From: Arcobacter caeni
Lineage (GTDB): Bacteria; Campylobacterota; Campylobacteria; Campylobacterales; Arcobacteraceae
Direction: 5' to 3'
Assembly: GCF_003063245.1 (NCBI RefSeq)
Contig: NZ_MUXE01000002.1
Coordinates: 124,001-188,000, forward strand
Length of the DNA: 64,000 nucleotides
Shown here: one piece after another, positions 1-64,000 of the stretch
How the letters are laid out: every line of letters starts with the position of its first letter
Position numbering within the stretch: position 1 is the first letter of the stretch
Program-made: the position numbers and the translations under genes
Notes under the pieces: model-generated
Seen by the model: the letters and a program-made list of their open reading frames with translations, nothing else
The model's database searches: none
Told to the model about the DNA's origin: nothing

Positions 1-26
1 ATTAGACTCATAAGGTAAAGATTTAA

Positions 27-926
27 GTGGAAGAATTAGAAAAAGTAAAAAATCAAATAAGAGAATTTGTAAGTGTTTGTAATCATCAAAAAAGTTTAGA
101 GCTTTTAGAAAAATTAGCAACTGGAAAGATGTTAAGATCTAAACTTATTTTAAAAATTGCTGGAGTTTCACTAGAAAGTATAAAACTTTGTGCAATCGTA
201 GAGATGATTCATGCAGCATCACTTTTACATGATGATGTAATAGATGAAGCTAATACAAGAAGAGGTCAGCCTAGTGTAAATGCACTTTATGACAATAAAA
301 CATCTATAATGTTTGGAGATATTTTGTATTCAAGAGCATTTACAGAATTATCTCAAATGGATAAAAATATTGCATATACAATCTCAAATGCTGTAACACT
401 TTTAAGTATTGGTGAGATGATGGATGTTGATTTAACAAATACTTTTAACAAGTCTTACGACAAATATCTTGATATGATTTATAAAAAAACAGCATCTTTA
501 ATTGAAGCTTCTGCTAAAGCAGCAGCGATTTTGTCAAAAAAAGATGAAAATAAATATGCTTTATATGGAAAAAATCTAGGACTTGCTTTTCAAATGGTTG
601 ATGATATTTTGGATATTACACAAGATTCAAAAACTTTGGGAAAACCAGCAATGTTAGATTTTGTTGAGGGGAAAGTAACCATCCCTTATCTTTTACTTCA
701 CGAAAGAATAGAAAATAAAACAAAATTAGAAGCTTTATATAAAAAAGAGTTAACTAACGATGAAAGTTTATGGATTAAAGAGCAAATGACTATTACAAAA
801 GCTTTAGAAGATTCAATTACTTTAGCAAAACAAATAGGAAATATTGCGATTGATGCTGTAAAAGATGAAAATGATAGTGAAACTTTAATATTTATTATGA
901 AAGCAATGATTGAAAGAGAGTTTTAG
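27..926 (+). CDS. ispB: Polyprenyl diphosphate synthase (octaprenyl-type)
   Basis: Trans-prenyltransferase that lengthens farnesyl diphosphate with isopentenyl units to make the side chain of the respiratory quinone. The two Asp-rich motifs of the family are visible: DDVID at residues 69-73 and DDILD at 192-196, with the GQP and GKP context expected around them. Length of 299 aa is normal. The start is GTG at 27, preceded by AAGG about ten bases upstream; a preceding gene seems to end inside the first 20 bases. The stop is followed directly by the ATG of hemA, so the two are co-transcribed. The exact chain length (hepta- versus octaprenyl) cannot be read from sequence alone. Confidence 0.9.
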   Translation: MEELEKVKNQIREFVSVCNHQKSLELLEKLATGKMLRSKLILKIAGVSLESIKLCAIVEMIHAASLLHDDVIDEANTRRGQPSVNALYDNKTSIMFGDILYSRAFTELSQMDKNIAYTISNAVTLLSIGEMMDVDLTNTFNKSYDKYLDMIYKKTASLIEASAKAAAILSKKDENKYALYGKNLGLAFQMVDDILDITQDSKTLGKPAMLDFVEGKVTIPYLLLHERIENKTKLEALYKKELTNDESLWIKEQMTITKALEDSITLAKQIGNIAIDAVKDENDSETLIFIMKAMIEREF

Positions 927-2225
927 ATGAGTTACTTAATAATTAGTTTTTCTCACAAAAATATTGATATTAAAATGAGAGAAAAATTAGCTTTTGGTAG
1001 TGTTGAAGATAAAGATAGATTTATAAAAGTACTTTTAGAAAATGAATATACAAAAGAAGTTGTTTTATTATCAACTTGTAATAGAGTTGAAATTATTACA
1101 AGGTCATCAAATATTAAAGTAAGTGCTAAGAATATTATTGAAAAATTGGCTTCATATTCTGGACTTGATTTTGATATTTTGTATGAAAGAGCAGATATTT
1201 ATGATAATGATGGAGCTGTTCATCATCTATTTTCGGTGGCTTCAGCACTTGATTCTTTGGTAATTGGCGAAACGCAAATCGTTGGGCAATTAAAAGATGC
1301 TTTTAGATTTTCACAAGCAAAAAATTACTGTTCTTCAAACATAATAAGAGTAATGCATTATGCTTTTAAATGTGCTGCAAATGTAAGAACTGCTACTTCT
1401 TTAGGAACAGGTTCTGTTTCTGTGGCTTCAACTGCTGTTGCAAAAGCAAAAGATATAATAGGCAATACAAAAGGTGTAAAAGCTTTAGTTATTGGAGCAG
1501 GAGAAATGAGTGAACTTACAATTAAACATCTTGTTTCTTCTGGTTTTGATGTAATATTAACAAGTAGAGATATTAAAAAAGCTCAAATATTAGCTTCAAG
1601 TTTTGAGGCTAATATTCGTGTTGAACCTTATAGTGAACTTACAAATTTATTAGCAAAAACACCTGTAATGATAACAGCAACATCAGCTCCATATCCAGTA
1701 ATTACAAAAGAAAATGCTCCAAGTTCATCAATTGAAAGATACTGGTTTGACATAGCAGTTCCTAGAGATATTGATGAAAATATTTGTCTTAATGATTTAA
1801 GAATTTATTCAGTTGATGATTTACAAGATATAGTGAATGAAAATATGAGTTTACGAGCAGAACAAGCTAAAACAGCATATGCAATTGTAAGTCGTATGTC
1901 AGTAGAGTTTTTTGAATGGTTAAAGTCTTTAGAAATTGAACCTGTTGTAAAACATCTTTATGTTAAAGGTGAATCAATAATTGACAAAAAATTAAAAACG
2001 GCTATAAAAAAAGGTTTTATAAAAGCAGATGATGAAGAAAATATTAGAAAGCTTTGTCAAACAATAATAACTGAATATTTACATAAACCATCAAAACAAT
2101 TAAAAGATATTTCAAGAAATATGGAGTGTGATATTGTAGTTGGAGCTGTTCAAAGTATGTTTGGATTAAAAAACGATTCAAGTACACCAATTAAATATAA
2201 ATGTGAACATTTAATAAAAAATTAA
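927..2225 (+). CDS. hemA: Glutamyl-tRNA reductase
   Basis: Catalyses the NADPH-dependent reduction of glutamyl-tRNA to glutamate-1-semialdehyde, the first committed step of C5 tetrapyrrole synthesis in the cytoplasm. The catalytic cysteine sits in STCNRVE (Cys51). The NADPH-binding Rossmann stretch has VIGAGEMSEL near residue 190, and the C-terminal part is the helical dimerisation domain. Length of 432 aa is normal. The gene abuts ispB with no gap and is followed 16 bp later by proS. The ispB-hemA-proS order is familiar from Campylobacterota. In a region later rich in iron genes this supplies haem precursors, but nothing in the sequence shows iron control of this operon. Confidence 0.95.
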   Translation: MSYLIISFSHKNIDIKMREKLAFGSVEDKDRFIKVLLENEYTKEVVLLSTCNRVEIITRSSNIKVSAKNIIEKLASYSGLDFDILYERADIYDNDGAVHHLFSVASALDSLVIGETQIVGQLKDAFRFSQAKNYCSSNIIRVMHYAFKCAANVRTATSLGTGSVSVASTAVAKAKDIIGNTKGVKALVIGAGEMSELTIKHLVSSGFDVILTSRDIKKAQILASSFEANIRVEPYSELTNLLAKTPVMITATSAPYPVITKENAPSSSIERYWFDIAVPRDIDENICLNDLRIYSVDDLQDIVNENMSLRAEQAKTAYAIVSRMSVEFFEWLKSLEIEPVVKHLYVKGESIIDKKLKTAIKKGFIKADDEENIRKLCQTIITEYLHKPSKQLKDISRNMECDIVVGAVQSMFGLKNDSSTPIKYKCEHLIKN

Positions 2226-2241
2226 AATAGGAAAATGATTA

Positions 2242-3948
2242 ATGAAATTTAGTAAACTTTTTATTCCAACAACTAAAGAAACACCAAATGATGCAACTCT
2301 TCCATCTCATCAGTTTTTAGTAAGAGGTGGATTTATAGCTCAAACTGGTGCTGGTATTTATGATTTTATGCCATTGGGAAAAATTGTTTTAGATAAAATT
2401 AGAGCTATCGTAAAAGAAGAGATGGATAATGCAGGAGCAAATGAAGTTCAGTTTGGTTTTGTAACTCCGTTATCACTTTGGGAAGAATCAGGACGAGCTA
2501 ATACTATGGGTTCTGAAATGCTTAGATTTAAAGATAGAAAGAATACAAATTTTGTTTTATCTCCTACAAATGAAGAGTCAGTTGTAAATATGGTAAAAAA
2601 TAGAATTACTTCTTATAAAGATTTACCAATTCATCTTTATCAAATAAATATAAAATTTAGAGATGAAGCAAGACCTAGATTTGGTCTTATGAGAGGAAGA
2701 GAATTCCTAATGAAAGATGGCTATTCTTTTCACTCTAGTGAAGAAGATTTAGTAAGAGAATTTAATCTTATGGAAAGTACATATAAAAAGATTTATACAA
2801 GATTAGGTTTAGATTTTAGAGTAGTTGCTGCTGATTCAGGAGCAATTGGTGGAAGTGGTTCTAAAGAATTTCATGTTTTAGCAGACTCAGGAGAAGATAC
2901 AATAGTTGTTTGTCCTGATTGTGAATATGGTGCAAATATTGAAGCAGCTACTAGAAAACCAAGAGTTTTTGATTATTCAAATTCTAAAGAATTGAAAAAA
3001 GTAGAAACTATTGATACAAAAACAATTGAAGAAGTTGCTAATTTTTTAAATATTTCAAAATCACAAACAATTAAAGCAGTTATAAAAAAAGCTATTTATG
3101 AAGATAAAACAAAAATTGTTGTTTTCTTTTTAAGAGGTGATGATGAACTTGAAGAGACAAAAGCTTGTAATGCTGTTAGTGCTTTAGAATTAGATGATGC
3201 TTCTGAAAATGAGATAAATGAAGCTGGATTAATCGCTGGTTATTGTGGAGTTTTTGGACTTCCTTCAAATATTACTTTTGTAGTTGATAATGAAATCAAA
3301 AATGCAAAAGGATTGGCAAGTGGAGCTAATGAAATAAATTATCATTTAATAAATACAGATTTATCAACACTAAATGATGTTAAATATTTTGATTTAGTTG
3401 CAGTTCAAGAAAATGATAGTTGTTCTTGTTGTGGTGGAACTTTAAAATATACAAAAGGAATAGAAGCTGGACATATTTTCCAACTTGGAACTAAATACTC
3501 AAGTGCTATGAATGCGAACTTTTTAGATGAAAATGGAAAAGCAAAACCTTTTGTTATGGGATGTTATGGAATAGGTGTTTCAAGATTAGTTGCTGCTGTA
3601 ATTGAGCAAAACCATGATGAAAAAGGTTGTATTTGGACAAAAGAAACAGCACCTTTTATGGTTGATATAATTGTTTCAAATTCTAAAAAAGAAGATGAAG
3701 CAATTGCTGGTGAAAAAATTTACACAGATTTAAAAACAGCTGGGGTTCAAGTACTTCTAGATGATAGAATAAATGCAAGATTTGGTTTTAAAATGGGTGA
3801 TTTTGAACTTATTGGTTTTCCATACGCAATTATAATTGGTAAAAGATTATCAGAGGGATTCGTAGAAATAGTTGATAGAAAAACTTTAGAAAAAACTGAT
3901 GTTAAAGTTGAATCAGTAGTTTCAAAAATATTAGAATTAATTAAATAA
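2242..3948 (+). CDS. proS: Prolyl-tRNA synthetase
   Basis: Class II aminoacyl-tRNA synthetase charging tRNA-Pro. At 568 aa it is the long bacterial form: an N-terminal catalytic core (motif 2 region [17 protein letters not shown] around residues 138-154), an inserted editing domain of about 180 residues that would hydrolyse mischarged Ala-tRNA, then motif 3 ([10 protein letters not shown] near residue 450) and a C-terminal anticodon-binding domain. The start ATG at 2242 has AATAGGAAAATG upstream. It belongs to the same operon as ispB and hemA. Nothing is missing compared with the family. Confidence 0.96.
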
Positions 3949-3958
3949 AAGGATAACT

Positions 3959-4819
3959 TTGGAAAAAGATTTAGAAAAAAATATTGATGTTATAACAAAA
4001 GATATAACTTCTTATATTCCACATAATATTGTAGAAATAGTTAGTGGTTATGCATTTTCTTTAGTAATGGCATTATTAGTTTTTATTATTGGAAAATGGG
4101 CTGTACATAAAATCGTTTCGTTGCTAGGAAAAGTATTAAGAAAAGTAAAAGGTATGGATGAAACTCTTATTAGATTTTTAGAAAATATCGTTTATTACGC
4201 TTTAATGATTGTTGTTCTTTTAACTGCTCTTGGAAAATTAGGAGTTGAAACAACTTCATTTTTAGCGATTTTAGGAGCTGCTGGTTTAGCTATTGGTTTA
4301 GCATTAAAAGATTCTTTAGGAAACTTTGCATCAGGTGTTATGATTATCTTATTCAAACCTTTTAAAGTTGGAGATTTAGTAACAGCAGCTGGAGTTACTG
4401 GAACTATAACAGAAGTTGGTATTTTTAATTCAATTTTTTTAACAGGTGATAACCAAAAAATTATTGTTCCAAATGGAGCAATTACAAAAGGTTCAATAAC
4501 TAATGTAAATGCAAATGATACGAGAAGAATAGATTTAGTTGTAGGAATTGGTTATAACGATGATATTAAAAAAGCAAAAGATGTTTTAAATACAATTATT
4601 AAATCAAATGAAAAAGTTTTACTTGATAAAGGAACAACCGTTGCTGTTTCTGAACTTGCTGATTATTCTGTAAATTTTGTAGTTCGTGTTTGGGTTAATA
4701 CACCTGATTATTGGGATGTAAAATTTGCTTTAACTGAAAATATCAAAATTACATTTGATAAAGAAGGAATTTCTATTCCTTATCCTCAACAAGATGTGCA
4801 TCACTATAACAAAATTTAA
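3959..4819 (+). CDS. Small-conductance mechanosensitive channel, MscS family
   Basis: Inner-membrane pore protein that opens under membrane tension and releases solutes on hypo-osmotic shock. About three hydrophobic segments fill residues 25-125. The last is the Ala/Gly-rich pore helix (LGAAGLAIGLALKDSLGNF, about 107-125). It is followed by the cytoplasmic beta domain with the family signature, ending in VPNGAITKGSITN. Length of 286 aa is typical. The start is TTG at 3959 with AAAAGGA seven bases upstream. It is the fourth gene of the ispB operon, and its end overlaps the start of the cca-type gene. Campylobacterota often have several MscS paralogues, so no specific symbol is given. Confidence 0.88.
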   Translation: MEKDLEKNIDVITKDITSYIPHNIVEIVSGYAFSLVMALLVFIIGKWAVHKIVSLLGKVLRKVKGMDETLIRFLENIVYYALMIVVLLTALGKLGVETTSFLAILGAAGLAIGLALKDSLGNFASGVMIILFKPFKVGDLVTAAGVTGTITEVGIFNSIFLTGDNQKIIVPNGAITKGSITNVNANDTRRIDLVVGIGYNDDIKKAKDVLNTIIKSNEKVLLDKGTTVAVSELADYSVNFVVRVWVNTPDYWDVKFALTENIKITFDKEGISIPYPQQDVHHYNKI

Positions 4820-6191
4820 TTTACCTTCTATTTTAGAAGAGATTCTAAAAGCCCTACAAAAAATTGGAGCAACTCCAATTTTAGTAGGTGGAAGTGTTCG
4901 TGACCACTTTTTAAATATTCCAATCAAAGATTATGATATTGAAATTTTTGGAATAAACTCCCTTGAAATTATTCAAAATTGCTTACAAAAATATGGTTGT
5001 GTTAAACTTGTTGGAAAGTCATTTGGAGTTTTAACTCTAAGAGTAAATGAGTACGATTTTGATTTTGCACTTCCACGAACTGAAAAAAAAGTTGGAAATA
5101 CTCATCAAGATTTTGAAGTAATAACAAATGCAAATCTAAGCTTCAAAGAAGCAGCTTTAAGAAGAGATTTTACAATAAATGCAATAGGATATGATTTTTC
5201 TACAAAAGAGTTTTTAGACCCTTTTAATGGAATAAAAGACTTAAAAAACAGAACAATAAAACATATAAATGATAAAACTTTTGTTGAAGATTCTTTGAGA
5301 GTTTATCGAGCTGTTGGATTTGCTAGTAGATTTGATTTTAAAATAGAAGAAAAAACAAAAGAACTTTGTAAACAAATAGTGTTTAAAAATGAGTTAGATT
5401 TTTTACCAAAAGAGAGAATTTATGAAGAGTTCAAAAAACTTTTTTTAAAATCATCAAAACCCTCAATTGCTTTTGAACTGATGAGAGAATTAGGAGTTCT
5501 AAAATATTTTTCTGAGTTAAAACTTTTAATAGATTGTATTCAAGAGCCTGAATATCATCCTGAGGGTGATGTTTGGATTCATACGATGATGGCATTAGAT
5601 GAAATGGCAAGAATTTTAAAAGAAGAAAAAATAGAAGATGAATATAAAAAACTTTATCTATTTTATGCAACTCTTTGTCATGATTTAGGAAAACCATTTT
5701 GTACAAAAGAGATAAATGGAAAAATAACTTCTTTTAAACATGAAAATTTAGGAATAGAACCTACAATTAGCTTTTTATCAAAACTCACAAATGAAAAAAA
5801 ATTTATAGAAATAGTTTGTTCATTGGTAAAAAATCATCTTGCTCCTTTTCAATTATATAAAACAGAATCATCTTTAAAAGCTGTAAAAAGACTCTCTTTA
5901 AAAGTAAATATTGAAGATTTATGTTTAGTTTGTTTGGCTGATTGTTTAGGAAGAACAATAAAAGATAAAGAAAAATGTCCAAAAGCAACTTCTTGGCTTT
6001 TAGAAAAAGCGAAAGAGTTAGATATTCATAATGAACCTATAAGACCAATAGTTCAAGGAAGAGATTTAATAAATCTTGGGTTTAAACCAAGTAATAAATT
6101 TAAAGAAATTCTAGAATTTGCTTTTGATTTACAGTTGGATTTTCATTTAGAAAAAGAATTAATTATAAAAAAAATTATTGAAAAATATTAA
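4794..6191 (+). CDS. cca: CCA tRNA nucleotidyltransferase / poly(A) polymerase-like with HD domain
   Basis: Adds or repairs the 3'-CCA end of tRNAs. The nucleotidyltransferase head shows GGSVRD (residues 32-37) and the metal-binding DYDIE (46-50). RRDFTINA and the EDSLRVYRA stretch belong to the RNA-binding neck of the family. The C-terminal half is an HD phosphohydrolase domain with HPEGDVWIHT (about 255-264) and HDLGKP (about 296-301), giving the multifunctional long form. Length is 465 aa from ATG 4794. The reading frame stays open upstream to 4755, inside mscS. I prefer 4794 because upstream residues do not resemble the family, though no clear ribosome site precedes it. Overlap with mscS suggests translational coupling. 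Confidence 0.87.
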   Translation: MCITITKFNLPSILEEILKALQKIGATPILVGGSVRDHFLNIPIKDYDIEIFGINSLEIIQNCLQKYGCVKLVGKSFGVLTLRVNEYDFDFALPRTEKKVGNTHQDFEVITNANLSFKEAALRRDFTINAIGYDFSTKEFLDPFNGIKDLKNRTIKHINDKTFVEDSLRVYRAVGFASRFDFKIEEKTKELCKQIVFKNELDFLPKERIYEEFKKLFLKSSKPSIAFELMRELGVLKYFSELKLLIDCIQEPEYHPEGDVWIHTMMALDEMARILKEEKIEDEYKKLYLFYATLCHDLGKPFCTKEINGKITSFKHENLGIEPTISFLSKLTNEKKFIEIVCSLVKNHLAPFQLYKTESSLKAVKRLSLKVNIEDLCLVCLADCLGRTIKDKEKCPKATSWLLEKAKELDIHNEPIRPIVQGRDLINLGFKPSNKFKEILEFAFDLQLDFHLEKELIIKKIIEKY

Positions 6192-6259
6192 AGTAATTTA
6201 TTTAAGCTAAATTTTAAATAAAAACAATAAAATATGTTCAAATTTAAAAGGAGAAAAAT

Positions 6260-6697
6260 ATGAAAAAAATTATCACATTATTAGCAGTTGCTGGATTAAC
6301 AGCATCTCTTTATGCAAATGAAAATACAGGTTGTGGATTAGGTTCACTTATCATCAAAAATCAAAGTACAACGGCACTTCAAGTATTAGCTGCAACTACA
6401 AATGGAACTTCAGGAAGTCAAACTTTTGGTATAACAAGTGGTACATCAAATTGTGCAAAACCAAATAATTTCGTATCAAATGATAAGTTAAATAGATTTG
6501 TTTCTGAAAATATGGATGAATTAGCAATGGATATTTCATCAGGAAAAGGTGAAACTTTATCAACTGTTGCAAAACTTATGAATGTAGAAAATACACCTGA
6601 ATTTTCTGCTAAATTACAAGCAAATTTTTCAACTATTTATACAAGTGAAAATGTAACTTCAGCTACTGTTATTGATTCAATTGCTAAATATATGTAA
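6260..6697 (+). CDS. Exported DUF3015 family protein
   Basis: Protein of 145 aa with a clear signal peptide (MKKIITLLAVAGLTASLYA, cleavage likely before Asn20), so it should be periplasmic or surface-attached. The mature part has two cysteines, in GCGLGS and SNCAKP, that could form a disulphide, a spacing I associate with DUF3015. No catalytic motif is visible and the function is unknown. The start ATG has AAAAGGAG seven bases upstream. The intergenic gap of 68 bp after cca could hold its own promoter. It is followed with overlap by a DUF4105 gene, and the two probably act together at the envelope. Confidence 0.75.
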   Translation: MKKIITLLAVAGLTASLYANENTGCGLGSLIIKNQSTTALQVLAATTNGTSGSQTFGITSGTSNCAKPNNFVSNDKLNRFVSENMDELAMDISSGKGETLSTVAKLMNVENTPEFSAKLQANFSTIYTSENVTSATVIDSIAKYM

Positions 6698-6701
6698 TTT
6701 C

Positions 6702-8483
6702 TTGAATAGAAAAAGTAAGTATTTTTTACTTACTTTTCTATTTTCTACTCTTTGTTTTTCTTCTTCAACCACAGATTCTTTTATTGAACAGACCAAACTT
6801 TATGAAAATCCATATTGGTCAAAATTATTGCATTATACAAATGGTAAAAGTGAAATAGATTCAGATAACTTTTTTATATCAAAAGATGGTAAAACTGACT
6901 TAAAAAAAGAGTTATTTGAGACTATAAACTCTTTAGAAAATGCTCAAAATAATGTTTTGTGTAGATTTCCATTAAGAGTTAAGTGGTTAAAAGAAAATAT
7001 TCCATCTTTGGAAAAAGATATTGTTACTTATCCTTGTACTGAATTGGATGAATATATTTCTTCTGTTGATGCAAAATATGTGACAATGGTTTTTCCTACC
7101 GCTCATATAAATTCACCAGCTTCAATGTATGGACATACTTTTTTAAGAGTTTCTTCAAATGAAGATACACCATTAATATCAAATGCGATAAATTTTGCTG
7201 CAAAAACAGATGATACAAATGGTTTTATTTTTGCTTATAAAGGTTTATTTGGAGAATATGAAGGAAGATATTCAATTTTGCCATATTATGAAAAAATCAA
7301 AGAATATAATAATTTAGAACAAAGAGATATTTGGGAATATGATTTAGATTTAACTCAAGAGCAAATAGATAGATTGGTTTTACATGCCTTTGAATTAAAA
7401 GATTCTTACTCTGATTATTTCTTTTTTAAAGAAAATTGTTCTTATAATATTTTGTGGTTATTGGAAGTTGCAAGAAATGATTTGGATTTAGTTAGTTATT
7501 TTACTTTTAAAACAGTTCCTCTTGATTCTATTAAAATATTAAAATCATATAATTTAATTAAAGATTCAAAGTTTCGTTATTCAAATATGGGAAAAATGAA
7601 AAATATCTTAGAAAAAAAAATAGAAGATAAAGAGTATTTAAAAACTTTTGTAAATGAAAATGAACCTTTAAATGACTCATTAAGCACTGATGATAAAATA
7701 TCTTATTTAGATTTTAAAATTTTGTATTTACAATACCAAAGAGCAAATAATGAATATGATAAAAAAGAGTATTTAAATAAATATTTGCAACTATTGAAAC
7801 AGAGAAGTTCTTATTCTAAAGCTTCTTCTTATGATATAAAAACTCCATTTAATCCTTTAGATTCACATGATTCTGCTAAAGTGTCATTTTTTTATGATTC
7901 AACTGATAGTTTTGAATTGGGATTAAAACCAGTTTATACGGATATTTATGACATAAGTGATGGTTATTTAGAGGGTGCTTATATTGATTTTTTTGATTTA
8001 AATATTAAAAAAACAAAAGATGAAAATATTAAATTAGATAAATTTACACTTTTAAAGATAAAGTCATTAGCTCAACAAGATATGATTTTTAAACCATTTT
8101 CTTGGGGTATTGATTTAGGATATGAACATTTTAAAGACCAAAGTGATTATTTGAAAATTAAACCAGAAGCTGGTCTTACTTTTGGAAATGAAAAGAATTT
8201 TATTTATACTATGGTTGGTTCAAATCTTTATTATAAAAATAGTGAGCAATTGTATTCTCTTGGAACCTCTATTGGATTTATAACAAATCAATTCAAGGAT
8301 ATAAAACTAGGAATTAAATATTCTTATGATAAATATAATAAAAGTCTTGAAAATAATGAAGTTGAAATATTTACAACTTATAAAATAGATCGAAATCTTG
8401 CATTAAATATAAAATATATAAATGATGATTTATATGAAAAAGATAAAGAAAGAGTAAAAGCTGGAATCTTTTATTATTTCTAA
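6702..8483 (+). CDS. DUF4105 envelope protein with C-terminal beta-barrel-like region
   Basis: Large exported protein of unknown function. A hydrophobic signal segment (SKYFLLTFLFSTLCFSS) lies near the N-terminus. The middle matches my memory of DUF4105: HINSPASMYGHTFLRV around residues 130-145, then FFFKENCSYNILWLLEVAR near 250. The last roughly 200 residues alternate in the manner of outer-membrane strands and end in FYYF, a terminal aromatic typical of barrel proteins. The open frame begins at ATG 6672 inside the previous gene. I prefer TTG 6702 just after that gene's stop because it places the signal peptide at the N-terminus, but no good ribosome site decides between them. Confidence 0.72.
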   Translation: MNRKSKYFLLTFLFSTLCFSSSTTDSFIEQTKLYENPYWSKLLHYTNGKSEIDSDNFFISKDGKTDLKKELFETINSLENAQNNVLCRFPLRVKWLKENIPSLEKDIVTYPCTELDEYISSVDAKYVTMVFPTAHINSPASMYGHTFLRVSSNEDTPLISNAINFAAKTDDTNGFIFAYKGLFGEYEGRYSILPYYEKIKEYNNLEQRDIWEYDLDLTQEQIDRLVLHAFELKDSYSDYFFFKENCSYNILWLLEVARNDLDLVSYFTFKTVPLDSIKILKSYNLIKDSKFRYSNMGKMKNILEKKIEDKEYLKTFVNENEPLNDSLSTDDKISYLDFKILYLQYQRANNEYDKKEYLNKYLQLLKQRSSYSKASSYDIKTPFNPLDSHDSAKVSFFYDSTDSFELGLKPVYTDIYDISDGYLEGAYIDFFDLNIKKTKDENIKLDKFTLLKIKSLAQQDMIFKPFSWGIDLGYEHFKDQSDYLKIKPEAGLTFGNEKNFIYTMVGSNLYYKNSEQLYSLGTSIGFITNQFKDIKLGIKYSYDKYNKSLENNEVEIFTTYKIDRNLALNIKYINDDLYEKDKERVKAGIFYYF

Positions 8484-8514
8484 AAGATTAAAGAAAATTT
8501 TCTTTAATCTTTTA
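8481..8514. terminator. Perfect 17-bp palindrome between convergent genes
   Basis: Positions 8481-8497 and 8498-8514 are exact reverse complements with no spacer beyond a central AAAATTTT. It spans the stop codons of the DUF4105 gene and of lnt, which converge here. T-rich sequence follows on both strands, so it probably terminates transcription in both directions. Confidence 0.8.
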
Positions 8515-9744
8515 TGGTCGGTAGATTCTATTTTGACTTCCATTTACAATATGATATATATTTACATTATATTTTTTAGAGTAATATTTAAGTAACAAAT
8601 GTTGTAATGTTGGCTCAATAGATGGTGTAAACCAAGCATTATTTGATATTGCAATCATATATTCTGTATCACCTAAATTTTCAAATATTTTATCTGTTGT
8701 TGCTTCATAACAAATTGCATTTCTAAATTTCTCACCTTTTATCATAAAATCAGTTGGTTCACTAGCTTTTGAATAATCTTGCGCACCTTTATAGAAAATA
8801 TTATTAATAAAATCAACTAAAAATTTAGGAAAAGGAATCTCTTCTCCAAAAGGAACTAAAACAACTTTTTTAGCAATTTGTACAACGCCATTACTAAAAT
8901 GATAAGAAGCATTATAAATTTGGTCATTTTCTATATAAATAGCACCCGTTATAATATCAATTTGCGTAGATAATTCTTTTAATTTTTGAAATAAGATTTC
9001 ATTTCTATTTAATGGAGTTGTAAATGCAGTTTCAGGTAAAACTACTAAATCTTTATTTTGACTTATAGCATAATTTATTTCATCAAAGTTTTGTTGTTCA
9101 AGGGTTGGTTTATATTGTTTATCCCATCTTAGGCTTTGATTTACATTCATTTGTGGCATATAAATTTTAGCATTAGGATTTTGAATATAATGACCTTTTG
9201 GAAAAGATAAAGCAAACAAAAGAGGAATAATTCCCAAAATTTTGAATCTTTTTAACTTTATAATAAAATAAAATGAAATTAGAACCAAAATAAAACTAAG
9301 TTTATCAATACCAATGTACGAATCAATAAAAATTAGTTCAAATTTCATCCAATTAAAACCAAAAGGAGCAAAAAAAGTAAAAGCAAAAATAGTCAATATT
9401 CTAAAGGTTAATCTATCAAATAAAGCAAAAAAGTAAAAAATTAATCCAAATACAATTCCTATACAGATTAAAATAACAGGAGTTAGATATACCAAATCAT
9501 AGTATTGTAAACTAACAGCCATCCACCAACACCATAAAATCCCTGTCATAAATCCACTAATAAATAGGGCTTTTTTAGGAATAATTAATAAAAAATACAA
9601 AGCGAATAGTGCTACGATTGTATTTAAAAATTTGATTTCTATATTGAAATAACTCAAATATATAAAAGAACTTAATAAAATGGAGCTGATGAAGCCTTTT
9701 ATTATGAAGTTTTTGTTAGAATAATCGCGTTTTAGTAAAAACAT
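8512..9744 (-). CDS. lnt: Apolipoprotein N-acyltransferase
   Basis: Inner-membrane enzyme that transfers the third acyl chain to the N-terminal cysteine of lipoproteins, finishing their maturation. The N-terminal 180 residues are a run of membrane helices. The C-terminal part is a nitrilase-like periplasmic domain whose Glu-Lys-Cys triad can be read: Glu238 in VLPETAF, Lys293 before VVLVPFGEE, and Cys345 in ICYEATT. At 410 aa it is shorter than the roughly 510-aa enterobacterial enzyme, mostly through a compact membrane half. It converges on DUF4105 and diverges from yajC. LptE at 16586 is one likely lipoprotein substrate. Confidence 0.87.
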   Translation of the reverse strand: MFLLKRDYSNKNFIIKGFISSILLSSFIYLSYFNIEIKFLNTIVALFALYFLLIIPKKALFISGFMTGILWCWWMAVSLQYYDLVYLTPVILICIGIVFGLIFYFFALFDRLTFRILTIFAFTFFAPFGFNWMKFELIFIDSYIGIDKLSFILVLISFYFIIKLKRFKILGIIPLLFALSFPKGHYIQNPNAKIYMPQMNVNQSLRWDKQYKPTLEQQNFDEINYAISQNKDLVVLPETAFTTPLNRNEILFQKLKELSTQIDIITGAIYIENDQIYNASYHFSNGVVQIAKKVVLVPFGEEIPFPKFLVDFINNIFYKGAQDYSKASEPTDFMIKGEKFRNAICYEATTDKIFENLGDTEYMIAISNNAWFTPSIEPTLQHLLLKYYSKKYNVNIYHIVNGSQNRIYRP

Positions 9745-9772
9745 AATAAACTACTTTTTAAAAGGGAATTTG

Positions 9773-10039
9773 ATGAATACAGATTTAATAAGCTCATTGC
9801 TACCTCTAGTTGCATTATTTGCAATTTTTTACTTTTTGATTATTCGACCACAACAAAAACAAGCGAAAGCTCATAAAGAAATGGTTGCTAATTTAAAAAA
9901 GGGTGACAAAATTGTAACAAATGGTGGCTTAATTGTAGAAGTTGCAAAAGTAGAAGATACTTATTTTGTAGTTAAAAACAGTGATAATACTGAAATGAAA
10001 CTTATCAAAGAGTTTGTTGCTAAACTTTTAGTAGAATAA
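9773..10039 (+). CDS. yajC: Preprotein translocase accessory subunit YajC
   Basis: Single-pass inner-membrane protein of 88 aa that associates with SecDF. It has one N-terminal helix (about residues 8-22), the conserved FLIIRPQQKQAK just after it, and a small cytoplasmic domain with KGDKIVTNGGLIVEV. A TTG codon at 9770 is also in frame, but ATG 9773 sits better behind AAAGGG (about seven bases). The adjacent secD and secF confirm the identity. Lnt is divergent, with only about 28 bp between the starts, so the two promoters must overlap. Confidence 0.92.
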   Translation: MNTDLISSLLPLVALFAIFYFLIIRPQQKQAKAHKEMVANLKKGDKIVTNGGLIVEVAKVEDTYFVVKNSDNTEMKLIKEFVAKLLVE

Positions 10040-10054
10040 TTCTCTTCAAAATCT

Positions 10055-10082
10055 ATAAGATATGTAATTTTACATATCTTAT
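10055..10082 (+). promoter_or_regulatory. Strong hairpin in the yajC-secD spacer
   Basis: Twelve-base perfect arms, ATAAGATATGTA at 10055-10066 and TACATATCTTAT at 10071-10082, enclose a four-base loop. There is no long U-run after it, so it may be a partial terminator, an mRNA-processing site or a stabiliser that sets yajC and secD levels apart. The structure is clear but its role is inferred. Confidence 0.5.
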
Positions 10083-10118
10083 TTACTTCAAATTTAAAAC
10101 CTAAACTAAGGAAAAAAA

Positions 10119-11684
10119 TTGAAAATCTTTAATTATAGACTTATAATATTACTACTATGTATTATTTTTGGTGTTGTTTTCTCGATTCCATCTCTATTAC
10201 AAACAAATACAGGAAAAAAAATAGCACTAGGACTTGATTTACAAGGTGGATTGCATATGCTTTTAGGTGTTAATACACACGAAGCAGTTGGTTCAAAAAT
10301 CAAATCAATAGCTACAACAGTAAAATATTTTTCAGATGATGAAGAGTTGTTAATCGATGGCTTATTAATAAATGAAGATAATGTTTCATTTAGTGTATTA
10401 GACGCAGATGAAATAGTAAAAATTGATACAATGTTAAGTGGTATTAAAGGACTTGCTATTACAAAAAATGGTTTAGAATATACTATTAAATTAACTCCAG
10501 AAGATATTATTAAAACAAAAGATTTAGCAGTTGCACAAGCTGTTGAAACAATTAGAAATAGACTTGATCAATTTGGATTGTCTGAACCTAATGTTGTAAG
10601 ACAAGGTGAAAGTGATATTGTTGTTGAATTACCAGGAATTAAAACAGCAGAAGATGAAAAAGCAGCGAGAGAGCTTATTTCAAAACCTGCAAACCTTGAA
10701 TTAATGGCAATTGATGAAGAAAAAAATGACCAAGTTAATAATATGACAAATTCTCAAGCTTCTTCTTATGGAGATGTTATTCTTGAAGATACAAAAAATC
10801 CAAATTTAAAATATCTTGTAAAAGAGATTCCTATTTTAAATGGGTCTCAAGTAATTGATGCACAAGTTGCTTTTGACCAAGGAAATCAAGCAATTATCAA
10901 TTTTACATTAAATTCAACGGGTGCTAGAATTTTTGGAGAATTTACTTCTAAAAATATTGGGAAAAGATTAGCTGTTGTTTTGGATGGAAAAGTTTATTCA
11001 GCACCAAATATACGAGAGCGAATTGGTGGAGGAAGCGGACAAATTTCAGGTGGCTTTACAGTTGCTGAAGCTGGAAATGTTGCGATTGCTTTAAGAAGTG
11101 GTGCATTACCTGCAACTGTTACTTTACTTGAAAAAAGAAGTGTTGGACCATCTTTGGGAGCTGATTCAATTAGAGCTTCATCAATAGCTTTAGTATCAGG
11201 ATTTTTATTAGTTTTTGGATTTATGATTGTTTATTACAAAGGTGCGGGAATTGTTGCAAATGTTGCACTAATTGCAAATGTTTTTTTAATTATTGCAATA
11301 ATGGCAATGTTTGGAGCTACTTTAACACTTCCTGGAATGGCTGGAATTCTTCTAACAATTGGTATGGCAGTTGATGCGAATATTATTATAATTGAAAGAA
11401 TTAGAGAAATATTAAGAGAAGGTGCCTCTATACCAAAAGCAATAGAAGATGGATATTCAAATGCAATTAGAGCAATTGTTGACTCGAATGTTACAACTTT
11501 ATTAGTTGCAGTTGTTTTATATGTTTATGGAACAGGTCCTATAAAAGGATTTGCAGTGACAATATCTATTGGTATTATAACTTCAATGGTAACTGGAATT
11601 TTAGGAACACATGGAATTTATCAAGCATTAATAGCTAAGGGTATTAATACGAAAAATACAAATAAGTGGTTTGGAGCTAAATAA
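10119..11684 (+). CDS. secD: Protein translocase subunit SecD
   Basis: Inner-membrane RND-type subunit that uses the proton-motive force to pull translocating proteins out of SecYEG on the periplasmic side. One N-terminal helix is followed by LGLDLQGGLHMLLGV, a large periplasmic P1 region (about residues 50-340), and five C-terminal helices. Helix 4 carries the conserved GMAVDANIIIIERIREILREG. Length of 521 aa fits the family. The start is TTG at 10119 with a purine-rich site (AAGGAAAAAAA) upstream. The last base of its stop is shared with the secF ATG. Confidence 0.95.
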   Translation: MKIFNYRLIILLLCIIFGVVFSIPSLLQTNTGKKIALGLDLQGGLHMLLGVNTHEAVGSKIKSIATTVKYFSDDEELLIDGLLINEDNVSFSVLDADEIVKIDTMLSGIKGLAITKNGLEYTIKLTPEDIIKTKDLAVAQAVETIRNRLDQFGLSEPNVVRQGESDIVVELPGIKTAEDEKAARELISKPANLELMAIDEEKNDQVNNMTNSQASSYGDVILEDTKNPNLKYLVKEIPILNGSQVIDAQVAFDQGNQAIINFTLNSTGARIFGEFTSKNIGKRLAVVLDGKVYSAPNIRERIGGGSGQISGGFTVAEAGNVAIALRSGALPATVTLLEKRSVGPSLGADSIRASSIALVSGFLLVFGFMIVYYKGAGIVANVALIANVFLIIAIMAMFGATLTLPGMAGILLTIGMAVDANIIIIERIREILREGASIPKAIEDGYSNAIRAIVDSNVTTLLVAVVLYVYGTGPIKGFAVTISIGIITSMVTGILGTHGIYQALIAKGINTKNTNKWFGAK

Positions 11685-12652
11685 TGGAAATTTTCAAAAC
11701 AAATAAAACTTATGGATTTATGGCAAAAAGAATACCGCTTACAGCAGTTTCTGCATTATTAATAATTATTTCACTAGTTTCTCTTTTTACTAAGGGATTA
11801 AATTTTGGTATTGATTTTGCAGGTGGAACAGTTATTCAAATAAAATATGATAAAGAAGCCCCAATTTCTGATATTAGAAATATTTTAAAAGATACTAATC
11901 ACTCAAATGCAGCAATTACTAAATTTGGAAGTGACCAAGAAATAATTATTAGAATTACAGGTAGTAATAGTAGTTTAGGTAGTGACATTGGTGAAGAACT
12001 AAAAACAACTTTAGCAAATACTGGTACTTTTGAAATTAGAAGAGTTGATATGGTTGGAGCAAAAGTTGGAGGTGAACTTGCTGAAAAAGGTTTAATGTCA
12101 CTACTGTTGGCTTTTGTTGGAATTATTATTTATGTATCTTTTAGATTTGACTGGAAATTTGCACTTGTTTCTTTACTTGCGTTAATTCATGATGTTATTA
12201 TCGCAATTGGTGCTGTTTCTTTATTTAATGTAGAAGTAAATCTAGATATATTAGCAGCAATTTTGACACTTTTAGGGTATTCATTAAATGATACAATTAT
12301 TATTTTTGATAGAATCAGAGAAGTTATTCAAACTACAAAAGAAGATAATTTAGAGAAATTAATTGATGAATCAGTTAGTAGAACTTTACCAAGAACTACA
12401 TTAACATCATTAACAGTACTTTTTACAGTTTTAACTCTTTATTTATTTGGTGGAGAAATAATAAATGGATTTGCCTTTACTATGTTAGTTGGAGTAATCG
12501 TAGGTACATATTCTTCTATCTTTGTTGCTTCATCTTTCTTAGTTAATTTTAGATTCTCAATTGCTAATTATCGTGCAAAAGAAGTTGAGAAAATAAGAAT
12601 TCAAAAAGAAAAAGCTAAAAATAGAGCTATGTTTGAACAAGGTTCACTTTAA
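11684..12652 (+). CDS. secF: Protein translocase subunit SecF
   Basis: Partner of SecD in the SecDF-YajC complex. The N-terminal helix is followed by GLNFGIDFAGGTVIQIKY, and the conserved GYSLNDTIIIFDRIRE lies in the fourth membrane segment. Length of 322 aa is typical. Its ATG overlaps the secD stop by one base, showing tight coupling. A strong terminator follows 31 bp after the stop, ending the yajC-secD-secF operon. Confidence 0.95.
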   Translation: MEIFKTNKTYGFMAKRIPLTAVSALLIIISLVSLFTKGLNFGIDFAGGTVIQIKYDKEAPISDIRNILKDTNHSNAAITKFGSDQEIIIRITGSNSSLGSDIGEELKTTLANTGTFEIRRVDMVGAKVGGELAEKGLMSLLLAFVGIIIYVSFRFDWKFALVSLLALIHDVIIAIGAVSLFNVEVNLDILAAILTLLGYSLNDTIIIFDRIREVIQTTKEDNLEKLIDESVSRTLPRTTLTSLTVLFTVLTLYLFGGEIINGFAFTMLVGVIVGTYSSIFVASSFLVNFRFSIANYRAKEVEKIRIQKEKAKNRAMFEQGSL

Positions 12653-12683
12653 AAATTGTTAGTTTAATTTCATGTTTTTTATG

Positions 12684-12716
12684 AGGGAAAGAGTTTTTTA
12701 CTCTTTCCCTTTTTTT
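12684..12716 (+). terminator. Rho-independent terminator after secF
   Basis: A perfect 10-bp stem, AGGGAAAGAG at 12684-12693 and CTCTTTCCCT at 12701-12710, with a seven-base loop, is followed directly by a T-run. This is the clearest terminator in the window and closes the secDF operon. Confidence 0.9.
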
Positions 12717-12744
12717 ATTTCTTGGATTTGTTTGTTGTGATGCT

Positions 12745-13110
12745 TCTTACTTTATCTTTTTAGTAAAGAAAAAGTAACAAAAAGAAAAGCGTATCGAAAA
12801 TTGTATTTTGAGGGATTTATTTCAATCTTCGCTAAAATTGCAAAACTCGCTGTCGCTCAAACAGTTGCAATTTCTTTACGCTCATCAATCAATAAATCTG
12901 ATCCTCAAAATACAAATCGATACTATAATCCTGCTCATCTATACTTTTAAATTTTTATCAATTTTTTTTGAATAAAGAAATATCAAGAAAAAAGAGGTGA
13001 GCATTTTCAAAATAGCGTTAAAAAGAATTTATATAGATTTTTTAGCTATTTTGAATCCCTGCGAACGCTTTTCTTTTGCTAACTTTTCTTTACTAAAAAG
13101 AAAAGTAGAA
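12745..13110. repeat. Nested-palindrome repeat element with about 46-bp inverted ends
   Basis: This 366-bp stretch fills most of the 515-bp gap between secF and the next gene and has no convincing reading frame. Its ends (12745-12791 and about 13067-13110) are near-complete inverted copies sharing TTTTTAGTAAAGAAAA and AAAGAAAAGCG. Inside, 12791-12822 pairs with 12891-12923 (TTGTATTTTGAGG against CCTCAAAATACAA, CAA and flanking GTATCG/CGATAC). Within that, AAATTGCAA (12835-12843) faces TTGCAATTT (12865-12873). A further perfect 10-bp pair, TCAAAATAGC (13007-13016) and GCTATTTTGA (13045-13054), lies to the right. It looks like a miniature, non-coding repeat that would fold strongly as RNA or single-stranded DNA. 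Whether it is multicopy cannot be tested here. Confidence 0.7.
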
Positions 13111-13167
13111 TCCTCAAAGAATAAGAAATGTATAATCTTACTAAGAAATAATCGATAAAAGAGATTT

Positions 13168-13668
13168 ATGGAAGAAATAAAAAAATATACTTGTAAATAT
13201 GAAAGTTGTAATAAAGAATTTGATGAAAAAGAATTTCAAATAACAAAAAATGAAAATAAATGTATTTTACATTGTGAAAAAGATGATTCTAAAAATATGA
13301 ATTTTTGGAATGAATTTAGTAGCTATATAGATAGTGATAGTAAAGAATCAATCAAAATTTCAAATTTTATATTTCCATGTGTATATAAAGAAAATTTTGA
13401 AGAATTATTAAATAAAAATTATTCTCAAATAAGTTTTTATGAGTGTCAATTCAATAATATAGATTTAAACGGCATGATTTTTAATTCAAATATTTTATTT
13501 AAAGAAAATATCAATTTTGAATACACAACATTTGAAAAATTAGCAATTTTCAAGAATTCAAATTTTGAAAAAGAATTAACCTTTGGAATATTAATTTACA
13601 AAATTACAATAGCATATTTAATCTACCAATTAATCATCTCAATAAGACAAAACACAAGAAGAAAATAA
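13168..13668 (+). CDS. Shortened pentapeptide-repeat-like protein
   Basis: Protein of 166 aa. The N-terminus has cysteines and a histidine (CKYESC near residue 9, CILHC near 36) that could bind zinc. Residues 85-135 show weak pentapeptide-repeat character in FYECQFNNIDLNGMIFNSN and similar stretches. The repeats then stop abruptly at ELTFGI, and the last 30 residues form one membrane segment followed by SIRQNTRRK, a tail I associate with the end of much longer pentapeptide-repeat membrane proteins. I infer an internal deletion that kept both ends in frame. It sits beside the palindromic element, a plausible site for such a rearrangement. Function unknown; it may be a remnant. Confidence 0.6.
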   Translation: MEEIKKYTCKYESCNKEFDEKEFQITKNENKCILHCEKDDSKNMNFWNEFSSYIDSDSKESIKISNFIFPCVYKENFEELLNKNYSQISFYECQFNNIDLNGMIFNSNILFKENINFEYTTFEKLAIFKNSNFEKELTFGILIYKITIAYLIYQLIISIRQNTRRK

Positions 13669-13768
13669 GACATCTAAAATATTCCAAAGAACCATAAAAA
13701 GGAATTTTTTATCATTTTTTAGCTAAAATAAAAGCCTTAACAAAAGCAAAAATTATAAAAGGATAAAA

Positions 13769-14113
13769 ATGGATTGGGGTAAAGTAACCTATATTTTCTT
13801 TTCACTAATGTCTTTAACTACAACTGCTGGTTTCTTATATGAACCAAATGCTATCGCACTATTTATCGCAGCTGGGGTTAATGTAATCTCTACAATATTA
13901 AAACTTGGAGTTAAAAACCTACTTGCTGCTGAATTATTAGCTAGTTCGTTGGTTGCTGATTTACACTTAATTCCTGCATTTATGGTACTTACATTTTCAA
14001 ATGATTTACCTTTAGCTATTTCTTTAGCAATTGGTGCAGTTGTTGCTAATGTGTTTTCTATTGCTTTAGCTTTAATAGAAAGTTCAAAAAGTCAAAATAA
14101 GGATGAGTTTTAA
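13769..14113 (+). CDS. Small DUF6394-type integral membrane protein
   Basis: Protein of 114 aa made of about four hydrophobic helices joined by short loops, starting [18 protein letters not shown] and ending in a charged tail. I associate this with DUF6394, a conserved Campylobacterota membrane protein. No catalytic motif is seen and its role is unknown. The start ATG has AAAAGGAT seven bases upstream. The last base of its stop is the first of the leuS ATG, so it is translated with leuS. Its TTG/ATG choice is not in doubt. Confidence 0.75.
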
Positions 14114-16578
14114 TGGAATATATTTCAAAAGAGATTGAAAAGAAATGGCAAAATTTTTGGAGTGAAAACCAATCTTTTGAACCAAGTGATGATCAAACAA
14201 AAGAAAAAAAATATATTTTAAGTATGTTTCCATACCCAAGTGGAAGAATTCACATGGGACATGTAAGAAACTATTGTCTAGGAGATGCTTTTGCTAGACA
14301 TTTTAGAAAATCAAATTTTAATGTTTTACATCCAATTGGTTGGGATAGTTTTGGAATGCCAGCAGAAAATGCAGCAATAAAACATAAACTTCATCCAAAA
14401 AAATGGACTTACGAAAATATTGATTATATGAGAGATGAGTTAAAAGCTTTAGGATTATCTTTTAGTGAGACAAGAGAATTTGCAACAAGTGACGAACTTT
14501 ATACAAAATGGGAACAAGAGTTCGTTATAAAAATGTATGAAGCAGGAATCATCTATAGAAAATCTGCAACAGTAAACTGGTGTCCACACGATTTAACAGT
14601 TTTAGCAAATGAACAATTAGAAGATGGTTGTTGTTGGAGATGCGGAACAGAAGTTGTACAAAAAGAGATGCCAGGATATTATGTAGGAATTACAAAATAT
14701 GCTCAAGAATTACTTGATGATTTAGAATTATTAAAAAATGATTGGCCAAGTCAAGTTTTAACTATGCAAGAAAATTGGATAGGAAGAAGTGAAGGCTTAG
14801 AATTTAAATTTGAATTATCAAAAGATTCAAAAGTAAAACTTGAAAGACAATTTTCTAAATATACTGTATTTACAACAAGACCTGATACTATTTATGGAGT
14901 TTCATATTCAGCTTTAGCCCCTGAACATCCAATTGTAAAATATATACTTGAGAATAAGCTTTTACCTGATAATAAAATAAAAGCAATCAAAGAGATGCAA
15001 AAAATTACAGAAAGAGATAGAGCAACTCAAGATAAAGAGGGTGTTTCTTTAGAAATAGATGTAATGCATCCTTTAACTGGTGCAAAAATTCCTGTTTGGG
15101 TGGCTAATTTTGTTTTAGCATCTTATGGTGGAGGTGCTGTTATGGCAGTTCCAGCACATGATCAAAGAGATTTTGAATTTGCTAAAAAATATGATTTACC
15201 AATTAAACAAGTAATTGTAGGAGCTGATGGAATAATTGCGAAACAAATAGAAGCATATACAAATGAAGGCACTTTAATTGATAGTGAAGGATTCACAGGT
15301 TTATCAAATATAAAAGCAAAAAAAGCAATTATTTATCATTTTGAGCAAAACTCTTTAGGTGCAAAACAAGTTAATTTTAAACTAAGAGATTGGGGAGTTT
15401 CAAGACAAAGATATTGGGGTGCGCCAATTCCTTTTGTACATTGTGATACTTGTGGATTAGTTCCTGAAAAAACTGAAAATTTACCTATTGCATTACCAGA
15501 AGATGTAGAAATTACAGGTGAGGGAAATCCACTTGATAATCACCCAACATGGAAACATTGTGCTTGTCCAAAATGTGGCAAACCAGCACTTAGAGAAACA
15601 GATACTTTAGATACTTTTGTTCAATCATCTTGGTATTTTTTAAGATATGCAACAAATCCAAAATCTTGGAATGAAGTTGGTATTTCAAAAGCTGATAGTG
15701 ATTATTGGATGGATGTTGATCAATATATTGGTGGAATTGAACATGCAATTTTACACCTTTTATATGCTAGATTTTTTACAAAAGTATTAAACGATTTAGG
15801 TTATACAAATTCAAGAGAGCCATTTAAAAGATTACTTACTCAAGGTATGGTTTTAAAAGATGGGGCAAAAATGTCTAAATCAAAAGGAAATGTTGTTGAT
15901 CCTGATTCAATAGTTGAAAAATATGGTGCGGATACTGCAAGATTATTTATGATGTTTGCAGCACCTCCTACAAAAGAGCTTGAATGGAATGATAGTGCTG
16001 TTGATGGAGCATATAGATTTATTAAAAAATTCTATGAAAGAGCTGCTAATGTTACGAAAAGTGGTTTAGAAACTTTTGCTAGTCTTGAACATTCATCTTT
16101 GTCTAAAGATGAAAAAGAAGCTAGAAAAAAAGTTTACGATGCTTTAATTAAATCAAATGAAGTATTTAATAAAACTTATACTTTTAATACTTTAATTGCT
16201 TCTTGTATGGAAGCTTTAAATGCATTACAAGCTCAAAAAAATGAAGCTGTTTGGGTTGAGGGTTATTATATTTTAACTAATATTTTAGAACCAATTATTC
16301 CTCATGCTTGTTGGGAATTATCCAAACAGTTATTTAATCTTGAGAATTTTAACAAAGAACTTATTGTAAAAGAAGAAGTTTTCACTTTTGATTCTATAAT
16401 TTTAGCAGTTACTGTAAATGGTAAAAAAAGATGTGAAATCGAAGTCTCTCCTGATGCTTCAAAAGAAGAAGTTTTAGCTCTTGCAAAAATAGCAGCTGCT
16501 AAATGGTTAGGGAATAGTGAATTAGTTAAAGAGATAGTTGTTCCAAATAAACTTGTGAACTTTGTAATAAAAGGATAA
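14113..16578 (+). CDS. leuS: Leucyl-tRNA synthetase
   Basis: Class I synthetase charging tRNA-Leu. The HIGH-type motif appears as HMGH in [13 protein letters not shown] near residue 43. The KMSKS signature is MSKSKGN around residue 592. Between them are a CP1 editing domain ([12 protein letters not shown], about 252-263) and zinc-binding cysteines in CDTCG and CPKCGK. The C-terminal anticodon-binding domain is complete. Length of 821 aa fits the bacterial family. It overlaps the DUF6394 gene at its start and is followed by lptE eight bases after its stop. Confidence 0.97.
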
Positions 16579-16585
16579 CACTATT

Positions 16586-17113
16586 ATGAATATTTTAAAA
16601 AAAGTGCTATTTGTACTTTTTACTTTTACTATTTCAATTTCATTCTTTGGATGTGGATATAAACCTGCAACTTATTATGCAAAAGAAGAAATTTCAGGAA
16701 AAGTATTTCTAAAAGTTACTATTGATTTAGTAGATCCTCAAAACTCTGTTTTAATTAAAGATGAAATAAATAAGTTATTAATACAAAAATTAGATGCTGA
16801 TCTTGTGGATAAAGAATCATTAGCAGATACTGTTATGAATGTTGTTGTAAATAGTGTTAGTATGCAATCTTTACAATACGACAAGGCAGGATATAATAAA
16901 CTATATAGAGCAGTTGTAGTTATTAATGTTTCTTATTTTAAGAAAAGTGATAATAAAAGAAAATCATTTACAGTTGATGGAGATTATAACTTCTCTATAG
17001 ATAATGGTACTTCAATAAATGACTCTCAAAGATATAATGCTATTCAAAAAGCTTCAGATAAAGCTGTTGAGGAAGTATTATCAAAAATTGCAGTAGCTTC
17101 ATTTAAAAAATAG
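16586..17113 (+). CDS. lptE: LPS-assembly lipoprotein LptE
   Basis: Outer-membrane lipoprotein that plugs the LptD barrel and helps insert lipopolysaccharide. A lipoprotein signal is present, with the lipobox ending at Cys23 (ISFFGCGYKPA). The mature part starts with the GYKP motif common in LptE. The rest is a two-layer alpha/beta fold judged from the alternating pattern. Length of 175 aa is normal. It follows leuS by seven bases, as in several bacteria where lptE sits beside leuS, which supports the call. It ends directly against folC. Confidence 0.85.
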   Translation: MNILKKVLFVLFTFTISISFFGCGYKPATYYAKEEISGKVFLKVTIDLVDPQNSVLIKDEINKLLIQKLDADLVDKESLADTVMNVVVNSVSMQSLQYDKAGYNKLYRAVVVINVSYFKKSDNKRKSFTVDGDYNFSIDNGTSINDSQRYNAIQKASDKAVEEVLSKIAVASFKK

Positions 17114-18286
17114 ATGTTAGTAGATTTTAAAAAAGCAAACTTAGAAGAGTTTTTGAAATATAAAACTCTTTATTATGACAAGATAGATTTTACGATTGTA
17201 AAATCTTCTTGGGAAAAACTATCAAAAAAAATAAAACTTCCTTTTGTGATTCATATTGTTGGAACAAATGGCAAAGGAAGCACTGGAAGATTTTTAGCTC
17301 ATTATTTATATAAAAAAGAATTCAAAGTTTTACATTATAGTTCACCACATATTCTAAAATTTAATGAAAGAATTTGGATAAATGGTTTTGATGTTAGTGA
17401 TGAAAATTTAGAATTAGCCCATCAGTTTTTACAAAATTTATTTGAAATAGAGTTACTAGAAAAATTAACATATTTTGAATATACAACTTTGTTAGCTTTT
17501 TATTTATCAAAAGATTTTGATTATTTAGTTTTAGAAGCTGGTCTTGGTGGAGAATTTGATGCTACAAATGTGGTTCCTAATAATATTTCATTAATTACAA
17601 CTATTGGACTTGATCATCAAAGTTTTTTAGGGAACACAGTAGAAGAAATAGCAGCTACAAAAATGCGTTCTGTTGATAATAAAATGATTATTGGTTGTCA
17701 AGTTTTTCCAGAAGTTGTAAAAACAGCTTATAAAGTAAAAGAACAAATTTTAGAGCAACGAAATAGAAATATAGAAATTATTGAAGTAAAAGATTTTGAG
17801 AAATATGCTATAAATGATAAATTTGCTTCATATTTAAAACGAAATTTGCATCTTGTAATAACTTGTTTAAATGAACTGAAAATTCCTATAAATTTAGAAC
17901 TCTTTGATGATGTTCCACTTTTTGGGAGATGTCAAAAAATAGCTTCAAATATAACTATTGATGTGGGACATAATCCACTGGCTGCCACTGTAATTGCAAA
18001 AGAGTTCGAAAATAAGAAGATAACTTTAATATATAATTCTTATGCTGATAAAGATTATTCTGAGGTTTTAAAAATTCTAAAACCAATTATAAAAGAACTT
18101 GTGATAATTGAACTAAATGATAAAAGAGTTGTAAAAAAAGATGAGTTAGAAAAAGTTATTAAACAATTAAATATAACAAATATAGAGACAATTAATATAA
18201 AAGAAAATGAAGAATATTTGGTTTTCGGTTCATTTTTAGTTGTCGAAAAATTCTTATCTTTGATTGGTTACAATGAATTTTTATGA
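17114..18286 (+). CDS. folC: Folylpolyglutamate / dihydrofolate synthase
   Basis: Mur-ligase-family enzyme that adds glutamates to folates and may also make dihydrofolate. The P-loop is GTNGKGSTGRFL near residue 51. HYSSPHILKFNERIWING follows as the omega-loop region, EAGLGGEFDATNVV near 150 is the second conserved site, and DVGHNP near 280 marks the C-terminal domain. Length of 390 aa is slightly short but complete. Its ATG follows the lptE stop immediately, so it has no leader of its own. The end overlaps the next gene. Confidence 0.93.
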   Translation: MLVDFKKANLEEFLKYKTLYYDKIDFTIVKSSWEKLSKKIKLPFVIHIVGTNGKGSTGRFLAHYLYKKEFKVLHYSSPHILKFNERIWINGFDVSDENLELAHQFLQNLFEIELLEKLTYFEYTTLLAFYLSKDFDYLVLEAGLGGEFDATNVVPNNISLITTIGLDHQSFLGNTVEEIAATKMRSVDNKMIIGCQVFPEVVKTAYKVKEQILEQRNRNIEIIEVKDFEKYAINDKFASYLKRNLHLVITCLNELKIPINLELFDDVPLFGRCQKIASNITIDVGHNPLAATVIAKEFENKKITLIYNSYADKDYSEVLKILKPIIKELVIIELNDKRVVKKDELEKVIKQLNITNIETINIKENEEYLVFGSFLVVEKFLSLIGYNEFL

Positions 18287-20396
18287 GAAACAACTAGAAA
18301 ATCTTTATATTCAAAAAAATAAAATTGAAGATGAAATAGAGCTTTTAAAAGAGAAAATCAAACTTGAAAAAGAAAAAGTAGTTCTAAAAAAAGATTTTAC
18401 AAAAAATGAAAAAATAGAAATTTTTAAATCTTTATTTGTAGGTCGTTTTGATATTTACGCAAAAAAATGGATTAGTAAAGATGGAAACAAACAAGGTTTT
18501 TATCCTGTAACTGCCACTTTTCAAGGTGAAGATTATCTTCCTTTGACAAATAAAGATATTGAAGAGCATTTAAGAGGAAATATTTTTTTAGCCTCTTATT
18601 GTATAAATTTACAAAATATTTCTAAATTTATAGTTTTTGAGATTTTAGATGAAGATAAATATAAACTTCAAATAACTCTAAATTCTTTAAATATAAATGC
18701 TTATTATGAACTAAATTCTTACAATGGTGTTTTTGTTTGGATTTTTTTGCAAGAAGAACTTCCCTCAAAAATTGTCTTTAATTTTGCTTCATTTATATTA
18801 AAAAAAGCAAATATAAGTGCAAAAATTTACCCAAATAAAGAGTTTGCAACAAAAGAGAATTTGGGAAATAGTATTGAACTTCCACTTCATTTAAAACTAA
18901 GAGATAAAAATAAAACTGTTTTTATTGATGTAAATACAAATAAAATTTATGAAGACCAGTGGATATTATTAAATAGTGTTCAAAAAGTTTCAAAGCAGAT
19001 TGTTTATAGTTTTAATGAAAATTCTAATTCTGTAAATTATGAAAAAGATTTTGAAAAGATTAGTTTTCCTATGCAAAATTTGGAAATAATTTTACATGAT
19101 TTTATTTATATTCCAACATTAAATTTATCAAAATCATTTTTGAATAAATTAAAATCTTTTGCAACCTTTGAAAATCCCCAAATAAAAGTTCTTTTAAATC
19201 TTAGAAAACCTTTGTATAACACTCCTAAATATATCAAATCTTTTGATGAAGATGAAAAATATTTGATGCTTCCTAGAGGTTTAAAAGAGAAAATTGTAGA
19301 TTTTTTTAATTCAAATGCACTTAATTTTACATTTTTGGATAAAAGAAATTTCAAAGAAGTTCAAACTAAAAAAGTTACATTTACATTAAGACCTGAACAG
19401 CAAGATGCAATAAAAGAGATAAAAAAAACAGATTTTTCAATTTGTGTAGCACCTCCTGGTTTTGGAAAAACACTTTTAGGTGCTAAGATTTTTGAACAAA
19501 GAGCAACTACCACTATAATTGTTGTAAATAAAAATATGCTTTTAAATCAGTGGATTGAAAGGTTTGTGGACTATTTTGGTTATGACAAAAAAGATATTGG
19601 ATATTTAGGAAAAGGTCAAAATAAATTAAATGGAATAATTGATGTGGCAACAATGCAAAGCCTAAAAAATTCTCCTGAAATAATAAATAATTATTCTTTT
19701 GTGATAGTTGATGAATGTCATCATATTCCAGCTATTACTTTTGAGCAAATAATCAAAAATTTCAAAGGTAAATATATTTTAGGTTTAAGTGCAACTCCAA
19801 ATAGAAAAGATGATTTACAACCGATTTTATATCAACAATTAGGCGAAATTTCTTATGAATATAAGAAAAAAAGAACTCACACAAACAAACTTCAAATCAT
19901 AAGAACAGATTTTGAAAGTACAGCTGATAACTACGCAACAATAATAAATGAGTTGTGTTTAGACGAAAATAGAAATAATTTAATAATACAGGCTATAAAA
20001 GATAATATTCAAAGAAAAATTTTAGTTTTAACCGATAGAATAGAACATATAAATATTTTAGAAAATCTCTTACAAAAAGAGAATTTAGATTATGTTTGTG
20101 TTCATGGAAGTTTAAATAAAAAAGAACAAGTTTCTAATATGGCATTGGTAAATACAAAATCATTAATTATTGCAACTACTTCTTATTTTGGTGAGGGAAT
20201 AGATTTTCCACATTTAAATACGATTATGTTTGTAACTCCAATTTCATACTATGGAAGACTTGTTCAATATCTAGGACGAATAGGTCGAGGGAATCAAGAG
20301 TGTTTAGCTGTTGATTTTTTAGATTCTAAAAATGCAATGTTAAACTCAGCTTATAAAAAAAGGCTTGAGGGATACAAACAAATGCATTACAAATAA
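18273..20396 (+). CDS. SF2 helicase fused to a degenerate TOTE-type primase-like domain
   Basis: Protein of 707 aa. After a coiled coil (residues 1-45) comes a region that follows the TOTE archaeo-eukaryotic primase layout: LFVGRFDIYAKKW, EEHLRG, VWIFLQEELPSK, LGNSIELPLHLK, then DQWILLNSVQKVS. The expected catalytic acidic pair appears as FEIL (Glu123, Leu125) and the expected His before VW is Phe154, so this half looks inactive. The C-terminal half is an intact SF2 helicase: APPGFGKT (393-400), DECHH (480-484), LSATPNRKDD, and QYLGRIGRG at the end. ATG 18273 is chosen over TTG 18264; both overlap folC. A role in DNA repair or defence is possible but unproven. Confidence 0.75.
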   Translation: MNFYEKQLENLYIQKNKIEDEIELLKEKIKLEKEKVVLKKDFTKNEKIEIFKSLFVGRFDIYAKKWISKDGNKQGFYPVTATFQGEDYLPLTNKDIEEHLRGNIFLASYCINLQNISKFIVFEILDEDKYKLQITLNSLNINAYYELNSYNGVFVWIFLQEELPSKIVFNFASFILKKANISAKIYPNKEFATKENLGNSIELPLHLKLRDKNKTVFIDVNTNKIYEDQWILLNSVQKVSKQIVYSFNENSNSVNYEKDFEKISFPMQNLEIILHDFIYIPTLNLSKSFLNKLKSFATFENPQIKVLLNLRKPLYNTPKYIKSFDEDEKYLMLPRGLKEKIVDFFNSNALNFTFLDKRNFKEVQTKKVTFTLRPEQQDAIKEIKKTDFSICVAPPGFGKTLLGAKIFEQRATTTIIVVNKNMLLNQWIERFVDYFGYDKKDIGYLGKGQNKLNGIIDVATMQSLKNSPEIINNYSFVIVDECHHIPAITFEQIIKNFKGKYILGLSATPNRKDDLQPILYQQLGEISYEYKKKRTHTNKLQIIRTDFESTADNYATIINELCLDENRNNLIIQAIKDNIQRKILVLTDRIEHINILENLLQKENLDYVCVHGSLNKKEQVSNMALVNTKSLIIATTSYFGEGIDFPHLNTIMFVTPISYYGRLVQYLGRIGRGNQECLAVDFLDSKNAMLNSAYKKRLEGYKQMHYK

Positions 20397-20413
20397 ATTT
20401 ATAAAGGAATTAA

Positions 20414-22027
20414 ATGTTAGGAATTATTGTTGCAACAACACTTATTACTCTAGTTTTAAATCTAATATTAAAAAAAGTGCAATTACCCACAATTATTGGA
20501 TATATTTTAACAGGTACAATTATTGCCTACACTTTTAATTTACACTCAGCTGCTGATAATCATGAATTAAAAGAGATTGCAGAGTTTGGAGTAGTTTTTT
20601 TAATGTTTACAATAGGTTTAGAATTTTCTTTAAATCATTTAAAAAAAATCAGAAGAGAAGTGTTTTTTACAGGAACTTTACAAATTGTAATAACGACAAT
20701 TTTTGTATATTTAATTGCAAGATTTGTAATAGGATTTAATACTCAAACGGCGTTAATTATTGGAACAGTTTTATCATTATCTTCAACGGCAATTGTTTTA
20801 AAAACTTTTAATGAAACAAAAGAAATAAATAAACCACATGGAAGAAGAGTTTTTGGAATTTTAATCATGCAAGATATTGCAGTTATTCCAATACTTTTAA
20901 TGATTTCATTTTTTTCTATGACAGAAGAAGGGGCTTTGATTTTTACTATTGGAAAAACTATTTTAGCTGCTATTGTGTTATTGGCTTTATTATATTTTAG
21001 TGGTAGATATTTGTTAGAGCCATTTTTAAGATATGTATCAGGTACAAAATCTGATGAATTATTTGTAGCTTCTGTTTTACTTTTAGCTGTTGGGTCTGCT
21101 TATTTAGCATATTATTTTGGATTTTCATATTCTTTAGGAGCATTTATTGCAGGAATGATGATTTCAGAAACTAAATTTAAACATCAAGTTGAAGCTGACC
21201 TTATTCCTTTTAGAAATATACTTTTAGGTGTGTTTTTTATAACAGTTGGGTTACAGATAAATTTTAAAGTAATTTTTGAATATGCTTGGATTATTGCTAT
21301 TTTGTTACCTTTAGTTATGGGATTAAAATTTGTAGTAATTTATACTCTCGTAAGATATGAAGATAATAAAAGAGTAGCTTTTAAAACAGCACTTTCTTTG
21401 ATACAAATAGGTGAATTTTCATTGGCTATTTTAGAACTTGCGCGTAGTCAAAATTTAATTGATATAACATATTCTCAAATATTAATCGTAACAATTGTAA
21501 TATCAATGATTTTAACACCAATTATTCTAAAAAATCTTTCAAAAGCAACGGCTAGATTAATTCCTGAAGATGTTATGATGATAACAAATACATATAATGT
21601 CGCGAAAGATACAGAAAATCATGTTGTTGTTTTAGGATATGGAAGATTTGGTCAGGCAATTGTTGAAGAGTTAAAAACATTTGGTCAAAATTATGTTGTT
21701 TTAGAGCATAATGTAAAATTTTATCAAATAGGAAAAGACAAAGGCGAGCCAATAGTTTTTGGAAATGCGGCACAAAGACATATTTTAAATTCAATAAATA
21801 TCAAAAAAGCATCAGCAGTAATTGTGGCTGTTAATAATCCTGATATTTTACATCTTATTTGTCAAGCAGTTAATGATTTAACGCATAATAGTAAAACAAT
21901 TGTAACTGTTACAACAGATGAAGAAAGAGAGGCATTAAAAGGTCTGCATTTAAAACATGTTATTGTTGAAACAAAACAAATAGCAAGAGCAGTTGTTGAT
22001 GAAATAATGTATTGTAGGCTTACATAA
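20414..22027 (+). CDS. CPA2-family cation:proton antiporter with TrkA-N domain
   Basis: Membrane transporter of the KefB/KefC/Ybal group, likely exchanging potassium or sodium for protons. The first roughly 380 residues form about twelve helices and include the family stretch EFGVVFLMFTIGLEFSL and the conserved SLSSTAIVLKT. The C-terminal part is a cytoplasmic NAD-binding TrkA-N domain, starting VVVLGYGRFGQAIVEEL. Length of 537 aa fits. The start ATG has AAAGGA eight bases upstream. It ends in a bidirectional terminator shared with tonB. Whether it is glutathione-gated like KefC cannot be told from sequence. Confidence 0.87.
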   Translation: MLGIIVATTLITLVLNLILKKVQLPTIIGYILTGTIIAYTFNLHSAADNHELKEIAEFGVVFLMFTIGLEFSLNHLKKIRREVFFTGTLQIVITTIFVYLIARFVIGFNTQTALIIGTVLSLSSTAIVLKTFNETKEINKPHGRRVFGILIMQDIAVIPILLMISFFSMTEEGALIFTIGKTILAAIVLLALLYFSGRYLLEPFLRYVSGTKSDELFVASVLLLAVGSAYLAYYFGFSYSLGAFIAGMMISETKFKHQVEADLIPFRNILLGVFFITVGLQINFKVIFEYAWIIAILLPLVMGLKFVVIYTLVRYEDNKRVAFKTALSLIQIGEFSLAILELARSQNLIDITYSQILIVTIVISMILTPIILKNLSKATARLIPEDVMMITNTYNVAKDTENHVVVLGYGRFGQAIVEELKTFGQNYVVLEHNVKFYQIGKDKGEPIVFGNAAQRHILNSINIKKASAVIVAVNNPDILHLICQAVNDLTHNSKTIVTVTTDEEREALKGLHLKHVIVETKQIARAVVDEIMYCRLT

Positions 22028-22050
22028 CTAAAGATTAATTTCTTTAGTTA
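22025..22050. terminator. Bidirectional terminator between antiporter and tonB
   Basis: Arms AACTAAAGA (22026-22034) and TCTTTAGTT (22041-22049) are exact complements around an AT-only loop and include both stop codons of the converging genes. Confidence 0.75.
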
Positions 22051-22725
22051 TTTGATTTGATAAACAATAGGAACAGTTATTTCCCAACTGTTTTTATTTA
22101 ACTCTTTAGGAATTGGTTCAATTGCTTTTATATCAGTTAAAATTTTTAAAGCTGCTTCATCTAATTTATCAAAATCTGAACTTTTACTAATTTTTATATT
22201 TGTGATTTGTCCATCTTTTGAAAGAGTAAAAGTTACATAAACTTTTCCTTTTTGATTTAATCTTTTTGCGCTATTTGGATAAACCTTATTTTTTTCAATT
22301 TTAGCTCTTAATTGAGATAAATATAAAGCTTCAAGATTTTCTAGTTCATTTGAAATCGGAGTGTTTTCCACTGGTTTAATATTTGGAATAACTTCTTCTT
22401 TTGGCTCTTCAACAATCTGTTTTATTGGTTCTTGTATTGGTTTTTTATGTTCACGCTTTTTATCTTCATGTCTTTTTTCTTTTTTAGGTTTGTGAATTTT
22501 CTTTTCAACTATCGGCACAGGCTCAACTTCTTTCTCAGGCACAGGCTCACTAACACTTTCTTGAGGAGTTGGCTGTTGTTGTGCTACTTTAATATGATTA
22601 ATTGAAATTATTCTTTCTTCTTTTTCAGGAATAATTACTGAATCAGCAAAAAGAAAAAAGAAAAAAAATACAGCAAATAGGTATAAAACCATAGTTATAA
22701 AAAATGAGTTTAAATATCTAGTCAT
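22048..22725 (-). CDS. tonB: TonB energy-transducing protein
   Basis: Periplasm-spanning protein that passes proton-motive energy from ExbBD to outer-membrane receptors. It has one N-terminal helix (about residues 8-27), a Pro/Glu/Lys-rich linker (about 50-120, with many KK, EP and PI pairs) and a C-terminal TonB domain with VYPNSAKRLNQKGKVYVTF and EAALKI. Length of 225 aa is typical. Its ATG overlaps the exbD stop by four bases. Two TonB-dependent receptors lie in this window (37449-39503 and 43757-46045), so local partners are at hand. Confidence 0.92.
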   Translation of the reverse strand: MTRYLNSFFITMVLYLFAVFFFFFLFADSVIIPEKEERIISINHIKVAQQQPTPQESVSEPVPEKEVEPVPIVEKKIHKPKKEKRHEDKKREHKKPIQEPIKQIVEEPKEEVIPNIKPVENTPISNELENLEALYLSQLRAKIEKNKVYPNSAKRLNQKGKVYVTFTLSKDGQITNIKISKSSDFDKLDEAALKILTDIKAIEPIPKELNKNSWEITVPIVYQIK

Positions 22726-23099
22726 TTTTTCGTCACTATTGAAACATTTGAAAAATTATGTTTTTTTAATAAATCTAAAACTTGAACAAAAGATTCAAAC
22801 TTTGTATTTTTATCTGTATTTATATGTATTGGAGTTTCTTTTGATGATAATAAAATTATTCTTTCTACATCTTCTAAGATTTCTACTTTATTTTCAATAA
22901 GTATTTCACCATTTTCTTGAATAACTAAAATTATCTCTTTATCTGGTTTTAGATTGTCTGCATTTGAAGCAGTTGGTAAAGATATAGGAATAATACCTTT
23001 TGAAATAAAGGTAGATGTTAATAAAACAATTGCTAAAAGTACAAGTAAAACATCAATAAATGGTATTACATTTATTGAATCATATTTCTTCAGTTTCAT
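22722..23099 (-). CDS. exbD: Biopolymer transport protein ExbD
   Basis: Inner-membrane component of the TonB motor. The single helix near the N-terminus contains the proton-path aspartate in INVIPFIDVLLVLLAIVLL (Asp16). The rest is a small periplasmic domain. Length of 125 aa is normal. It overlaps exbB by 20 bp and tonB by four, showing a compact exbB-exbD-tonB operon. Confidence 0.93.
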   Translation of the reverse strand: MKLKKYDSINVIPFIDVLLVLLAIVLLTSTFISKGIIPISLPTASNADNLKPDKEIILVIQENGEILIENKVEILEDVERIILLSSKETPIHINTDKNTKFESFVQVLDLLKKHNFSNVSIVTKK

Positions 23100-23511
23100 A
23101 TAAACTCTCCAAAACTTCGGCGTATCTACTTAAAATATTATAAAATACCATTGAAATAATTGCCACAACTAAACCAACTGCAGTGGCTTTTAAAGCTAAA
23201 GCTAAAGATGCCATAATTTTAGCAGCTTCTATGTCACCATTACTCATAGTCATAAATGTAAGCATAATTGCTAACACAGTTCCAAGTAGTCCAATATAAG
23301 GAGAATTTGAAGCAATAGTGCCTATAATTGTAAGATGTTTTGTTAATGCAACATCTAAGTGTTTCTTATTTTTATAAGAAGTTATGTTGATTTTTTTATA
23401 AAAGAAAATTCTTTCTATAAAAAACCAAACAGCAATAAAACTCATAAAAACAAGAAGTCCTATTACTCCATAGTCAACTGTATGTTTTAGAGTTTCTATA
23501 TTCATATCCAT
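23080..23511 (-). CDS. exbB: Biopolymer transport protein ExbB
   Basis: Proton-channel subunit of the TonB motor, with three membrane helices. The conserved GTIASNSPYIGLLGTVLAIM stretch and the ALALKATAVGLVVAI helix are typical of ExbB/TolQ/MotA proteins. At 143 aa it is the short Campylobacterota form. ATG 23511 has AAAGGA nine bases upstream; a second ATG lies two codons in. It is the first gene of the operon, and a Fur-box-like palindrome lies about 50 bp upstream, so iron repression is likely. Confidence 0.92.
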   Translation of the reverse strand: MDMNIETLKHTVDYGVIGLLVFMSFIAVWFFIERIFFYKKINITSYKNKKHLDVALTKHLTIIGTIASNSPYIGLLGTVLAIMLTFMTMSNGDIEAAKIMASLALALKATAVGLVVAIISMVFYNILSRYAEVLESLYETEEI

Positions 23512-23558
23512 TTTTGCGATCCTTTTTAGATTTTATAAAGGGAATAATAATACAATAT

Positions 23559-23573
23559 TGATAATAATTATCT
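23559..23573. promoter_or_regulatory. Fur box upstream of exbB
   Basis: TGATAATAATTATCT matches the 7-1-7 consensus TGATAATnATTATCA at 13 of 14 scored positions. It lies between divergent exbB and the tolC-like gene, nearer exbB. Confidence 0.75.
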
Positions 23574-23658
23574 TAATTGAAATAGAAAGTTAATATTTTG
23601 TTAAAGATTCATTAAAACAAATCATATACAATTGCGATAATTAAAAAAAGGAGCTTTT

Positions 23659-24840
23659 TTGAAGAAAATTATTATTCCTTCTTTACTTTGTTCTTTACTC
23701 TTTTCAAATGAGTTAGATCTTTTGCAAAAAGATAAAAAAGAGTTAAGACAAATAGAAAAAGAAGTTATACAAAAGAAGTACGAGAGTGCAAAAGATGATT
23801 GGATTGGAACAATTAATTTAAGTTCAAGTTTGGGTAAAAGCCGTGATTTTACAGTAAGTGAAAATTCAGATATGAATAGAAGTGTTGGGTTGAGTTTAAC
23901 CCAAAGTATATATGAATCAGGTGGAATAGAATTAGGAATTAAATATGCTAACGAAGAGTTGATTTCAGAAACAATAGCATGGGAAAATGAGAATATTGCG
24001 ATTTTACAAACTATTTTTGAAACACTTTTAAATATAAAAAAACTAAAGCTTCAAATAGAACAAAGTGATTATGCATTAAAAAATAAAGATATAGAACTTA
24101 TTTTAAAAAGAATTCAATATGAAGCAGGAAAAGTTGATATTATTGATTTGAATAATGCAATTATGTCAAAAAACAATCAACAAAAAGAGAATATTTCTTT
24201 AAAAAATTCTTTAAAAGATAAAGAATATGAACTATCAAAATATACTAGTTTTAAATATGATGAAATAAAAATCATTGATTTTAGAATTATTGATAAAAAT
24301 AAATTTGTAAAAGATAATTTAAATATTAGATATGAAAACTCAAAAATTAATCTATTTGATACAAGTTATAAACAACTAAAAAGTTCATATTTACCAAAAG
24401 TAAGTTTAAGTACAAATGCTACATATAAAAATAATGAAAATCAAGAAAATAATGAGGCCGGAAGTATTGGATTAACTGCTTCAATGCCTTTATTTGATAT
24501 TACAAAAGATGCAAAACTAGAGAAATCAAAACTGGAAGTATTAAAACAAAAAGTAAATGTAACGGATATACAAAATGAGTTAGTTTATGAATATGAACAA
24601 ATTTTAGCTCAAATAAATACTTATGAAGAGCAGGGGAAAACTATTGCTAGTAATTTAAAATTATATGATGATTTGATTATGGTTAATAAAAGTTCAAATT
24701 CTGCTGGAATGACTTCTGATTTTGATTTAGAAGTTTTACAAAATACAAAAATAATAAATGAATATGATTTACAAATAAATGATATTAATAAAAAACTTCA
24801 ATACTCAAAACTATACTTTAAAACAAAGGCTGATATTTAA
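23659..24840 (+). CDS. TolC-family outer-membrane efflux protein
   Basis: Outer-membrane channel for a tripartite exporter. A short hydrophobic signal (IIIPSLLCSLLFS) is followed by long helical stretches arranged as two similar halves, as in TolC-type barrels with helical tunnels. Length of 393 aa is slightly short. The start is TTG at 23659 behind AAGGAGC. Its stop overlaps the ATG of the adaptor gene. The following MacA-like and MacB-like genes make the partner assignment firm. The exbB Fur box lies 86 bp upstream and could also affect this promoter, though it is further from it. Confidence 0.87.
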   Translation: MKKIIIPSLLCSLLFSNELDLLQKDKKELRQIEKEVIQKKYESAKDDWIGTINLSSSLGKSRDFTVSENSDMNRSVGLSLTQSIYESGGIELGIKYANEELISETIAWENENIAILQTIFETLLNIKKLKLQIEQSDYALKNKDIELILKRIQYEAGKVDIIDLNNAIMSKNNQQKENISLKNSLKDKEYELSKYTSFKYDEIKIIDFRIIDKNKFVKDNLNIRYENSKINLFDTSYKQLKSSYLPKVSLSTNATYKNNENQENNEAGSIGLTASMPLFDITKDAKLEKSKLEVLKQKVNVTDIQNELVYEYEQILAQINTYEEQGKTIASNLKLYDDLIMVNKSSNSAGMTSDFDLEVLQNTKIINEYDLQINDINKKLQYSKLYFKTKADI

Positions 24841-26102
24841 TGAATACAAATTTACAAAATGAATTAAATAATTATTCAAATAAAAATTCTTGGAAAAAAT
24901 ATTATTTTATAATTTTTATAATTTTATGTTTAGCTACAGGATTTTATTACTTTTTTATAAATAAAACACAAAAAGTAGAAATTGCTTCATATAATATGAA
25001 AAAAGTAACTCGTGGAGATTTGTCTGTAATTGTAAGTGCCACTGGAACTTTAAATCCAACAAATAGTGTTGAAATTGGGGTTGAAGTATCAGGAACATTA
25101 AAAGAGATTTATGTTGATTTTAATGATGAAGTTGAAGTAGGGCAACTTTTAGCTGTACTTGATACAAGAAAACTACAATCAGATGTAGATGGACAATTAG
25201 CCTCTTTAGCTATTGCAAAAGCTAATTCTAAAGAGAGTGAAGTGAATCTTAGAAATAAAAAAGTAGTTTATGATAGAACTTTAAAGATGTATAACAGTTC
25301 AGGTGGAAAATATCCCTCAATAAATGAGCTTGATGATACAAGATTTGCTTATGAAGCTGCTTCTTCATCTTTGGAGGCTTCAAAAGCTAAAGTTCAACAA
25401 TCTGAATCTACTTTAAAAACATCATTACAAAATTTAGATAAAGCATATGTAAAATCTTCAATCAAAGGAATAGTTTTAAATAGAGCTGTTGAAGTTGGAC
25501 AAACTTTAGCAGCTACAATGTCTGCTCCAAAATTATTTACTTTGGCAAAAGATTTGACTCAAATGGATTTAATTATAAGTATTGATGAATCAGATGTTTC
25601 TGATATAAAAAAAGATTTAGCTGTAACTTTCTCTGTGGATGCTTATCCTAATAGAACTTTTAAAGGAAAAATAAAACAAGTAAGACTAAATCCTGTTACT
25701 GTTAATGGAGTTGTTACTTATGAAACAATTGTTGGAGTTGAAAATGAAGAGTTACTTTTAAGACCTGGAATGACAGCAACTGCACAAATTATTACAAAAC
25801 AAAGTATTGACAAATTAATTATTCCAAATACAGCTTTAAGATTTAAACCAAAAATTCAAACTGAACAAAAAACAAATACGATGAATTTTTCGCAAGGACC
25901 TAGACGACCACAAGGTGGAAATGCACCTAAAGAAATGGCTAAAAAAGAGTTTTTACCTATATATATTTTAGAAAATAATCAACCCAAAAAGATTATGGTA
26001 AAGGTTTTGGAAACAGATGGAAAATCAACAACTGTTGAATCTAATGATTTAAAAATTGATGATGAGCTAATTGTTTCACAAAAGAGTGATAATGCAAAGT
26101 AA
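24840..26102 (+). CDS. macA: Periplasmic adaptor of a MacAB-type exporter
   Basis: Membrane-fusion protein linking the MacB-like ABC pump to the TolC-like channel. One N-terminal helix (about residues 22-40) anchors it. A lipoyl-like half follows (SATGTLNPTNSVEIGVEVSG), then a helical hairpin (about 110-190), the second lipoyl half (VKSSIKGIVLNRAVEVGQTL) and beta-barrel domains with LRPGMTATAQI. Length of 420 aa fits. It overlaps its neighbours on both sides. Substrate not predictable; macrolide, peptide and siderophore exporters share this layout. Confidence 0.87.
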   Translation: MNTNLQNELNNYSNKNSWKKYYFIIFIILCLATGFYYFFINKTQKVEIASYNMKKVTRGDLSVIVSATGTLNPTNSVEIGVEVSGTLKEIYVDFNDEVEVGQLLAVLDTRKLQSDVDGQLASLAIAKANSKESEVNLRNKKVVYDRTLKMYNSSGGKYPSINELDDTRFAYEAASSSLEASKAKVQQSESTLKTSLQNLDKAYVKSSIKGIVLNRAVEVGQTLAATMSAPKLFTLAKDLTQMDLIISIDESDVSDIKKDLAVTFSVDAYPNRTFKGKIKQVRLNPVTVNGVVTYETIVGVENEELLLRPGMTATAQIITKQSIDKLIIPNTALRFKPKIQTEQKTNTMNFSQGPRRPQGGNAPKEMAKKEFLPIYILENNQPKKIMVKVLETDGKSTTVESNDLKIDDELIVSQKSDNAK

Positions 26103-26796
26103 AAAAACTATTATTGAATTCAAAAATATAGTTAAAACTTATGGAATTGGGGATGCTAAAACCTATGCTTTAAATGGTGTAAATCTTTCTATAAAAGAAG
26201 GAGAATTTGTAGCTATTATGGGAGCTAGTGGAAGTGGAAAATCAACTGCTATGAATATGATAGGATGTTTAGATAAACCAAGTAGCGGGGAATATTTATT
26301 TAATGGAATTAATGTAGAAAATTTAAATAGAAATCAAATGGCACTTTTACGAAGAACCTATTTAGGATTTGTTTTTCAAAGTTTTAATCTTTTAGGAAGA
26401 ACAAGTGCTTTAGAAAATGTTGAACTTCCCTTAGTTTATAGAAAAATTCCATCTAAACAAAGAAAAGAGTTAGCCTTTGAAGCATTAAGTAAAGTAGGGC
26501 TTCAAAGTGTCGTTAATAACACTCCTGCTCAACTTTCAGGTGGACAACAACAACGAGTTGCAATTGCAAGAGCTATTGTTTCATCTCCTTTAGTATTATT
26601 AGCAGATGAACCAACAGGAAATCTTGATAGTATAAAAAGTATGGAAATTATGAATTTATTAAAACAGTTAAATGAAGATGAAAATATCACCGTAATTATG
26701 GTAACACATGAAGAAGAAATGGCATCTTTTGCAAATAGAATTATATATTTTAGAGATGGACATATTGAAGATAGTTTAAAAAAAGGATTTAAATAA
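26092..26796 (+). CDS. ABC transporter ATP-binding protein, MacB/LolD type
   Basis: ATPase subunit of the exporter. Walker A is GASGSGKST, the signature is LSGGQQQRVAIARAI, Walker B is VLLADEPTGNLD, and the H-loop is VTHEEE. The pattern is that of the MacB/LolD/FtsE group. The open frame extends to 26071, but ATG 26092 has AAAGAGTG just upstream and yields the expected N-terminus, giving 234 aa. It overlaps the adaptor gene and abuts the permease gene, so nucleotide-binding and membrane parts are separate polypeptides here, unlike fused E. coli MacB. Confidence 0.92.
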   Translation: MQSKKTIIEFKNIVKTYGIGDAKTYALNGVNLSIKEGEFVAIMGASGSGKSTAMNMIGCLDKPSSGEYLFNGINVENLNRNQMALLRRTYLGFVFQSFNLLGRTSALENVELPLVYRKIPSKQRKELAFEALSKVGLQSVVNNTPAQLSGGQQQRVAIARAIVSSPLVLLADEPTGNLDSIKSMEIMNLLKQLNEDENITVIMVTHEEEMASFANRIIYFRDGHIEDSLKKGFK

Positions 26797-28007
26797 TGTT
26801 AATAAATGCCTTTTTAATAGCTATAAAAGAGATAAAAAGAAATCTTTTAAGATCATTTCTTACAATTCTTGGGATTGTAATTGGGGTTGCATCTGTTATT
26901 GCTATGGTAATGATAGGTGATGGAACAACTGAAAATGTAAAACAAAGTATTTCCAAACTTGGAACAAATATGTTGACTCTTAGAGTTGGGCAAGAGAAGC
27001 GTGGAGGTCCAAGAGAAGATAATAGTGCAAAACCATTTACTGAAGGTGATATTAGTGCTATAAAAAATGAAGTTCAAAATATAAAAGCAGTTGCAGCAGA
27101 AAATTCAACTAAAATAAATATTGTTTATGGAAATAAAAGTATGAGTTCTTCTGTTATTGGAACAAGTAACGATTATTTTATAATCAAGGATTGGGAAGTT
27201 ACAGATGGAAGAATTTTTGATGAACATGAATTAAGTAATGGAAAATCATCTTGCTTAATAGGTACTTCTATATTAAAACAACTTTTTGGTGAAGAGAACG
27301 CAATTGGCGTAAATATAAGACTTAAAAATCTAAGTTGTAATGTAATTGGAATTTTAAAATCAAAAGGGGCAGCGGCTTTTGGAAATGATCAAGATGAAAT
27401 AATAATAATTCCACTTAAAATGTATCAACAAAAAATCAAGGGAGATAAAGATATTTCATCAATTTTGATTTCAATAACAGATGGAGAATTTATTGAAAAT
27501 GCAAAAACTGAAATAACATCTTTAATGCAAGAAAGAAGAAGTTTAAGAGTTGATGAACCTGATAATTTTCATATTAGAGATATGCAAGAAACACTTTCAG
27601 CAATGACATCAACAACAAAAATGTTAACTTATCTTTTAGGCTCAATTGCAGGAATTTCTTTACTTGTTGGAGGAATTGGAATTATGAATATAATGTTAGT
27701 TTCCGTAACTGAGCGAACCAGAGAAATAGGAACAAGACTTGCTATTGGTGCTATGGAAAATGAAGTTTTACTTCAATTTCTAGTTGAAGCTATTGTTTTA
27801 TCAACTTTGGGTGGAATAATAGGAATAATCTTAGGTTTAGGTATTGGATATGGAACTGTAATTATGATAGATTTACCATTTATCATAAACAATCAAATAA
27901 TTATGATTTCATTTTTCTTCTCGACACTTATTGGAGTTGTTTTTGGATATTTTCCTGCTAGAAAAGCAGCAAGATTAAATCCTATTGATGCTTTAAGATA
28001 TGAATAA
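26796..28007 (+). CDS. MacB-like ABC transporter permease
   Basis: Membrane subunit with one N-terminal helix (about residues 18-40), a large periplasmic MacB_PCD domain (about 50-275) and three C-terminal helices that carry the FtsX signature (IGIMNIMLVSVTERTREIG). Length is 403 aa. The stop is followed by a strong bidirectional terminator. With the three upstream genes it forms a complete tolC-macA-ATPase-permease operon. Confidence 0.92.
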   Translation: MLINAFLIAIKEIKRNLLRSFLTILGIVIGVASVIAMVMIGDGTTENVKQSISKLGTNMLTLRVGQEKRGGPREDNSAKPFTEGDISAIKNEVQNIKAVAAENSTKINIVYGNKSMSSSVIGTSNDYFIIKDWEVTDGRIFDEHELSNGKSSCLIGTSILKQLFGEENAIGVNIRLKNLSCNVIGILKSKGAAAFGNDQDEIIIIPLKMYQQKIKGDKDISSILISITDGEFIENAKTEITSLMQERRSLRVDEPDNFHIRDMQETLSAMTSTTKMLTYLLGSIAGISLLVGGIGIMNIMLVSVTERTREIGTRLAIGAMENEVLLQFLVEAIVLSTLGGIIGIILGLGIGYGTVIMIDLPFIINNQIIMISFFFSTLIGVVFGYFPARKAARLNPIDALRYE

Positions 28008-28012
28008 ATTTG

Positions 28013-28049
28013 AAATAAAATCTTTTCTATTATAGAGAAGATTTTATTT
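28013..28049. terminator. Bidirectional terminator after the exporter operon
   Basis: Arms 28013-28029 and 28033-28049 pair along 17 bases with one G-T wobble (AAATAAAATCTT against AAGATTTTATTT at the base). It serves the MacB-like gene on the plus strand and the ankyrin gene on the minus strand, both of which end here. Confidence 0.8.
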
Positions 28050-28562
28050 TGATTGAAGGATTTTAAATTTTTGTATTAGATACTCTATTTTTAGATTGTG
28101 CGCTAGATTTAAGGCACTATTTCCTAGAAAATCTTCATGTTCTAAATTAGCACCATTATCAATTAGATAATTTATACTATTTAATTTATTATATAAAACT
28201 GCATAAATAATTGGAGTAGAATTTATATCATCTATTTCATTCAAATTTACACCACAATTTCTAAGGCATTTTATTACTTTTACATTGTCTTTATAAACAG
28301 CATAATTAATTGCTGATAAATTAGGTGAAACCTCTGTACTAATGTTTAGTTGCATTAGTTTTTCTATTGAAGAAATATTTCCTTTGTTTATCGCCCAAAA
28401 CAAAGCATTTCTTCCTCTAAAATCTTTTGTATTTATATCAATAACTTTGAGTGATAATACTTCTAATAAAGTATCCCACTTATCTTTTGTTATTAAAGTA
28501 AAGAAGATTTTATTTAACAGTTGTTCTTCTATGTTGTTATTTAAAAAGATATTATTAGACAT
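28044..28562 (-). CDS. Ankyrin-repeat protein
   Basis: Protein of 172 aa composed of about four ankyrin repeats, seen in the recurring pattern DFRGRNALFWAINKGN, NLSAINYAVYKDN, NSTPIIYAVLYNK and DFLGNSALNLAHN. No signal peptide, so it should be a cytoplasmic protein-binding scaffold. The start ATG has AAAGGAT six bases upstream. A near-consensus Fur box lies 17 bp before the start, pointing to iron control. Partner unknown; in other bacteria small ankyrin proteins sit beside catalases, but none is here. Confidence 0.83.
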   Translation of the reverse strand: MSNNIFLNNNIEEQLLNKIFFTLITKDKWDTLLEVLSLKVIDINTKDFRGRNALFWAINKGNISSIEKLMQLNISTEVSPNLSAINYAVYKDNVKVIKCLRNCGVNLNEIDDINSTPIIYAVLYNKLNSINYLIDNGANLEHEDFLGNSALNLAHNLKIEYLIQKFKILQSK

Positions 28563-28578
28563 TTTAAATCCTTTATAT

Positions 28579-28593
28579 TGATAATCAATATCA
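28579..28593. promoter_or_regulatory. Fur box upstream of the ankyrin gene
   Basis: TGATAATCAATATCA matches TGATAATnATTATCA at 13 of 14 scored positions and lies directly in front of the ankyrin gene start. Confidence 0.65.
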
Positions 28594-28624
28594 TAATATA
28601 AAGAATCTTAAGTGAAGTTTAAAT

Positions 28625-28855
28625 TTAGTCTATTTGAGGTTTTATTTCTTTTGATTGTTTAAGTTGTTTAGATTTTTTTGGTTGGTAAAGCATATGATGC
28701 CAAAGTGCAAAACCACAAAATGCAACACCAGCTACAACATGTACTTTTTTAGCTACGCTATTTTTCATGAACATAGAAGTTACAACAGTAGCACCAAGTG
28801 TTGCTGTCATTCCAATTTTTGCAGTTTCTTTTTGAAGTTCTAAATCAAATTTCAT
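28625..28855 (-). CDS. Small membrane protein in the iron cluster
   Basis: Protein of 76 aa. Residues 15-30 (GMTATLGATVVTSMFM) and 39-58 are hydrophobic, so one or two membrane segments are likely. The second ends in WHHMLY, whose paired histidines could bind metal or haem. The tail is Lys-rich and cytoplasmic by the positive-inside rule. It overlaps the end of the upstream 38-codon gene, and both lie behind two perfect Fur boxes. Family not recognised; the second helix recalls DUF4405-type haem-binding membrane helices, but too little is present to be sure. Confidence 0.7.
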   Translation of the reverse strand: MKFDLELQKETAKIGMTATLGATVVTSMFMKNSVAKKVHVVAGVAFCGFALWHHMLYQPKKSKQLKQSKEIKPQID

Positions 28856-28961
28856 CTCGTTGGTTCCTTTTTTTTCTTCGTTCCATTGTTTTTACGGTTT
28901 TAGTTACAGTTTTCATAGTTAATACAGCTGTTAATGCTGTTGCTAATAATAATATTGGCAT
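28845..28961 (-). CDS. 38-aa membrane microprotein
   Basis: Short gene with ATG at 28961, preceded by AAAAGGAA at good spacing, and TGA at 28845-28847. It encodes a hydrophobic N-terminal helix (MPILLLATALTAVLTM) and then a strongly basic tail rich in Lys and Arg. The stop overlaps the start of the 76-aa gene by eleven bases, as in coupled translation. It is the first gene after two perfect Fur boxes. Its placement and ribosome site make it credible despite its size. Function unknown; a basic single-helix peptide could associate with a membrane enzyme or compartment. Confidence 0.6.
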   Translation of the reverse strand: MPILLLATALTAVLTMKTVTKTVKTMERRKKRNQRDEI

Positions 28962-28972
28962 AGTATTCCTTT

Positions 28973-28987
28973 TGATAATAATTATCA
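28973..28987. promoter_or_regulatory. Perfect Fur box, proximal
   Basis: TGATAATAATTATCA is an exact 7-1-7 Fur consensus. It sits 12 bp upstream of the 38-aa gene start, in a position to block its ribosome or promoter region. Confidence 0.85.
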
Positions 28988-29017
28988 CAATTCTATCAAA
29001 GAAATCTTAAATAGAAC

Positions 29018-29032
29018 TGATAATTATTATCA
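29018..29032. promoter_or_regulatory. Perfect Fur box, distal
   Basis: TGATAATTATTATCA is a second exact Fur consensus, 45 bp from the first, just past the end of the P-type ATPase gene. Two boxes around one short promoter suggest tight iron repression of the two microproteins. Confidence 0.85.
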
Positions 29033-29036
29033 TATA

Positions 29037-31145
29037 CTATTTTACTTTAACACCTTTTATTGAATTAAACAATAAGCCAATTGTAGTTCCATTATGCAAA
29101 ACAGCTGTTACTATTGGAGAAAATACTCCAATTGTAGCACCTGCTAGGATACAAGAGTTTATTCCTACTGTTGCATTAAAATTATTGTTAATTAAATTCA
29201 TAGTTTTATTTGCATACTCTTTTGCTTCAACAACAGCCATAATATCATCTTTTAACAAAGATATATCAGCAGTTGCTTTTGCAATATCAGCACCTCTACT
29301 CATAGAAATTCCAACATGAGCTGAGATAAGTGCTGGAGCATCATTTATTCCATCTCCCACAAAAGCTACTTTTTTACCTTTAGCCATAAGTTCTTTTACT
29401 ATTATTGCTTTATCTTGTGGTAAAAGTTCAGCTTTTACTTCATCAATACCTAACTCATCTGCAATCATTTGAGCTTTTTGTTTTGTATCACCTGTTAACA
29501 TAATGATATTTTTAACACCTAGTTTTTTAAGTCGTAAAATTGCTGCTTTAGCATTATGTCTTAATTCATCAGCTAATGTAATAGTTCCTAAAAGTTTCCC
29601 ATCGTAACCTATGTAAAGTAAAGTTCTTCCATCTCTTAGAGAATTTTCAATTTTATCTTTATGTTCAGTAAAATCAATTTTTTCATCATCTTCTAAAAAG
29701 TGACGACTTCCAATAATTACAGATTTTTCTTTTACTTCAGTTTTTACTCCATGTGCTACAATAAACTCAACTTCTTCATGGTGCATATGAACAAAACCTC
29801 TTTGTTTAGCGGCTTTCACAACAGCTTCTGCAACTGGATGAAAATAGTGTTCTTCTGTTGAAGCTGTAAGATTTAAAAGTTCATCTTCACTCCAGTTATC
29901 ATCATATGATTCCACACAAATAACTTCAAGTTCTCCACCTGTTAAAGTTCCTGTTTTATCAAATACAAAAGTATCAGCATTACTTAAAGCCTCAATTGAT
30001 TTTGCACCTTTTATCATAATTCCATTATGACCAGCTTTGGAAATAGTTGATTTAAATGCAACGGGTGTTGCAAGTTTTAAAGCACATGAATAATCAGCTT
30101 GTAAAATAGAAGCCACTCGTTCAAAATCTTTTGCAAAAATATATGAAACAGTCGCCAGTCCAAGCGTTACAGGTACTAGTTTATTTGCTAATTTATTTGC
30201 TTTTAATTGAACAGATGATTTTTCATTTAAAGAGTTTTCAATGTAGTGTTTTATTCTTTGAGTTGCTGTGTTTGCACCAACATTTTCAGCCCAAATCCTA
30301 AATCTTCCCTCTTCAACAATTGTTCCTGAAATTACTCTATCACCTCTATATTTTATTATAGGTTCAGCTTCTCCCGTCATTGAAACTTGGTTTACACTTC
30401 CAGTTCCCTCAACAATATGCCCATCAACTGCAATTGTATTTCCAACTCCAACAACTACAATATCGCCAATTTCAATATCTTTACTTTTTACTAAAATTTC
30501 AGTGATTTTTCCATCGATTTTCTTTTCTATCCAAGCTTCTTCAACATTTGGTTTTGAAAGTTCTTTTAATAAATCATCACTTTTATGAACAGTTGTTTCT
30601 TCAATATATTCACCAAGTTCAAGCATTGCATTTGTAGAGTTTGCAGCTAAATAATCTTTTCTATAAATAGAAATAGCAACAGCTGCACTTTCTAAAACTT
30701 TTGAAGTTAATCCCTGTTTTAAAAGCTCTTTTGAACCCTCAATTAATAAAGGAATTGAAGCACCTGTTGTAACTCCTGCTTTTAATAAATCATTTTTAAT
30801 AAATCTTTCAGCAATCAAAGCACTGCTTGCTCTTATTATTCCATTTAGTGATGGTTCTTCACTTCCAACACAAGAAATACAAACAGCGGCCACTTCATCT
30901 TCACAAGATTTTAATAAATCCTCAATAGTAAGAGTATTTAAAATCTCTTCAATTTGTAAACTTATATCTTTATGTAATTCAAAAATAATACTAAAAGCTT
31001 TTTTATTTATTCGTACATTTTTTATATCTTTTATTTTTTCAAAATAGTTTTTTAAGATATTTTCATCTATAAATTCATCTTTTAATAAAAAATATTTGTA
31101 TCTAAATCTTAGATTCGTTTGATGTACTTTAATAAATTTATTCAT
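29037..31145 (-). CDS. fezB: P1B-type metal ATPase, FezB-like (P1B-6 class)
   Basis: Metal-pumping ATPase of 702 aa. The core is complete: TGEA (257-260), DKTGT with the phosphorylated Asp396, an HP motif (436-437), TGDT (551-554) and GDGIND (597-602). In the metal-binding helix, where copper or zinc pumps have CPC, SPC or TPC, this one has DYSCALKLATP with SCA at 353-355, which I associate with the P1B-6 class. The N-terminus lacks a GMTCxxC metal-binding domain, and the HMA2 protein in the same operon may stand in. P1B-6 pumps named FezB load iron into ferrosomes. This is the last gene of a six-gene minus-strand operon. A different divalent metal is possible. Confidence 0.8.
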   Translation of the reverse strand: MNKFIKVHQTNLRFRYKYFLLKDEFIDENILKNYFEKIKDIKNVRINKKAFSIIFELHKDISLQIEEILNTLTIEDLLKSCEDEVAAVCISCVGSEEPSLNGIIRASSALIAERFIKNDLLKAGVTTGASIPLLIEGSKELLKQGLTSKVLESAAVAISIYRKDYLAANSTNAMLELGEYIEETTVHKSDDLLKELSKPNVEEAWIEKKIDGKITEILVKSKDIEIGDIVVVGVGNTIAVDGHIVEGTGSVNQVSMTGEAEPIIKYRGDRVISGTIVEEGRFRIWAENVGANTATQRIKHYIENSLNEKSSVQLKANKLANKLVPVTLGLATVSYIFAKDFERVASILQADYSCALKLATPVAFKSTISKAGHNGIMIKGAKSIEALSNADTFVFDKTGTLTGGELEVICVESYDDNWSEDELLNLTASTEEHYFHPVAEAVVKAAKQRGFVHMHHEEVEFIVAHGVKTEVKEKSVIIGSRHFLEDDEKIDFTEHKDKIENSLRDGRTLLYIGYDGKLLGTITLADELRHNAKAAILRLKKLGVKNIIMLTGDTKQKAQMIADELGIDEVKAELLPQDKAIIVKELMAKGKKVAFVGDGINDAPALISAHVGISMSRGADIAKATADISLLKDDIMAVVEAKEYANKTMNLINNNFNATVGINSCILAGATIGVFSPIVTAVLHNGTTIGLLFNSIKGVKVK

Positions 31146-31147
31146 AA

Positions 31148-31513
31148 TTACTGTTCTTGATTAGCTTGCATTTGAGCTTTTGTATCTTCATATCTTTCTT
31201 TTAACTCTTCAATTCCAGCACTAAAAAGTTGACTTCCTTTTCCAAAAGCCTTAAAGATAGTATCTTGAGCATTTTTATTTGTAAGAAGATAAGTAACAGC
31301 AGCTCCTAATAATGCTCCTTTTATAAAATCGCCACTAGTAAAAGTACTTTGTGTTGTCATATTTGTTTGTTGTGGATTTTGTAAAGGATTAAAGTTTTGA
31401 TTAATATACGGATTTTGATTTATATTAACACCTGTTTGATTATTTTTTGGTCTAGAATTCTCAATATTTATATCATATTGACTTGCTTGATTATTATGAT
31501 TTTGATTATTCAT
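31148..31513 (-). CDS. YtxH-like membrane protein with Asn/Gln-rich N-terminus
   Basis: Protein of 121 aa from ATG 31513, which has GAAGAAG just upstream. The frame stays open to 31543 but the extra ten residues overlap the previous gene without purpose. Residues 1-60 are low-complexity, rich in Asn, Gln and Pro with repeated NINQNPYINQ-type stretches. A short helix with a small-residue pattern (GDFIKGALLGAAVTYLL) follows, then an amphipathic coil (GIEELKERYEDTKAQMQ) typical of YtxH-like proteins. The disordered N-terminus could act as a phase-forming or scaffolding tail on a membrane surface. It ends two bases before the ATPase gene. Confidence 0.7.
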   Translation of the reverse strand: MNNQNHNNQASQYDINIENSRPKNNQTGVNINQNPYINQNFNPLQNPQQTNMTTQSTFTSGDFIKGALLGAAVTYLLTNKNAQDTIFKAFGKGSQLFSAGIEELKERYEDTKAQMQANQEQ

Positions 31514-31868
31514 AATCTTCTTCTTCCACTGGACAATTTTCATTTGTTAAATATTTTTGATCAAGTTTTTCTTCAATTACTTCAATTGCATAAATTCCCA
31601 TCATTCCAATACTTGCAGCTGTAAGAGCTTTAAACAATCCACCTTTTTGACCTAAATAGTTTGCAGTTGCAATCGCACTTCCTGTAACAATAGCACCTTG
31701 TGAAGTTCTTTTAATAGTGTCTTTTATAGCATCTTTTTTTGAGATTTCTCTACTTTGTGCTTTTTTATAATTAATTGCACCACTTATAATTGCACTTGCA
31801 ACTGCACCACTAATTACATGTCCTAATACATTTCTTGGTGCTCCTGTATTAATTGTTAAATCTTTCAT
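31506..31868 (-). CDS. Small Gly/Ala-rich membrane protein of the fez-like operon
   Basis: Protein of 120 aa, not assigned to a family. Three segments are rich in small residues: HVISGAVASAIISGAI (about 17-32), GAIVTGSAIATANYLG (about 58-73) and LTAASIGMMGIYAIEVI (about 82-98). GxxxG-like spacing suggests tight helix packing in a membrane. The C-terminus is acidic. It overlaps both neighbours, so is clearly part of the operon. I do not recognise its fold; a role in shaping or packing the compartment membrane is only a guess from its context. Confidence 0.7.
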   Translation of the reverse strand: MKDLTINTGAPRNVLGHVISGAVASAIISGAINYKKAQSREISKKDAIKDTIKRTSQGAIVTGSAIATANYLGQKGGLFKALTAASIGMMGIYAIEVIEEKLDQKYLTNENCPVEEEDYE

Positions 31869-32101
31869 AATACTTCATCCTTGCTTTTTTCTTTTTTCTT
31901 ATCTTCTATACACTCTTTTGTAGCACAAATAGTTTCTTTGATTTCGTTTACATTTTCTTTTGTTTTTTCTAAAGTAGTATTTGCAAACTCTTTTGATTTT
32001 TCAAATAATTTTGAAGTTTTTTCTTTTAATTTATCTTTATTTTTAAAAGCAACAACAGCACCGGCACCCACAGCTAATCCTAATATAAATGGTAAAGGCA
32101 T
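31865..32101 (-). CDS. YtxH-like small membrane protein
   Basis: Protein of 78 aa with one N-terminal helix rich in Gly and Ala (PFILGLAVGAGAVVAF) followed by a long charged amphipathic helix rich in Lys and Glu, the YtxH layout. Two cysteines lie in ICATKEC near residue 59 and could bind metal. The start overlaps or abuts the genes on both sides within four bases. The helix would lie along or brace a membrane. Function is not known for the family. Confidence 0.75.
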   Translation of the reverse strand: MPLPFILGLAVGAGAVVAFKNKDKLKEKTSKLFEKSKEFANTTLEKTKENVNEIKETICATKECIEDKKKEKSKDEVL

Positions 32102-32104
32102 TTT

Positions 32105-32812
32105 CTACTCCTCTTCTTCTTGTTCTTCAGTAAGATTCTTTTTTGAAAGGTAATTATTTAAAAGTGCAATTGTTGCAGCTCCTAAAACAGCACCACTAAC
32201 CATAGATAGATTTAATTTAGAAAAAATATTAGAGATTGAACTTTCATCAATATTTCCACTCATAATATCATCTAATATAACTTGATATTCTCCAAGTTTT
32301 TCCATAATATTTTCTGGATTAATATTTGTATTATTTCCATTATTATAATGAGTCAAAACACAATTTCTAAAAGCTGGTAAATGATTATTAAAAGATGCTG
32401 CTTGAAGTCTATAAAGAGTATCTTTTATGTCATTTTCAACTGCAAATCCAAGTAAATTATTGTACATTGCAATATTATTTATTTCACCTGCAACTCCCAA
32501 TTCACAACACTCTATTAAAGTATTTGGGATTTCTATTTTTGAAGCCCAATCGTTTAGTGGAACTTCAACACCATATTTTTCCATCAATTTTATAAGTGCA
32601 GCATAATGAACAGCTTCTGCTTCTTTTATATTTACAAAAGGTTGAACTAAACCAAATTTTTCAATTATTTTTGTGTAAGTTTCATAAGCTTTAAATTCAT
32701 CATAAACAGCAATTCTTAAAATCTGAGAAGTTATGGGAATTTGACTATTTACATCAATTCGAGCAGATATTAATAGTGCTTCGTCGGTATTTGTTTCCAA
32801 ATTTGTTTCCAA
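32105..32812 (-). CDS. Membrane-anchored DUF2202 ferritin-like protein
   Basis: Protein of 235 aa with a four-helix ferritin-like domain (about 28-150) that follows the DUF2202 pattern: YDEFKAYETY (Glu39, Glu44), IKEAEAVHYAALIKL (Glu66, His69), GVAGEINNIAMY (Glu110) and ASFNNHLPAF (His144). These Glu and His residues would form a di-iron site. Unlike ordinary DUF2202 proteins it continues through a linker to a C-terminal membrane helix (about 202-220, VSGAVLGAATIALLNN) and an acidic tail ending EEQEEEE. So an iron-binding domain is tethered to a membrane. Position two in the operon, after the HMA2 gene with no gap. Di-iron binding is inferred. Confidence 0.75.
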   Translation of the reverse strand: METNLETNTDEALLISARIDVNSQIPITSQILRIAVYDEFKAYETYTKIIEKFGLVQPFVNIKEAEAVHYAALIKLMEKYGVEVPLNDWASKIEIPNTLIECCELGVAGEINNIAMYNNLLGFAVENDIKDTLYRLQAASFNNHLPAFRNCVLTHYNNGNNTNINPENIMEKLGEYQVILDDIMSGNIDESSISNIFSKLNLSMVSGAVLGAATIALLNNYLSKKNLTEEQEEEE

Positions 32813-33127
32813 TTAAATAACCTCCTTTGCAAGTCTATTTATTAATATAGATAACTCATCTATATTTTCATTTTTAACTAAATCTTCCCAATGAGTTGGT
32901 TTGAATATAGTTGGTTCGTAAATGATTGTAATAGATGCAATAATTTTATTTATTTTAATACTAATTATTCCATCTATTTTATTTGGTAAATTCTCAATAT
33001 CACTGATAGTTATATTTCCACCTGAATCTTTTATTTTAGGATTTACTCTAACTCTTAATCTTCCAGGTGTGTGGGCGATAATTGAAAAAAAACTAGCAAT
33101 TTTTATAATATCTTCTGTACTAATCAA
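32813..33127 (-). CDS. HMA2-domain protein
   Basis: Protein of 104 aa with the HMA2 signature AHTPGRLRVRV at about residues 18-28 and a ferredoxin-like beta-alpha-beta-beta pattern after it. The Cys-x-x-Cys of classical heavy-metal-associated domains is absent, as is usual in HMA2. HMA2 proteins accompany P1B-6 ATPases in fez operons. Here it is the first gene of the six-gene operon, with a Fur-like box about 60 bp upstream of the start. It may deliver metal to the ATPase or recruit it. Confidence 0.8.
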   Translation of the reverse strand: MISTEDIIKIASFFSIIAHTPGRLRVRVNPKIKDSGGNITISDIENLPNKIDGIISIKINKIIASITIIYEPTIFKPTHWEDLVKNENIDELSILINRLAKEVI

Positions 33128-33188
33128 AATAATCCTTTCATTGTTAGTATTTTTTCTTAAGTACTCTTAAGTTTAACTTATTATAAAT

Positions 33189-33203
33189 TAAAAATCATTA
33201 TCA
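33189..33203. promoter_or_regulatory. Fur-like box upstream of the fez-like operon
   Basis: TAAAAATCATTATCA matches the Fur palindrome at 12 of 14 scored positions, with one half-site exact. It lies between the fur-family gene and the HMA2 gene. A separate CTTAAG repeat pair (33156-33161 and 33166-33171) is nearer the start and could mark another operator. Confidence 0.6.
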
Positions 33204-33211
33204 TTCTTCTA

Positions 33212-33673
33212 TTATTGGCAAGTTTCACAAATTCCATAAATAGTCATAACATGTTCTTTTAAGATAAAATTATTTTTTTCTGCAATAGAGATTTGTTTTA
33301 GTTCTATTACATCATCTGAAAACTCTATAATAATTCCACAAGAAGTACAAATAAGATGGTCATGATGTTCTGCAATATTTAGTTCATATCTAATAACACC
33401 ATCTCCAATATCTAATTGATTTATAAGTTTTATATCATGGAAAAATTTCATAGCACGATAGACAGTTGCGATTCCAATTGATACATTATAATTTTGTTTG
33501 ATTTTATTTGAAATTTCATCAGCTGTTAAATGTTCTTTTGAAAAGTATAAAATTTTTAATATATAATCTTTTTGAATTGAGTTTTTTAAACCTATCTTTG
33601 ATACATTGTTTCTAAAATTTCTTAAAAAAATATCAAATGATATTTCTTGATTATTTTCTATATTAATTTCCAT
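33212..33673 (-). CDS. fur: Fur-family iron-responsive repressor
   Basis: Protein of 153 aa with an N-terminal winged helix (about 15-90, including IGIATVYRAMKFF as recognition helix) and a C-terminal dimer domain. HHDHLICTSCG gives histidines and a CxxC zinc site, and a second CxxC (CETCQ) lies at the very end. These are typical of Fur. PerR is an alternative because it shares this layout, but the nearby boxes are of Fur type and the cluster concerns iron. Its ATG overlaps the stop of a 47-codon gene, and it runs in the same direction as the fez-like operon. Confidence 0.83.
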   Translation of the reverse strand: MEINIENNQEISFDIFLRNFRNNVSKIGLKNSIQKDYILKILYFSKEHLTADEISNKIKQNYNVSIGIATVYRAMKFFHDIKLINQLDIGDGVIRYELNIAEHHDHLICTSCGIIIEFSDDVIELKQISIAEKNNFILKEHVMTIYGICETCQ

Positions 33674-33816
33674 TAGTTAAAACCTTTTATGAAGATAAAT
33701 ATAACACTTAAAAATAAGGTAAAACCATATAATTTCCATAGATTATTATGTATTTTAACATTTTTTTTGTATAACGATGAATTTGTAATGTCTATTTGAT
33801 TAAATAATTGTTTCAA
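33673..33816 (-). CDS. 47-aa membrane microprotein coupled to fur
   Basis: Short gene starting at TTG 33816 behind a strong AAAAGGAG site five bases away. The stop TAA at 33675-33673 shares its last base with the fur ATG, the classic TAATG coupling. The product is polar in its first half, then has a hydrophobic segment near the C-terminus (GFTLFLSVIFIFIKGF) that should cross the membrane. Translation of fur probably depends on it. Family not recognised. The good ribosome site, uninterrupted frame and overlap are the reasons to believe it. Confidence 0.6.
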   Translation of the reverse strand: MKQLFNQIDITNSSLYKKNVKIHNNLWKLYGFTLFLSVIFIFIKGFN

Positions 33817-33868
33817 AATAACTCCTTTTATAAAGGTAGATATTAACATTTATTATCTTAAAGAATAT

Positions 33869-33883
33869 TGATTGTAATTATCA
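33869..33883. promoter_or_regulatory. Fur-like box between fur operon and a divergent gene
   Basis: TGATTGTAATTATCA matches at 12 of 14 scored Fur positions, with the right half exact. It lies in the spacer between the 47-aa/fur genes and the plus-strand 130-aa gene, so autoregulation is plausible. Confidence 0.5.
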
Positions 33884-33941
33884 TTTTAAATCTAAATTAA
33901 GTAATTTATACATATAATCAAAAAAAATAAAAAGGATTTTT

Positions 33942-34334
33942 ATGTTAAATGTTACACTTTTAACAGCTGTTGCAAAAAGTGCCTTAGTTGGAGCGGTTGC
34001 TACAAAAATAGTAGATACTTTAATCTCTTCAAAAATAAATAATAAAATAGAACAAAATAAATGGCTTAGAAATACAAAAGTAGAATTATTTTCAAAATTA
34101 ACAGAAGATATATTATCAACTGATTCTACAAATATTACTCTTCAATTAAGAGAAATAAGAAAAACATCAGCAAAAATCATCTTACTTATAAATGATAGAA
34201 AATTAAGTGATAAAATTGAAAACTACACAAATACTTTGATAAAATTTAATGATAATGAACGAGTTGAAAAAAGTGCTTTAAGTTTAGTAAATAAAGATAT
34301 GATTTCTTTTTTGAGTAGAAATATAAAATTATAA
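33942..34334 (+). CDS. Hypothetical protein next to the iron cluster
   Basis: Protein of 130 aa. The first 27 residues (LLTAVAKSALVGAVATKIVDTLI) form a Gly/Ala-rich hydrophobic helix similar in flavour to those in the fez-like operon. The rest is helical and charged, with no Cys or His cluster. The start ATG has AAAAAGGA six bases upstream. It is divergent from the fur genes with a Fur-like box between, so it may belong to the same regulon. I do not recognise a family. Confidence 0.6.
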   Translation: MLNVTLLTAVAKSALVGAVATKIVDTLISSKINNKIEQNKWLRNTKVELFSKLTEDILSTDSTNITLQLREIRKTSAKIILLINDRKLSDKIENYTNTLIKFNDNERVEKSALSLVNKDMISFLSRNIKL

Positions 34335-34381
34335 AAAATAGTTTTGATATAAATCATTGTTTAGATAAATTTTATCAAATA

Positions 34382-34411
34382 TACTTCCTTTGAATTTTTT
34401 AAAAGGAAGTA
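34382..34411 (+). promoter_or_regulatory. Hairpin covering the ribosome site of the zinc-ribbon gene
   Basis: TACTTCCTTT (34382-34391) and AAAGGAAGTA (34402-34411) are exact complements with a ten-base loop. The right arm is the Shine-Dalgarno sequence of the gene starting at 34414, so the stem would hide it. Such hairpins act as thermometers or switches in other genes; here the role is inferred. Confidence 0.55.
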
Positions 34412-34413
34412 CA

Positions 34414-34602
34414 ATGTTTGGTTGGTTATTTAAAAGCAAAGAGAAAAAAAAAGTTGTTCGTTTAAGAACTTTTGTATGTAAACATTGTAAATATACTTGC
34501 GAGGGATGTGATACAAGATTTTGTTATGCTTGTTATTCAAATCCTGGAAACCCTTGCCCTAAATGTGGAAAAACCAACCTTCAGGAAAAGGAGAAAGCCT
34601 AA
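34414..34602 (+). CDS. Small cysteine-rich zinc-ribbon protein
   Basis: Protein of 62 aa from ATG 34414, chosen over an in-frame TTG at 34390 because AAAAGGAAG stands directly before it. Cysteines are arranged CKHCKYTCEGC, then CYAC, then CPKCG, giving at least two possible zinc sites (nine cysteines in all). No signal peptide. A cytoplasmic zinc- or iron-binding adaptor is likely; the function is unknown. The ribosome site lies in a stable hairpin. Confidence 0.7.
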   Translation: MFGWLFKSKEKKKVVRLRTFVCKHCKYTCEGCDTRFCYACYSNPGNPCPKCGKTNLQEKEKA

Positions 34603-34608
34603 GTTTTC

Positions 34609-35586
34609 TTAATTCCAGTCTAAAAGTCTTTTTTCACCCTCAAGAGCTCTAATTTCACTAACATCTTGAGACATTTCAATTACACCTTTATAATTTCTTT
34701 CTTCATCTCTAATTGCAAAATATCTAATATGAATAAATTTACCTTTAAATTGAATCCAAAACTCAGCTGTGTCTTGTCGTCCTGCTTTAAACTCTTCAAG
34801 AATTTTTAAAACTTGATCAACACTTTTTGGCGGATGACAAAACTTAACTTCTCTTCCAATAATCCCAGCACTTCTTGGGAAAACTCTTTCATCACCTCTA
34901 TTATAAAAAACAACTTTGTCATTTTCATCAACATAAGTAATATCAACAGGTAGAAATTTAAATATAAAATTAACTTGTTCCATAGTTAAATATCCCTCAT
35001 CAAAGTGAGTTCTATCTTCAAGTGAAAAAGATAATTTTCTTTTTTTCGTATCTAAACTTGGGTGAATATACTCTTCTTCTTTAATTTCAGGGTATCTAAC
35101 AGGTGGTGTTGCAAACATCCAACCAATTTCACAATCACCTTCATACATCTCTTTCCAGTCATCTTCATTTAATAAATTCATAGCATTTGGTAAAAGTCTA
35201 TTTTCTTCTACTGACATCAATTGAGATAAGCTATTAAATACAACAATTAAAGAATTTAATATGTTTTCAAAATCTTTATCTTCGATTTTTTTTCTTACAC
35301 TTTTTATTTCAGCTCTAATTTGGTCATGAAAAGCCCACATACCTTGGCTAGGACTTGTCCAACCATATTTTTCAAGATATGGAAAAAGTTGATTCTCTTT
35401 TCTTGCAAAGTGTTTTTCAACTTGACTTAGTTGGTTGAAAAGATTGAAAAATAGTTGAAAATCCGTATTTATATCTACTTTAAAAAGCTCTTCAAAAAGT
35501 TGTTTTATTAAGATGTTTTCTTCAAGATAAACTCTTACAGGGTGACCTTGTGGAAAGTTGTTTATATTATTAGTTAAGTTATCCAT
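34609..35586 (-). CDS. Hemerythrin/DUF438-like PAS protein
   Basis: Protein of 325 aa, cytoplasmic. Residues 10-160 are a four-helix hemerythrin-like domain: HPVRVYLEEN, EKHFARKENQLFPYLEK and FHDQIRAEI supply the His and Glu ligands of a di-iron site, and SVEENRLLP completes it. The C-terminal 110 residues form a PAS domain (FKFLPVDITYVDENDKVVFYN, then GREVKFCHPPKSVDQVL), a layout I know as DUF438 plus PAS. It probably senses oxygen, nitric oxide or redox state. The gene is divergent from fumC over a spacer with an FNR-like site. Confidence 0.8.
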   Translation of the reverse strand: MDNLTNNINNFPQGHPVRVYLEENILIKQLFEELFKVDINTDFQLFFNLFNQLSQVEKHFARKENQLFPYLEKYGWTSPSQGMWAFHDQIRAEIKSVRKKIEDKDFENILNSLIVVFNSLSQLMSVEENRLLPNAMNLLNEDDWKEMYEGDCEIGWMFATPPVRYPEIKEEEYIHPSLDTKKRKLSFSLEDRTHFDEGYLTMEQVNFIFKFLPVDITYVDENDKVVFYNRGDERVFPRSAGIIGREVKFCHPPKSVDQVLKILEEFKAGRQDTAEFWIQFKGKFIHIRYFAIRDEERNYKGVIEMSQDVSEIRALEGEKRLLDWN

Positions 35587-35640
35587 TTTGTTTATTCCTT
35601 TTTATTTATGAGAAATATAGCAAATTGATGTATATTAACA

Positions 35641-35654
35641 ATGATATTAATCAA
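35641..35654. promoter_or_regulatory. FNR/CRP-like site between hemerythrin gene and fumC
   Basis: ATGATATTAATCAA matches the FNR consensus TTGATnnnnATCAA at nine of ten positions. It lies 54 bp before the hemerythrin/PAS gene and 75 bp before fumC. The protein that would bind is not known from this window. Confidence 0.45.
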
Positions 35655-35728
35655 GATGTTAATAATTCAATAACTATTAAGATAATATATATAATAATGA
35701 TAACCTATATCAAAATTAGGAAAAAAGT

Positions 35729-37126
35729 ATGGATTATAGAATTGAAAAAGATACTATGGGTGAAATTAATGTTCCAAATAACAAATATTGGGGCGCTCAA
35801 ACCCAAAGAAGTTTGGAAAATTTTCCAATTGGTGATGAAAAAATGCCAAAAAAAATCATTGAAGGTTTTGCCTATTTAAAAAAAGCTTGTGCAATTGTAA
35901 ATAAAAATTTAAATAAATTAGATGAGTCTAAAACAGACGCTATTTGTGTGGCTTGTGATGAGGTTATTAAAGGAAAATTATATGATGAATTTCCTTTAGT
36001 TGTTTGGCAAACAGGTTCAGGAACTCAATCAAATATGAATATAAATGAAGTTATATCTTCAAGAGCAAGTGAGATTTTAGGAAAAGATTTTAGAGTTGAG
36101 AAAATCATACATCCAAATGATGATGTAAACAAAGGTCAAAGTTCAAACGATACTTTTCCAACAGCTATGAGAATAGCCTTTGTTTTAGATATTCAAGAAA
36201 GATTAATTCCTGCAATAAATGTATTAAAAATAACCTTTGAAAATAAATCAAAAGAGTTTGAAAATATTGTAAAAATAGGAAGAACACATCTTCAAGATGC
36301 AACTCCACTTACTCTAGGGCAAGAAATTTCAGCTTATGTTGATATGTTAGATAAAGCTTTAAATCAAATAGATGATGCCATGAAATATCTTGTTGAATTG
36401 GCAATTGGCGGAACTGCTGTTGGAACTGGATTAAATTCTCATCCTGATTTTTCACCTATGGTTTGTGAAGTATTAAATACTTTAACAAATACAAAATATG
36501 CTTTTAAATCTCATCCAAATAAATTTCATGCGCTCACAGCCCATGATGCAGAAGTTGTTTTAAGTGGAGTTTTAACAGCACTTGCTTCAAATCTAATGAA
36601 AATTGCAAATGATATAAGATGGCTTTCAAGCGGTCCTAGATGTGGAATTGGTGAGCTTAATATTCCTGAAAATGAACCAGGAAGCTCAATAATGCCAGGA
36701 AAAGTAAATCCAACTCAAAGTGAAGCCATGACAATGGTTGCTGTTCAAGTTATGGGAAATAATACAACAGTTTCAGTAGCTGCATCTCAGGGAAATTTTG
36801 AATTAAATGTATTTAAACCTGTGATTGCTTTAAATATTTTACAATCAATTAGACTTTTAAGTGACACGATGTTGGCTTTTAACGATAATTGTGCAGTGGG
36901 AATAAAGCCAAATTTGGAAAATATAAATAAATATCTAAATGATTCATTGATGTTAGTAACTGCATTGAATCCATATATTGGATACGAAAAAGCAGCACTT
37001 ATTGCAAAAACAGCACATAAAAATGGTACAACACTTAAACAAGAAGCGGTTAATCTTGGGATTTTAAGCCAAGAAGAGTTTTATTCTTATGTAAAACCAG
37101 AAGAGATGATAGCAGCAAAAGCATAA
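35729..37126 (+). CDS. fumC: Class II fumarate hydratase
   Basis: Iron-independent fumarase interconverting fumarate and malate in the citric acid cycle. The superfamily signature [17 protein letters not shown] is near residue 320, and [14 protein letters not shown] near 97 binds substrate. [14 protein letters not shown] near 130 carries the catalytic histidine region. Length of 465 aa is normal. The start ATG has AGGAAAAAAGT upstream. The iron-free enzyme fits a cell with much iron regulation, but this is context only. Confidence 0.95.
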
Positions 37127-37201
37127 TTTATAATTTGGAGAAATGATTGAAAGAGTTAGAAAAATATTTTTTACTTGATGAGTTTGAAGAGGGTTGGGGG
37201 A

Positions 37202-37393
37202 ATGGATGATGAGTTTATTTGTGAAGAACAATTATTTGATTATTGTGTGGAAGTTTTGTTTATTCCTGATGAAAAAATAGATGAATTAAACATGAAAAAT
37301 GATGAACTGGAAATTGTTCTAAAAGATTTAGAACTTGAAGATATGCATGAAGATTGGTATGTAAATCTTGTAAAAAACTCTAAAGAAAGCTAA
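37202..37393 (+). CDS. Small acidic protein, probably a frameshifted gene
   Basis: As it stands, ATG 37202 opens 63 codons of an acidic, cytoplasmic-type protein (DDEFICEEQLFDYC at its start, LEDMHEDWYVNLV near the end). Just upstream, TTG 37147 has a strong GGAG site and opens a frame (KELEKYFLLDEFEEGWG) that ends after 20 codons. Removing one G from the G5 run at 37196-37200 would join both into one protein of about 81 aa. So the real start may be 37147, with a sequencing error or a true one-base change. Family not recognised. It follows fumC and may share its transcript. Confidence 0.5.
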   Translation: MDDEFICEEQLFDYCVEVLFIPDEKIDELNMKNDELEIVLKDLELEDMHEDWYVNLVKNSKES

Positions 37394-37403
37394 AAAAGAT
37401 AAT

Positions 37404-37439
37404 AAGAAGAAGAATCGTTTTAGTTGATTCTTCTTTTTT
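37404..37439 (+). terminator. Terminator after the small acidic gene
   Basis: Stem AAGAAGAATC (37407-37416) and GATTCTTCTT (37426-37435) encloses a nine-base loop and is followed by T residues. It separates this gene from the converging TonB receptor gene. Confidence 0.75.
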
Positions 37440-37448
37440 AAAATAGTG

Positions 37449-39503
37449 TTAGAAATTAATTCTAGCACCTGCAAAATAATAAGCACCTACATTTGTTCCT
37501 AACTCTTCTTCAATTTTTGTATCAAAAATATTATCAATTCCTGTATATAAAGTCAAAGTTTTATTTACATCATATTTTACTCCAACATCAACAAGTGTAT
37601 AATCATCTGTTGTTGCCGTATTTTGAGTATCTGAGTATTGTTCACCTAAATATCTAAGTGATAAATTTGTTGCAACATTTGATAGAATTTTGTAATTAAA
37701 TCCTAAAGATGCAGATAAATCAGGTGTAAATATCAACTCTTTATTTGTACTTTTATCCTCTGTATCAAGATATGTTAGATTGAAATTTAAATCAGCATTA
37801 TCATTAAGTGTATAATCAAGATTTAACTCAACACCTTTTATATCAACTTTATCTAAATTTTCAGAAGTATAATATTTTGCATTTCCAGAACCATAAGATA
37901 CAAGCTCGATTTTATCATCTATTTTTGTGTTAAATAAAACAATTTCTGAGAAAAGTTTATCCATTCTATTAGATAGTGCTATTTCAAAAGTTTGTGATTG
38001 TTCAGGTTTTAATTCATAAGCACTTGTTTTAGGTCCAAAAATAACATCTGAACCAAATCTTTTTCCATCTTTGTATGATGGTGAAACCACATATAATTCT
38101 GCAATATCAGGAGCTCTATATCCTTGTGCATAATTTGCTCTAAGATTTGTGTTTTCTGTTAGTTTTTGCACAAGTCCTGTTTGAATAGTTGCTTTATTAT
38201 CGGCGTTTGAAATTTTGTCATATCTAGCTCCCATAGTTGCATTTAAACTATTTGTTAGTGCTATTTCATCTTGAATAAAAAGTGATTTATACTGTACTCT
38301 TTTAGTAATAAAATCACTTGAACTTGCAATTGGATTTATAGCACTTGAATCTCTTGTTTCTTCTCTAAATTCAAGACCTGTTGTAATAATATTTGAATCA
38401 TTTAAAACATAAGTTAAATTTGATTCAATAGTATCAATTGTCACATTTGCACTGAATTTTGTACTAATTGGACCTGCAAAATTTATAGGTGTAGTTTCAT
38501 TCCTTTTTTTATAGTATGAACGGTAAACTTTAGTTTGTCCTGATAAATCATCATTTATTTGATATTTTAAATCACTTGAAACATCAAATCTTCTATTATT
38601 ATCTTCTGAATTTACAGGTGTGTTTTTGATTAATCCACCACCAGAAAAAGCAGCACTTCCTATATAAGTTCCTTCTCTATTTTCGTCTAAATAATTTAAA
38701 TCAAAACCTAAAGATACATTATCATTTAGATTTTTTTCAATTCTAGTTCCTACATTTTTTACATTTGCATCATCACTAAATGTTACTTTGTTTGTTCCAC
38801 TAATATTATTTTGTGGATTTGCTACTAATACTGCACCCGTTGTTGGATTTGTGGCAACTTGTGTATAACTTTTATTTTTTGAATATGAACTTGTATCAAT
38901 GATTGAGCCAAAAAGTTTATATTTTATATCTTCTTTTGTTCCCGATGTTGTGAAGTTTACATTTTTTTCTTTTGCTTCACCATGACCATTTTGTCCATAT
39001 TTTACATCAAGAGTTGAGCTGTTTTTATCAACTTTTTTAGTAATTATGTTTATTACTCCACCAATTGCATCTGAACCATAAAGCGTAGACATAGAACCTT
39101 TTACTATTTCAATTCGCTCAATCATAGATGCTGGAATTCTATTTAATTCATAAGGACCTTCAGTTTCTCCTGATAATCTTTTCCCATCAATTAAAATCAG
39201 TGTTCCATTTGCTCCCGCACCTCTTATTGAAACAGAAGCTTTTGAAGCTGAACTTGGGTGTGGAAATCTTCCAAATTGGGCATTTATTGATGGAATTTTT
39301 TCAAATACATCTTTTAAAGTTGATGCTGAAATTTTTTCAATATCTTTTTGTGTTATAACAATAACAGAAGCACTCACCCCGTCTATATTTTTTTCAGTTT
39401 TTGTGGCAGTTGTTACAGTAACATCTTCTAAAGCCGTATTTGCGAAACTATTTTGAATTAAAACAAAACTCGTGATTGTTGAAAGCAAGACTAATTTTTT
39501 CAT
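37449..39503 (-). CDS. TonB-dependent outer-membrane receptor
   Basis: Outer-membrane gated porin of 684 aa. The signal peptide (MKKLVLLSTITSFVLIQNSFA) is followed by a TonB-box-like stretch (EDVTVTTATK), a plug domain (about 35-155, with VSIRGAGANGTLILIDG, then IERIEIVKGSMSTLYGSDAIGGVINIITKK) and a 22-strand-type barrel ending in FAGARINF. The plug resembles the CirA/FepA and BtuB groups, so iron chelates or vitamin-like compounds are candidate ligands. It is the last gene of a five-gene operon headed by a Fur box, which favours an iron-related ligand. Confidence 0.85.
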   Translation of the reverse strand: MKKLVLLSTITSFVLIQNSFANTALEDVTVTTATKTEKNIDGVSASVIVITQKDIEKISASTLKDVFEKIPSINAQFGRFPHPSSASKASVSIRGAGANGTLILIDGKRLSGETEGPYELNRIPASMIERIEIVKGSMSTLYGSDAIGGVINIITKKVDKNSSTLDVKYGQNGHGEAKEKNVNFTTSGTKEDIKYKLFGSIIDTSSYSKNKSYTQVATNPTTGAVLVANPQNNISGTNKVTFSDDANVKNVGTRIEKNLNDNVSLGFDLNYLDENREGTYIGSAAFSGGGLIKNTPVNSEDNNRRFDVSSDLKYQINDDLSGQTKVYRSYYKKRNETTPINFAGPISTKFSANVTIDTIESNLTYVLNDSNIITTGLEFREETRDSSAINPIASSSDFITKRVQYKSLFIQDEIALTNSLNATMGARYDKISNADNKATIQTGLVQKLTENTNLRANYAQGYRAPDIAELYVVSPSYKDGKRFGSDVIFGPKTSAYELKPEQSQTFEIALSNRMDKLFSEIVLFNTKIDDKIELVSYGSGNAKYYTSENLDKVDIKGVELNLDYTLNDNADLNFNLTYLDTEDKSTNKELIFTPDLSASLGFNYKILSNVATNLSLRYLGEQYSDTQNTATTDDYTLVDVGVKYDVNKTLTLYTGIDNIFDTKIEEELGTNVGAYYFAGARINF

Positions 39504-39512
39504 TTCTTTTCC

Positions 39513-40484
39513 TTATTTGTAATATAAATTTGAATCGGGAATTTTCCCACCTATTGATTTTGCTTCACTTTTTTCTAAAATATTAAAGAAAAACTCCAAA
39601 TCCTCTTTTGCTTCAATTGCTTTTATACTTTCAAAAGAAACATGTTCAATTGAATCAGCAAGTCCTAACTCTTCCAACATTGGAAGAGTTTTTACAACTA
39701 AAGCAGCCGCTTCTTTAGGGTTTTGTTTATACCAGTTAAGTGATTTTTCGTATTCTGCTAAAAATCTATTTATTAGTTTTTCTTTTCCTTTTGTATCTCC
39801 TAAATAAGCAATTCCTGCTTGTGGTATTTTTGCTTTAGTTTGAAATAATTCTCCCCACTCTTTTTGTAAATCTACACTTCTGTATAAATCAGGTGCAACT
39901 ACACTTATTGGAAAAGATTTTGTTTTTCGTAAAGCAATTGAAATGGCAGGTTCTGCTAAAAGTGCATGGTCAACTCTTCTTAAAATTAGCATTTGCATAG
40001 CATCAACTGGACTTGCAACATATTGGATTTTGAAATCTTTTTTAGGGTCAAGTCCACTTTTTTTAGCAAGTTCTTGAAAAACAATATCAGGCATATCAGC
40101 TCTAAATGGAACAGCGATTTCTTTATCTTTAAAATCTTTTAGTGTTTTTAGATTTGGATCACGGCTTATCATTCCTAAAATTCCCCAAACAGAAACATTT
40201 AGAAGTTTTATATCAACTTCTTTGTTATATAAAGTTGCTGCAACATTTGTAGGAAGTGCAATAAAATCCACATCGCCTTTTAGTATTAAAGCTCTTAGTT
40301 CATCTGGGTTTTTCCATAATATAAACTCAACTTTTTTGCCTAAATCTTTTAATGCATCGGTTTGTATCATATGCATAATAGGATGAGAAACTGTTGCAAA
40401 TGGACCTGCAACTACTATTTTATTTTCATCTTTTGCAAAAAGTGAGAATAAAAAAACAAAACAAATTAAAAATATTTTTTTCAA
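39513..40484 (-). CDS. ABC transporter substrate-binding protein, NitT/TauT/SsuA-like
   Basis: Periplasmic binding protein of 323 aa with a signal peptide ending near Ala17. The two-lobe pattern is that of the NMT1/SsuA group: GDVDFIALPTNVAATLYNK near residue 70, LKDFKDKEIAVPF near 115 and ILRRVDHALLAEPAISIAL near 170. That group carries nitrate, taurine, sulphonates or thiamine precursors. Here it partners the permease and ATPase upstream and a TonB receptor downstream under a Fur box, so the substrate may instead be an iron-linked compound. Substrate cannot be read from sequence. Confidence 0.82.
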   Translation of the reverse strand: MKKIFLICFVFLFSLFAKDENKIVVAGPFATVSHPIMHMIQTDALKDLGKKVEFILWKNPDELRALILKGDVDFIALPTNVAATLYNKEVDIKLLNVSVWGILGMISRDPNLKTLKDFKDKEIAVPFRADMPDIVFQELAKKSGLDPKKDFKIQYVASPVDAMQMLILRRVDHALLAEPAISIALRKTKSFPISVVAPDLYRSVDLQKEWGELFQTKAKIPQAGIAYLGDTKGKEKLINRFLAEYEKSLNWYKQNPKEAAALVVKTLPMLEELGLADSIEHVSFESIKAIEAKEDLEFFFNILEKSEAKSIGGKIPDSNLYYK

Positions 40485-40503
40485 AATAAAACTCCTTTTT
40501 AAA

Positions 40504-41739
40504 TTAACCTTTTATTCCATCAGCTCGAGAGCTTAGTAAAAATGGGTAAAAAATTTTCATGTAAATAATAAATGGAATACTCCAAAGAATTGAAGAAATT
40601 ATGTAAGCTGGTATTGTATACTCTTCATAAAATGGAATAAAACTTCTAATAAATGTTGAGATAATTATTAGAAAAACTCCAAGATGAAGCCAATTATTTG
40701 TAAATATTTTTCTTCCTGTATGAATTGTTGAAATAATTATCATAACTATAAAAAATACTAAACCAAAAGTTCCCGTTGTTAAAAAATGTCTAAAATGATT
40801 TAAAGCATTTATTTTTTCATTTAAATAATCAAAACCTAAAAAACCATAACCAAGCGCTGTCATAACCACAATACTCATTAAATAAATGATAAAAGGTTTA
40901 AGTAAAATATTGTTATCTTTTAAAACAAAATCATTTAATATTCCTAAAATTGAAGCCATACAAGCAAGTGCTAAATAGGCTAAAATAGAGTTGTTTGGAT
41001 ATAAAAACTCAACTGCTGTGTAAAAAAGTACACAAAAAATAGCAAGGTTGTATCTAGGTGGTCTTGAATAAAATGTTTCATCAATATTTTCTTGTTCCAA
41101 TAATTCGTTAATAGCTTCCATATTTATTCTTCTCAGAGCTAATAAAATCAAAACTATAAACGCCCCAAGTGATAAAATCAAAATAGAATGAGCATCAATA
41201 GTTATGATATTTGCAACACTTAAAAAAAACATTGTTTGTATAATTAAAATTGCAACTAAAGTAAAAGCAAGAGAAATATGTCTTTTGTTTACATCTGCAA
41301 AAACTGGTTTTATAACTAATGCAATAATCCATATAGTTAAAGAAATATTTAAAATAGCTACAAGGTAAACGCCTAAAAAATCCATAAACCAAAAACTAAC
41401 TCTTGAAGCAGACCATAAACCTACAATATAAACCAATCTTGTTCCAATTATTGGAACACTTTCTGGAAACATTTCAGGAACACCTGTTAGGAAAAAAGCA
41501 ATAATTCCTGCAATTCCTAGACCAAAAATCATTTCATACATATGCCAATTTAAAAGATTTGAAATAAAACTCAAATTTATATAACCACTAAAAGCTAATG
41601 ACCATAAAATAATAGAAATCACAATATATGGAGCTAAAAGCAATAAAATTGGTCTAAATCCATAAGCTAAATATACAGGAAAATCCCCTTTGGGATAATA
41701 TGCATAATGTTTTGATGCGTATTGTTTTTCATTTTCCAT
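40504..41739 (-). CDS. NnrS family membrane protein
   Basis: Inner-membrane protein of 411 aa made of about twelve helices. The N-terminal FPVYLAYGFRPILLLLAPY and WHMYEMIFGLGIAGIIAFFLTG are the NnrS hallmarks, and a His-containing stretch HFRHFLTTGTFGLVFF lies near residue 310. NnrS proteins are haem- and copper-containing and linked to nitric oxide stress. Here the gene lies inside an ABC-transporter operon, overlapping the ATPase gene by one base, which is unusual for NnrS. It may handle haem or metal linked to the transported compound. Confidence 0.83.
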   Translation of the reverse strand: MENEKQYASKHYAYYPKGDFPVYLAYGFRPILLLLAPYIVISIILWSLAFSGYINLSFISNLLNWHMYEMIFGLGIAGIIAFFLTGVPEMFPESVPIIGTRLVYIVGLWSASRVSFWFMDFLGVYLVAILNISLTIWIIALVIKPVFADVNKRHISLAFTLVAILIIQTMFFLSVANIITIDAHSILILSLGAFIVLILLALRRINMEAINELLEQENIDETFYSRPPRYNLAIFCVLFYTAVEFLYPNNSILAYLALACMASILGILNDFVLKDNNILLKPFIIYLMSIVVMTALGYGFLGFDYLNEKINALNHFRHFLTTGTFGLVFFIVMIIISTIHTGRKIFTNNWLHLGVFLIIISTFIRSFIPFYEEYTIPAYIISSILWSIPFIIYMKIFYPFLLSSRADGIKG

Positions 41740-42488
41740 TATTTAAATCCTAATTCAAAAGTATTAATAATATATTCATCACTTAAAAGTTTTGCAGTTT
41801 GTTCATATACAAAAGAATCATCTCTTTTTTCTCTTGGTGTATCAATTTTAAAACTTTTTACAATATGACCCACAGGTTCAGCTTTTAATACAAGTATTTC
41901 ATCACTTAATTTTATAGCTTCCATTAAATCGTGGGTTATGAATAAAATACTTAATTTATTTGTATTTATTTCTTCAATCAAAAGAGATTGAAGTTCTTTT
42001 TTAAGCCCAATATCAAGAGCTGAAAAAGGTTCATCCAAAAATAATACAGAGGGATTTAAAACCAAAGCTCTTGCAAATGAAACCCTTTGTTTCATTCCTC
42101 CACTTAAATCTTTTGGGAACTTTTCAAAATCATCTATTTGTAATCCAAATTTTAAAGCAATATTTTTTGCTAAGTCATTTGCATTTTCTTTTTTTATATT
42201 TTTTGCTCTTAAACCTAAAGCAATATTATCAATTACATTTTTCCAAGGAAGAAGTCTTGCTTCTTGAAAAGCAAATGATGAACTATTAAAACTATTTCTT
42301 ATTTTTCCATCTTCAAGTGTTAATAATTTTGCACAAAGATGAAGTAAAGTAGTTTTTCCACCACCACTTGGACCTACAATAGATACCACTTCACCTTTAT
42401 TTAGTTTGAAATTTATGTTTTTTAAAATCTCTTTAAACCCAAATGAAAAGCTAAGATTTTCAACTTTTAGTTCTTCTATTTTCTCCAT
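41739..42488 (-). CDS. ABC transporter ATP-binding protein, NitT/TauT type
   Basis: ATPase subunit of 249 aa. Walker A is GPSGGGKTT, the signature is LSGGMKQRVSFARAL, Walker B is VLFLDEPFSALD, and the H-loop is ITHDLME. These and its length fit the TauB/SsuB/NrtD group. It overlaps the permease gene by 13 bp and the NnrS gene by one base. Confidence 0.9.
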   Translation of the reverse strand: MEKIEELKVENLSFSFGFKEILKNINFKLNKGEVVSIVGPSGGGKTTLLHLCAKLLTLEDGKIRNSFNSSSFAFQEARLLPWKNVIDNIALGLRAKNIKKENANDLAKNIALKFGLQIDDFEKFPKDLSGGMKQRVSFARALVLNPSVLFLDEPFSALDIGLKKELQSLLIEEINTNKLSILFITHDLMEAIKLSDEILVLKAEPVGHIVKSFKIDTPREKRDDSFVYEQTAKLLSDEYIINTFELGFK

Positions 42489-43258
42489 GCCTCAACCTCT
42501 CTTTTTATAGGTTCAAGAATTAAATACTCAATTAAAAGTAAACTTCCAACCATTATTAATACAAGTGCTAGTGCAGTTGTTGTATCTAATTGACTTCTTG
42601 CAATGGCTAAGGCGGCGCCAATTCCATCATTTGCAGAAAGAAGTTCCGCCATTACAACTATTTTCCATGACATTCCTAAGGCACTAATCCATGCTGGAAA
42701 AACATAAGAAAAAATATGAGGAAAATATAAATCAAACATTTTCATTTTAAATGGAAGATGAAAACTATCAGCCATTTGTTTTAAATCTCCCTCTAAAGTC
42801 CTTGTTCCTTGTAATGCTCCTACAAAAATAATAGGAAAAGATGCAACAACAACTGTGAAAATTACTGTCATATCGCTCATTCCAAACCAAATCATTGCTA
42901 ATACAATCCATGCAATTGGAGGCATCCCAACTAAAATAGTTACAATTGGTCTACTCATCATAGAAGCTGTTACAAAAAGCCCTGCTAGTAACCCTAAAGC
43001 TGAACCAAAAATAAGTGAAATACAAAAACCAAAAAATGCTCTTTTTATAGTAATAGCCATATCATTTAAAGCACTTGGTTCATTTAACATTGAAAACAGT
43101 GTAATCATCGTATCTTTAGGCGATGGTAAAACCAAATTTCCATAAAGTTGATTTCCAAAATCCCATAATGCAAAAAATAGAAAGATTGAAGCAATAGAAC
43201 CCCAACCACTCCATAAATATGAGGGAAAGTCTTTTATTATTTTAAATAAAAATTTCAT
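42476..43258 (-). CDS. ABC transporter permease, NitT/TauT type
   Basis: Inner-membrane permease of 260 aa with about six helices and the EAA-type coupling loop (GDLKQMADSFHLPFKMK, near residue 155). The pattern matches SsuC/TauC. It is the first gene of the permease-ATPase-NnrS-binding protein-TonB receptor operon. The ATG at 43258 is 43 bp from a Fur box on the far side of the promoter. Confidence 0.88.
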   Translation of the reverse strand: MKFLFKIIKDFPSYLWSGWGSIASIFLFFALWDFGNQLYGNLVLPSPKDTMITLFSMLNEPSALNDMAITIKRAFFGFCISLIFGSALGLLAGLFVTASMMSRPIVTILVGMPPIAWIVLAMIWFGMSDMTVIFTVVVASFPIIFVGALQGTRTLEGDLKQMADSFHLPFKMKMFDLYFPHIFSYVFPAWISALGMSWKIVVMAELLSANDGIGAALAIARSQLDTTTALALVLIMVGSLLLIEYLILEPIKREVEAWRK

Positions 43259-43301
43259 TTAATTCCTAAAGTTAATTATATTTTCCGAATTATAATAAGA
43301 A

Positions 43302-43316
43302 TGATAACGATTATCA
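43302..43316. promoter_or_regulatory. Fur box upstream of the ABC/NnrS/TonB operon
   Basis: TGATAACGATTATCA differs from the consensus at one of 14 scored positions, and the flanks extend the symmetry to AATGATAACGATTATCATT, the classic 19-bp form. It lies 44 bp upstream of the permease gene. Confidence 0.8.
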
Positions 43317-43365
43317 TTGACTTATGTCAATTTTATAATATAGGTTTGGACTCAAATATCAATTT

Positions 43366-43380
43366 TAATAACTATTATCA
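43366..43380. promoter_or_regulatory. Fur-like box facing hemP
   Basis: TAATAACTATTATCA matches at 12 of 14 scored positions, right half exact. It lies 83 bp upstream of hemP on the other side of the divergent promoter. Confidence 0.55.
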
Positions 43381-43463
43381 ATTTTATAAAAGATTAAGTT
43401 TTACTTTGTTAGCATTCCGTTAATATTTTGTTAACAAAGTACATATTTTATAGGGTATTGAAA

Positions 43464-43598
43464 TTGAAAGAAAACAAAGATAAACATTTAGACTCAAAAG
43501 AAATTTTTGAAAAAGAAAAAACTATTGAAATAAAACATGATGGGCAATCTTATTATCTAAAAATTACAAAAGCGAACAAATTAATACTCACTAAGTAA
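43464..43598 (+). CDS. hemP: Hemin uptake protein HemP
   Basis: Small cytoplasmic protein of 44 aa. The second half carries the HemP signature: a Glu-Ile-x-His-x-Gly-Gln core in IEIKHDGQSYYLKITKANKL and the closing ILTK. The start is TTG 43464 with AGGG at good spacing; a TTG two codons earlier is also in frame but too close to that site. HemP usually heads haem-uptake operons and has been shown elsewhere to activate the receptor gene. Here it precedes a catecholate-type siderophore receptor. Too short for most gene finders but the motif is distinctive. Confidence 0.85.
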   Translation: MKENKDKHLDSKEIFEKEKTIEIKHDGQSYYLKITKANKLILTK

Positions 43599-43620
43599 CT
43601 ACAAAATAAAAAACAAACCT

Positions 43621-43671
43621 AGCCAGCCATAGTAAAGTTCTCCTACAAATAGCCAGCCAATTTTAAAGTTC
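43621..43671 (+). repeat. Two near-identical 20-bp repeats in the receptor leader
   Basis: AGCCAGCCATAGTAAAGTTC (43621-43640) recurs at 43651-43671 as the same ends with a slightly different centre (AATTT for TAG). They stand 30 bp apart, start to start. GCGCGCTGG at 43692-43700 could pair with their CCAGC core, so the leader RNA may fold in two ways. No known riboswitch is recognised. Confidence 0.55.
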
Positions 43672-43702
43672 AGTAATAAATTTACTTTATAGCGCGCTGG
43701 TA

Positions 43703-43724
43703 TTAAATAAATAAGTTTATTTAA
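43703..43724 (+). promoter_or_regulatory. AT-rich hairpin before the receptor gene
   Basis: TTAAATAA (43703-43710) pairs exactly with TTATTTAA (43717-43724). It ends 20 bp before the GGAGG ribosome site (43744-43748) of the siderophore receptor gene. No U-run follows, so a leader fold is more likely than a terminator. Confidence 0.4.
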
Positions 43725-43756
43725 TAATTATAATTATTTCCATGGAGGAAAAAAAT

Positions 43757-46045
43757 TTGAATAAATATATCACAAGTAAAAAACACAAAACAGTTAATTA
43801 TCTAGGAGCATCAGTTGTAACTGCTGCTGTTTTATTAACAACACCCCTTATACTAAATGCCGAATCTACAGTTTTACCAAGCGTTGAAGTTGAAACAGAT
43901 AAAACTATAGATTATACTGATACTTATAAAGTAAATAAATCTTCATCAGCAAAAGTTGTACAAGATTTAGTTGATACTCCTCAAACTATTCAAGTAATTA
44001 CAAAAAAAGTAATGGAAGAGCAAAAAGCTACAACTTTACAAGAAGCTTTAAGAAATACTCCAGGTGTTACTTTGTTATTGGGTGAACAAGGTAATACAAA
44101 CGACAAAAATAATATTTCTATGAGAGGATTTGATGTTAATAGTAGTATTTATAAAGATGGTATAAAAGATTTAAATGCTGCAACAAAAGATATGTTTAAC
44201 ACAGAAGCTGTTGAGATTACAAAAGGTACAGTTGGAGCTGATAATGGAGCTAGTGTTCCATCTGGATATATAAATCAAGTTACAAAAACAGCAACAAATA
44301 AAGACAAAGGTGAAGTTACAGGTTCTTATGGTACAGCAGATAATTCAAGATTAACAGCAGATTTAAATAAAGCATTAAGTGAAACTTCAGGTGTTAGATT
44401 AAATGTAATGAAACAAGACGGTGAAGTACCAGGAAGAGATGAAGTTGAACTTGATAGACTTGGTATTGCAGCTTCTGTTGCTTTTGGAATAGGAACAAAT
44501 ACAAGAAGTTCATTTTCTTATGAAAGATATGAACAAGATGATGTTCCAGATGGGGCAATTCCTGTTATTGGATTAAAAGGTTATTATAATAGTAATAGCG
44601 CATTAATGGGTGCAAATAAAGTTGATACTTCTAACTTTTATGGAACATCAAATGATTATGAAAAAGTAACAACAGATACTTTTACAGCTAAATTTGAACA
44701 TGATTTATCAGATAAAACAACAGTAACAAATACAACAAGATATGGAAAATCAAAAATTGATTCACTTTTAACACAAAGTGCAGCGCTTACTTTAACAAAT
44801 GCTAATCCATCAAATTGGACAGCAACAAGAGTAGCACAAGCAAGATGGCAGGAAAATGAAATCTTAGCAAATGTAACAAATTTTAAAACATCAGCACAAA
44901 CAGGTTCTGTTATACATAATATAAGTAGTGGATTTGATGTATCTATTGAAAACCAAACAACTAAAATAAGAACTGCAAATGGTATAACAGCAGATGAGAA
45001 ATTGGTAAATCTTTATAATCCAGTAACAATTGGATATTCTAATTTATCATTAGACCCAACAGGTGCCAGAACATTTGGAGAAACAAAAAACCTTGGTGCT
45101 TATGCTTTTGATTCTATTAATCTTGGAGAAAAAGTTATATTAACAGGTGGTGGAAGACTTGATAAATATGAAACAAAAACAGATATTACAGCACTTTCAA
45201 CAGCTACTTCTAATCCAACTCTTCCAGTTGGAACATTAGTTCCATCAAACTTAGAAGATTCAGGAACTCTAAAAAGCTGGAAAGTGGGAGCTGTGTATAA
45301 ACCTCTTGATAATGGAAGTATTTATATTTCTTATGCAGATTCACAATTACCACCAAGTGGAGCTAACTTTACTTTAAGTTCAAGTGCAACAAGTGGTGCA
45401 AATCCTGAAATGGATCCTCAAGAAGCACAAACTATAGAACTTGGAACAAAATGGGATTTATTAAATAATAGATTATCTTTAACAAGTGCGATTTATAAAA
45501 CAATTAATCAAAATGAATTAATTAATATAAGTTCAACAAGTATTGCTGAATATGAACAAGTTGGTGAAAGAGAAGTTAAAGGTATAGAATTAGGTCTTGC
45601 AGGTCAAATCACAGATGCGTGGTCTGTAACAGCTGGAGTTGCAAAAAGTGAATCAGAAATTACAAAAGGAACAACTGCAACAACTGGTTCAGCACTTGCT
45701 TATACTCCAAAGTGGACAGCAACACTTTGGTCTTCTTATAACTTTACAAAAGACTTAACAGCAGGAATGGGAGCTAGATATTCAGGGAAAATGTATGCAG
45801 GATATGCATCTGCTGCTAATCAAAATGGTACAGTTGCTCCTGCTGATGGAAGACTTACAGAAGTTGAAGCTTATGTGGTTTATGATGCAATGGCTTCATA
45901 TAAAATTAGTAAAAACTTATCTACACAAATCAATATTTATAACTTAGCAGATAAAGAGTATGTTGCAAATGTTAATAAAAATGGAAATAGATATACACCA
46001 GGTGCTGCAAGAAGTGGTTTAATTTCTTTAGCATATAAATTTTAA
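43757..46045 (+). CDS. TonB-dependent catecholate siderophore receptor, Fiu-like
   Basis: Outer-membrane receptor of 762 aa from TTG 43757, which has a perfect GGAGG eight bases upstream; ATG 43742 is in frame but lies across that ribosome site. A long signal region (GASVVTAAVLLTTPLILNAES) precedes the plug, with VQDLVDTPQTIQVITKK, ALRNTPGVTLLLGEQGN and SMRGFDVNSSIYKDGI typical of Fiu and PiuA-type receptors. The barrel ends in SLAYKF. The next gene is a PiuC-type dioxygenase, as in fiu-ybiX and piuA-piuC pairs, which supports a catecholate or related ferric siderophore as ligand. Confidence 0.85.
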   Translation: MNKYITSKKHKTVNYLGASVVTAAVLLTTPLILNAESTVLPSVEVETDKTIDYTDTYKVNKSSSAKVVQDLVDTPQTIQVITKKVMEEQKATTLQEALRNTPGVTLLLGEQGNTNDKNNISMRGFDVNSSIYKDGIKDLNAATKDMFNTEAVEITKGTVGADNGASVPSGYINQVTKTATNKDKGEVTGSYGTADNSRLTADLNKALSETSGVRLNVMKQDGEVPGRDEVELDRLGIAASVAFGIGTNTRSSFSYERYEQDDVPDGAIPVIGLKGYYNSNSALMGANKVDTSNFYGTSNDYEKVTTDTFTAKFEHDLSDKTTVTNTTRYGKSKIDSLLTQSAALTLTNANPSNWTATRVAQARWQENEILANVTNFKTSAQTGSVIHNISSGFDVSIENQTTKIRTANGITADEKLVNLYNPVTIGYSNLSLDPTGARTFGETKNLGAYAFDSINLGEKVILTGGGRLDKYETKTDITALSTATSNPTLPVGTLVPSNLEDSGTLKSWKVGAVYKPLDNGSIYISYADSQLPPSGANFTLSSSATSGANPEMDPQEAQTIELGTKWDLLNNRLSLTSAIYKTINQNELINISSTSIAEYEQVGEREVKGIELGLAGQITDAWSVTAGVAKSESEITKGTTATTGSALAYTPKWTATLWSSYNFTKDLTAGMGARYSGKMYAGYASAANQNGTVAPADGRLTEVEAYVVYDAMASYKISKNLSTQINIYNLADKEYVANVNKNGNRYTPGAARSGLISLAYKF

Positions 46046-46047
46046 TT

Positions 46048-46073
46048 AGTTCAATCCCTTTTGGGATTGAACT
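46048..46073 (+). terminator. Strong hairpin after the siderophore receptor
   Basis: AGTTCAATCCC (46048-46058) and GGGATTGAACT (46063-46073) form a perfect 11-bp stem with a four-base loop, followed by T-rich sequence. It probably reduces but need not abolish read-through to piuC. Confidence 0.75.
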
Positions 46074-46077
46074 ATTA

Positions 46078-46115
46078 TTTTGTAAATAAAATTACAAATA
46101 ATTTTATTTACAAAA
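46078..46115 (+). promoter_or_regulatory. Second hairpin, 15-bp perfect arms, before piuC
   Basis: 46078-46092 and 46101-46115 are exact reverse complements (TTTTGTAAATAAAAT and its partner) around an eight-base loop. Being AT-only it could also be an operator or an RNA stability element. It lies 19 bp before the dioxygenase gene. Confidence 0.5.
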
Positions 46116-46134
46116 TAATAAAAAGGAAAAATCT

Positions 46135-46815
46135 ATGATATTACATATTCCAAATGTACTAAGTCAAAACCAAGTAAAAGAGTGCAGAGAGTTGTTAGAT
46201 AAAGCTTCATGGATTGATGGAAAATTAACAGCTGGAAGTCAAGCCGTTAATGTAAAAAGTAATCTTCAATTAGCAGAAGATAGCCAATTGTTAGCATATT
46301 TAAGACAGATGATAACTCAAGCTTTAAAAACAAATCCTTTATTTGTAAGTGCTGCCTTACCAAATCACATAATTTCTCCTTTTGTAAATAAATATGAAAA
46401 TAGTGGTGCTTATGGAAATCATGTTGATAACTCAATTTTATATGATGCAACGGTTGCAAAACACTATAGAACTGATGTTTCATGCTCTTTATTTTTCACA
46501 GACCCTGATGAATATGAGGGTGGAGAAATGGTAATAGAAGATACTTTTGGAACACATGAAGTAAAACTTCCAGCTGGAGATATGATACTTTATCCCTCAA
46601 CTTCTTTACACAGAGTTGAACCCGTTACTAAAGGTGTTCGAATGGTTAGTTTTATGTGGACTCAAAGTATGATTAGAAGTGCTTGGAAAAGAACTATTTT
46701 ATTTGAACTTGATAATACAATTCAAAGTTTAAGAGCCAAATATGGAGAAACACAAGAGGCTGTAAACCTATCAATTCATTATCATAAATTAATTCAAGAG
46801 TGGGCTGAACTTTAA
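46135..46815 (+). CDS. piuC: Fe(II)/2-oxoglutarate dioxygenase, PiuC/YbiX family
   Basis: Cytoplasmic non-haem iron oxygenase of 226 aa. The iron ligands read H96-x-D98 in GNHVDNS and H159 in SLHRVEPV, with Arg169 in GVRMVSFMW to bind 2-oxoglutarate. EYEGGEMVIED and FVNKYENSGAYGNH are typical of the YbiX/PiuC branch. It follows a Fiu-like receptor, the usual pairing. The likely job is to alter imported catecholate siderophores, but this is not proven for the family. AAAAGGAAAAA precedes the ATG. It is coupled to the next gene. Confidence 0.9.
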   Translation: MILHIPNVLSQNQVKECRELLDKASWIDGKLTAGSQAVNVKSNLQLAEDSQLLAYLRQMITQALKTNPLFVSAALPNHIISPFVNKYENSGAYGNHVDNSILYDATVAKHYRTDVSCSLFFTDPDEYEGGEMVIEDTFGTHEVKLPAGDMILYPSTSLHRVEPVTKGVRMVSFMWTQSMIRSAWKRTILFELDNTIQSLRAKYGETQEAVNLSIHYHKLIQEWAEL

Positions 46816-47921
46816 TGATAAAAGAAAAGTTAGACTTTATTCCAAATGATTTAGTATCACTTAAAGATTATGAAAGATATGCAAAAGAGCGAATGGATTT
46901 AAACTCTTTGGCTTATGTTTGTAGTGGAGCAGGAGATGAAATAACTTTTAGAAGAAATGAAGAAGCTTTTTCTAATATTTTTTTAGAAACAAACACTTTA
47001 GAAGATTTAGGTGGAGCAAATACAAAAATAGAGTTATTTGGAGAAACTTATTCTTCACCAATATTTTTAGCACCAGTTGCTTATCAAAAGTTAGTGGATT
47101 TTGATGGAGAAATAGCAACCGCTCAAGCTGCAAATGCTATGAATACTTGTATGTGTGTTAGTTCCTTTTCAAGTTCTACTTTAGAAGATATTTCAAATAC
47201 TACAAGTTCACCTCTTTGGTTTCAACTGTACATCCAAGCTGATATGAATACAAATATAAAACTTATAAGAAAAGCTGAGAATCTAGGTTTTAAAGCCTTA
47301 GTTATTACAATAGATGCGCCAATTTCAGGTCTTAGAAACACAGAACAAAGAGCAGGATTTTATTTACCAAATGAAATTTGTGCAATTAATATTGAAAATA
47401 TAAATCCAATGCAAACAACAAATAATTTTGAAAATATATTAGATATTGCAAAAATATTACCAACATGGAAAGATATAGAATTTATCAAAAATAATACTAA
47501 TTTATCAGTAATTTTAAAAGGAATAACTAGCGTTTCTTATGCAAAAAAAGCAGTAGAGTTAGGAATTGATGCAATTGTAGTATCCAATCACGCAGGACGA
47601 ACATTGGACACACTTCCTGCTAGTATAGAAATTTTGCCAAAAATAGCAAATGAAATAAAAGGAAAAATTCCAATACTTTTTGATGGTGGAATAAAAAGAG
47701 GAACAGATGTTATAAAAGCAATTGCATTGGGTGCAAGTGCTGTTATGATTGGACGACCAATAATGTATGGTTTAGCAACAGCTGGTGCTTTAGGTGTTGC
47801 TCATACTTTAAAAATTTTAAAAGAAGAACTTGAAGTTTCTATGATTTTTACAGGTTGTAAAAATATAGAAGAGCTTAAAAAATTAGAGCTCACTTTTAAT
47901 AACAATTATCAATTACATTAA
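46815..47921 (+). CDS. FMN-dependent alpha-hydroxy-acid oxidase/dehydrogenase
   Basis: Flavoprotein of 368 aa of the LldD/glycolate oxidase family. The active-site histidine is His259 in SNHAGRTLD, with Arg262 beside it; the usual SNHGGRQLD is altered at two positions. Lys235 (LKGI) and IDAPISGLRNTEQRAGF complete the site, and DGGIKRGTDVIKAIALGA binds the FMN phosphate. No membrane-binding insert, so more like lactate or glycolate oxidase than membrane LldD. Its ATG shares one base with the piuC stop. In an iron cluster it may oxidise a hydroxy-acid iron ligand, but this is inference. Confidence 0.85.
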   Translation: MIKEKLDFIPNDLVSLKDYERYAKERMDLNSLAYVCSGAGDEITFRRNEEAFSNIFLETNTLEDLGGANTKIELFGETYSSPIFLAPVAYQKLVDFDGEIATAQAANAMNTCMCVSSFSSSTLEDISNTTSSPLWFQLYIQADMNTNIKLIRKAENLGFKALVITIDAPISGLRNTEQRAGFYLPNEICAINIENINPMQTTNNFENILDIAKILPTWKDIEFIKNNTNLSVILKGITSVSYAKKAVELGIDAIVVSNHAGRTLDTLPASIEILPKIANEIKGKIPILFDGGIKRGTDVIKAIALGASAVMIGRPIMYGLATAGALGVAHTLKILKEELEVSMIFTGCKNIEELKKLELTFNNNYQLH

Positions 47922-47978
47922 AAAATTGTTAAAACTAATTTGTTAATATTTCATAGAAAATAAAAAAGGAGCAAGAAT

Positions 47979-49103
47979 TTGCATAAAACAATATGGTTTA
48001 AAATACATATGATTTTAGGATTAACAGCAGGTTTCGTATTACTTGTTGTTGGAGTTACTGGAGCAATTTTATCTTTTGAAAAAGAGATAACAAAATTTAT
48101 AAATAAAGATAGTTATGAGGTTTTTGTACCAAATGAAGCAAAACTTTCTACAAAAGAATTATTAGAAAAACTTCAAGAAAAACTACCAGAAGCTAAGATA
48201 AATAGTCTTTCTTTTTCAAGTGATGTAAACTCATCAGTTATAATAAATGTAGCAGGAAAAGGTGAGGGTAAAGAAGCAAAAAGGGGAAAGAGTTATTATA
48301 TAAATCCATATACAGCTGAAATTTTGCCAGAAATCAAAGGAAAAGCATTTTTCTCTTTGATCTTAGATTTACATAGAAGATTAATGTTAGGTGAAGTTGG
48401 AAAACAAGTTGTAGCAATTAGTACAATTTCTTTAATTATTCTTTCTTTAAGTGGACTTTATATTTATTGGGGAAGAGTTAGAAGAGCATTTTTTAGAAGT
48501 TTAACTTTTAGTTTTAACCATCATGGAAGAGCATTTTTATCAACAATGCATAGTTCTATTGGGATGTGGGTTCTTCCATTTTATTTATTAGCTTCATTAA
48601 CTGGACTTTATTGGTCTTATGAGTGGTATAACGCCACTTTATATAAAATAGCAGGAGTTGAAAAACCTCAAAGAAATATGCCTCTTCAAATGCAAAAAGG
48701 TTCAACTGAACCAAACTTTGATGATTATCAAAAGGCAGTTGAATTGTTTAATGTTTTAATTCAAAAAGAATATTCTGACGCAAATATAAGATTCCCTCAA
48801 AAAGGAAGCGTTTATAGTTTCAGTTATTTAGATGTAGATTCAGCACATTATAGAGCAAGAAATACTTTAGAATTGGACATAAATTCAAATCAAATAGTAA
48901 AACACGAAAGATATGAAGATAAACCATTAAATGAACAATTAATGAAAAGTATATTGCCTTTACATACCGGTGAATATTTTGGAATAATTGGGCAAATTGG
49001 TATGTTTTTAGCCTCGTTTTTTATGTTACTTTTTACAGTTACAGGAGTGATGTTATATTTAAAAAGACATAAAAAGAGGAAAAAACGGGAGATAAAAGAG
49101 TAG
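47979..49103 (+). CDS. PepSY-domain membrane protein, PiuB-like
   Basis: Inner-membrane protein of 374 aa with four helices (about residues 8-30, 140-162, 190-215, 335-360). The family pattern is HKTIWFKIHMILGLTAGFVLL at its start, then DLHRRLMLG, NHHGRAFLSTMHSSIG and LPLHTGEYFG later. Conserved histidines in the membrane are known or suspected to bind haem, making it a candidate reductase for ferric siderophores. PepSY proteins accompany PiuA/PiuC loci as PiuB. The start is TTG at 47979 behind AGGAGC. Confidence 0.85.
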   Translation: MHKTIWFKIHMILGLTAGFVLLVVGVTGAILSFEKEITKFINKDSYEVFVPNEAKLSTKELLEKLQEKLPEAKINSLSFSSDVNSSVIINVAGKGEGKEAKRGKSYYINPYTAEILPEIKGKAFFSLILDLHRRLMLGEVGKQVVAISTISLIILSLSGLYIYWGRVRRAFFRSLTFSFNHHGRAFLSTMHSSIGMWVLPFYLLASLTGLYWSYEWYNATLYKIAGVEKPQRNMPLQMQKGSTEPNFDDYQKAVELFNVLIQKEYSDANIRFPQKGSVYSFSYLDVDSAHYRARNTLELDINSNQIVKHERYEDKPLNEQLMKSILPLHTGEYFGIIGQIGMFLASFFMLLFTVTGVMLYLKRHKKRKKREIKE

Positions 49104-49123
49104 TTTTAAACTACTTTTTTATC
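49091..49123. terminator. Bidirectional terminator after the iron operon
   Basis: GATAAAAnAGTAG and CTACTnTTTTATC arms around TTTTAAA run across the end of the PepSY gene and lie just outside the converging acyltransferase gene. Confidence 0.75.
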
Positions 49124-49129
49124 GTAATT

Positions 49130-50833
49130 CTACATATATCTTTGTTTTGCGCTATCTTTGATTTTTGCAATTTCAACTAAAATAAATCCATCAATACAAT
49201 CTGCGAAATTATTATCAACATTAAATCCTAAAAATTTAACACCATCCACAAGTCCAATTTCAGTGTATTGTTTGTAAAGAGTAGGAATTGAAACACCAAT
49301 GCTTGCCAAAGTTGATTTTAAAAATTTGAAATCTTTTTTCTTATCATTTAAGTCAAAAAGTTCTTTTATTTCATTTAGATTATTTGAGTAAGAATAAGGA
49401 ATTTTTGCTTCAATTAAAGTCTTTTTTTCTCCATAATAGTGATTGTAATAAAATATCATCATATCTTTTGTAACAGTTGGTAATGAGCCACTTATTGAAA
49501 CAGGTCCAAACATGTATTTGATATTTGGATTATTTTTTATATAAGCTCCAATTCCAAACCATAAATAATCCAAAGCTCTTGTTCCCCAATATTTTGGTTG
49601 TACGAAACTGCGTCCTAGTTCAATAGAATCTTTTAAATAAGGAGTAAATTCTTCGTTGAATTTAAACAAAGTATTTGAATAAAAACCTTTTACTCCAATA
49701 TTTTTAAATATAAAATCAGAATTCCCAACTCTATATGAACCCACAATTTCTAAATCATTTTCATCCCATAAAATAATATGTTGGTAATAAATATCATATT
49801 TATCTGTATCTCTTTTTTTATTTACACCTTCACCCACTTTTCTAAATGAAACTTCTCTTAATCTTCCAAGTTCCTTTAAAACAATCGAATCTTCTGTGTA
49901 ATCATATAAATAGATTTTTTTGCCATCATTAGTTTGACCAATTAGTTTTGATTTTTTTAATTCATTCAATAAATCAATTCTACTAACAGGATGTGCAATA
50001 GCACTTTGAGTTTCAAAAAAAGACTTTTTTCCTTTTTTTAAACTATAAAGATGTTTTTTGTAAAGATTTAATAAAAACTTTTTATCTATTCCTTTTGGCG
50101 TTATATTTTCATTTGGAATAATTTGCCCAATTTTAATAGCAATTCTTTTTGATTTTTTATTAAACATTTCATTGGATAATAAAAGTGTTGAAAAAGTTTT
50201 ATTTATAATTGAAATTGTATAAAAAGTTTTTGAATTTTTCGCATCTAAGAATATTGGTAAAATTGGTGCATTAGAGTTTTGTGCAAAGTTTAAAAAACCT
50301 TTATTCCAATTTGGGTCTTTTATTCCTTTTGTTGTAGCACGACTTACTTCACCTGCTGGAAAAATAATGAGAGCTTCTTCATTATTTAAAGCTTCATAGA
50401 TTTTTTTTATATCACTTGTTGATTGTTTTAATTTGTAGTTATTAATTGTAATAAATAAAGAATTTAAAGCTTCAAAACCTTCTAAAAAGTCGTTTGCGAT
50501 GATTCTTACATCTTTTCTTACTTGTCCTATAAGTCTTAACAAACATAAAGCATCAAGTCCACCTAAAGGATGATTTGCAATAATTACCACTTTTCCACTT
50601 GAGGGAATATTTTGCAAATCATTACTTGAAACCGTATAATCAAAATCAAAATAATCTAATACAGCATCGACAAATTCAAATCCTTTTAAGTGAGAATTTT
50701 GTGATAAAAATTCGTTTATTGAGTCTTCGTGTACTATTTTTTTTGCGATTTTAAAGAGAGATTTTTTTAGAAAATTTTCTTTTTTTTCTATATTTGGAAA
50801 TTTTCTCTCAATTTCTTTTTGAATATTTATCAT
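49130..50833 (-). CDS. Fused acyltransferase, OlsF-like
   Basis: Protein of 567 aa with two acyltransferase domains. The N-terminal half is PlsC-like: NHPLGGLD (87-94, His88 and Asp94 catalytic) and FPAGEVSR (158-165). The C-terminal half, about 305-490, is a GNAT/haemolysin-like acyl-ACP acyltransferase resembling OlsB: GRLREVSFRKVGEGVNKKRD and ELGRSFVQPKYWG are the readable signatures. The same fusion in OlsF makes ornithine lipids by adding both acyl chains. Which product is made here is not shown. It converges with the PepSY gene. Confidence 0.75.
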   Translation of the reverse strand: MINIQKEIERKFPNIEKKENFLKKSLFKIAKKIVHEDSINEFLSQNSHLKGFEFVDAVLDYFDFDYTVSSNDLQNIPSSGKVVIIANHPLGGLDALCLLRLIGQVRKDVRIIANDFLEGFEALNSLFITINNYKLKQSTSDIKKIYEALNNEEALIIFPAGEVSRATTKGIKDPNWNKGFLNFAQNSNAPILPIFLDAKNSKTFYTISIINKTFSTLLLSNEMFNKKSKRIAIKIGQIIPNENITPKGIDKKFLLNLYKKHLYSLKKGKKSFFETQSAIAHPVSRIDLLNELKKSKLIGQTNDGKKIYLYDYTEDSIVLKELGRLREVSFRKVGEGVNKKRDTDKYDIYYQHIILWDENDLEIVGSYRVGNSDFIFKNIGVKGFYSNTLFKFNEEFTPYLKDSIELGRSFVQPKYWGTRALDYLWFGIGAYIKNNPNIKYMFGPVSISGSLPTVTKDMMIFYYNHYYGEKKTLIEAKIPYSYSNNLNEIKELFDLNDKKKDFKFLKSTLASIGVSIPTLYKQYTEIGLVDGVKFLGFNVDNNFADCIDGFILVEIAKIKDSAKQRYM

Positions 50834-50957
50834 TTCATACTCCTAATTTATCGTAATTCTAATTTCTTTTGATTACAAAAAGGTGACAAGACCAGTTTAT
50901 GAAGTGCTTTATAAACTTATGATAAAATCTTTCTTAATTTAAACAAGGAAAATTTTT

Positions 50958-51665
50958 ATGAATAAATCAAATATTACAAATCTAATCACAGTTTTAGTTA
51001 TGGTTTTTGGATATTTAAGTGGAAATAATTTAATTTATATGGTTGGTTTATTTGCTTTTAGTGGAGCGATTACAAACAGTTTAGCTATTCATATGTTGTT
51101 TGAAAAAGTTCCTTTTTTATATGGAAGTGGTGTGATTGAAAGTAAATTTTCACAGTTCAAAATTTCAATTCATAATCTACTTATGAATCAATTTTTCACA
51201 AAAGAACACTTAACAAAGTTTTTCCAAGATGAAATGAATAGTGCAAAAAAAACAATAGATTTTGAAAAAATCCTAAACAAAACAGATTTTTCTCCAGCTT
51301 ATGAATCTCTAAAAGAATCAGTAATGCAATCATCTTTTGGTGGAATGCTAGGAATGTTTGGTGGAGAAGCAGCACTTGAACCTTTAAGAGAACCCTTCAC
51401 AAAAAAACTACAAGTGTCAATAATCTCAATTTCACAAACAGATGCTTTTCAAGAAGTAATAAATGAAGCCCTTAAATCAGAAGATTTAACAGCAGATGTA
51501 TACGAAAAACTAAGCCGTATCGTAAATACAAGATTAGAAGAACTAACACCTAAAATGGTAAAAGAAATAGTTCAAGAAATGATAAAAGAACATTTAGGAT
51601 GGTTAGTTATTTGGGGAGCAGTTTTTGGTGGACTGATTGGATTGGTTAGTGCATTAATAGTATAG
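50958..51665 (+). CDS. DUF445-family membrane protein
   Basis: Protein of 235 aa with two N-terminal hydrophobic segments (about 5-40, containing FAFSGAITNSLAIHMLFEK), a long helical middle and one C-terminal helix (WLVIWGAVFGGLIGLVSALIV). This matches DUF445 (YheB-like) proteins, whose function is unknown. The start ATG has AAGGAAAA nine bases before it. A TATGATAAAAT stretch about 35 bp upstream is a likely -10 region. A degraded copy of its last 24 bases occurs at 53138-53161, past the neighbouring gene. Confidence 0.78.
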   Translation: MNKSNITNLITVLVMVFGYLSGNNLIYMVGLFAFSGAITNSLAIHMLFEKVPFLYGSGVIESKFSQFKISIHNLLMNQFFTKEHLTKFFQDEMNSAKKTIDFEKILNKTDFSPAYESLKESVMQSSFGGMLGMFGGEAALEPLREPFTKKLQVSIISISQTDAFQEVINEALKSEDLTADVYEKLSRIVNTRLEELTPKMVKEIVQEMIKEHLGWLVIWGAVFGGLIGLVSALIV

Positions 51666-51690
51666 TTCTTAAATAAAAGAACTATCTACT

Positions 51691-52905
51691 TTACCTCAAA
51701 AATCCAATTGGCACTGCATACATATTTTTATCAATTTCTAAAAATGTATTTCCCATATATAAAACTATCCCTTTATCAAACTCTTTATTTATCTCTTCTT
51801 TTAATTTATATATATGTTTAAAATCATCTTTTTTTACTGTTTTAGATGCTTTTATTTCAAGTGCTATGATTTTATTTGAATACTCTAAAATAAAATCAAT
51901 CTCTCTTTTATCCGTTGTTCTGTAATAATATAAATTAGTTCTATTTTGAGCATAAGAATTAGCTTTTAGTAATTCACTAAAAATAAATGTTTCAAATATT
52001 TCACCTTTTAGTGGTGATTTATTAAATTCATCTTCTGTTTTAATTTGTAATAAATGACATAATACTCCAGTATCTATAGAAAATATCTTTGGAGTTTTTA
52101 CCAATCTTTTTAACTGATTATTAAAATATGGCTGTAATTTTTGAATTTGGTAAGTATGTTCTAAAACACTAAAGTAACTATCAAATGTTTTACTATCAAG
52201 TCCAACTTGTATTTGAATATCATTTTTATTAAATATACTCCCACTTCTAAACATACAATGTTTATACATATTTATAAACTTATCCATATTTCTAATATTT
52301 GCAAGCTCTTTAGCATCTGATTCTATATATGTTCTTATATATGAGCTAAACCAAAGATATTTACCTTTTTGGCTATCAATTTTACTTATTTCAGGATAAC
52401 CCCCATCGATAATATCTTTTTCAATACTTATATCTTCATATTTTGTTAAAAGATATTTATTTAAATCTTTTGAAAAAATATCAATAATATTATCATTACT
52501 TTGGTTTTTTTCTTTTAATGAAAAAGGATAAAGTTCTACTATACCTATTCTTCCAGCAAGGGAATCTGATATTTCTTTAAAGCCTTGAAGTGATGCAGAA
52601 CCAGTTAAAATGAACTCTCCATTAATTCTGTCTTTATCAACATACTCTTTTATAGATATAAGAAGTTGGGGTAATCTTTGTATTTCATCAATGACAACTG
52701 GCTTAGATAATGATTCAATAAATCCTTTAGGATTATTTTTAGCCATTTCGTACATATTTATATCATCTAAAGTTATATAATTTTCGATGTTTAAGTGTAA
52801 TGCTAAAGTAGATTTTCCAACTTGTCTAGCCCCACTAATAAGTAAAACTGGAAAAAACTTTTGATATTCTTTTATATCTTCTAAAATTAATCTTTGAATA
52901 TACAT
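51691..52905 (-). CDS. AAA-14/DUF4143 ATPase
   Basis: Protein of 404 aa. The N-terminal AAA_14 domain has Walker A (ISGARQVGKST, about 23-33), Walker B (VVIDEIQRLP, about 69-78) and LTGSASLQG. The C-terminal DUF4143 domain ends in a nuclease-like patch (KREIDFILE, about 335-343, then IALEIKASKT), a D/E-x-K arrangement seen in restriction-type folds. These proteins are widespread and often move between genomes; function unsettled. It lies in the other direction from its neighbours, between two copies of the DUF445 3' end, suggesting insertion. Confidence 0.85.
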   Translation of the reverse strand: MYIQRLILEDIKEYQKFFPVLLISGARQVGKSTLALHLNIENYITLDDINMYEMAKNNPKGFIESLSKPVVIDEIQRLPQLLISIKEYVDKDRINGEFILTGSASLQGFKEISDSLAGRIGIVELYPFSLKEKNQSNDNIIDIFSKDLNKYLLTKYEDISIEKDIIDGGYPEISKIDSQKGKYLWFSSYIRTYIESDAKELANIRNMDKFINMYKHCMFRSGSIFNKNDIQIQVGLDSKTFDSYFSVLEHTYQIQKLQPYFNNQLKRLVKTPKIFSIDTGVLCHLLQIKTEDEFNKSPLKGEIFETFIFSELLKANSYAQNRTNLYYYRTTDKREIDFILEYSNKIIALEIKASKTVKKDDFKHIYKLKEEINKEFDKGIVLYMGNTFLEIDKNMYAVPIGFLR

Positions 52906-53205
52906 TCTTATTCCTTTAAATTTATGGATTATAATACTATAATTTTTATACTTTTAAACTTGTATTTTAGAATAAATATGAATTAAAGCCCATTGTTTTA
53001 GTTTTTTATTATATTTTGTAATAAAAAAGTAGAAAATCTGAAAAATTAAATAGATGTTAAAAGCTTTAGATACTCAATATACAAGGAACATTGACTAGCA
53101 TTTACAGATATAGAAAAATATATGTATGTTGTGGTTGTGGACTGATTGGATTGCTTAGTGCGTTGGTTTCGTAGAAAAAGGGACTTTTAGTTTTCTTTCT
53201 TTTTT
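52906..53205. other. AT-rich spacer with a DUF445 3'-end fragment
   Basis: No gene of its own is seen. At 53138-53161 the sequence repeats positions 51629-51652, the DUF445 end, with one mismatch in 24 bases. It then continues to a TAG in the same frame (CGLIGLLSALVS), so it looks like the tail of an old DUF445 copy. The rest shows no structure I can name. Confidence 0.65.
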
Positions 53206-53439
53206 TTATAACATAAACTGAATAGCATCTTTTGCAGTCCCAGTACATAGTCCTCCATCAAAATTGTTTTCATAAAGATATTCATCATCTTCATCTTTTT
53301 CATTAGAAGAATAAATATTAATCATATATCCACCCTCAGTGCTTTCAAATATTTCATAAAATGAATTATTATATTCAAACTCTACTCTACTAACTTCTTT
53401 AAGTTTAGATGCTAATTGCAAAATCATTTCTTTTTTCAT
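53206..53439 (-). CDS. Small acidic hypothetical protein
   Basis: Protein of 77 aa, acidic and soluble, without signal or membrane segment. Features are SRVEFEYNNSFYEIFES, a stretch of Glu and Asp (NEKDEDDEYLYE) and GTAKDAIQFML at the end. AAAAAGG lies upstream of the ATG. Family not recognised. It sits between an AAA ATPase and a large helicase in what looks like a variable region, so a small partner or inhibitor is possible, without evidence. Confidence 0.55.
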   Translation of the reverse strand: MKKEMILQLASKLKEVSRVEFEYNNSFYEIFESTEGGYMINIYSSNEKDEDDEYLYENNFDGGLCTGTAKDAIQFML

Positions 53440-53639
53440 AAAAAACCTTTTTATAACTATTTTTCTATTGTTAATAATCTAAATATATAAAATTTTATTT
53501 TGAACTTATACAGTATATTCTCATAATAAAAATTAAAATAAACAATTTATAATTCGTTATTTTTGATTGATTTTGTAAACCCCAAGTTAAAGTTTTTTTA
53601 ACTACAATATACTATTTCATGACAAAGGGTTTTATTATA

Positions 53640-56600
53640 ATGTTTCAATTTGGTATCTATGAACAACTAATTAATAGTTTAATTTCAAATAAATTAAACC
53701 AACTAGACACTAATAAATTTTATTTAAAAACAACTCAGCTAGATAAAAATGAAGCATCAACAGTTCTGACACAATATTTATCAAAAATATTAAATTTAGG
53801 ATTAAATTTAATTAGTGGTGAAAATAGTATTGAAAAACAGATAAATCTTATTAATAAAATAATACTTTTATTAAAAGATGAAATTGAAAAACAAGATTTT
53901 GAACAAAATTTATTAGATACAAATACTTCAATTTTAAAAGCGGTGTTACCGAAAATAGATTCAAAAATAAATAATTTTGATAATTTTATAAAAGAAATTA
54001 CACCATATACAGGACTAACTCAAAGTGAACTTTTTACAGGTAGTAACGCTAGTATATCATTAGAAAGTGAAATAAAAAAAGAAATTCTTTCAAGTGATAA
54101 GATATATTTTTTAGTTTCTTTTATAAAATGGTCTGGAATAAGAATTTTTGAAAAAGAGTTAAGAGAGTTTACAAATTCAGGAAAACAATTAAAAGTTATT
54201 ACTACTTCATATATGGGAGCAACAGATTTAAAAGCAGTTGAATTTCTTTCAAGTTTATCCAATACACAAATTAAAGTTTCATATAATACAGCTAATGAAA
54301 GATTACATGCAAAGTCTTATCTGTTCTTTAGAGACACAGGTTTTCATACTGGATACATTGGTTCTTCAAATATTTCAAAAAGTGCACTTACAAGTGGGTT
54401 AGAATGGAATTTAAAAGTTACTTCTACTGAAATATCTCATATTATTAAAAAGTTTGAAAAAACATTTGAAACATATTGGGAAGATAAAGAGTTTGAACTC
54501 TTTACAAAAGCAGATACCCTAAAACTTCAAAATGCATTGAAAAATGATTCAATTATTGATAAAAATAGTGCAGTTACATATTTTGAAATAAAACCATTTC
54601 ATTATCAAGAAGAAATTTTAGAAGAGTTACAAGTCCAAAGAAAAATTCATAATAGATATAAAAATTTAGTAGTTGCAGCCACAGGTACTGGTAAAACTGT
54701 AATTAGTGCATTTGATTACAAAAGATTTAAAAATCAAAATAGTAGTGCAAAACTTCTTTTTATTGCGCATAGAAAAGAGATTCTAATTCAAGCAAGAGCT
54801 ACTTTTCAAGGAATACTGCGAGATAATAATTTTGGTGAATTTTGGGTTGATGGTATGACTCCACTTTCAAATGAATATGTTTTTGCTTCTGTACAAACTT
54901 TACAGAACAATATAAATGAGATAAATCTGAGTAAAAATTATTATGATTTTATAATCATAGATGAAGTTCATCATATCGCTGCAAAAAGTTATAGACCAAT
55001 TTTGGAAAAGTTTGAACCTAAAATACTATTGGGACTTACTGCTACACCTGAAAGAATGGATAATGAAAATATTTTAGATGATTTTTGTGGAGTTATTTCC
55101 TCAGAAATAAGACTTCCTGAAGCATTAAATCGAAAATTACTTTGTCCTTTTCAATATTTTGGAATAAGTGATAATGTAGATTTAAAAAATATTAAATGGC
55201 AAAGTGGTAAATATCATGCAAGTGAATTAACAGACGCTTTCACAACACAAAATAGAGTCCAAGATATAATCCAAAAATGTGAAGAGTACTTAATTAATAT
55301 AGATGATGTTATTGCCTTAGGTTTTTGTGTAACTCAAGAACATGCAAAATATATGAGTGAAAAATTTAATGAAGCTGGATTAAAAGCTGATTATTTAATA
55401 AGTGGTAGTAATAATCGAGATAATGTAAAATCAAGATTATCAAAAAAAGAGATTAATTATCTTTTTGTAGTTGATATCTTTAATGAAGGTGTGGATATCC
55501 CTGAAATTGATACAATTTTATTTTTGCGACCAACAGAGAGTTTAACAGTATTTTTACAACAATTGGGAAGAGGTCTTAGATTCTCTGACAACAAAGAGTG
55601 TTTAACTGTACTTGATTTTGTTGGAAATGCAAGGGATGAGTATGATTTTGAGGGTAAATTCAGAAGTTTAATTGGAAAAACTACAAACTCAGTAAAAGAT
55701 GAAATAGAGAATGAATTTCCTCATTTGCCATTAGGTTGCTCAATTGTATTAGAAAAGAAAGCAAAAGAACATATTTTAAATAATATAAAAAAAGCTACAT
55801 CTTTTGGACGAAAAAAATTAATATCTAAAATTCGTGATTTTAAAAACCATACTACTTTACCATTAACAATAGATAATTTTATGAAAATAAATCATATATC
55901 ATTAGAAAATTTATATAAAAATGATAGTTTTACAAAACTTTGTTATGAAGCTGGTGAGATAAAAGATTATGATGAAATTAATGAAATAGAATTACTAAGA
56001 ACAATATCAAAAAAATGGCTTTTATCAAAATCAATAACTTATTTTGAATTTATTTTAAAGATTATTGAAAATAAATTTGATTTAAATTTTATAAAAACGC
56101 AAACAGAAAGATTAATGCTTACGATGTTGTATTATGACTTTTGGCAAGAACCTAAGAAATTTGAAACATTAGAAGATGGAATAAAATATATAGGACAAAA
56201 TAGATTATTAGTTGATGAAATGAAACAGATTGTAAAATTATTAATAGATAAAATAAATTATTTAGAAGATGATTTAGATTTACCTTATAATTGTCCTATA
56301 AAAGTTCATTCAAGATATACAAGAGAACAAATACTATCAGCTTTTGAACAAAATACTATAAATAAAAAATCAAGTAGCAGAGAAGGTGTTTTAAATATAA
56401 AAGAAAAGAACACAGAGTTATTATTTGTTACATTAGAAAAAACAGAAGATAAATATTCACCAACAACTATGTATGATGATTATGCAATAAGTGAAAAATT
56501 ATTTCATTGGCAATCTCAGAATTCAACAAAACCAGATTCTTCAAAAGGTCAAAGTTATATTTATCATCAAAAAAATGATAAAAATATAATACTATTTGTA

Positions 56601-56768
56601 AGAGAATCAAATCATACTAATGATAAAAAAACTATGACATATATTTGTTTAGGAAAATGTTTTTATAAAAATCATTATGGTTCCCAACCAATGAGTATAA
56701 CTTGGGAACTTGAAAAAGAGATACCAGCATTTTTATGGAAGAATATTGCAAAAATGGCAGTTGGTTAA
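53640..56768 (+). CDS. PLD-like nuclease, SF2 helicase and DUF3427 protein
   Basis: Single protein of 1042 aa from ATG 53640, chosen over 53619 because AAAGGG precedes it and family members start with a similar FGIYEQLI. Residues 130-290 form a PLD-like domain with HAK (223-225) and GSSNIS (241-246), a half-site that would work as a dimer. An SF2 helicase follows: ATGTGKT (347-353), DEVHH (441-445), LTATPERMD, and QQLGRGLRF. The C-terminal third, with REGVLNIKEKNTELLFVTL and SKGQSYIYHQ, is DUF3427. This layout is linked to DNA damage or phage defence in some genomes; no role is shown here. Confidence 0.8.
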   Translation: MFQFGIYEQLINSLISNKLNQLDTNKFYLKTTQLDKNEASTVLTQYLSKILNLGLNLISGENSIEKQINLINKIILLLKDEIEKQDFEQNLLDTNTSILKAVLPKIDSKINNFDNFIKEITPYTGLTQSELFTGSNASISLESEIKKEILSSDKIYFLVSFIKWSGIRIFEKELREFTNSGKQLKVITTSYMGATDLKAVEFLSSLSNTQIKVSYNTANERLHAKSYLFFRDTGFHTGYIGSSNISKSALTSGLEWNLKVTSTEISHIIKKFEKTFETYWEDKEFELFTKADTLKLQNALKNDSIIDKNSAVTYFEIKPFHYQEEILEELQVQRKIHNRYKNLVVAATGTGKTVISAFDYKRFKNQNSSAKLLFIAHRKEILIQARATFQGILRDNNFGEFWVDGMTPLSNEYVFASVQTLQNNINEINLSKNYYDFIIIDEVHHIAAKSYRPILEKFEPKILLGLTATPERMDNENILDDFCGVISSEIRLPEALNRKLLCPFQYFGISDNVDLKNIKWQSGKYHASELTDAFTTQNRVQDIIQKCEEYLINIDDVIALGFCVTQEHAKYMSEKFNEAGLKADYLISGSNNRDNVKSRLSKKEINYLFVVDIFNEGVDIPEIDTILFLRPTESLTVFLQQLGRGLRFSDNKECLTVLDFVGNARDEYDFEGKFRSLIGKTTNSVKDEIENEFPHLPLGCSIVLEKKAKEHILNNIKKATSFGRKKLISKIRDFKNHTTLPLTIDNFMKINHISLENLYKNDSFTKLCYEAGEIKDYDEINEIELLRTISKKWLLSKSITYFEFILKIIENKFDLNFIKTQTERLMLTMLYYDFWQEPKKFETLEDGIKYIGQNRLLVDEMKQIVKLLIDKINYLEDDLDLPYNCPIKVHSRYTREQILSAFEQNTINKKSSSREGVLNIKEKNTELLFVTLEKTEDKYSPTTMYDDYAISEKLFHWQSQNSTKPDSSKGQSYIYHQKNDKNIILFVRESNHTNDKKTMTYICLGKCFYKNHYGSQPMSITWELEKEIPAFLWKNIAKMAVG

Positions 56769-56830
56769 TAAAAATTAAAAAATAAGCAATTTCTCTATTA
56801 TAATTTAAAAAGAAAATAATATAACCAAAC

Positions 56831-57085
56831 TTAAGAATAGTGAGAATAATGAGAATTCTCATCTTTTTTGAATTCTAATACACTTTTTAAAGAATCAATC
56901 TCCTCTTTTAAAGTGCTAACTTCTTCTTTTAAAAGAGCATTTTCTTTCTCTATTTTTTCTATTAAATTCTCGAATTTTGCTATTTCTTCGTGAATGATTT
57001 CATTTCTTCTTTTTAAAATTAAAGCTTCATTTTTATGTTTTTGCGCTTCTTCCATCGCAAGTTTGCTTAATAATTCATAGTTCAT
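56831..57085 (-). CDS. Small coiled-coil protein
   Basis: Protein of 84 aa. Residues 15-72 show a continuous heptad pattern rich in Glu, Lys and Leu (IAKFENLIEKIEKENALLKE and the following turns), so a parallel dimer is likely. It ends in a His/Ser/Tyr tail. AAAGGAT stands before the ATG. Family not recognised; it resembles small SlyX- or ZapB-like coiled-coil proteins only in composition. Confidence 0.55.
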   Translation of the reverse strand: MNYELLSKLAMEEAQKHKNEALILKRRNEIIHEEIAKFENLIEKIEKENALLKEEVSTLKEEIDSLKSVLEFKKDENSHYSHYS

Positions 57086-57423
57086 TTTAAATCCTTTGAA
57101 ACAAAATCGATAATATATATCATATTATAAAAAATAGTATTTGAATATTATTTTACTTTAAAATCTTTGATTTGTGGAATTTTATTACAATAAATAACAG
57201 AATTTTTGCATATTATGTAGAAAATAGGAGTTAAAAAAGAAATAGTAAAGTACCTCCAACAACTATCGCGCCAATACTTGCCCAAATAGGAATACCAATT
57301 GTATGTTTTCCATTAAATTGCTAGTTTTATATTGTTTTTAAATAGATAGTATAAAAATTTATATTACAATCAATTACAAAACTATTATATGTTAGAATAA
57401 GCCAAAATTTTTTTGGGGTTATT
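57086..57423. other. Spacer of 338 bp with a possible gene remnant
   Basis: On the minus strand, about 57233 to 57322, a stretch without stops encodes one membrane helix (IGIPIWASIGAIVVGGTLLF) and then a stop, with no start codon. It looks like the last 29 codons of a lost membrane protein. The rest is AT-rich; the promoter for the next gene probably lies near 57385-57400. Confidence 0.35.
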
Positions 57424-57729
57424 ATGGATGGGATTGAAGTAGTTGTTTTATTAGATGTTGGTGGATTGCAAGACAAAGAAAAGTTTGAAAAACATGTGAA
57501 AAAAGAGGGTTTTAAGACTGTTGAGGGAGAAGATTTTGTATATACGGCAACTTCGTCAACTACGACTTTTTCTACAAAAGCATATATTTTAGAAGTCTTT
57601 AAAAAAGGGCTTCAAAAAAATGTTTTTAATGATGCAAATTTGATTTTTTTATTAAATGAAACGCCATATCCAACATATTATTTTGACAAAAATACAAATG
57701 ATTTTGAGTTAGCACAAGTAGAAAAATAG
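57424..57729 (+). CDS. Conserved-type hypothetical protein before mfd
   Basis: Soluble protein of 101 aa with an alpha/beta pattern (EVVVLLDVGG, then FKTVEGEDFVYTATSSTTTF, then ANLIFLLNETPYPTYYF). No catalytic motif. Its stop overlaps the GTG of mfd by one base, so the two are translated together. The ribosome site is weak (GGGGTTATT). Function unknown; the coupling hints at a role near transcription-coupled repair but nothing else supports it. Confidence 0.65.
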   Translation: MDGIEVVVLLDVGGLQDKEKFEKHVKKEGFKTVEGEDFVYTATSSTTTFSTKAYILEVFKKGLQKNVFNDANLIFLLNETPYPTYYFDKNTNDFELAQVEK

Positions 57730-60716
57730 TGAAAAATATTTATGAATTTTTAAAAAATCTAAAAGATGAAAAAAGAACAAAAGAGTGTCAACTTCTAATC
57801 GTAAATGATGAAAAACAAGCACAAATAGCTTCTGATATAGTTGCATATTTGGGTTTGAAACCTTTTGTTTTATCTGATTTTAGGGCAAATTTTGGGGATG
57901 ATTTATTGTCATTTTCAAATGAACTTCAAGATATTACAAAAACTTTGAGTTCTTATTACTCTTACAAAAAACTAGACAAAATCCTAATCTCACCAATACG
58001 AACGATTTCTTACGCCCTTCCAAAAGAGAAGTGTTTTGATAGTTTTACAATAAATTTTGCAGATACAATCAAAATTGATGAGTTAAAATCAAAACTTTAC
58101 AATTGGGGATATTATTTTGTTGATATTGTAACAAGTGAGGGAGAAGTCTCTATTCGTGGAGATATTATCGATATTTGTCCACTTGGAAGCGACTTTGGTT
58201 TTAGGGTTTCTTTATTTGATGATGAAGTTGAAAGCATTAGGAAATTTGATATTGAAGACCAAAAATCAACAAAAGATGAAATAGAATTTTTTACAATAAA
58301 CCCAGCTTTTTTAGCTCTTGATGAAAATTCTTTGAGTGAAATAAACGAAAAAATAGAAAATATTTCAAGTGATGCTTTTATCAAAGATATTCACTCTTTA
58401 GGTTTTTGGTATTTAGATGAATTGGGCGAATATTTACCTCAAAATCTCAGCTCATTTATCACTCAAGATGCTTTAGAAGAGCTGGATGAAGTTTATGTTT
58501 TTGAAGAAAAAAGAATAAATAAAGATAAGTTTTTATTAACACCTCAAATCTACTCTAGTAAAAATTATCAAGAAATCGCCCCTGCAAATGTAAAAGAGTT
58601 TATCTCTTTTCACAAAGAGAAAAAAATTACAATTATTTCAGGAACTGAGGCTAAAGTAAAAGGTTATGATTTAGATTTAAATGATAAAAAAATCAAATAT
58701 GTTTTTGAAAACTATATTTTAAATCTAGTAAGTAACGACGAAGTAATCATTTCACTTAACAAAGAGATAAAAAAACGAAGAAAGAAAAAAGTAAAACTTG
58801 TTCTTGATGAACTTCAATTAAATGATTATGTAGTTCACGAAAAACACGGAATTGGTCAATACAAAGGAATAGAGCCTGTTACAGTTATGGGTGCAAAAAG
58901 AGACTTTGTAATTGTGATGTATGCAGGTGATGACAAGCTTTTAATTCCAGTTGAAAACATAGATTTAATTGATAGATATGTGGCCGATGGAAGTTCTTAT
59001 GCCGTTGTTGATAAGTTAGGAAAAGGAAGTTTTGCTAAACTAAAAGAAAAAGTAAAAGATAGACTTTTTGCCATTGCAAATGATATTATCAAAATGGCAG
59101 CAGCAAGAGAACTTGTAAATGGTATCAAAATCAACACAGATAAAAAAATCCTTGAAGATTTCCAAAAAAGTGCAGGATTTGATTATACCAAAGATCAAAA
59201 ACGAAGTATTAAAGAGATATTTGCTGATTTAAGTTCTGGTCGAGTTATGGATAGACTTCTTTCAGGTGATGTTGGATTTGGTAAAACAGAAGTTGCAATG
59301 AATGCCATGTTAGCTGTAATTTTAGACGGTTTTCAAGCAATATTTGTGTGTCCAACTACACTTTTAGCAACACAACATTATCACAGTATGCAAAAAAGAT
59401 TCTCTGAGTTTGGAATAAGTATTGCCAAACTTGATGGAAAAACATCTGCTAAAGAAAAAGCTCATATCAAAAAAGGTTTAGCAAGTGGAGAGATAAAATT
59501 AGTAATTGGAACACACTCTTTACTTGAAATACAAACAGATAATTTAGCTTTAGTAATCATCGATGAAGAGCATAAATTTGGGGTTAAACAAAAAGAGAAA
59601 CTAAAACATTTAAGAGAAGATGTGCATATTTTCTCAATGAGTGCAACACCAATTCCTCGAACTCTAAACCTAGCTTTATCAAAACTAAAAGGAATGAGTT
59701 CACTTCTAACTCCACCAACGGAGAGATTGGGAGTGCGAACTTATGTAAAAGAGTTTAGTGAAAAACTAATCAAAGAGATAATTTTAAGGGAAAAAAGAAG
59801 AGGTGGACAACTTTTTTATGTGCATAATAACATCGCTTCAATCGAAGTTAAAAAGAAAGATATTGAAGCAATAGTTCCAAATATCAAAATCCAAGTTATC
59901 CACTCTCAAATCAAACCAGCAGATGCTGAAAAAGTAATTGATGCTTTTGAAAACAAAGAGTTTGATATTTTATTAGCAACTTCAATTGTTGAATCAGGAC
60001 TTCATCTACCAAATGCAAACTCAATTATCATTGATGGAGCTGATAGATTTGGAATAGCTGATTTACACCAATTAAGAGGAAGAGTTGGACGAAGTAACAA
60101 AGAGGGATTCTGTTATTACATAGTTGAAGATAAAAAACAAATCACACCAGATGCCGTAAAAAGACTTGTTGCTTTAGAGTCAAACTCATATTTAGGAAGT
60201 GGAACAGCCTTAGCTCACCAAGATTTAGAAATCAGAGGTGGAGGAAACATAATAGGTGAAGACCAAAGTGGACATATCAAACAAATCGGATATGGTTTAT
60301 ACTTAAAAATGTTAGAAGATGCTCTTGCTAGTTTAAGTGAAAATGGAAAAATTGAGAAAAAATCAGTTGATATAAAACTAGCAATTTCAGCATATATCAG
60401 CGATGATTATATCCTTGAAGATAGAGTTAGACTCGAACTTTACAGAAGATTAAGTAAGGTAAATGATATTCAAGAAGTTTATGTAATAGAAGAAGAGATG
60501 GAAGATAGATTTGGAAAACTTGATATTTATACAAAACAATTTATCGAGTTAATCATCATAAAAATCCTAGCTTTAAATCTAGGAATCCAAAATATCAGCT
60601 CTTATGAAATGAATATAACATTTACAAAAGATGATGCTACAAAAGAGAGTATTAAATCACCAAGCAAAGATGATGACGATATTATTGCTACAACTTTGAG
60701 GTATTTGAGAAAGTAA
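57729..60716 (+). CDS. mfd: Transcription-repair coupling factor
   Basis: DNA translocase of 995 aa that removes RNA polymerase stalled at lesions and recruits UvrA. The N-terminal UvrB-like part is followed by the polymerase-interaction domain (DYVVHEKHGIGQYKGIEPV, about 358-376), the helicase motor with GDVGFGKTE (about 513-521), DEEHKFGV (about 612-619), SATPIPRTL, and the C-terminal TRCF domain. It is about 150 residues shorter than E. coli Mfd, mainly in the N-terminal half, as in other Campylobacterota. The start is GTG at 57729, overlapping the 101-aa gene. Confidence 0.95.
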   Translation: MKNIYEFLKNLKDEKRTKECQLLIVNDEKQAQIASDIVAYLGLKPFVLSDFRANFGDDLLSFSNELQDITKTLSSYYSYKKLDKILISPIRTISYALPKEKCFDSFTINFADTIKIDELKSKLYNWGYYFVDIVTSEGEVSIRGDIIDICPLGSDFGFRVSLFDDEVESIRKFDIEDQKSTKDEIEFFTINPAFLALDENSLSEINEKIENISSDAFIKDIHSLGFWYLDELGEYLPQNLSSFITQDALEELDEVYVFEEKRINKDKFLLTPQIYSSKNYQEIAPANVKEFISFHKEKKITIISGTEAKVKGYDLDLNDKKIKYVFENYILNLVSNDEVIISLNKEIKKRRKKKVKLVLDELQLNDYVVHEKHGIGQYKGIEPVTVMGAKRDFVIVMYAGDDKLLIPVENIDLIDRYVADGSSYAVVDKLGKGSFAKLKEKVKDRLFAIANDIIKMAAARELVNGIKINTDKKILEDFQKSAGFDYTKDQKRSIKEIFADLSSGRVMDRLLSGDVGFGKTEVAMNAMLAVILDGFQAIFVCPTTLLATQHYHSMQKRFSEFGISIAKLDGKTSAKEKAHIKKGLASGEIKLVIGTHSLLEIQTDNLALVIIDEEHKFGVKQKEKLKHLREDVHIFSMSATPIPRTLNLALSKLKGMSSLLTPPTERLGVRTYVKEFSEKLIKEIILREKRRGGQLFYVHNNIASIEVKKKDIEAIVPNIKIQVIHSQIKPADAEKVIDAFENKEFDILLATSIVESGLHLPNANSIIIDGADRFGIADLHQLRGRVGRSNKEGFCYYIVEDKKQITPDAVKRLVALESNSYLGSGTALAHQDLEIRGGGNIIGEDQSGHIKQIGYGLYLKMLEDALASLSENGKIEKKSVDIKLAISAYISDDYILEDRVRLELYRRLSKVNDIQEVYVIEEEMEDRFGKLDIYTKQFIELIIIKILALNLGIQNISSYEMNITFTKDDATKESIKSPSKDDDDIIATTLRYLRK

Positions 60717-60720
60717 GAGT

Positions 60721-61722
60721 TTAATTAAACTCTAACTCACAAACAACCTGCGCATGATCACTATTAAAAAGTGAGCCATTTTGATTTTTTTGCAGGTGTT
60801 TGTCAAAAACTTCATAAGAAGTGATTTGTCCTATATGATTTTGTTTGTTTTTATCAAATAATTTTGAAACAAAAACATAATCCAAAACATTTCCTTTTCC
60901 AGCAAAATAACTTGTTGGAGTTCGTTTTATCTCTTTTTGTTCTGGATGTGGATTGTAAATTTTTGGTTTAAAATAATTATAAGCATCAAGTAATAAATAA
61001 TCATCTTTTTTCAAAGTTTCATCATGATATTTTTTATTTGTAAGTGCTTCAATTGTTACAGAAAACTCTTTATCATTTAAATCACACATTAAAATAGCTG
61101 GATTTTGAGTTCTATTAATATCGCTAAAAATAGAACTAGCTTCACAAAGTCTTTGTTTTAAAGATACTGAATAATTTTCTTCTAATGCTTTTTTGATTTT
61201 TTCTTTTTTTTCATTTAGAGTTTCATCTTTTGTAAAAACATATTCAAATTCATTGTCTCTATTTGATTTTAAATGACAAACATATACATCTAATTCTTTT
61301 TGATTTGACAAGGCTATCGTAGCTTTTATTGGCGCTCTTGCAAATTTGAAAAAACCATTCAAATAGTGTTTTTTCAAAGCTGAAAAATCTATTTCAACTT
61401 TTTTTAGATTTTTTATTGGATATTTCGAAGCAAGTGCTACAGTTGTGCTTATATAAACTTTTTCATTTTTTTTATCAATTTTTGCACTATCTATTGTTTT
61501 AAAATATTTAAAACCCAATTCATTAAGTAAATCTTTTAAAGCTTTTTTTGAAAAAACTTCTTGAAAACCAATAATATCGCAGTTCATCTCTAAAATCTGA
61601 TTTTTTATCCAAGTTGTTTTTTCTGCCCATTGTTCAATATTGAATTTTTCTTTTTTTGTATACCACGAAAATGGTGGTTCAACAAATTGAAAAAGGTTAA
61701 AAGTTCCTATTCTTATTTTCAT
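60721..61722 (-). CDS. Endonuclease/exonuclease/phosphatase family protein
   Basis: Protein of 333 aa with the EEP fold. Catalytic residues can be matched: TFNLFQF (Asn), GFQEVF (Glu57 region), MCDLND (Asp and Asn), LDYVF (Asp) and NSDHAQVV (Asp-His pair at the end). No signal peptide, so a cytoplasmic nuclease or phosphodiesterase. It could be an exonuclease III relative, a DNase or a phosphatase; the family cannot be narrowed by eye. It converges with mfd, four bases from its stop, and lies four bases after the cyclase gene. Confidence 0.8.
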   Translation of the reverse strand: MKIRIGTFNLFQFVEPPFSWYTKKEKFNIEQWAEKTTWIKNQILEMNCDIIGFQEVFSKKALKDLLNELGFKYFKTIDSAKIDKKNEKVYISTTVALASKYPIKNLKKVEIDFSALKKHYLNGFFKFARAPIKATIALSNQKELDVYVCHLKSNRDNEFEYVFTKDETLNEKKEKIKKALEENYSVSLKQRLCEASSIFSDINRTQNPAILMCDLNDKEFSVTIEALTNKKYHDETLKKDDYLLLDAYNYFKPKIYNPHPEQKEIKRTPTSYFAGKGNVLDYVFVSKLFDKNKQNHIGQITSYEVFDKHLQKNQNGSLFNSDHAQVVCELEFN

Positions 61723-61726
61723 GTTA

Positions 61727-63835
61727 TTAAAGTATAAAAATACTATTTCTCCCTAAATTTTTGGCTTCATACAAACAATCATCAGCCTGTTTATATAATT
61801 CATCGCTACTTGGAATATCTTTATTCTCTTTTGAAACTATTCCAATAGAAATAGTCAAATATTTAGATATTTTACTTGCTTTATGTTCTATTTGCAAATT
61901 TTCTATTTCATTTTTGATTAAATTTGCAAATTCAACAACTTTTATTTTATCTAAAGCAGTAATTATTCCAAACTCTTCACCACCTAATCGAAAGGCAAAA
62001 TCACTTGCTCTATTTGTTCTTTCTTTTAGGATATTAGCAACTTTTTCTAGTGCTAAATCTCCTTGTTGATGTCCATAAGTATCATTATATTGTTTGAAAT
62101 AATCTATATCCATAATGAGAAATGAGAAATGATTATTCTCTCTTTTTGCTCTATTAATCTCTTCTATAATTTTAGAATTAAAAAATCTTCTATTATAAAG
62201 TTGAGTTAATTCATCTGTAATTGATAAATGCTCTATATATTTTTTATTTGTAATATTTGTTCTAATTGCTGTAAAACCTATAAATTCTTCGTTTTCAAAA
62301 ATTGGTTTTATAATTGCGTAAACCCAATAATCTACTCCTTTTTTATTTTTATTTCTAATTTCACCTTTCCAAATATTTCCAGAGAGAAGTTTTTCCCACA
62401 TCTCTTGATAAAATTTATTAGAAGTATCAGGATGTCTTACTATTTTATGACTTTTTCCTATTAATTCCTCTTTTGAATAACCAGAAATTTCACAAAATGC
62501 TTCACTTACATCTAAAATTAATCCCTCTTTATTTGTTGAAGAGATGATGACATTTTCATTAATTATATGGATATGATCTTGTAGTTTTTTTTCAGTTTCA
62601 TTTTTATTCTCAAGTGATATGTTTAAATCATTTGCTAAAGAAATAAACTCTTTATATGTTAAGTTTTTAGTATCAATTTTTTTATTTTCTTTTGAAGCTT
62701 TTTCAAAAGATGAAATAAGATAGTTTATATTTATATCAATAAACTGCGATATTTTTCTTGATGTAAGATATAACCCAATACTTATTAAAATAAACATAAT
62801 TAACATATAAATCAATTGTTGAATAATAGTTTCTTTAAAAATAGCCTCTTTTCTAATCAGCTCATTTTCTACTTCATCTAAATATACTCCACATCCAACA
62901 ATCCAGTTATATTTCTCATACTTTTTTACAAAAGAAAGTTTGTCAAATTCTTTTATAGTATTTATTTTTTTAAATTTATAAGAAAAAAATCCACCATCAG
63001 GATTTTGGGCAGCAACTAATTGTTGATGAAAAAGATTTTTGGATGGATGAGTAGATGGAATTACTATTCTTTTTCCATCAAAAACTAAAATTTCAGAATC
63101 AACAGTATTAACAAAAATATAATTATCTCCGCTAAATCTAACAGTAGAAATAAAATCTAATAGTTCATCTTGTGCATGAGCTCTAATATCATCTAAGTAT
63201 TCGCCCATTCCAATATGCCAATCATAAGGTTCAAATAACTCTACAAATGATATTTTAGAGTATTGCTTAGTATCTTTTGAATCAGGTTTTACAAAAGTGT
63301 TTATTAAAAATCCTTCTTTGTTTTCTAAAGCAATTTTAGATTGTGATTGAACCATTAAATTATTATTTTCATCTTTTAAATTCCAAACATCTTTATATGA
63401 ATCAAGTTCTATTTTTTTATTAAAAATAATAGCTTGACCTTTATTGCTATTTATAAAAAAGTATGTTTTATCTGTTTCATAGTTTATGTTGTTTATAGCT
63501 TTTGCTATTAGTAACTTTATTTCATCTTCTGATTTTGTGTTTTTATTTTCATTGTAAATAGCCATTGCTAAATTATTAGCTTGACCAACTCTTTCTTTTA
63601 GTTTTTCTTTTTCTGACTTTATTAGCAGTTCTTCTTTTTGCTCAATTAAGTTATAAACACTTAAAACTTCTCTTTTAATTTGGTCTTTTTTTAATTGAGT
63701 AAACTCTTCTCTAATATGTATTTTATCATTTTCAAAATTTATATATTGAAAAATAATTGAAATACTAAAAACTAAAAAAGTTGATATAAAAGCTGTTGAA
63801 AAGATAACTCTTCGTATAAAATTGGATAATTGCAC
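61727..63835 (-). CDS. Cache-PAS-GGDEF diguanylate cyclase
   Basis: Membrane sensor of 702 aa. A first helix (about 8-30) leads to a periplasmic double-Cache-type region with two similar units (YDWHIGMGEYLDDI near 206, then YNWIVGCGVYLDEV near 311). A second helix (about 338-360) follows, then a PAS domain (VSEAFCEISGYSKEELIG, near 445) and a GGDEF domain with LGGEEF (about 620) as the active site. Five residues before that, RASD fits the RxxD inhibitory site. So it should make cyclic di-GMP, with product inhibition, in response to an extracytoplasmic small ligand. No EAL domain. Confidence 0.9.
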   Translation of the reverse strand: MQLSNFIRRVIFSTAFISTFLVFSISIIFQYINFENDKIHIREEFTQLKKDQIKREVLSVYNLIEQKEELLIKSEKEKLKERVGQANNLAMAIYNENKNTKSEDEIKLLIAKAINNINYETDKTYFFINSNKGQAIIFNKKIELDSYKDVWNLKDENNNLMVQSQSKIALENKEGFLINTFVKPDSKDTKQYSKISFVELFEPYDWHIGMGEYLDDIRAHAQDELLDFISTVRFSGDNYIFVNTVDSEILVFDGKRIVIPSTHPSKNLFHQQLVAAQNPDGGFFSYKFKKINTIKEFDKLSFVKKYEKYNWIVGCGVYLDEVENELIRKEAIFKETIIQQLIYMLIMFILISIGLYLTSRKISQFIDININYLISSFEKASKENKKIDTKNLTYKEFISLANDLNISLENKNETEKKLQDHIHIINENVIISSTNKEGLILDVSEAFCEISGYSKEELIGKSHKIVRHPDTSNKFYQEMWEKLLSGNIWKGEIRNKNKKGVDYWVYAIIKPIFENEEFIGFTAIRTNITNKKYIEHLSITDELTQLYNRRFFNSKIIEEINRAKRENNHFSFLIMDIDYFKQYNDTYGHQQGDLALEKVANILKERTNRASDFAFRLGGEEFGIITALDKIKVVEFANLIKNEIENLQIEHKASKISKYLTISIGIVSKENKDIPSSDELYKQADDCLYEAKNLGRNSIFIL

Positions 63836-63976
63836 ATTGAATTCTTGTATTATATTTAGAATTGATTATATCCAAAAATATTATTATTTTTCATTAATCT
63901 GGCGTTAAGATTCAATTCATAAATTGTTAAAATCTATATGTCATAATTTCATATATCAAAAATAAAAGGATTGAAA

Positions 63977-64000
63977 ATGAGAACAAAAAGTAAAGTAATA
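63977..64000 (+). CDS. Start of a gene cut by the window end
   Basis: ATG at 63977 follows AAAAGGA by six bases and opens eight codons (MRTKSKVI) to the window edge. The ribosome site makes a real start likely. Too little is present to name it. Confidence 0.5.

Follow-up and report, generated by a model that had tools for sequence, protein, structure and literature searches.

Does a tightly packed gene cluster of Arcobacter caeni encode a ferrosome, a membrane-bounded iron store, and what part would a ferritin-like protein play in it? The cluster lies on the minus strand at positions 29037-33127 of the window, the stretch of 64,000 nucleotides that was analysed here, and the initial annotation had described it as six packed genes forming a fez-like operon. 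On the sequence comparisons presented below, this appears to be a Fur-box-bearing fez cluster of the six-gene kind, which most likely builds a ferrosome in a variant form.

Gene organization of the cluster

When the ORFs and profiles were checked, all six predicted ORFs were present at 29037-33127, with gaps of 0-3 bases or overlaps of 4 bases between neighbours. The exception was the 131-aa ORF, which as listed overlaps the adjoining ORF by 38 bases; judged from the sequence, its likelier start is an ATG in the same frame at 31513, which overlaps the stop region of the preceding ORF and would give 121 aa. The cluster is not due to chance alone, since its genes are found together repeatedly in Campylobacterota. 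The six genes are real, but the boundary first drawn around them was too narrow, with a Fur-family gene on the 5' side and Fur boxes plus two small genes on the 3' side. Of the labels first given to the genes, 'YtxH-like' was a loose one: neither the 78-aa nor the 131-aa protein of the window matched the YtxH profile PF12732, which was matched by 4/24 orthologues of the 131-aa protein.

A six-gene fez operon is known in Shewanella putrefaciens. Six fez genes are also used by Rhodopseudomonas palustris CGA009 (excerpt of PMC12016538). The cluster resembles the six-gene operons of the Shewanella, Vibrio and Azospirillum types, in which the FezB-type ATPase is encoded last, preceded by YtxH-like and Gly/Ala proteins and, further up, by HMA2; the annotation of Azospirillum brasilense Cd lists HMA2, a cation transporter, two hypothetical proteins, YtxH and a P-type ATPase. 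It differs from them in that Campylobacterota have a ferritin-like gene after that of HMA2, a DUF4405-like gene after fezB and Fur boxes ahead of the DUF4405-like gene, and in that the match to the 78-aa protein is partial.

The ATPase is of the FezB type

The last gene of the cluster (29037-31145, minus strand) encodes a P1B ATPase of 702 aa (TIGR01525, E 7.5e-143) with HN in TM6 and, as had been read from the sequence at first, SCA instead of CPx in the metal helix (DYSCAL in TM4). In a tree of 58 rows, the protein was placed in a group of 44 (branch 1.12, support 100/100), as were ATPases of Shewanella, Vibrio, Kluyvera and Azospirillum loci, and the P1B-1, -2, -4 and -5 references were all outside it, on long branches that raised warnings. 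Grouping with P1B-1 to P1B-5 pumps, named in the initial annotation as the outcome that would speak against a fez operon, was thus not found among the classes included, P1B-3 having been left out. The ATPase is therefore, from its sequence, of the FezB/P1B-6 type; its link to characterised FezB runs through relatives and gene order, because the tree included another Shewanella species and not the FezB of R. palustris, S. putrefaciens, Desulfovibrio magneticus or Clostridioides difficile; the FezB of R. palustris is encoded within RPA2333-2338.

P1B-6-like pumps include the zinc exporter CtpC, which depends on a membrane scaffold: PacL1 stabilises CtpC in membrane foci, and DUF1490- or DUF6110-type membrane proteins are encoded with pumps of this kind (excerpt of PMC9374683). 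The cluster could by analogy encode a metal efflux platform in the cell membrane, with YtxH-like proteins as scaffold of the pump and export without any organelle, and the HN motif common to the window ATPase and CtpC-like pumps, as well as the presence of small membrane partners, would fit such a platform. However, starred branches separate the window ATPase from the CtpC-like pumps, which stand outside the FezB-type group and have CPC where the former has SCA. In addition, no Pfam match to DUF1490 or DUF6110 was detected in the window proteins (E<=0.1) or in 24 members of the 131-aa family (E<=0.01), and the annotation around two CtpC-like rows that were examined shows no HMA2, MamC-like or ferritin-like partner. 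The HMA2, MamC-like and FezC-like proteins and the Fur boxes described below fit iron storage better, and we regard an efflux platform as improbable.

Small membrane proteins of the cluster

The first gene (32813-33127, minus strand, TTG start) encodes a FezA-like HMA2-domain protein of 104 aa with a GRxRxR motif. Its match to PF19991 (E 1.9e-5; 25.1 bits) was slightly below the Pfam gathering score of 30, and 25/25 orthologues matched this profile at E<=0.001. Comparison of the small proteins with their fez relatives, as had been suggested initially, revealed that three of them are homologues of gammaproteobacterial fez proteins, with the gene order kept (hhalign probability 98.6-99.2%). These are the HMA2 protein (99.1%, E 5.9e-19), the Gly/Ala-rich membrane protein of 120 aa (31506-31868, minus strand; 98.6%) and the 131-aa YtxH-like membrane protein with a disordered Asn/Gln N-terminus (31148-31543, minus strand; 99.2%, E 1e-19), whose family is present in 52/52 Campylobacterota loci. 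The small membrane protein of 78 aa (31865-32101, minus strand), distantly YtxH-like, was matched only in part, with hhalign probabilities of 88.7% to a gammaproteobacterial YtxH-like protein, 80.5% to a large gammaproteobacterial protein and 94.8% to the 131-aa family.

The Gly/Ala-rich protein was the sole match in the whole genome to the MamC model NF038051, aligning to model positions 13-85 of 97. The score was 22.4 bits (18.8 in the genome-wide search), well short of the 100 bits set as equivalog cut-off, and 17/23 members of its family matched at E<=0.01 (best E 6.3e-10). It differs from MamC in that the bit scores obtained (18.8-33) are far under 100 and in that its gene sits in fez clusters. 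As the equivalog cut-off was missed, the protein can be said from its sequence to resemble MamC weakly and no more. Its AlphaFold model has three helices and, with a mean pLDDT of 61.9 and pTM of 0.35, was too weak for a fold search. At E<=0.01 the MamC model found no match in the genomes of a Magnetospira MAG (L136) and a Methylocystaceae MAG (L117), so that the fez-type loci of these genomes give no support to a MamC link; neither is such a link to fez made in the available part of PMC12713370.

Fur boxes and downstream genes

Just upstream of the cluster lies a gene for a Fur-family regulator (33212-33673, minus strand; PF01475, E 4.1e-32), which is one of four in this genome; a Fur-family gene is directly upstream of the cluster in 13/52 Campylobacterota loci. 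A Fur-box-like site upstream of the HMA2 gene (33189-33203) has 2 mismatches to TGATAATNATTATCA and was equalled by 4/200 shuffles of that stretch. Two Fur boxes that are perfect 7-1-7 palindromes, conserved in relatives, were found at 29018-29032 and 28973-28987, between fezB and the FezC-like gene and ahead of both small downstream genes. The scan of the window returned 11 sites with <=2 mismatches compared to 2.24 expected.

The first of these small genes (28845-28961, minus strand) encodes a membrane microprotein of 38 aa and runs at its end into the start codon of the second; counting the window, look-alike ORFs occupy the same gap in 16/22 Arcobacteraceae loci. The second (28625-28855, minus strand) encodes a membrane protein of 76 aa, weakly DUF4405/FezC-like (16.7 bits vs. 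a curated cut-off of 26.7). DUF4405 was detected in 17/20 members of its family at E<=0.1 (best 0.0018), and H39 and H53 are invariant in 20/20, making it a candidate haem-b cytochrome. The initial annotation had mentioned neither the Fur boxes nor the FezC-like candidate, nor the resemblance to MamC.

The operon of D. magneticus is fezABC. The cluster, too, has an ATPase, an HMA2-type protein and, with weak profile scores, a DUF4405-like protein whose histidines are conserved, FezC being DUF4405-like and haem-binding (excerpt of PMC11334425), but has more small membrane genes and the ferritin-like gene. In C. difficile, ferrosomes require FezA and FezB, both repressed by Fur (excerpt of PMC12574912). 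An organelle of the fez type might also store or detoxify a metal other than iron, in keeping with the description of the P1B-6 family as poorly characterised (excerpt of PMC9374683), but the Fur boxes, the adjoining Fur-family gene and the ferritin-like partner make this highly improbable.

The ferritin-like protein

The second gene of the cluster (32105-32812, minus strand) encodes a ferritin-like protein of the DUF2202/rubrerythrin type, 235 aa long and with a C-terminal hydrophobic anchor. Profile matches were obtained to DUF2202 (E 2.6e-4), to rubrerythrin (E 2.9e-3) and, weakly, to encapsulated ferritin (E 0.003). The score against the DUF2202 profile PF09968, 21.3 bits, was slightly below the Pfam gathering score of 22, and 11/19 members of the family matched this profile at E<=0.01 (best 3.4e-8). 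An AlphaFold model built on a 3-sequence alignment (mean pLDDT 75.4, pTM 0.71) has a ferritin-like bundle at residues 27-157 (block pLDDT 80-97). Its best Foldseek match was MJ0754, which we take to be a DUF2202 protein and whose structure has been solved also with zinc, and bacterioferritins superposed on it at Z 16-18. The protein is thus predicted to be a four-helix ferritin-like bundle with a C-terminal anchor, the soluble domain spanning about residues 20-165. The modelled fold is ferritin-like, as in MJ0754 and bacterioferritin; from these and from encapsulated ferritin the protein differs by its membrane anchor, its location in a fez cluster and its conservation of five of the six usual ligand positions.

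When the six putative di-iron ligand positions were mapped by alignment, the five conserved ones were Glu39 (34/35 homologues), Glu66 (30/35), His69 (33/35), Glu110 (34/35) and His144 (35/35). At the helix D position, where glutamate is expected, the residue was Tyr in 19, Phe in 14 and Ala in 2 of the 35, and acidic in none. This replacement would suit a genuine fez cluster whose ferritin-like protein is structural, a peroxidase or an inactive relic and neither oxidises nor holds iron. Rubrerythrins are peroxidases, and the rubrerythrin profile PF02915 also recognises 12/19 family members. The retention of the other five positions in 30-35 of 35 homologues, the MJ0754 match and the superposition of bacterioferritins argue against such a role, which we consider rather unlikely.

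The initial annotation had proposed the ferritin-like domain as a distinctive part of the cluster, in good agreement with its tight linkage to fezB: within Arcobacteraceae, the gene was strongly detected in 63/64 fezB-positive vs. 0/40 fezB-negative genomes. It also adjoins fezB in three Chromatiales-type loci. Among Pseudomonadota, a DUF2202-type gene was found in just 2/80 fez-type loci and therefore is not essential to ferrosomes in general. In the order to which one locus (L105) belongs, DUF2202-type proteins were present in 6/147 genomes, two of them (L211, which is the place of L105 itself, and L212) with FezB adjoining and the remaining 4/6 with no FezB within the stretch examined; the protein of L215 showed no anchor in the portion examined. 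Addition of the ferritin-like protein probably took place in the line of the Campylobacterota, as well as in some purple sulphur bacteria. The idea that it has one anchor module in common with the YtxH-like proteins was rejected, as a match to the anchor profile at E<0.1 was obtained for 0/48 DUF2202-type ORFs. No account of a fez variant with a ferritin-like gene was found in the open-licence literature searched, including the available part of PMC12748827.

Proposed working of the cluster

Gene homology aside, we infer all steps of how the cluster would work. Under low iron, Fur would leave its boxes and both transcripts would be made. The HMA2 and YtxH-like membrane proteins may shape or tether the vesicle membrane, across which the FezB ATPase would load cytosolic ferrous iron into the vesicle. 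In the same membrane would reside the Gly/Ala-rich MamC-like protein, perhaps facing the mineral, while the DUF4405/FezC-like protein could pass electrons across the membrane and so adjust the redox state of the iron. As inspection of its sequence shows no obvious signal peptide, the tethered ferritin-like protein is probably on the cytosolic face, beside FezB, where it might oxidise, bind or buffer iron, or else scavenge peroxide.

Distribution and iron storage

The genes of fez were detected in 64/104 genomes of Arcobacteraceae and in 102/298 genomes sampled across Campylobacterota. If the ferrosome reading is correct, a large bacterial group carries these genes, and this in a field that is still young and has only a few model organisms. 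It would also let one ask whether a ferritin-like domain helps to load a lipid-bounded iron store, which the other fez-type operons compared here mostly cannot do.

No ferritin, bacterioferritin or Dps protein (PF00210) scored above the cut-off in this genome, which is 99.98% complete (best 21.4 vs. 24.5 bits), compared to 14/14 control genomes with a PF00210 protein above it. Replacement of ferritin by the ferrosome throughout the family was discarded, as strong PF00210 matches (E<1e-15) were present in 49/64 fez-positive and 25/40 fez-negative family genomes, with no inverse relation (Fisher p 0.18). This genome and 14 other fez-positive genomes of the family are without a strong PF00210 match.

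Tentatively, and with somewhat more against it than for it in our estimate, Campylobacterota could have a hybrid iron organelle, in which the tethered ferritin-like enzyme prepares or buffers iron for FezB, the Gly/Ala-rich protein shares ancestry with MamC and the organelle is the main iron store where there is no recognisable ferritin. At least one component that faces the mineral would then be shared by ferrosomes and magnetosomes, and the MamC-like protein offers a testable link between them. As this genome has no recognisable ferritin, deletion of fezB in it could be unusually informative.

A FezB-type ATPase in a six-gene cluster

The initial annotation had placed six genes on the minus strand at 29037-33127, and the ORFs found in the window agreed with these positions. 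Pfam and NCBIfam matches in the cluster were to HMA2, a DUF2202/rubrerythrin-like domain and a heavy-metal P-type ATPase, and the three small proteins gave weak matches only. The ATPase carries SCA at the metal site of TM4, and the two other matches to it in this genome (E ≤ 0.001) both carry CPC. In a tree of 58 proteins, midpoint-rooted for drawing, it fell within a group of 44 rows (branch 1.12, 100/100) that also holds ATPases of Shewanella, Vibrio, Ferrimonas, Kluyvera, Hafnia, Azospirillum, Chromatiales and others. CopF, FixI, PbrA, CzcP and Nia formed a separate group (91/85) with the two CPC pumps and a Paenibacillus copper pump, joined by a Shinella row, and CtpC-like, Fusobacterium, Priestia and Deinococcus rows also lay outside the 44-row group. 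Several reference rows are long-branched, two joins of long branches between them drew a warning, and letter make-up differs among many rows; none of this directly touches the 44-row branch. We take CopF and FixI to be P1B-1, PbrA P1B-2, CzcP P1B-4 and Nia P1B-5; the reference motifs (CPC, SPC and TPC) were read directly from the sequences. The HN motif that PMC9374683 gives as a P1B-6 feature is present in TM6 of the window ATPase; a pattern search detected it in 115 of 133 ATPases.

Of the 104 genomes in the family, 64 gave a match to the ATPase at E ≤ 1e-100, as did 102 of 298 sampled across the phylum at E ≤ 1e-110. A plasmid survey gave 42 records with E ≤ 1e-80, where identity to the window ATPase was 78-81% in two from Arcobacter, 45-52% in eight from Azospirillum, 41% in Cereibacter, 40% in Vibrio and at most 37% in the remaining 30. 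The cluster can reside on a plasmid, since one from a chicken-meat Arcobacter (CP129951.1, record positions 128912-133388) holds it complete, ferritin-like gene included, with a DUF4405-like gene downstream. Priestia megaterium pBM400 carries a P-type ATPase gene (DFICGI at TM4, HN motif present) between flanking HMA2 genes, three in all; this locus, outside the FezB-type group, is possibly a related system.

Partner genes compared with other fez-type operons

The Vibrio and Shewanella loci encode HMA2, a large YtxH-like protein, a Gly/Ala protein, a YtxH-like protein and the ATPase; in the Vibrio plasmid locus another HMA2 gene lies upstream, on the opposite strand. The annotated set of Azospirillum brasilense Cd is HMA2, a cation transporter, two hypotheticals, YtxH and the P-type ATPase. 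When the Campylobacterota companion families were compared with the gammaproteobacterial ones, profile against profile, the HMA2 (99.1%, E 5.9e-19), Gly/Ala (98.6%, E 1.4e-15) and 131-aa YtxH-like (99.2%, E 1e-19) families each matched their counterparts, and the 78-aa family scored 88.7% against the YtxH-like and 80.5% against the large protein. No gammaproteobacterial family scored above 10% against the ferritin-like family. Mismatched pairs were low except in the YtxH-like group (131-aa against the large protein, 97.6%; against the 78-aa family, 94.8%) and, over short stretches, for Gly/Ala against gammaproteobacterial YtxH-like (47%) and for ferritin-like against the 78-aa (46%) and 131-aa (31%) families.

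Among 52 Campylobacterota loci (the window, one plasmid and 50 genomes, L154 being at a contig end), the YtxH-like profile matched at E ≤ 1e-3 in all 52, HMA2 in 51, the 78-aa and Gly/Ala profiles in 50 each, ferritin-like in 46 and DUF4405-like in 45, the 19 to 25 loci from which the profiles were made matching by construction. In Pseudomonadota (80 loci, three of 83 being left out as they lacked an intact ATPase ORF), the counts were HMA2 70, Gly/Ala 76, YtxH-like 78, ferritin-like two (L105 and L116, both Chromatiales-type) and DUF4405-like two (L117 and L136, from a Methylocystaceae and a Magnetospira MAG); the 78-aa profile matched 27, but it cross-matches the YtxH-like gene. These partner genes, like the placement of the ATPase in the tree, count against the main rival explanation, a metal efflux platform at the cell surface, which is thereby weakened.

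Ferrosomes and fez operons are already known, and Grant in 2022 reportedly described FezB as widespread. The open-licence papers searched describe neither a fez cluster with a ferritin-like protein nor a Fez protein that resembles MamC, and the cluster is most likely a variant form of this known system. The sequences show which genes these are, how they are ordered, conserved and linked, and that Fur-box motifs are present, and they yield a predicted fold. The gene products would form vesicles with iron as the probable cargo; the roles of the individual parts, and the membrane face that bears the ferritin-like domain, are likewise putative.

The ferritin-like protein

Strong ferritin-like matches (E < 1e-50) occurred in 63 genomes of the family, every one fezB-positive, and only a fragment, lying at a contig end, was seen in the 64th genome with fezB; the 40 fezB-negative genomes gave no strong match and two weak ones (2e-6 and 2.6e-4). 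The Fisher p for this linkage is 4e-28, which overstates the number of independent events as the genomes are related. The gene is second in the window cluster, directly upstream of fezB in L105 and L116 and beside it in L212, also Chromatiales-type; this different position beside fezB in another phylum argues, from gene order, for a functional link between the two. DUF2202-type relatives at L213-L216, of the order of L105, had no fezB in the stretch of DNA covered, and in at least one (L215) the membrane anchor is absent from the part of the protein covered.

AlphaFold, run with three sequences only, predicted a bundle at residues 27-157 (block means 80-97 pLDDT) in a model of overall pLDDT 75.4 and pTM 0.71, its C-terminal part being low. 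Foldseek returned MJ0754 as best and sole hit below 0.001 (E 3.8e-4), followed by other ferritin-like proteins, and VIA-align gave Z 16.4-17.9 across 127-147 residues, higher than the value of about 13 where chance matches between helical bundles may occur. Two weak profile matches were seen, one to an encapsulated ferritin (E 0.003) and one to a chain of a virus-like particle that has a related stretch (0.006). Among 35 homologues, Glu39 was kept in 34, Glu66 in 30, His69 in 33, Glu110 in 34 and His144 in all; the position three residues ahead of His144, at which a glutamate ligand would be expected, holds Tyr (19), Phe (14) or Ala (2). The hydrophobic C-terminal stretch (19-residue mean) was at least 1.2 in 46 of 48 members and at least 1.6 in 29.

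No PF00210 match above the cut-off was found in this genome, while 14 of 14 control genomes had one. As fez and ferritin co-exist across the family as a whole, this absence is a trait of this genome and some relatives. A weak ferritin-fold match under the cut-off (E 3.2e-4; 29771-30880 of contig C3) adjoins a Fur-family gene, perhaps as a rubrerythrin and PerR pair.

The MamC-like Gly/Ala protein

Seventeen of 23 Gly/Ala family members matched the magnetosome MamC model at E ≤ 0.01 (best 6.3e-10), the window protein scoring 22.4 bits against a cut-off of 100. Across this genome the model matched the Gly/Ala gene only (E 0.003), and it gave one match each in Shewanella pneumatophori, Vibrio furnissii and a Chromatiales MAG, by coordinates fez-cluster genes, all under the cut-off; none appeared in 14 control genomes or two alphaproteobacterial MAGs. 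The profiles make a distant homology likely, with the caveat that MamC too is a Gly/Ala-rich membrane protein.

Downstream unit and Fur sites

Two perfect Fur boxes (TGATAATNATTATCA, a Fur consensus) lie between fezB and the 76-aa gene (28625-28855). Fur-box-like sites of two mismatches or fewer number 11 in the window, where 2.24 are expected, and 0 of 100 shuffles reached that number. Where the stretch from fezB to the DUF4405 gene is at least 50 bases (31 Campylobacterota loci), a perfect box was present in 9 and one with at most two mismatches in 17, and upstream of HMA2 such a box was present in 16 of 51 loci and absent in 35, these counts having simple shuffles as control and the best site in many other loci being no better than shuffles. 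In 13 of the 52 Campylobacterota loci the gene directly upstream of the cluster belongs to the Fur family, which has four genes in this genome.

A 38-aa membrane protein gene overlaps the start codon of the 76-aa gene, and similar ORFs occupy this gap in 16 of 22 Arcobacteraceae loci. Two histidines of the 76-aa family are invariant in 20 of 20 aligned members. DUF4405 is matched by 17 of 20 at E ≤ 0.1, with 0.0018 as the best value; the score of the window protein is under the curated cut-off. As FezC of Desulfurispirillum indicum is a haem protein that resembles DUF4405 and has been modelled as a homodimer (PMC11334425), the histidines and the weak DUF4405 match make a FezC-like role plausible.

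Further downstream, an ankyrin-repeat gene (28044-28562) with a one-mismatch Fur-box-like site at 28579-28593 was found at the same place in two near relatives only (L139 and L140) among the loci searched. Other Fur-box-like sites with one or two mismatches lie at 43302-43316, 43366-43380, 23559-23573 and 47897-47911. Near the cluster, a protein with hemerythrin and PAS domains (34609-35586) is possibly another iron or oxygen sensor.
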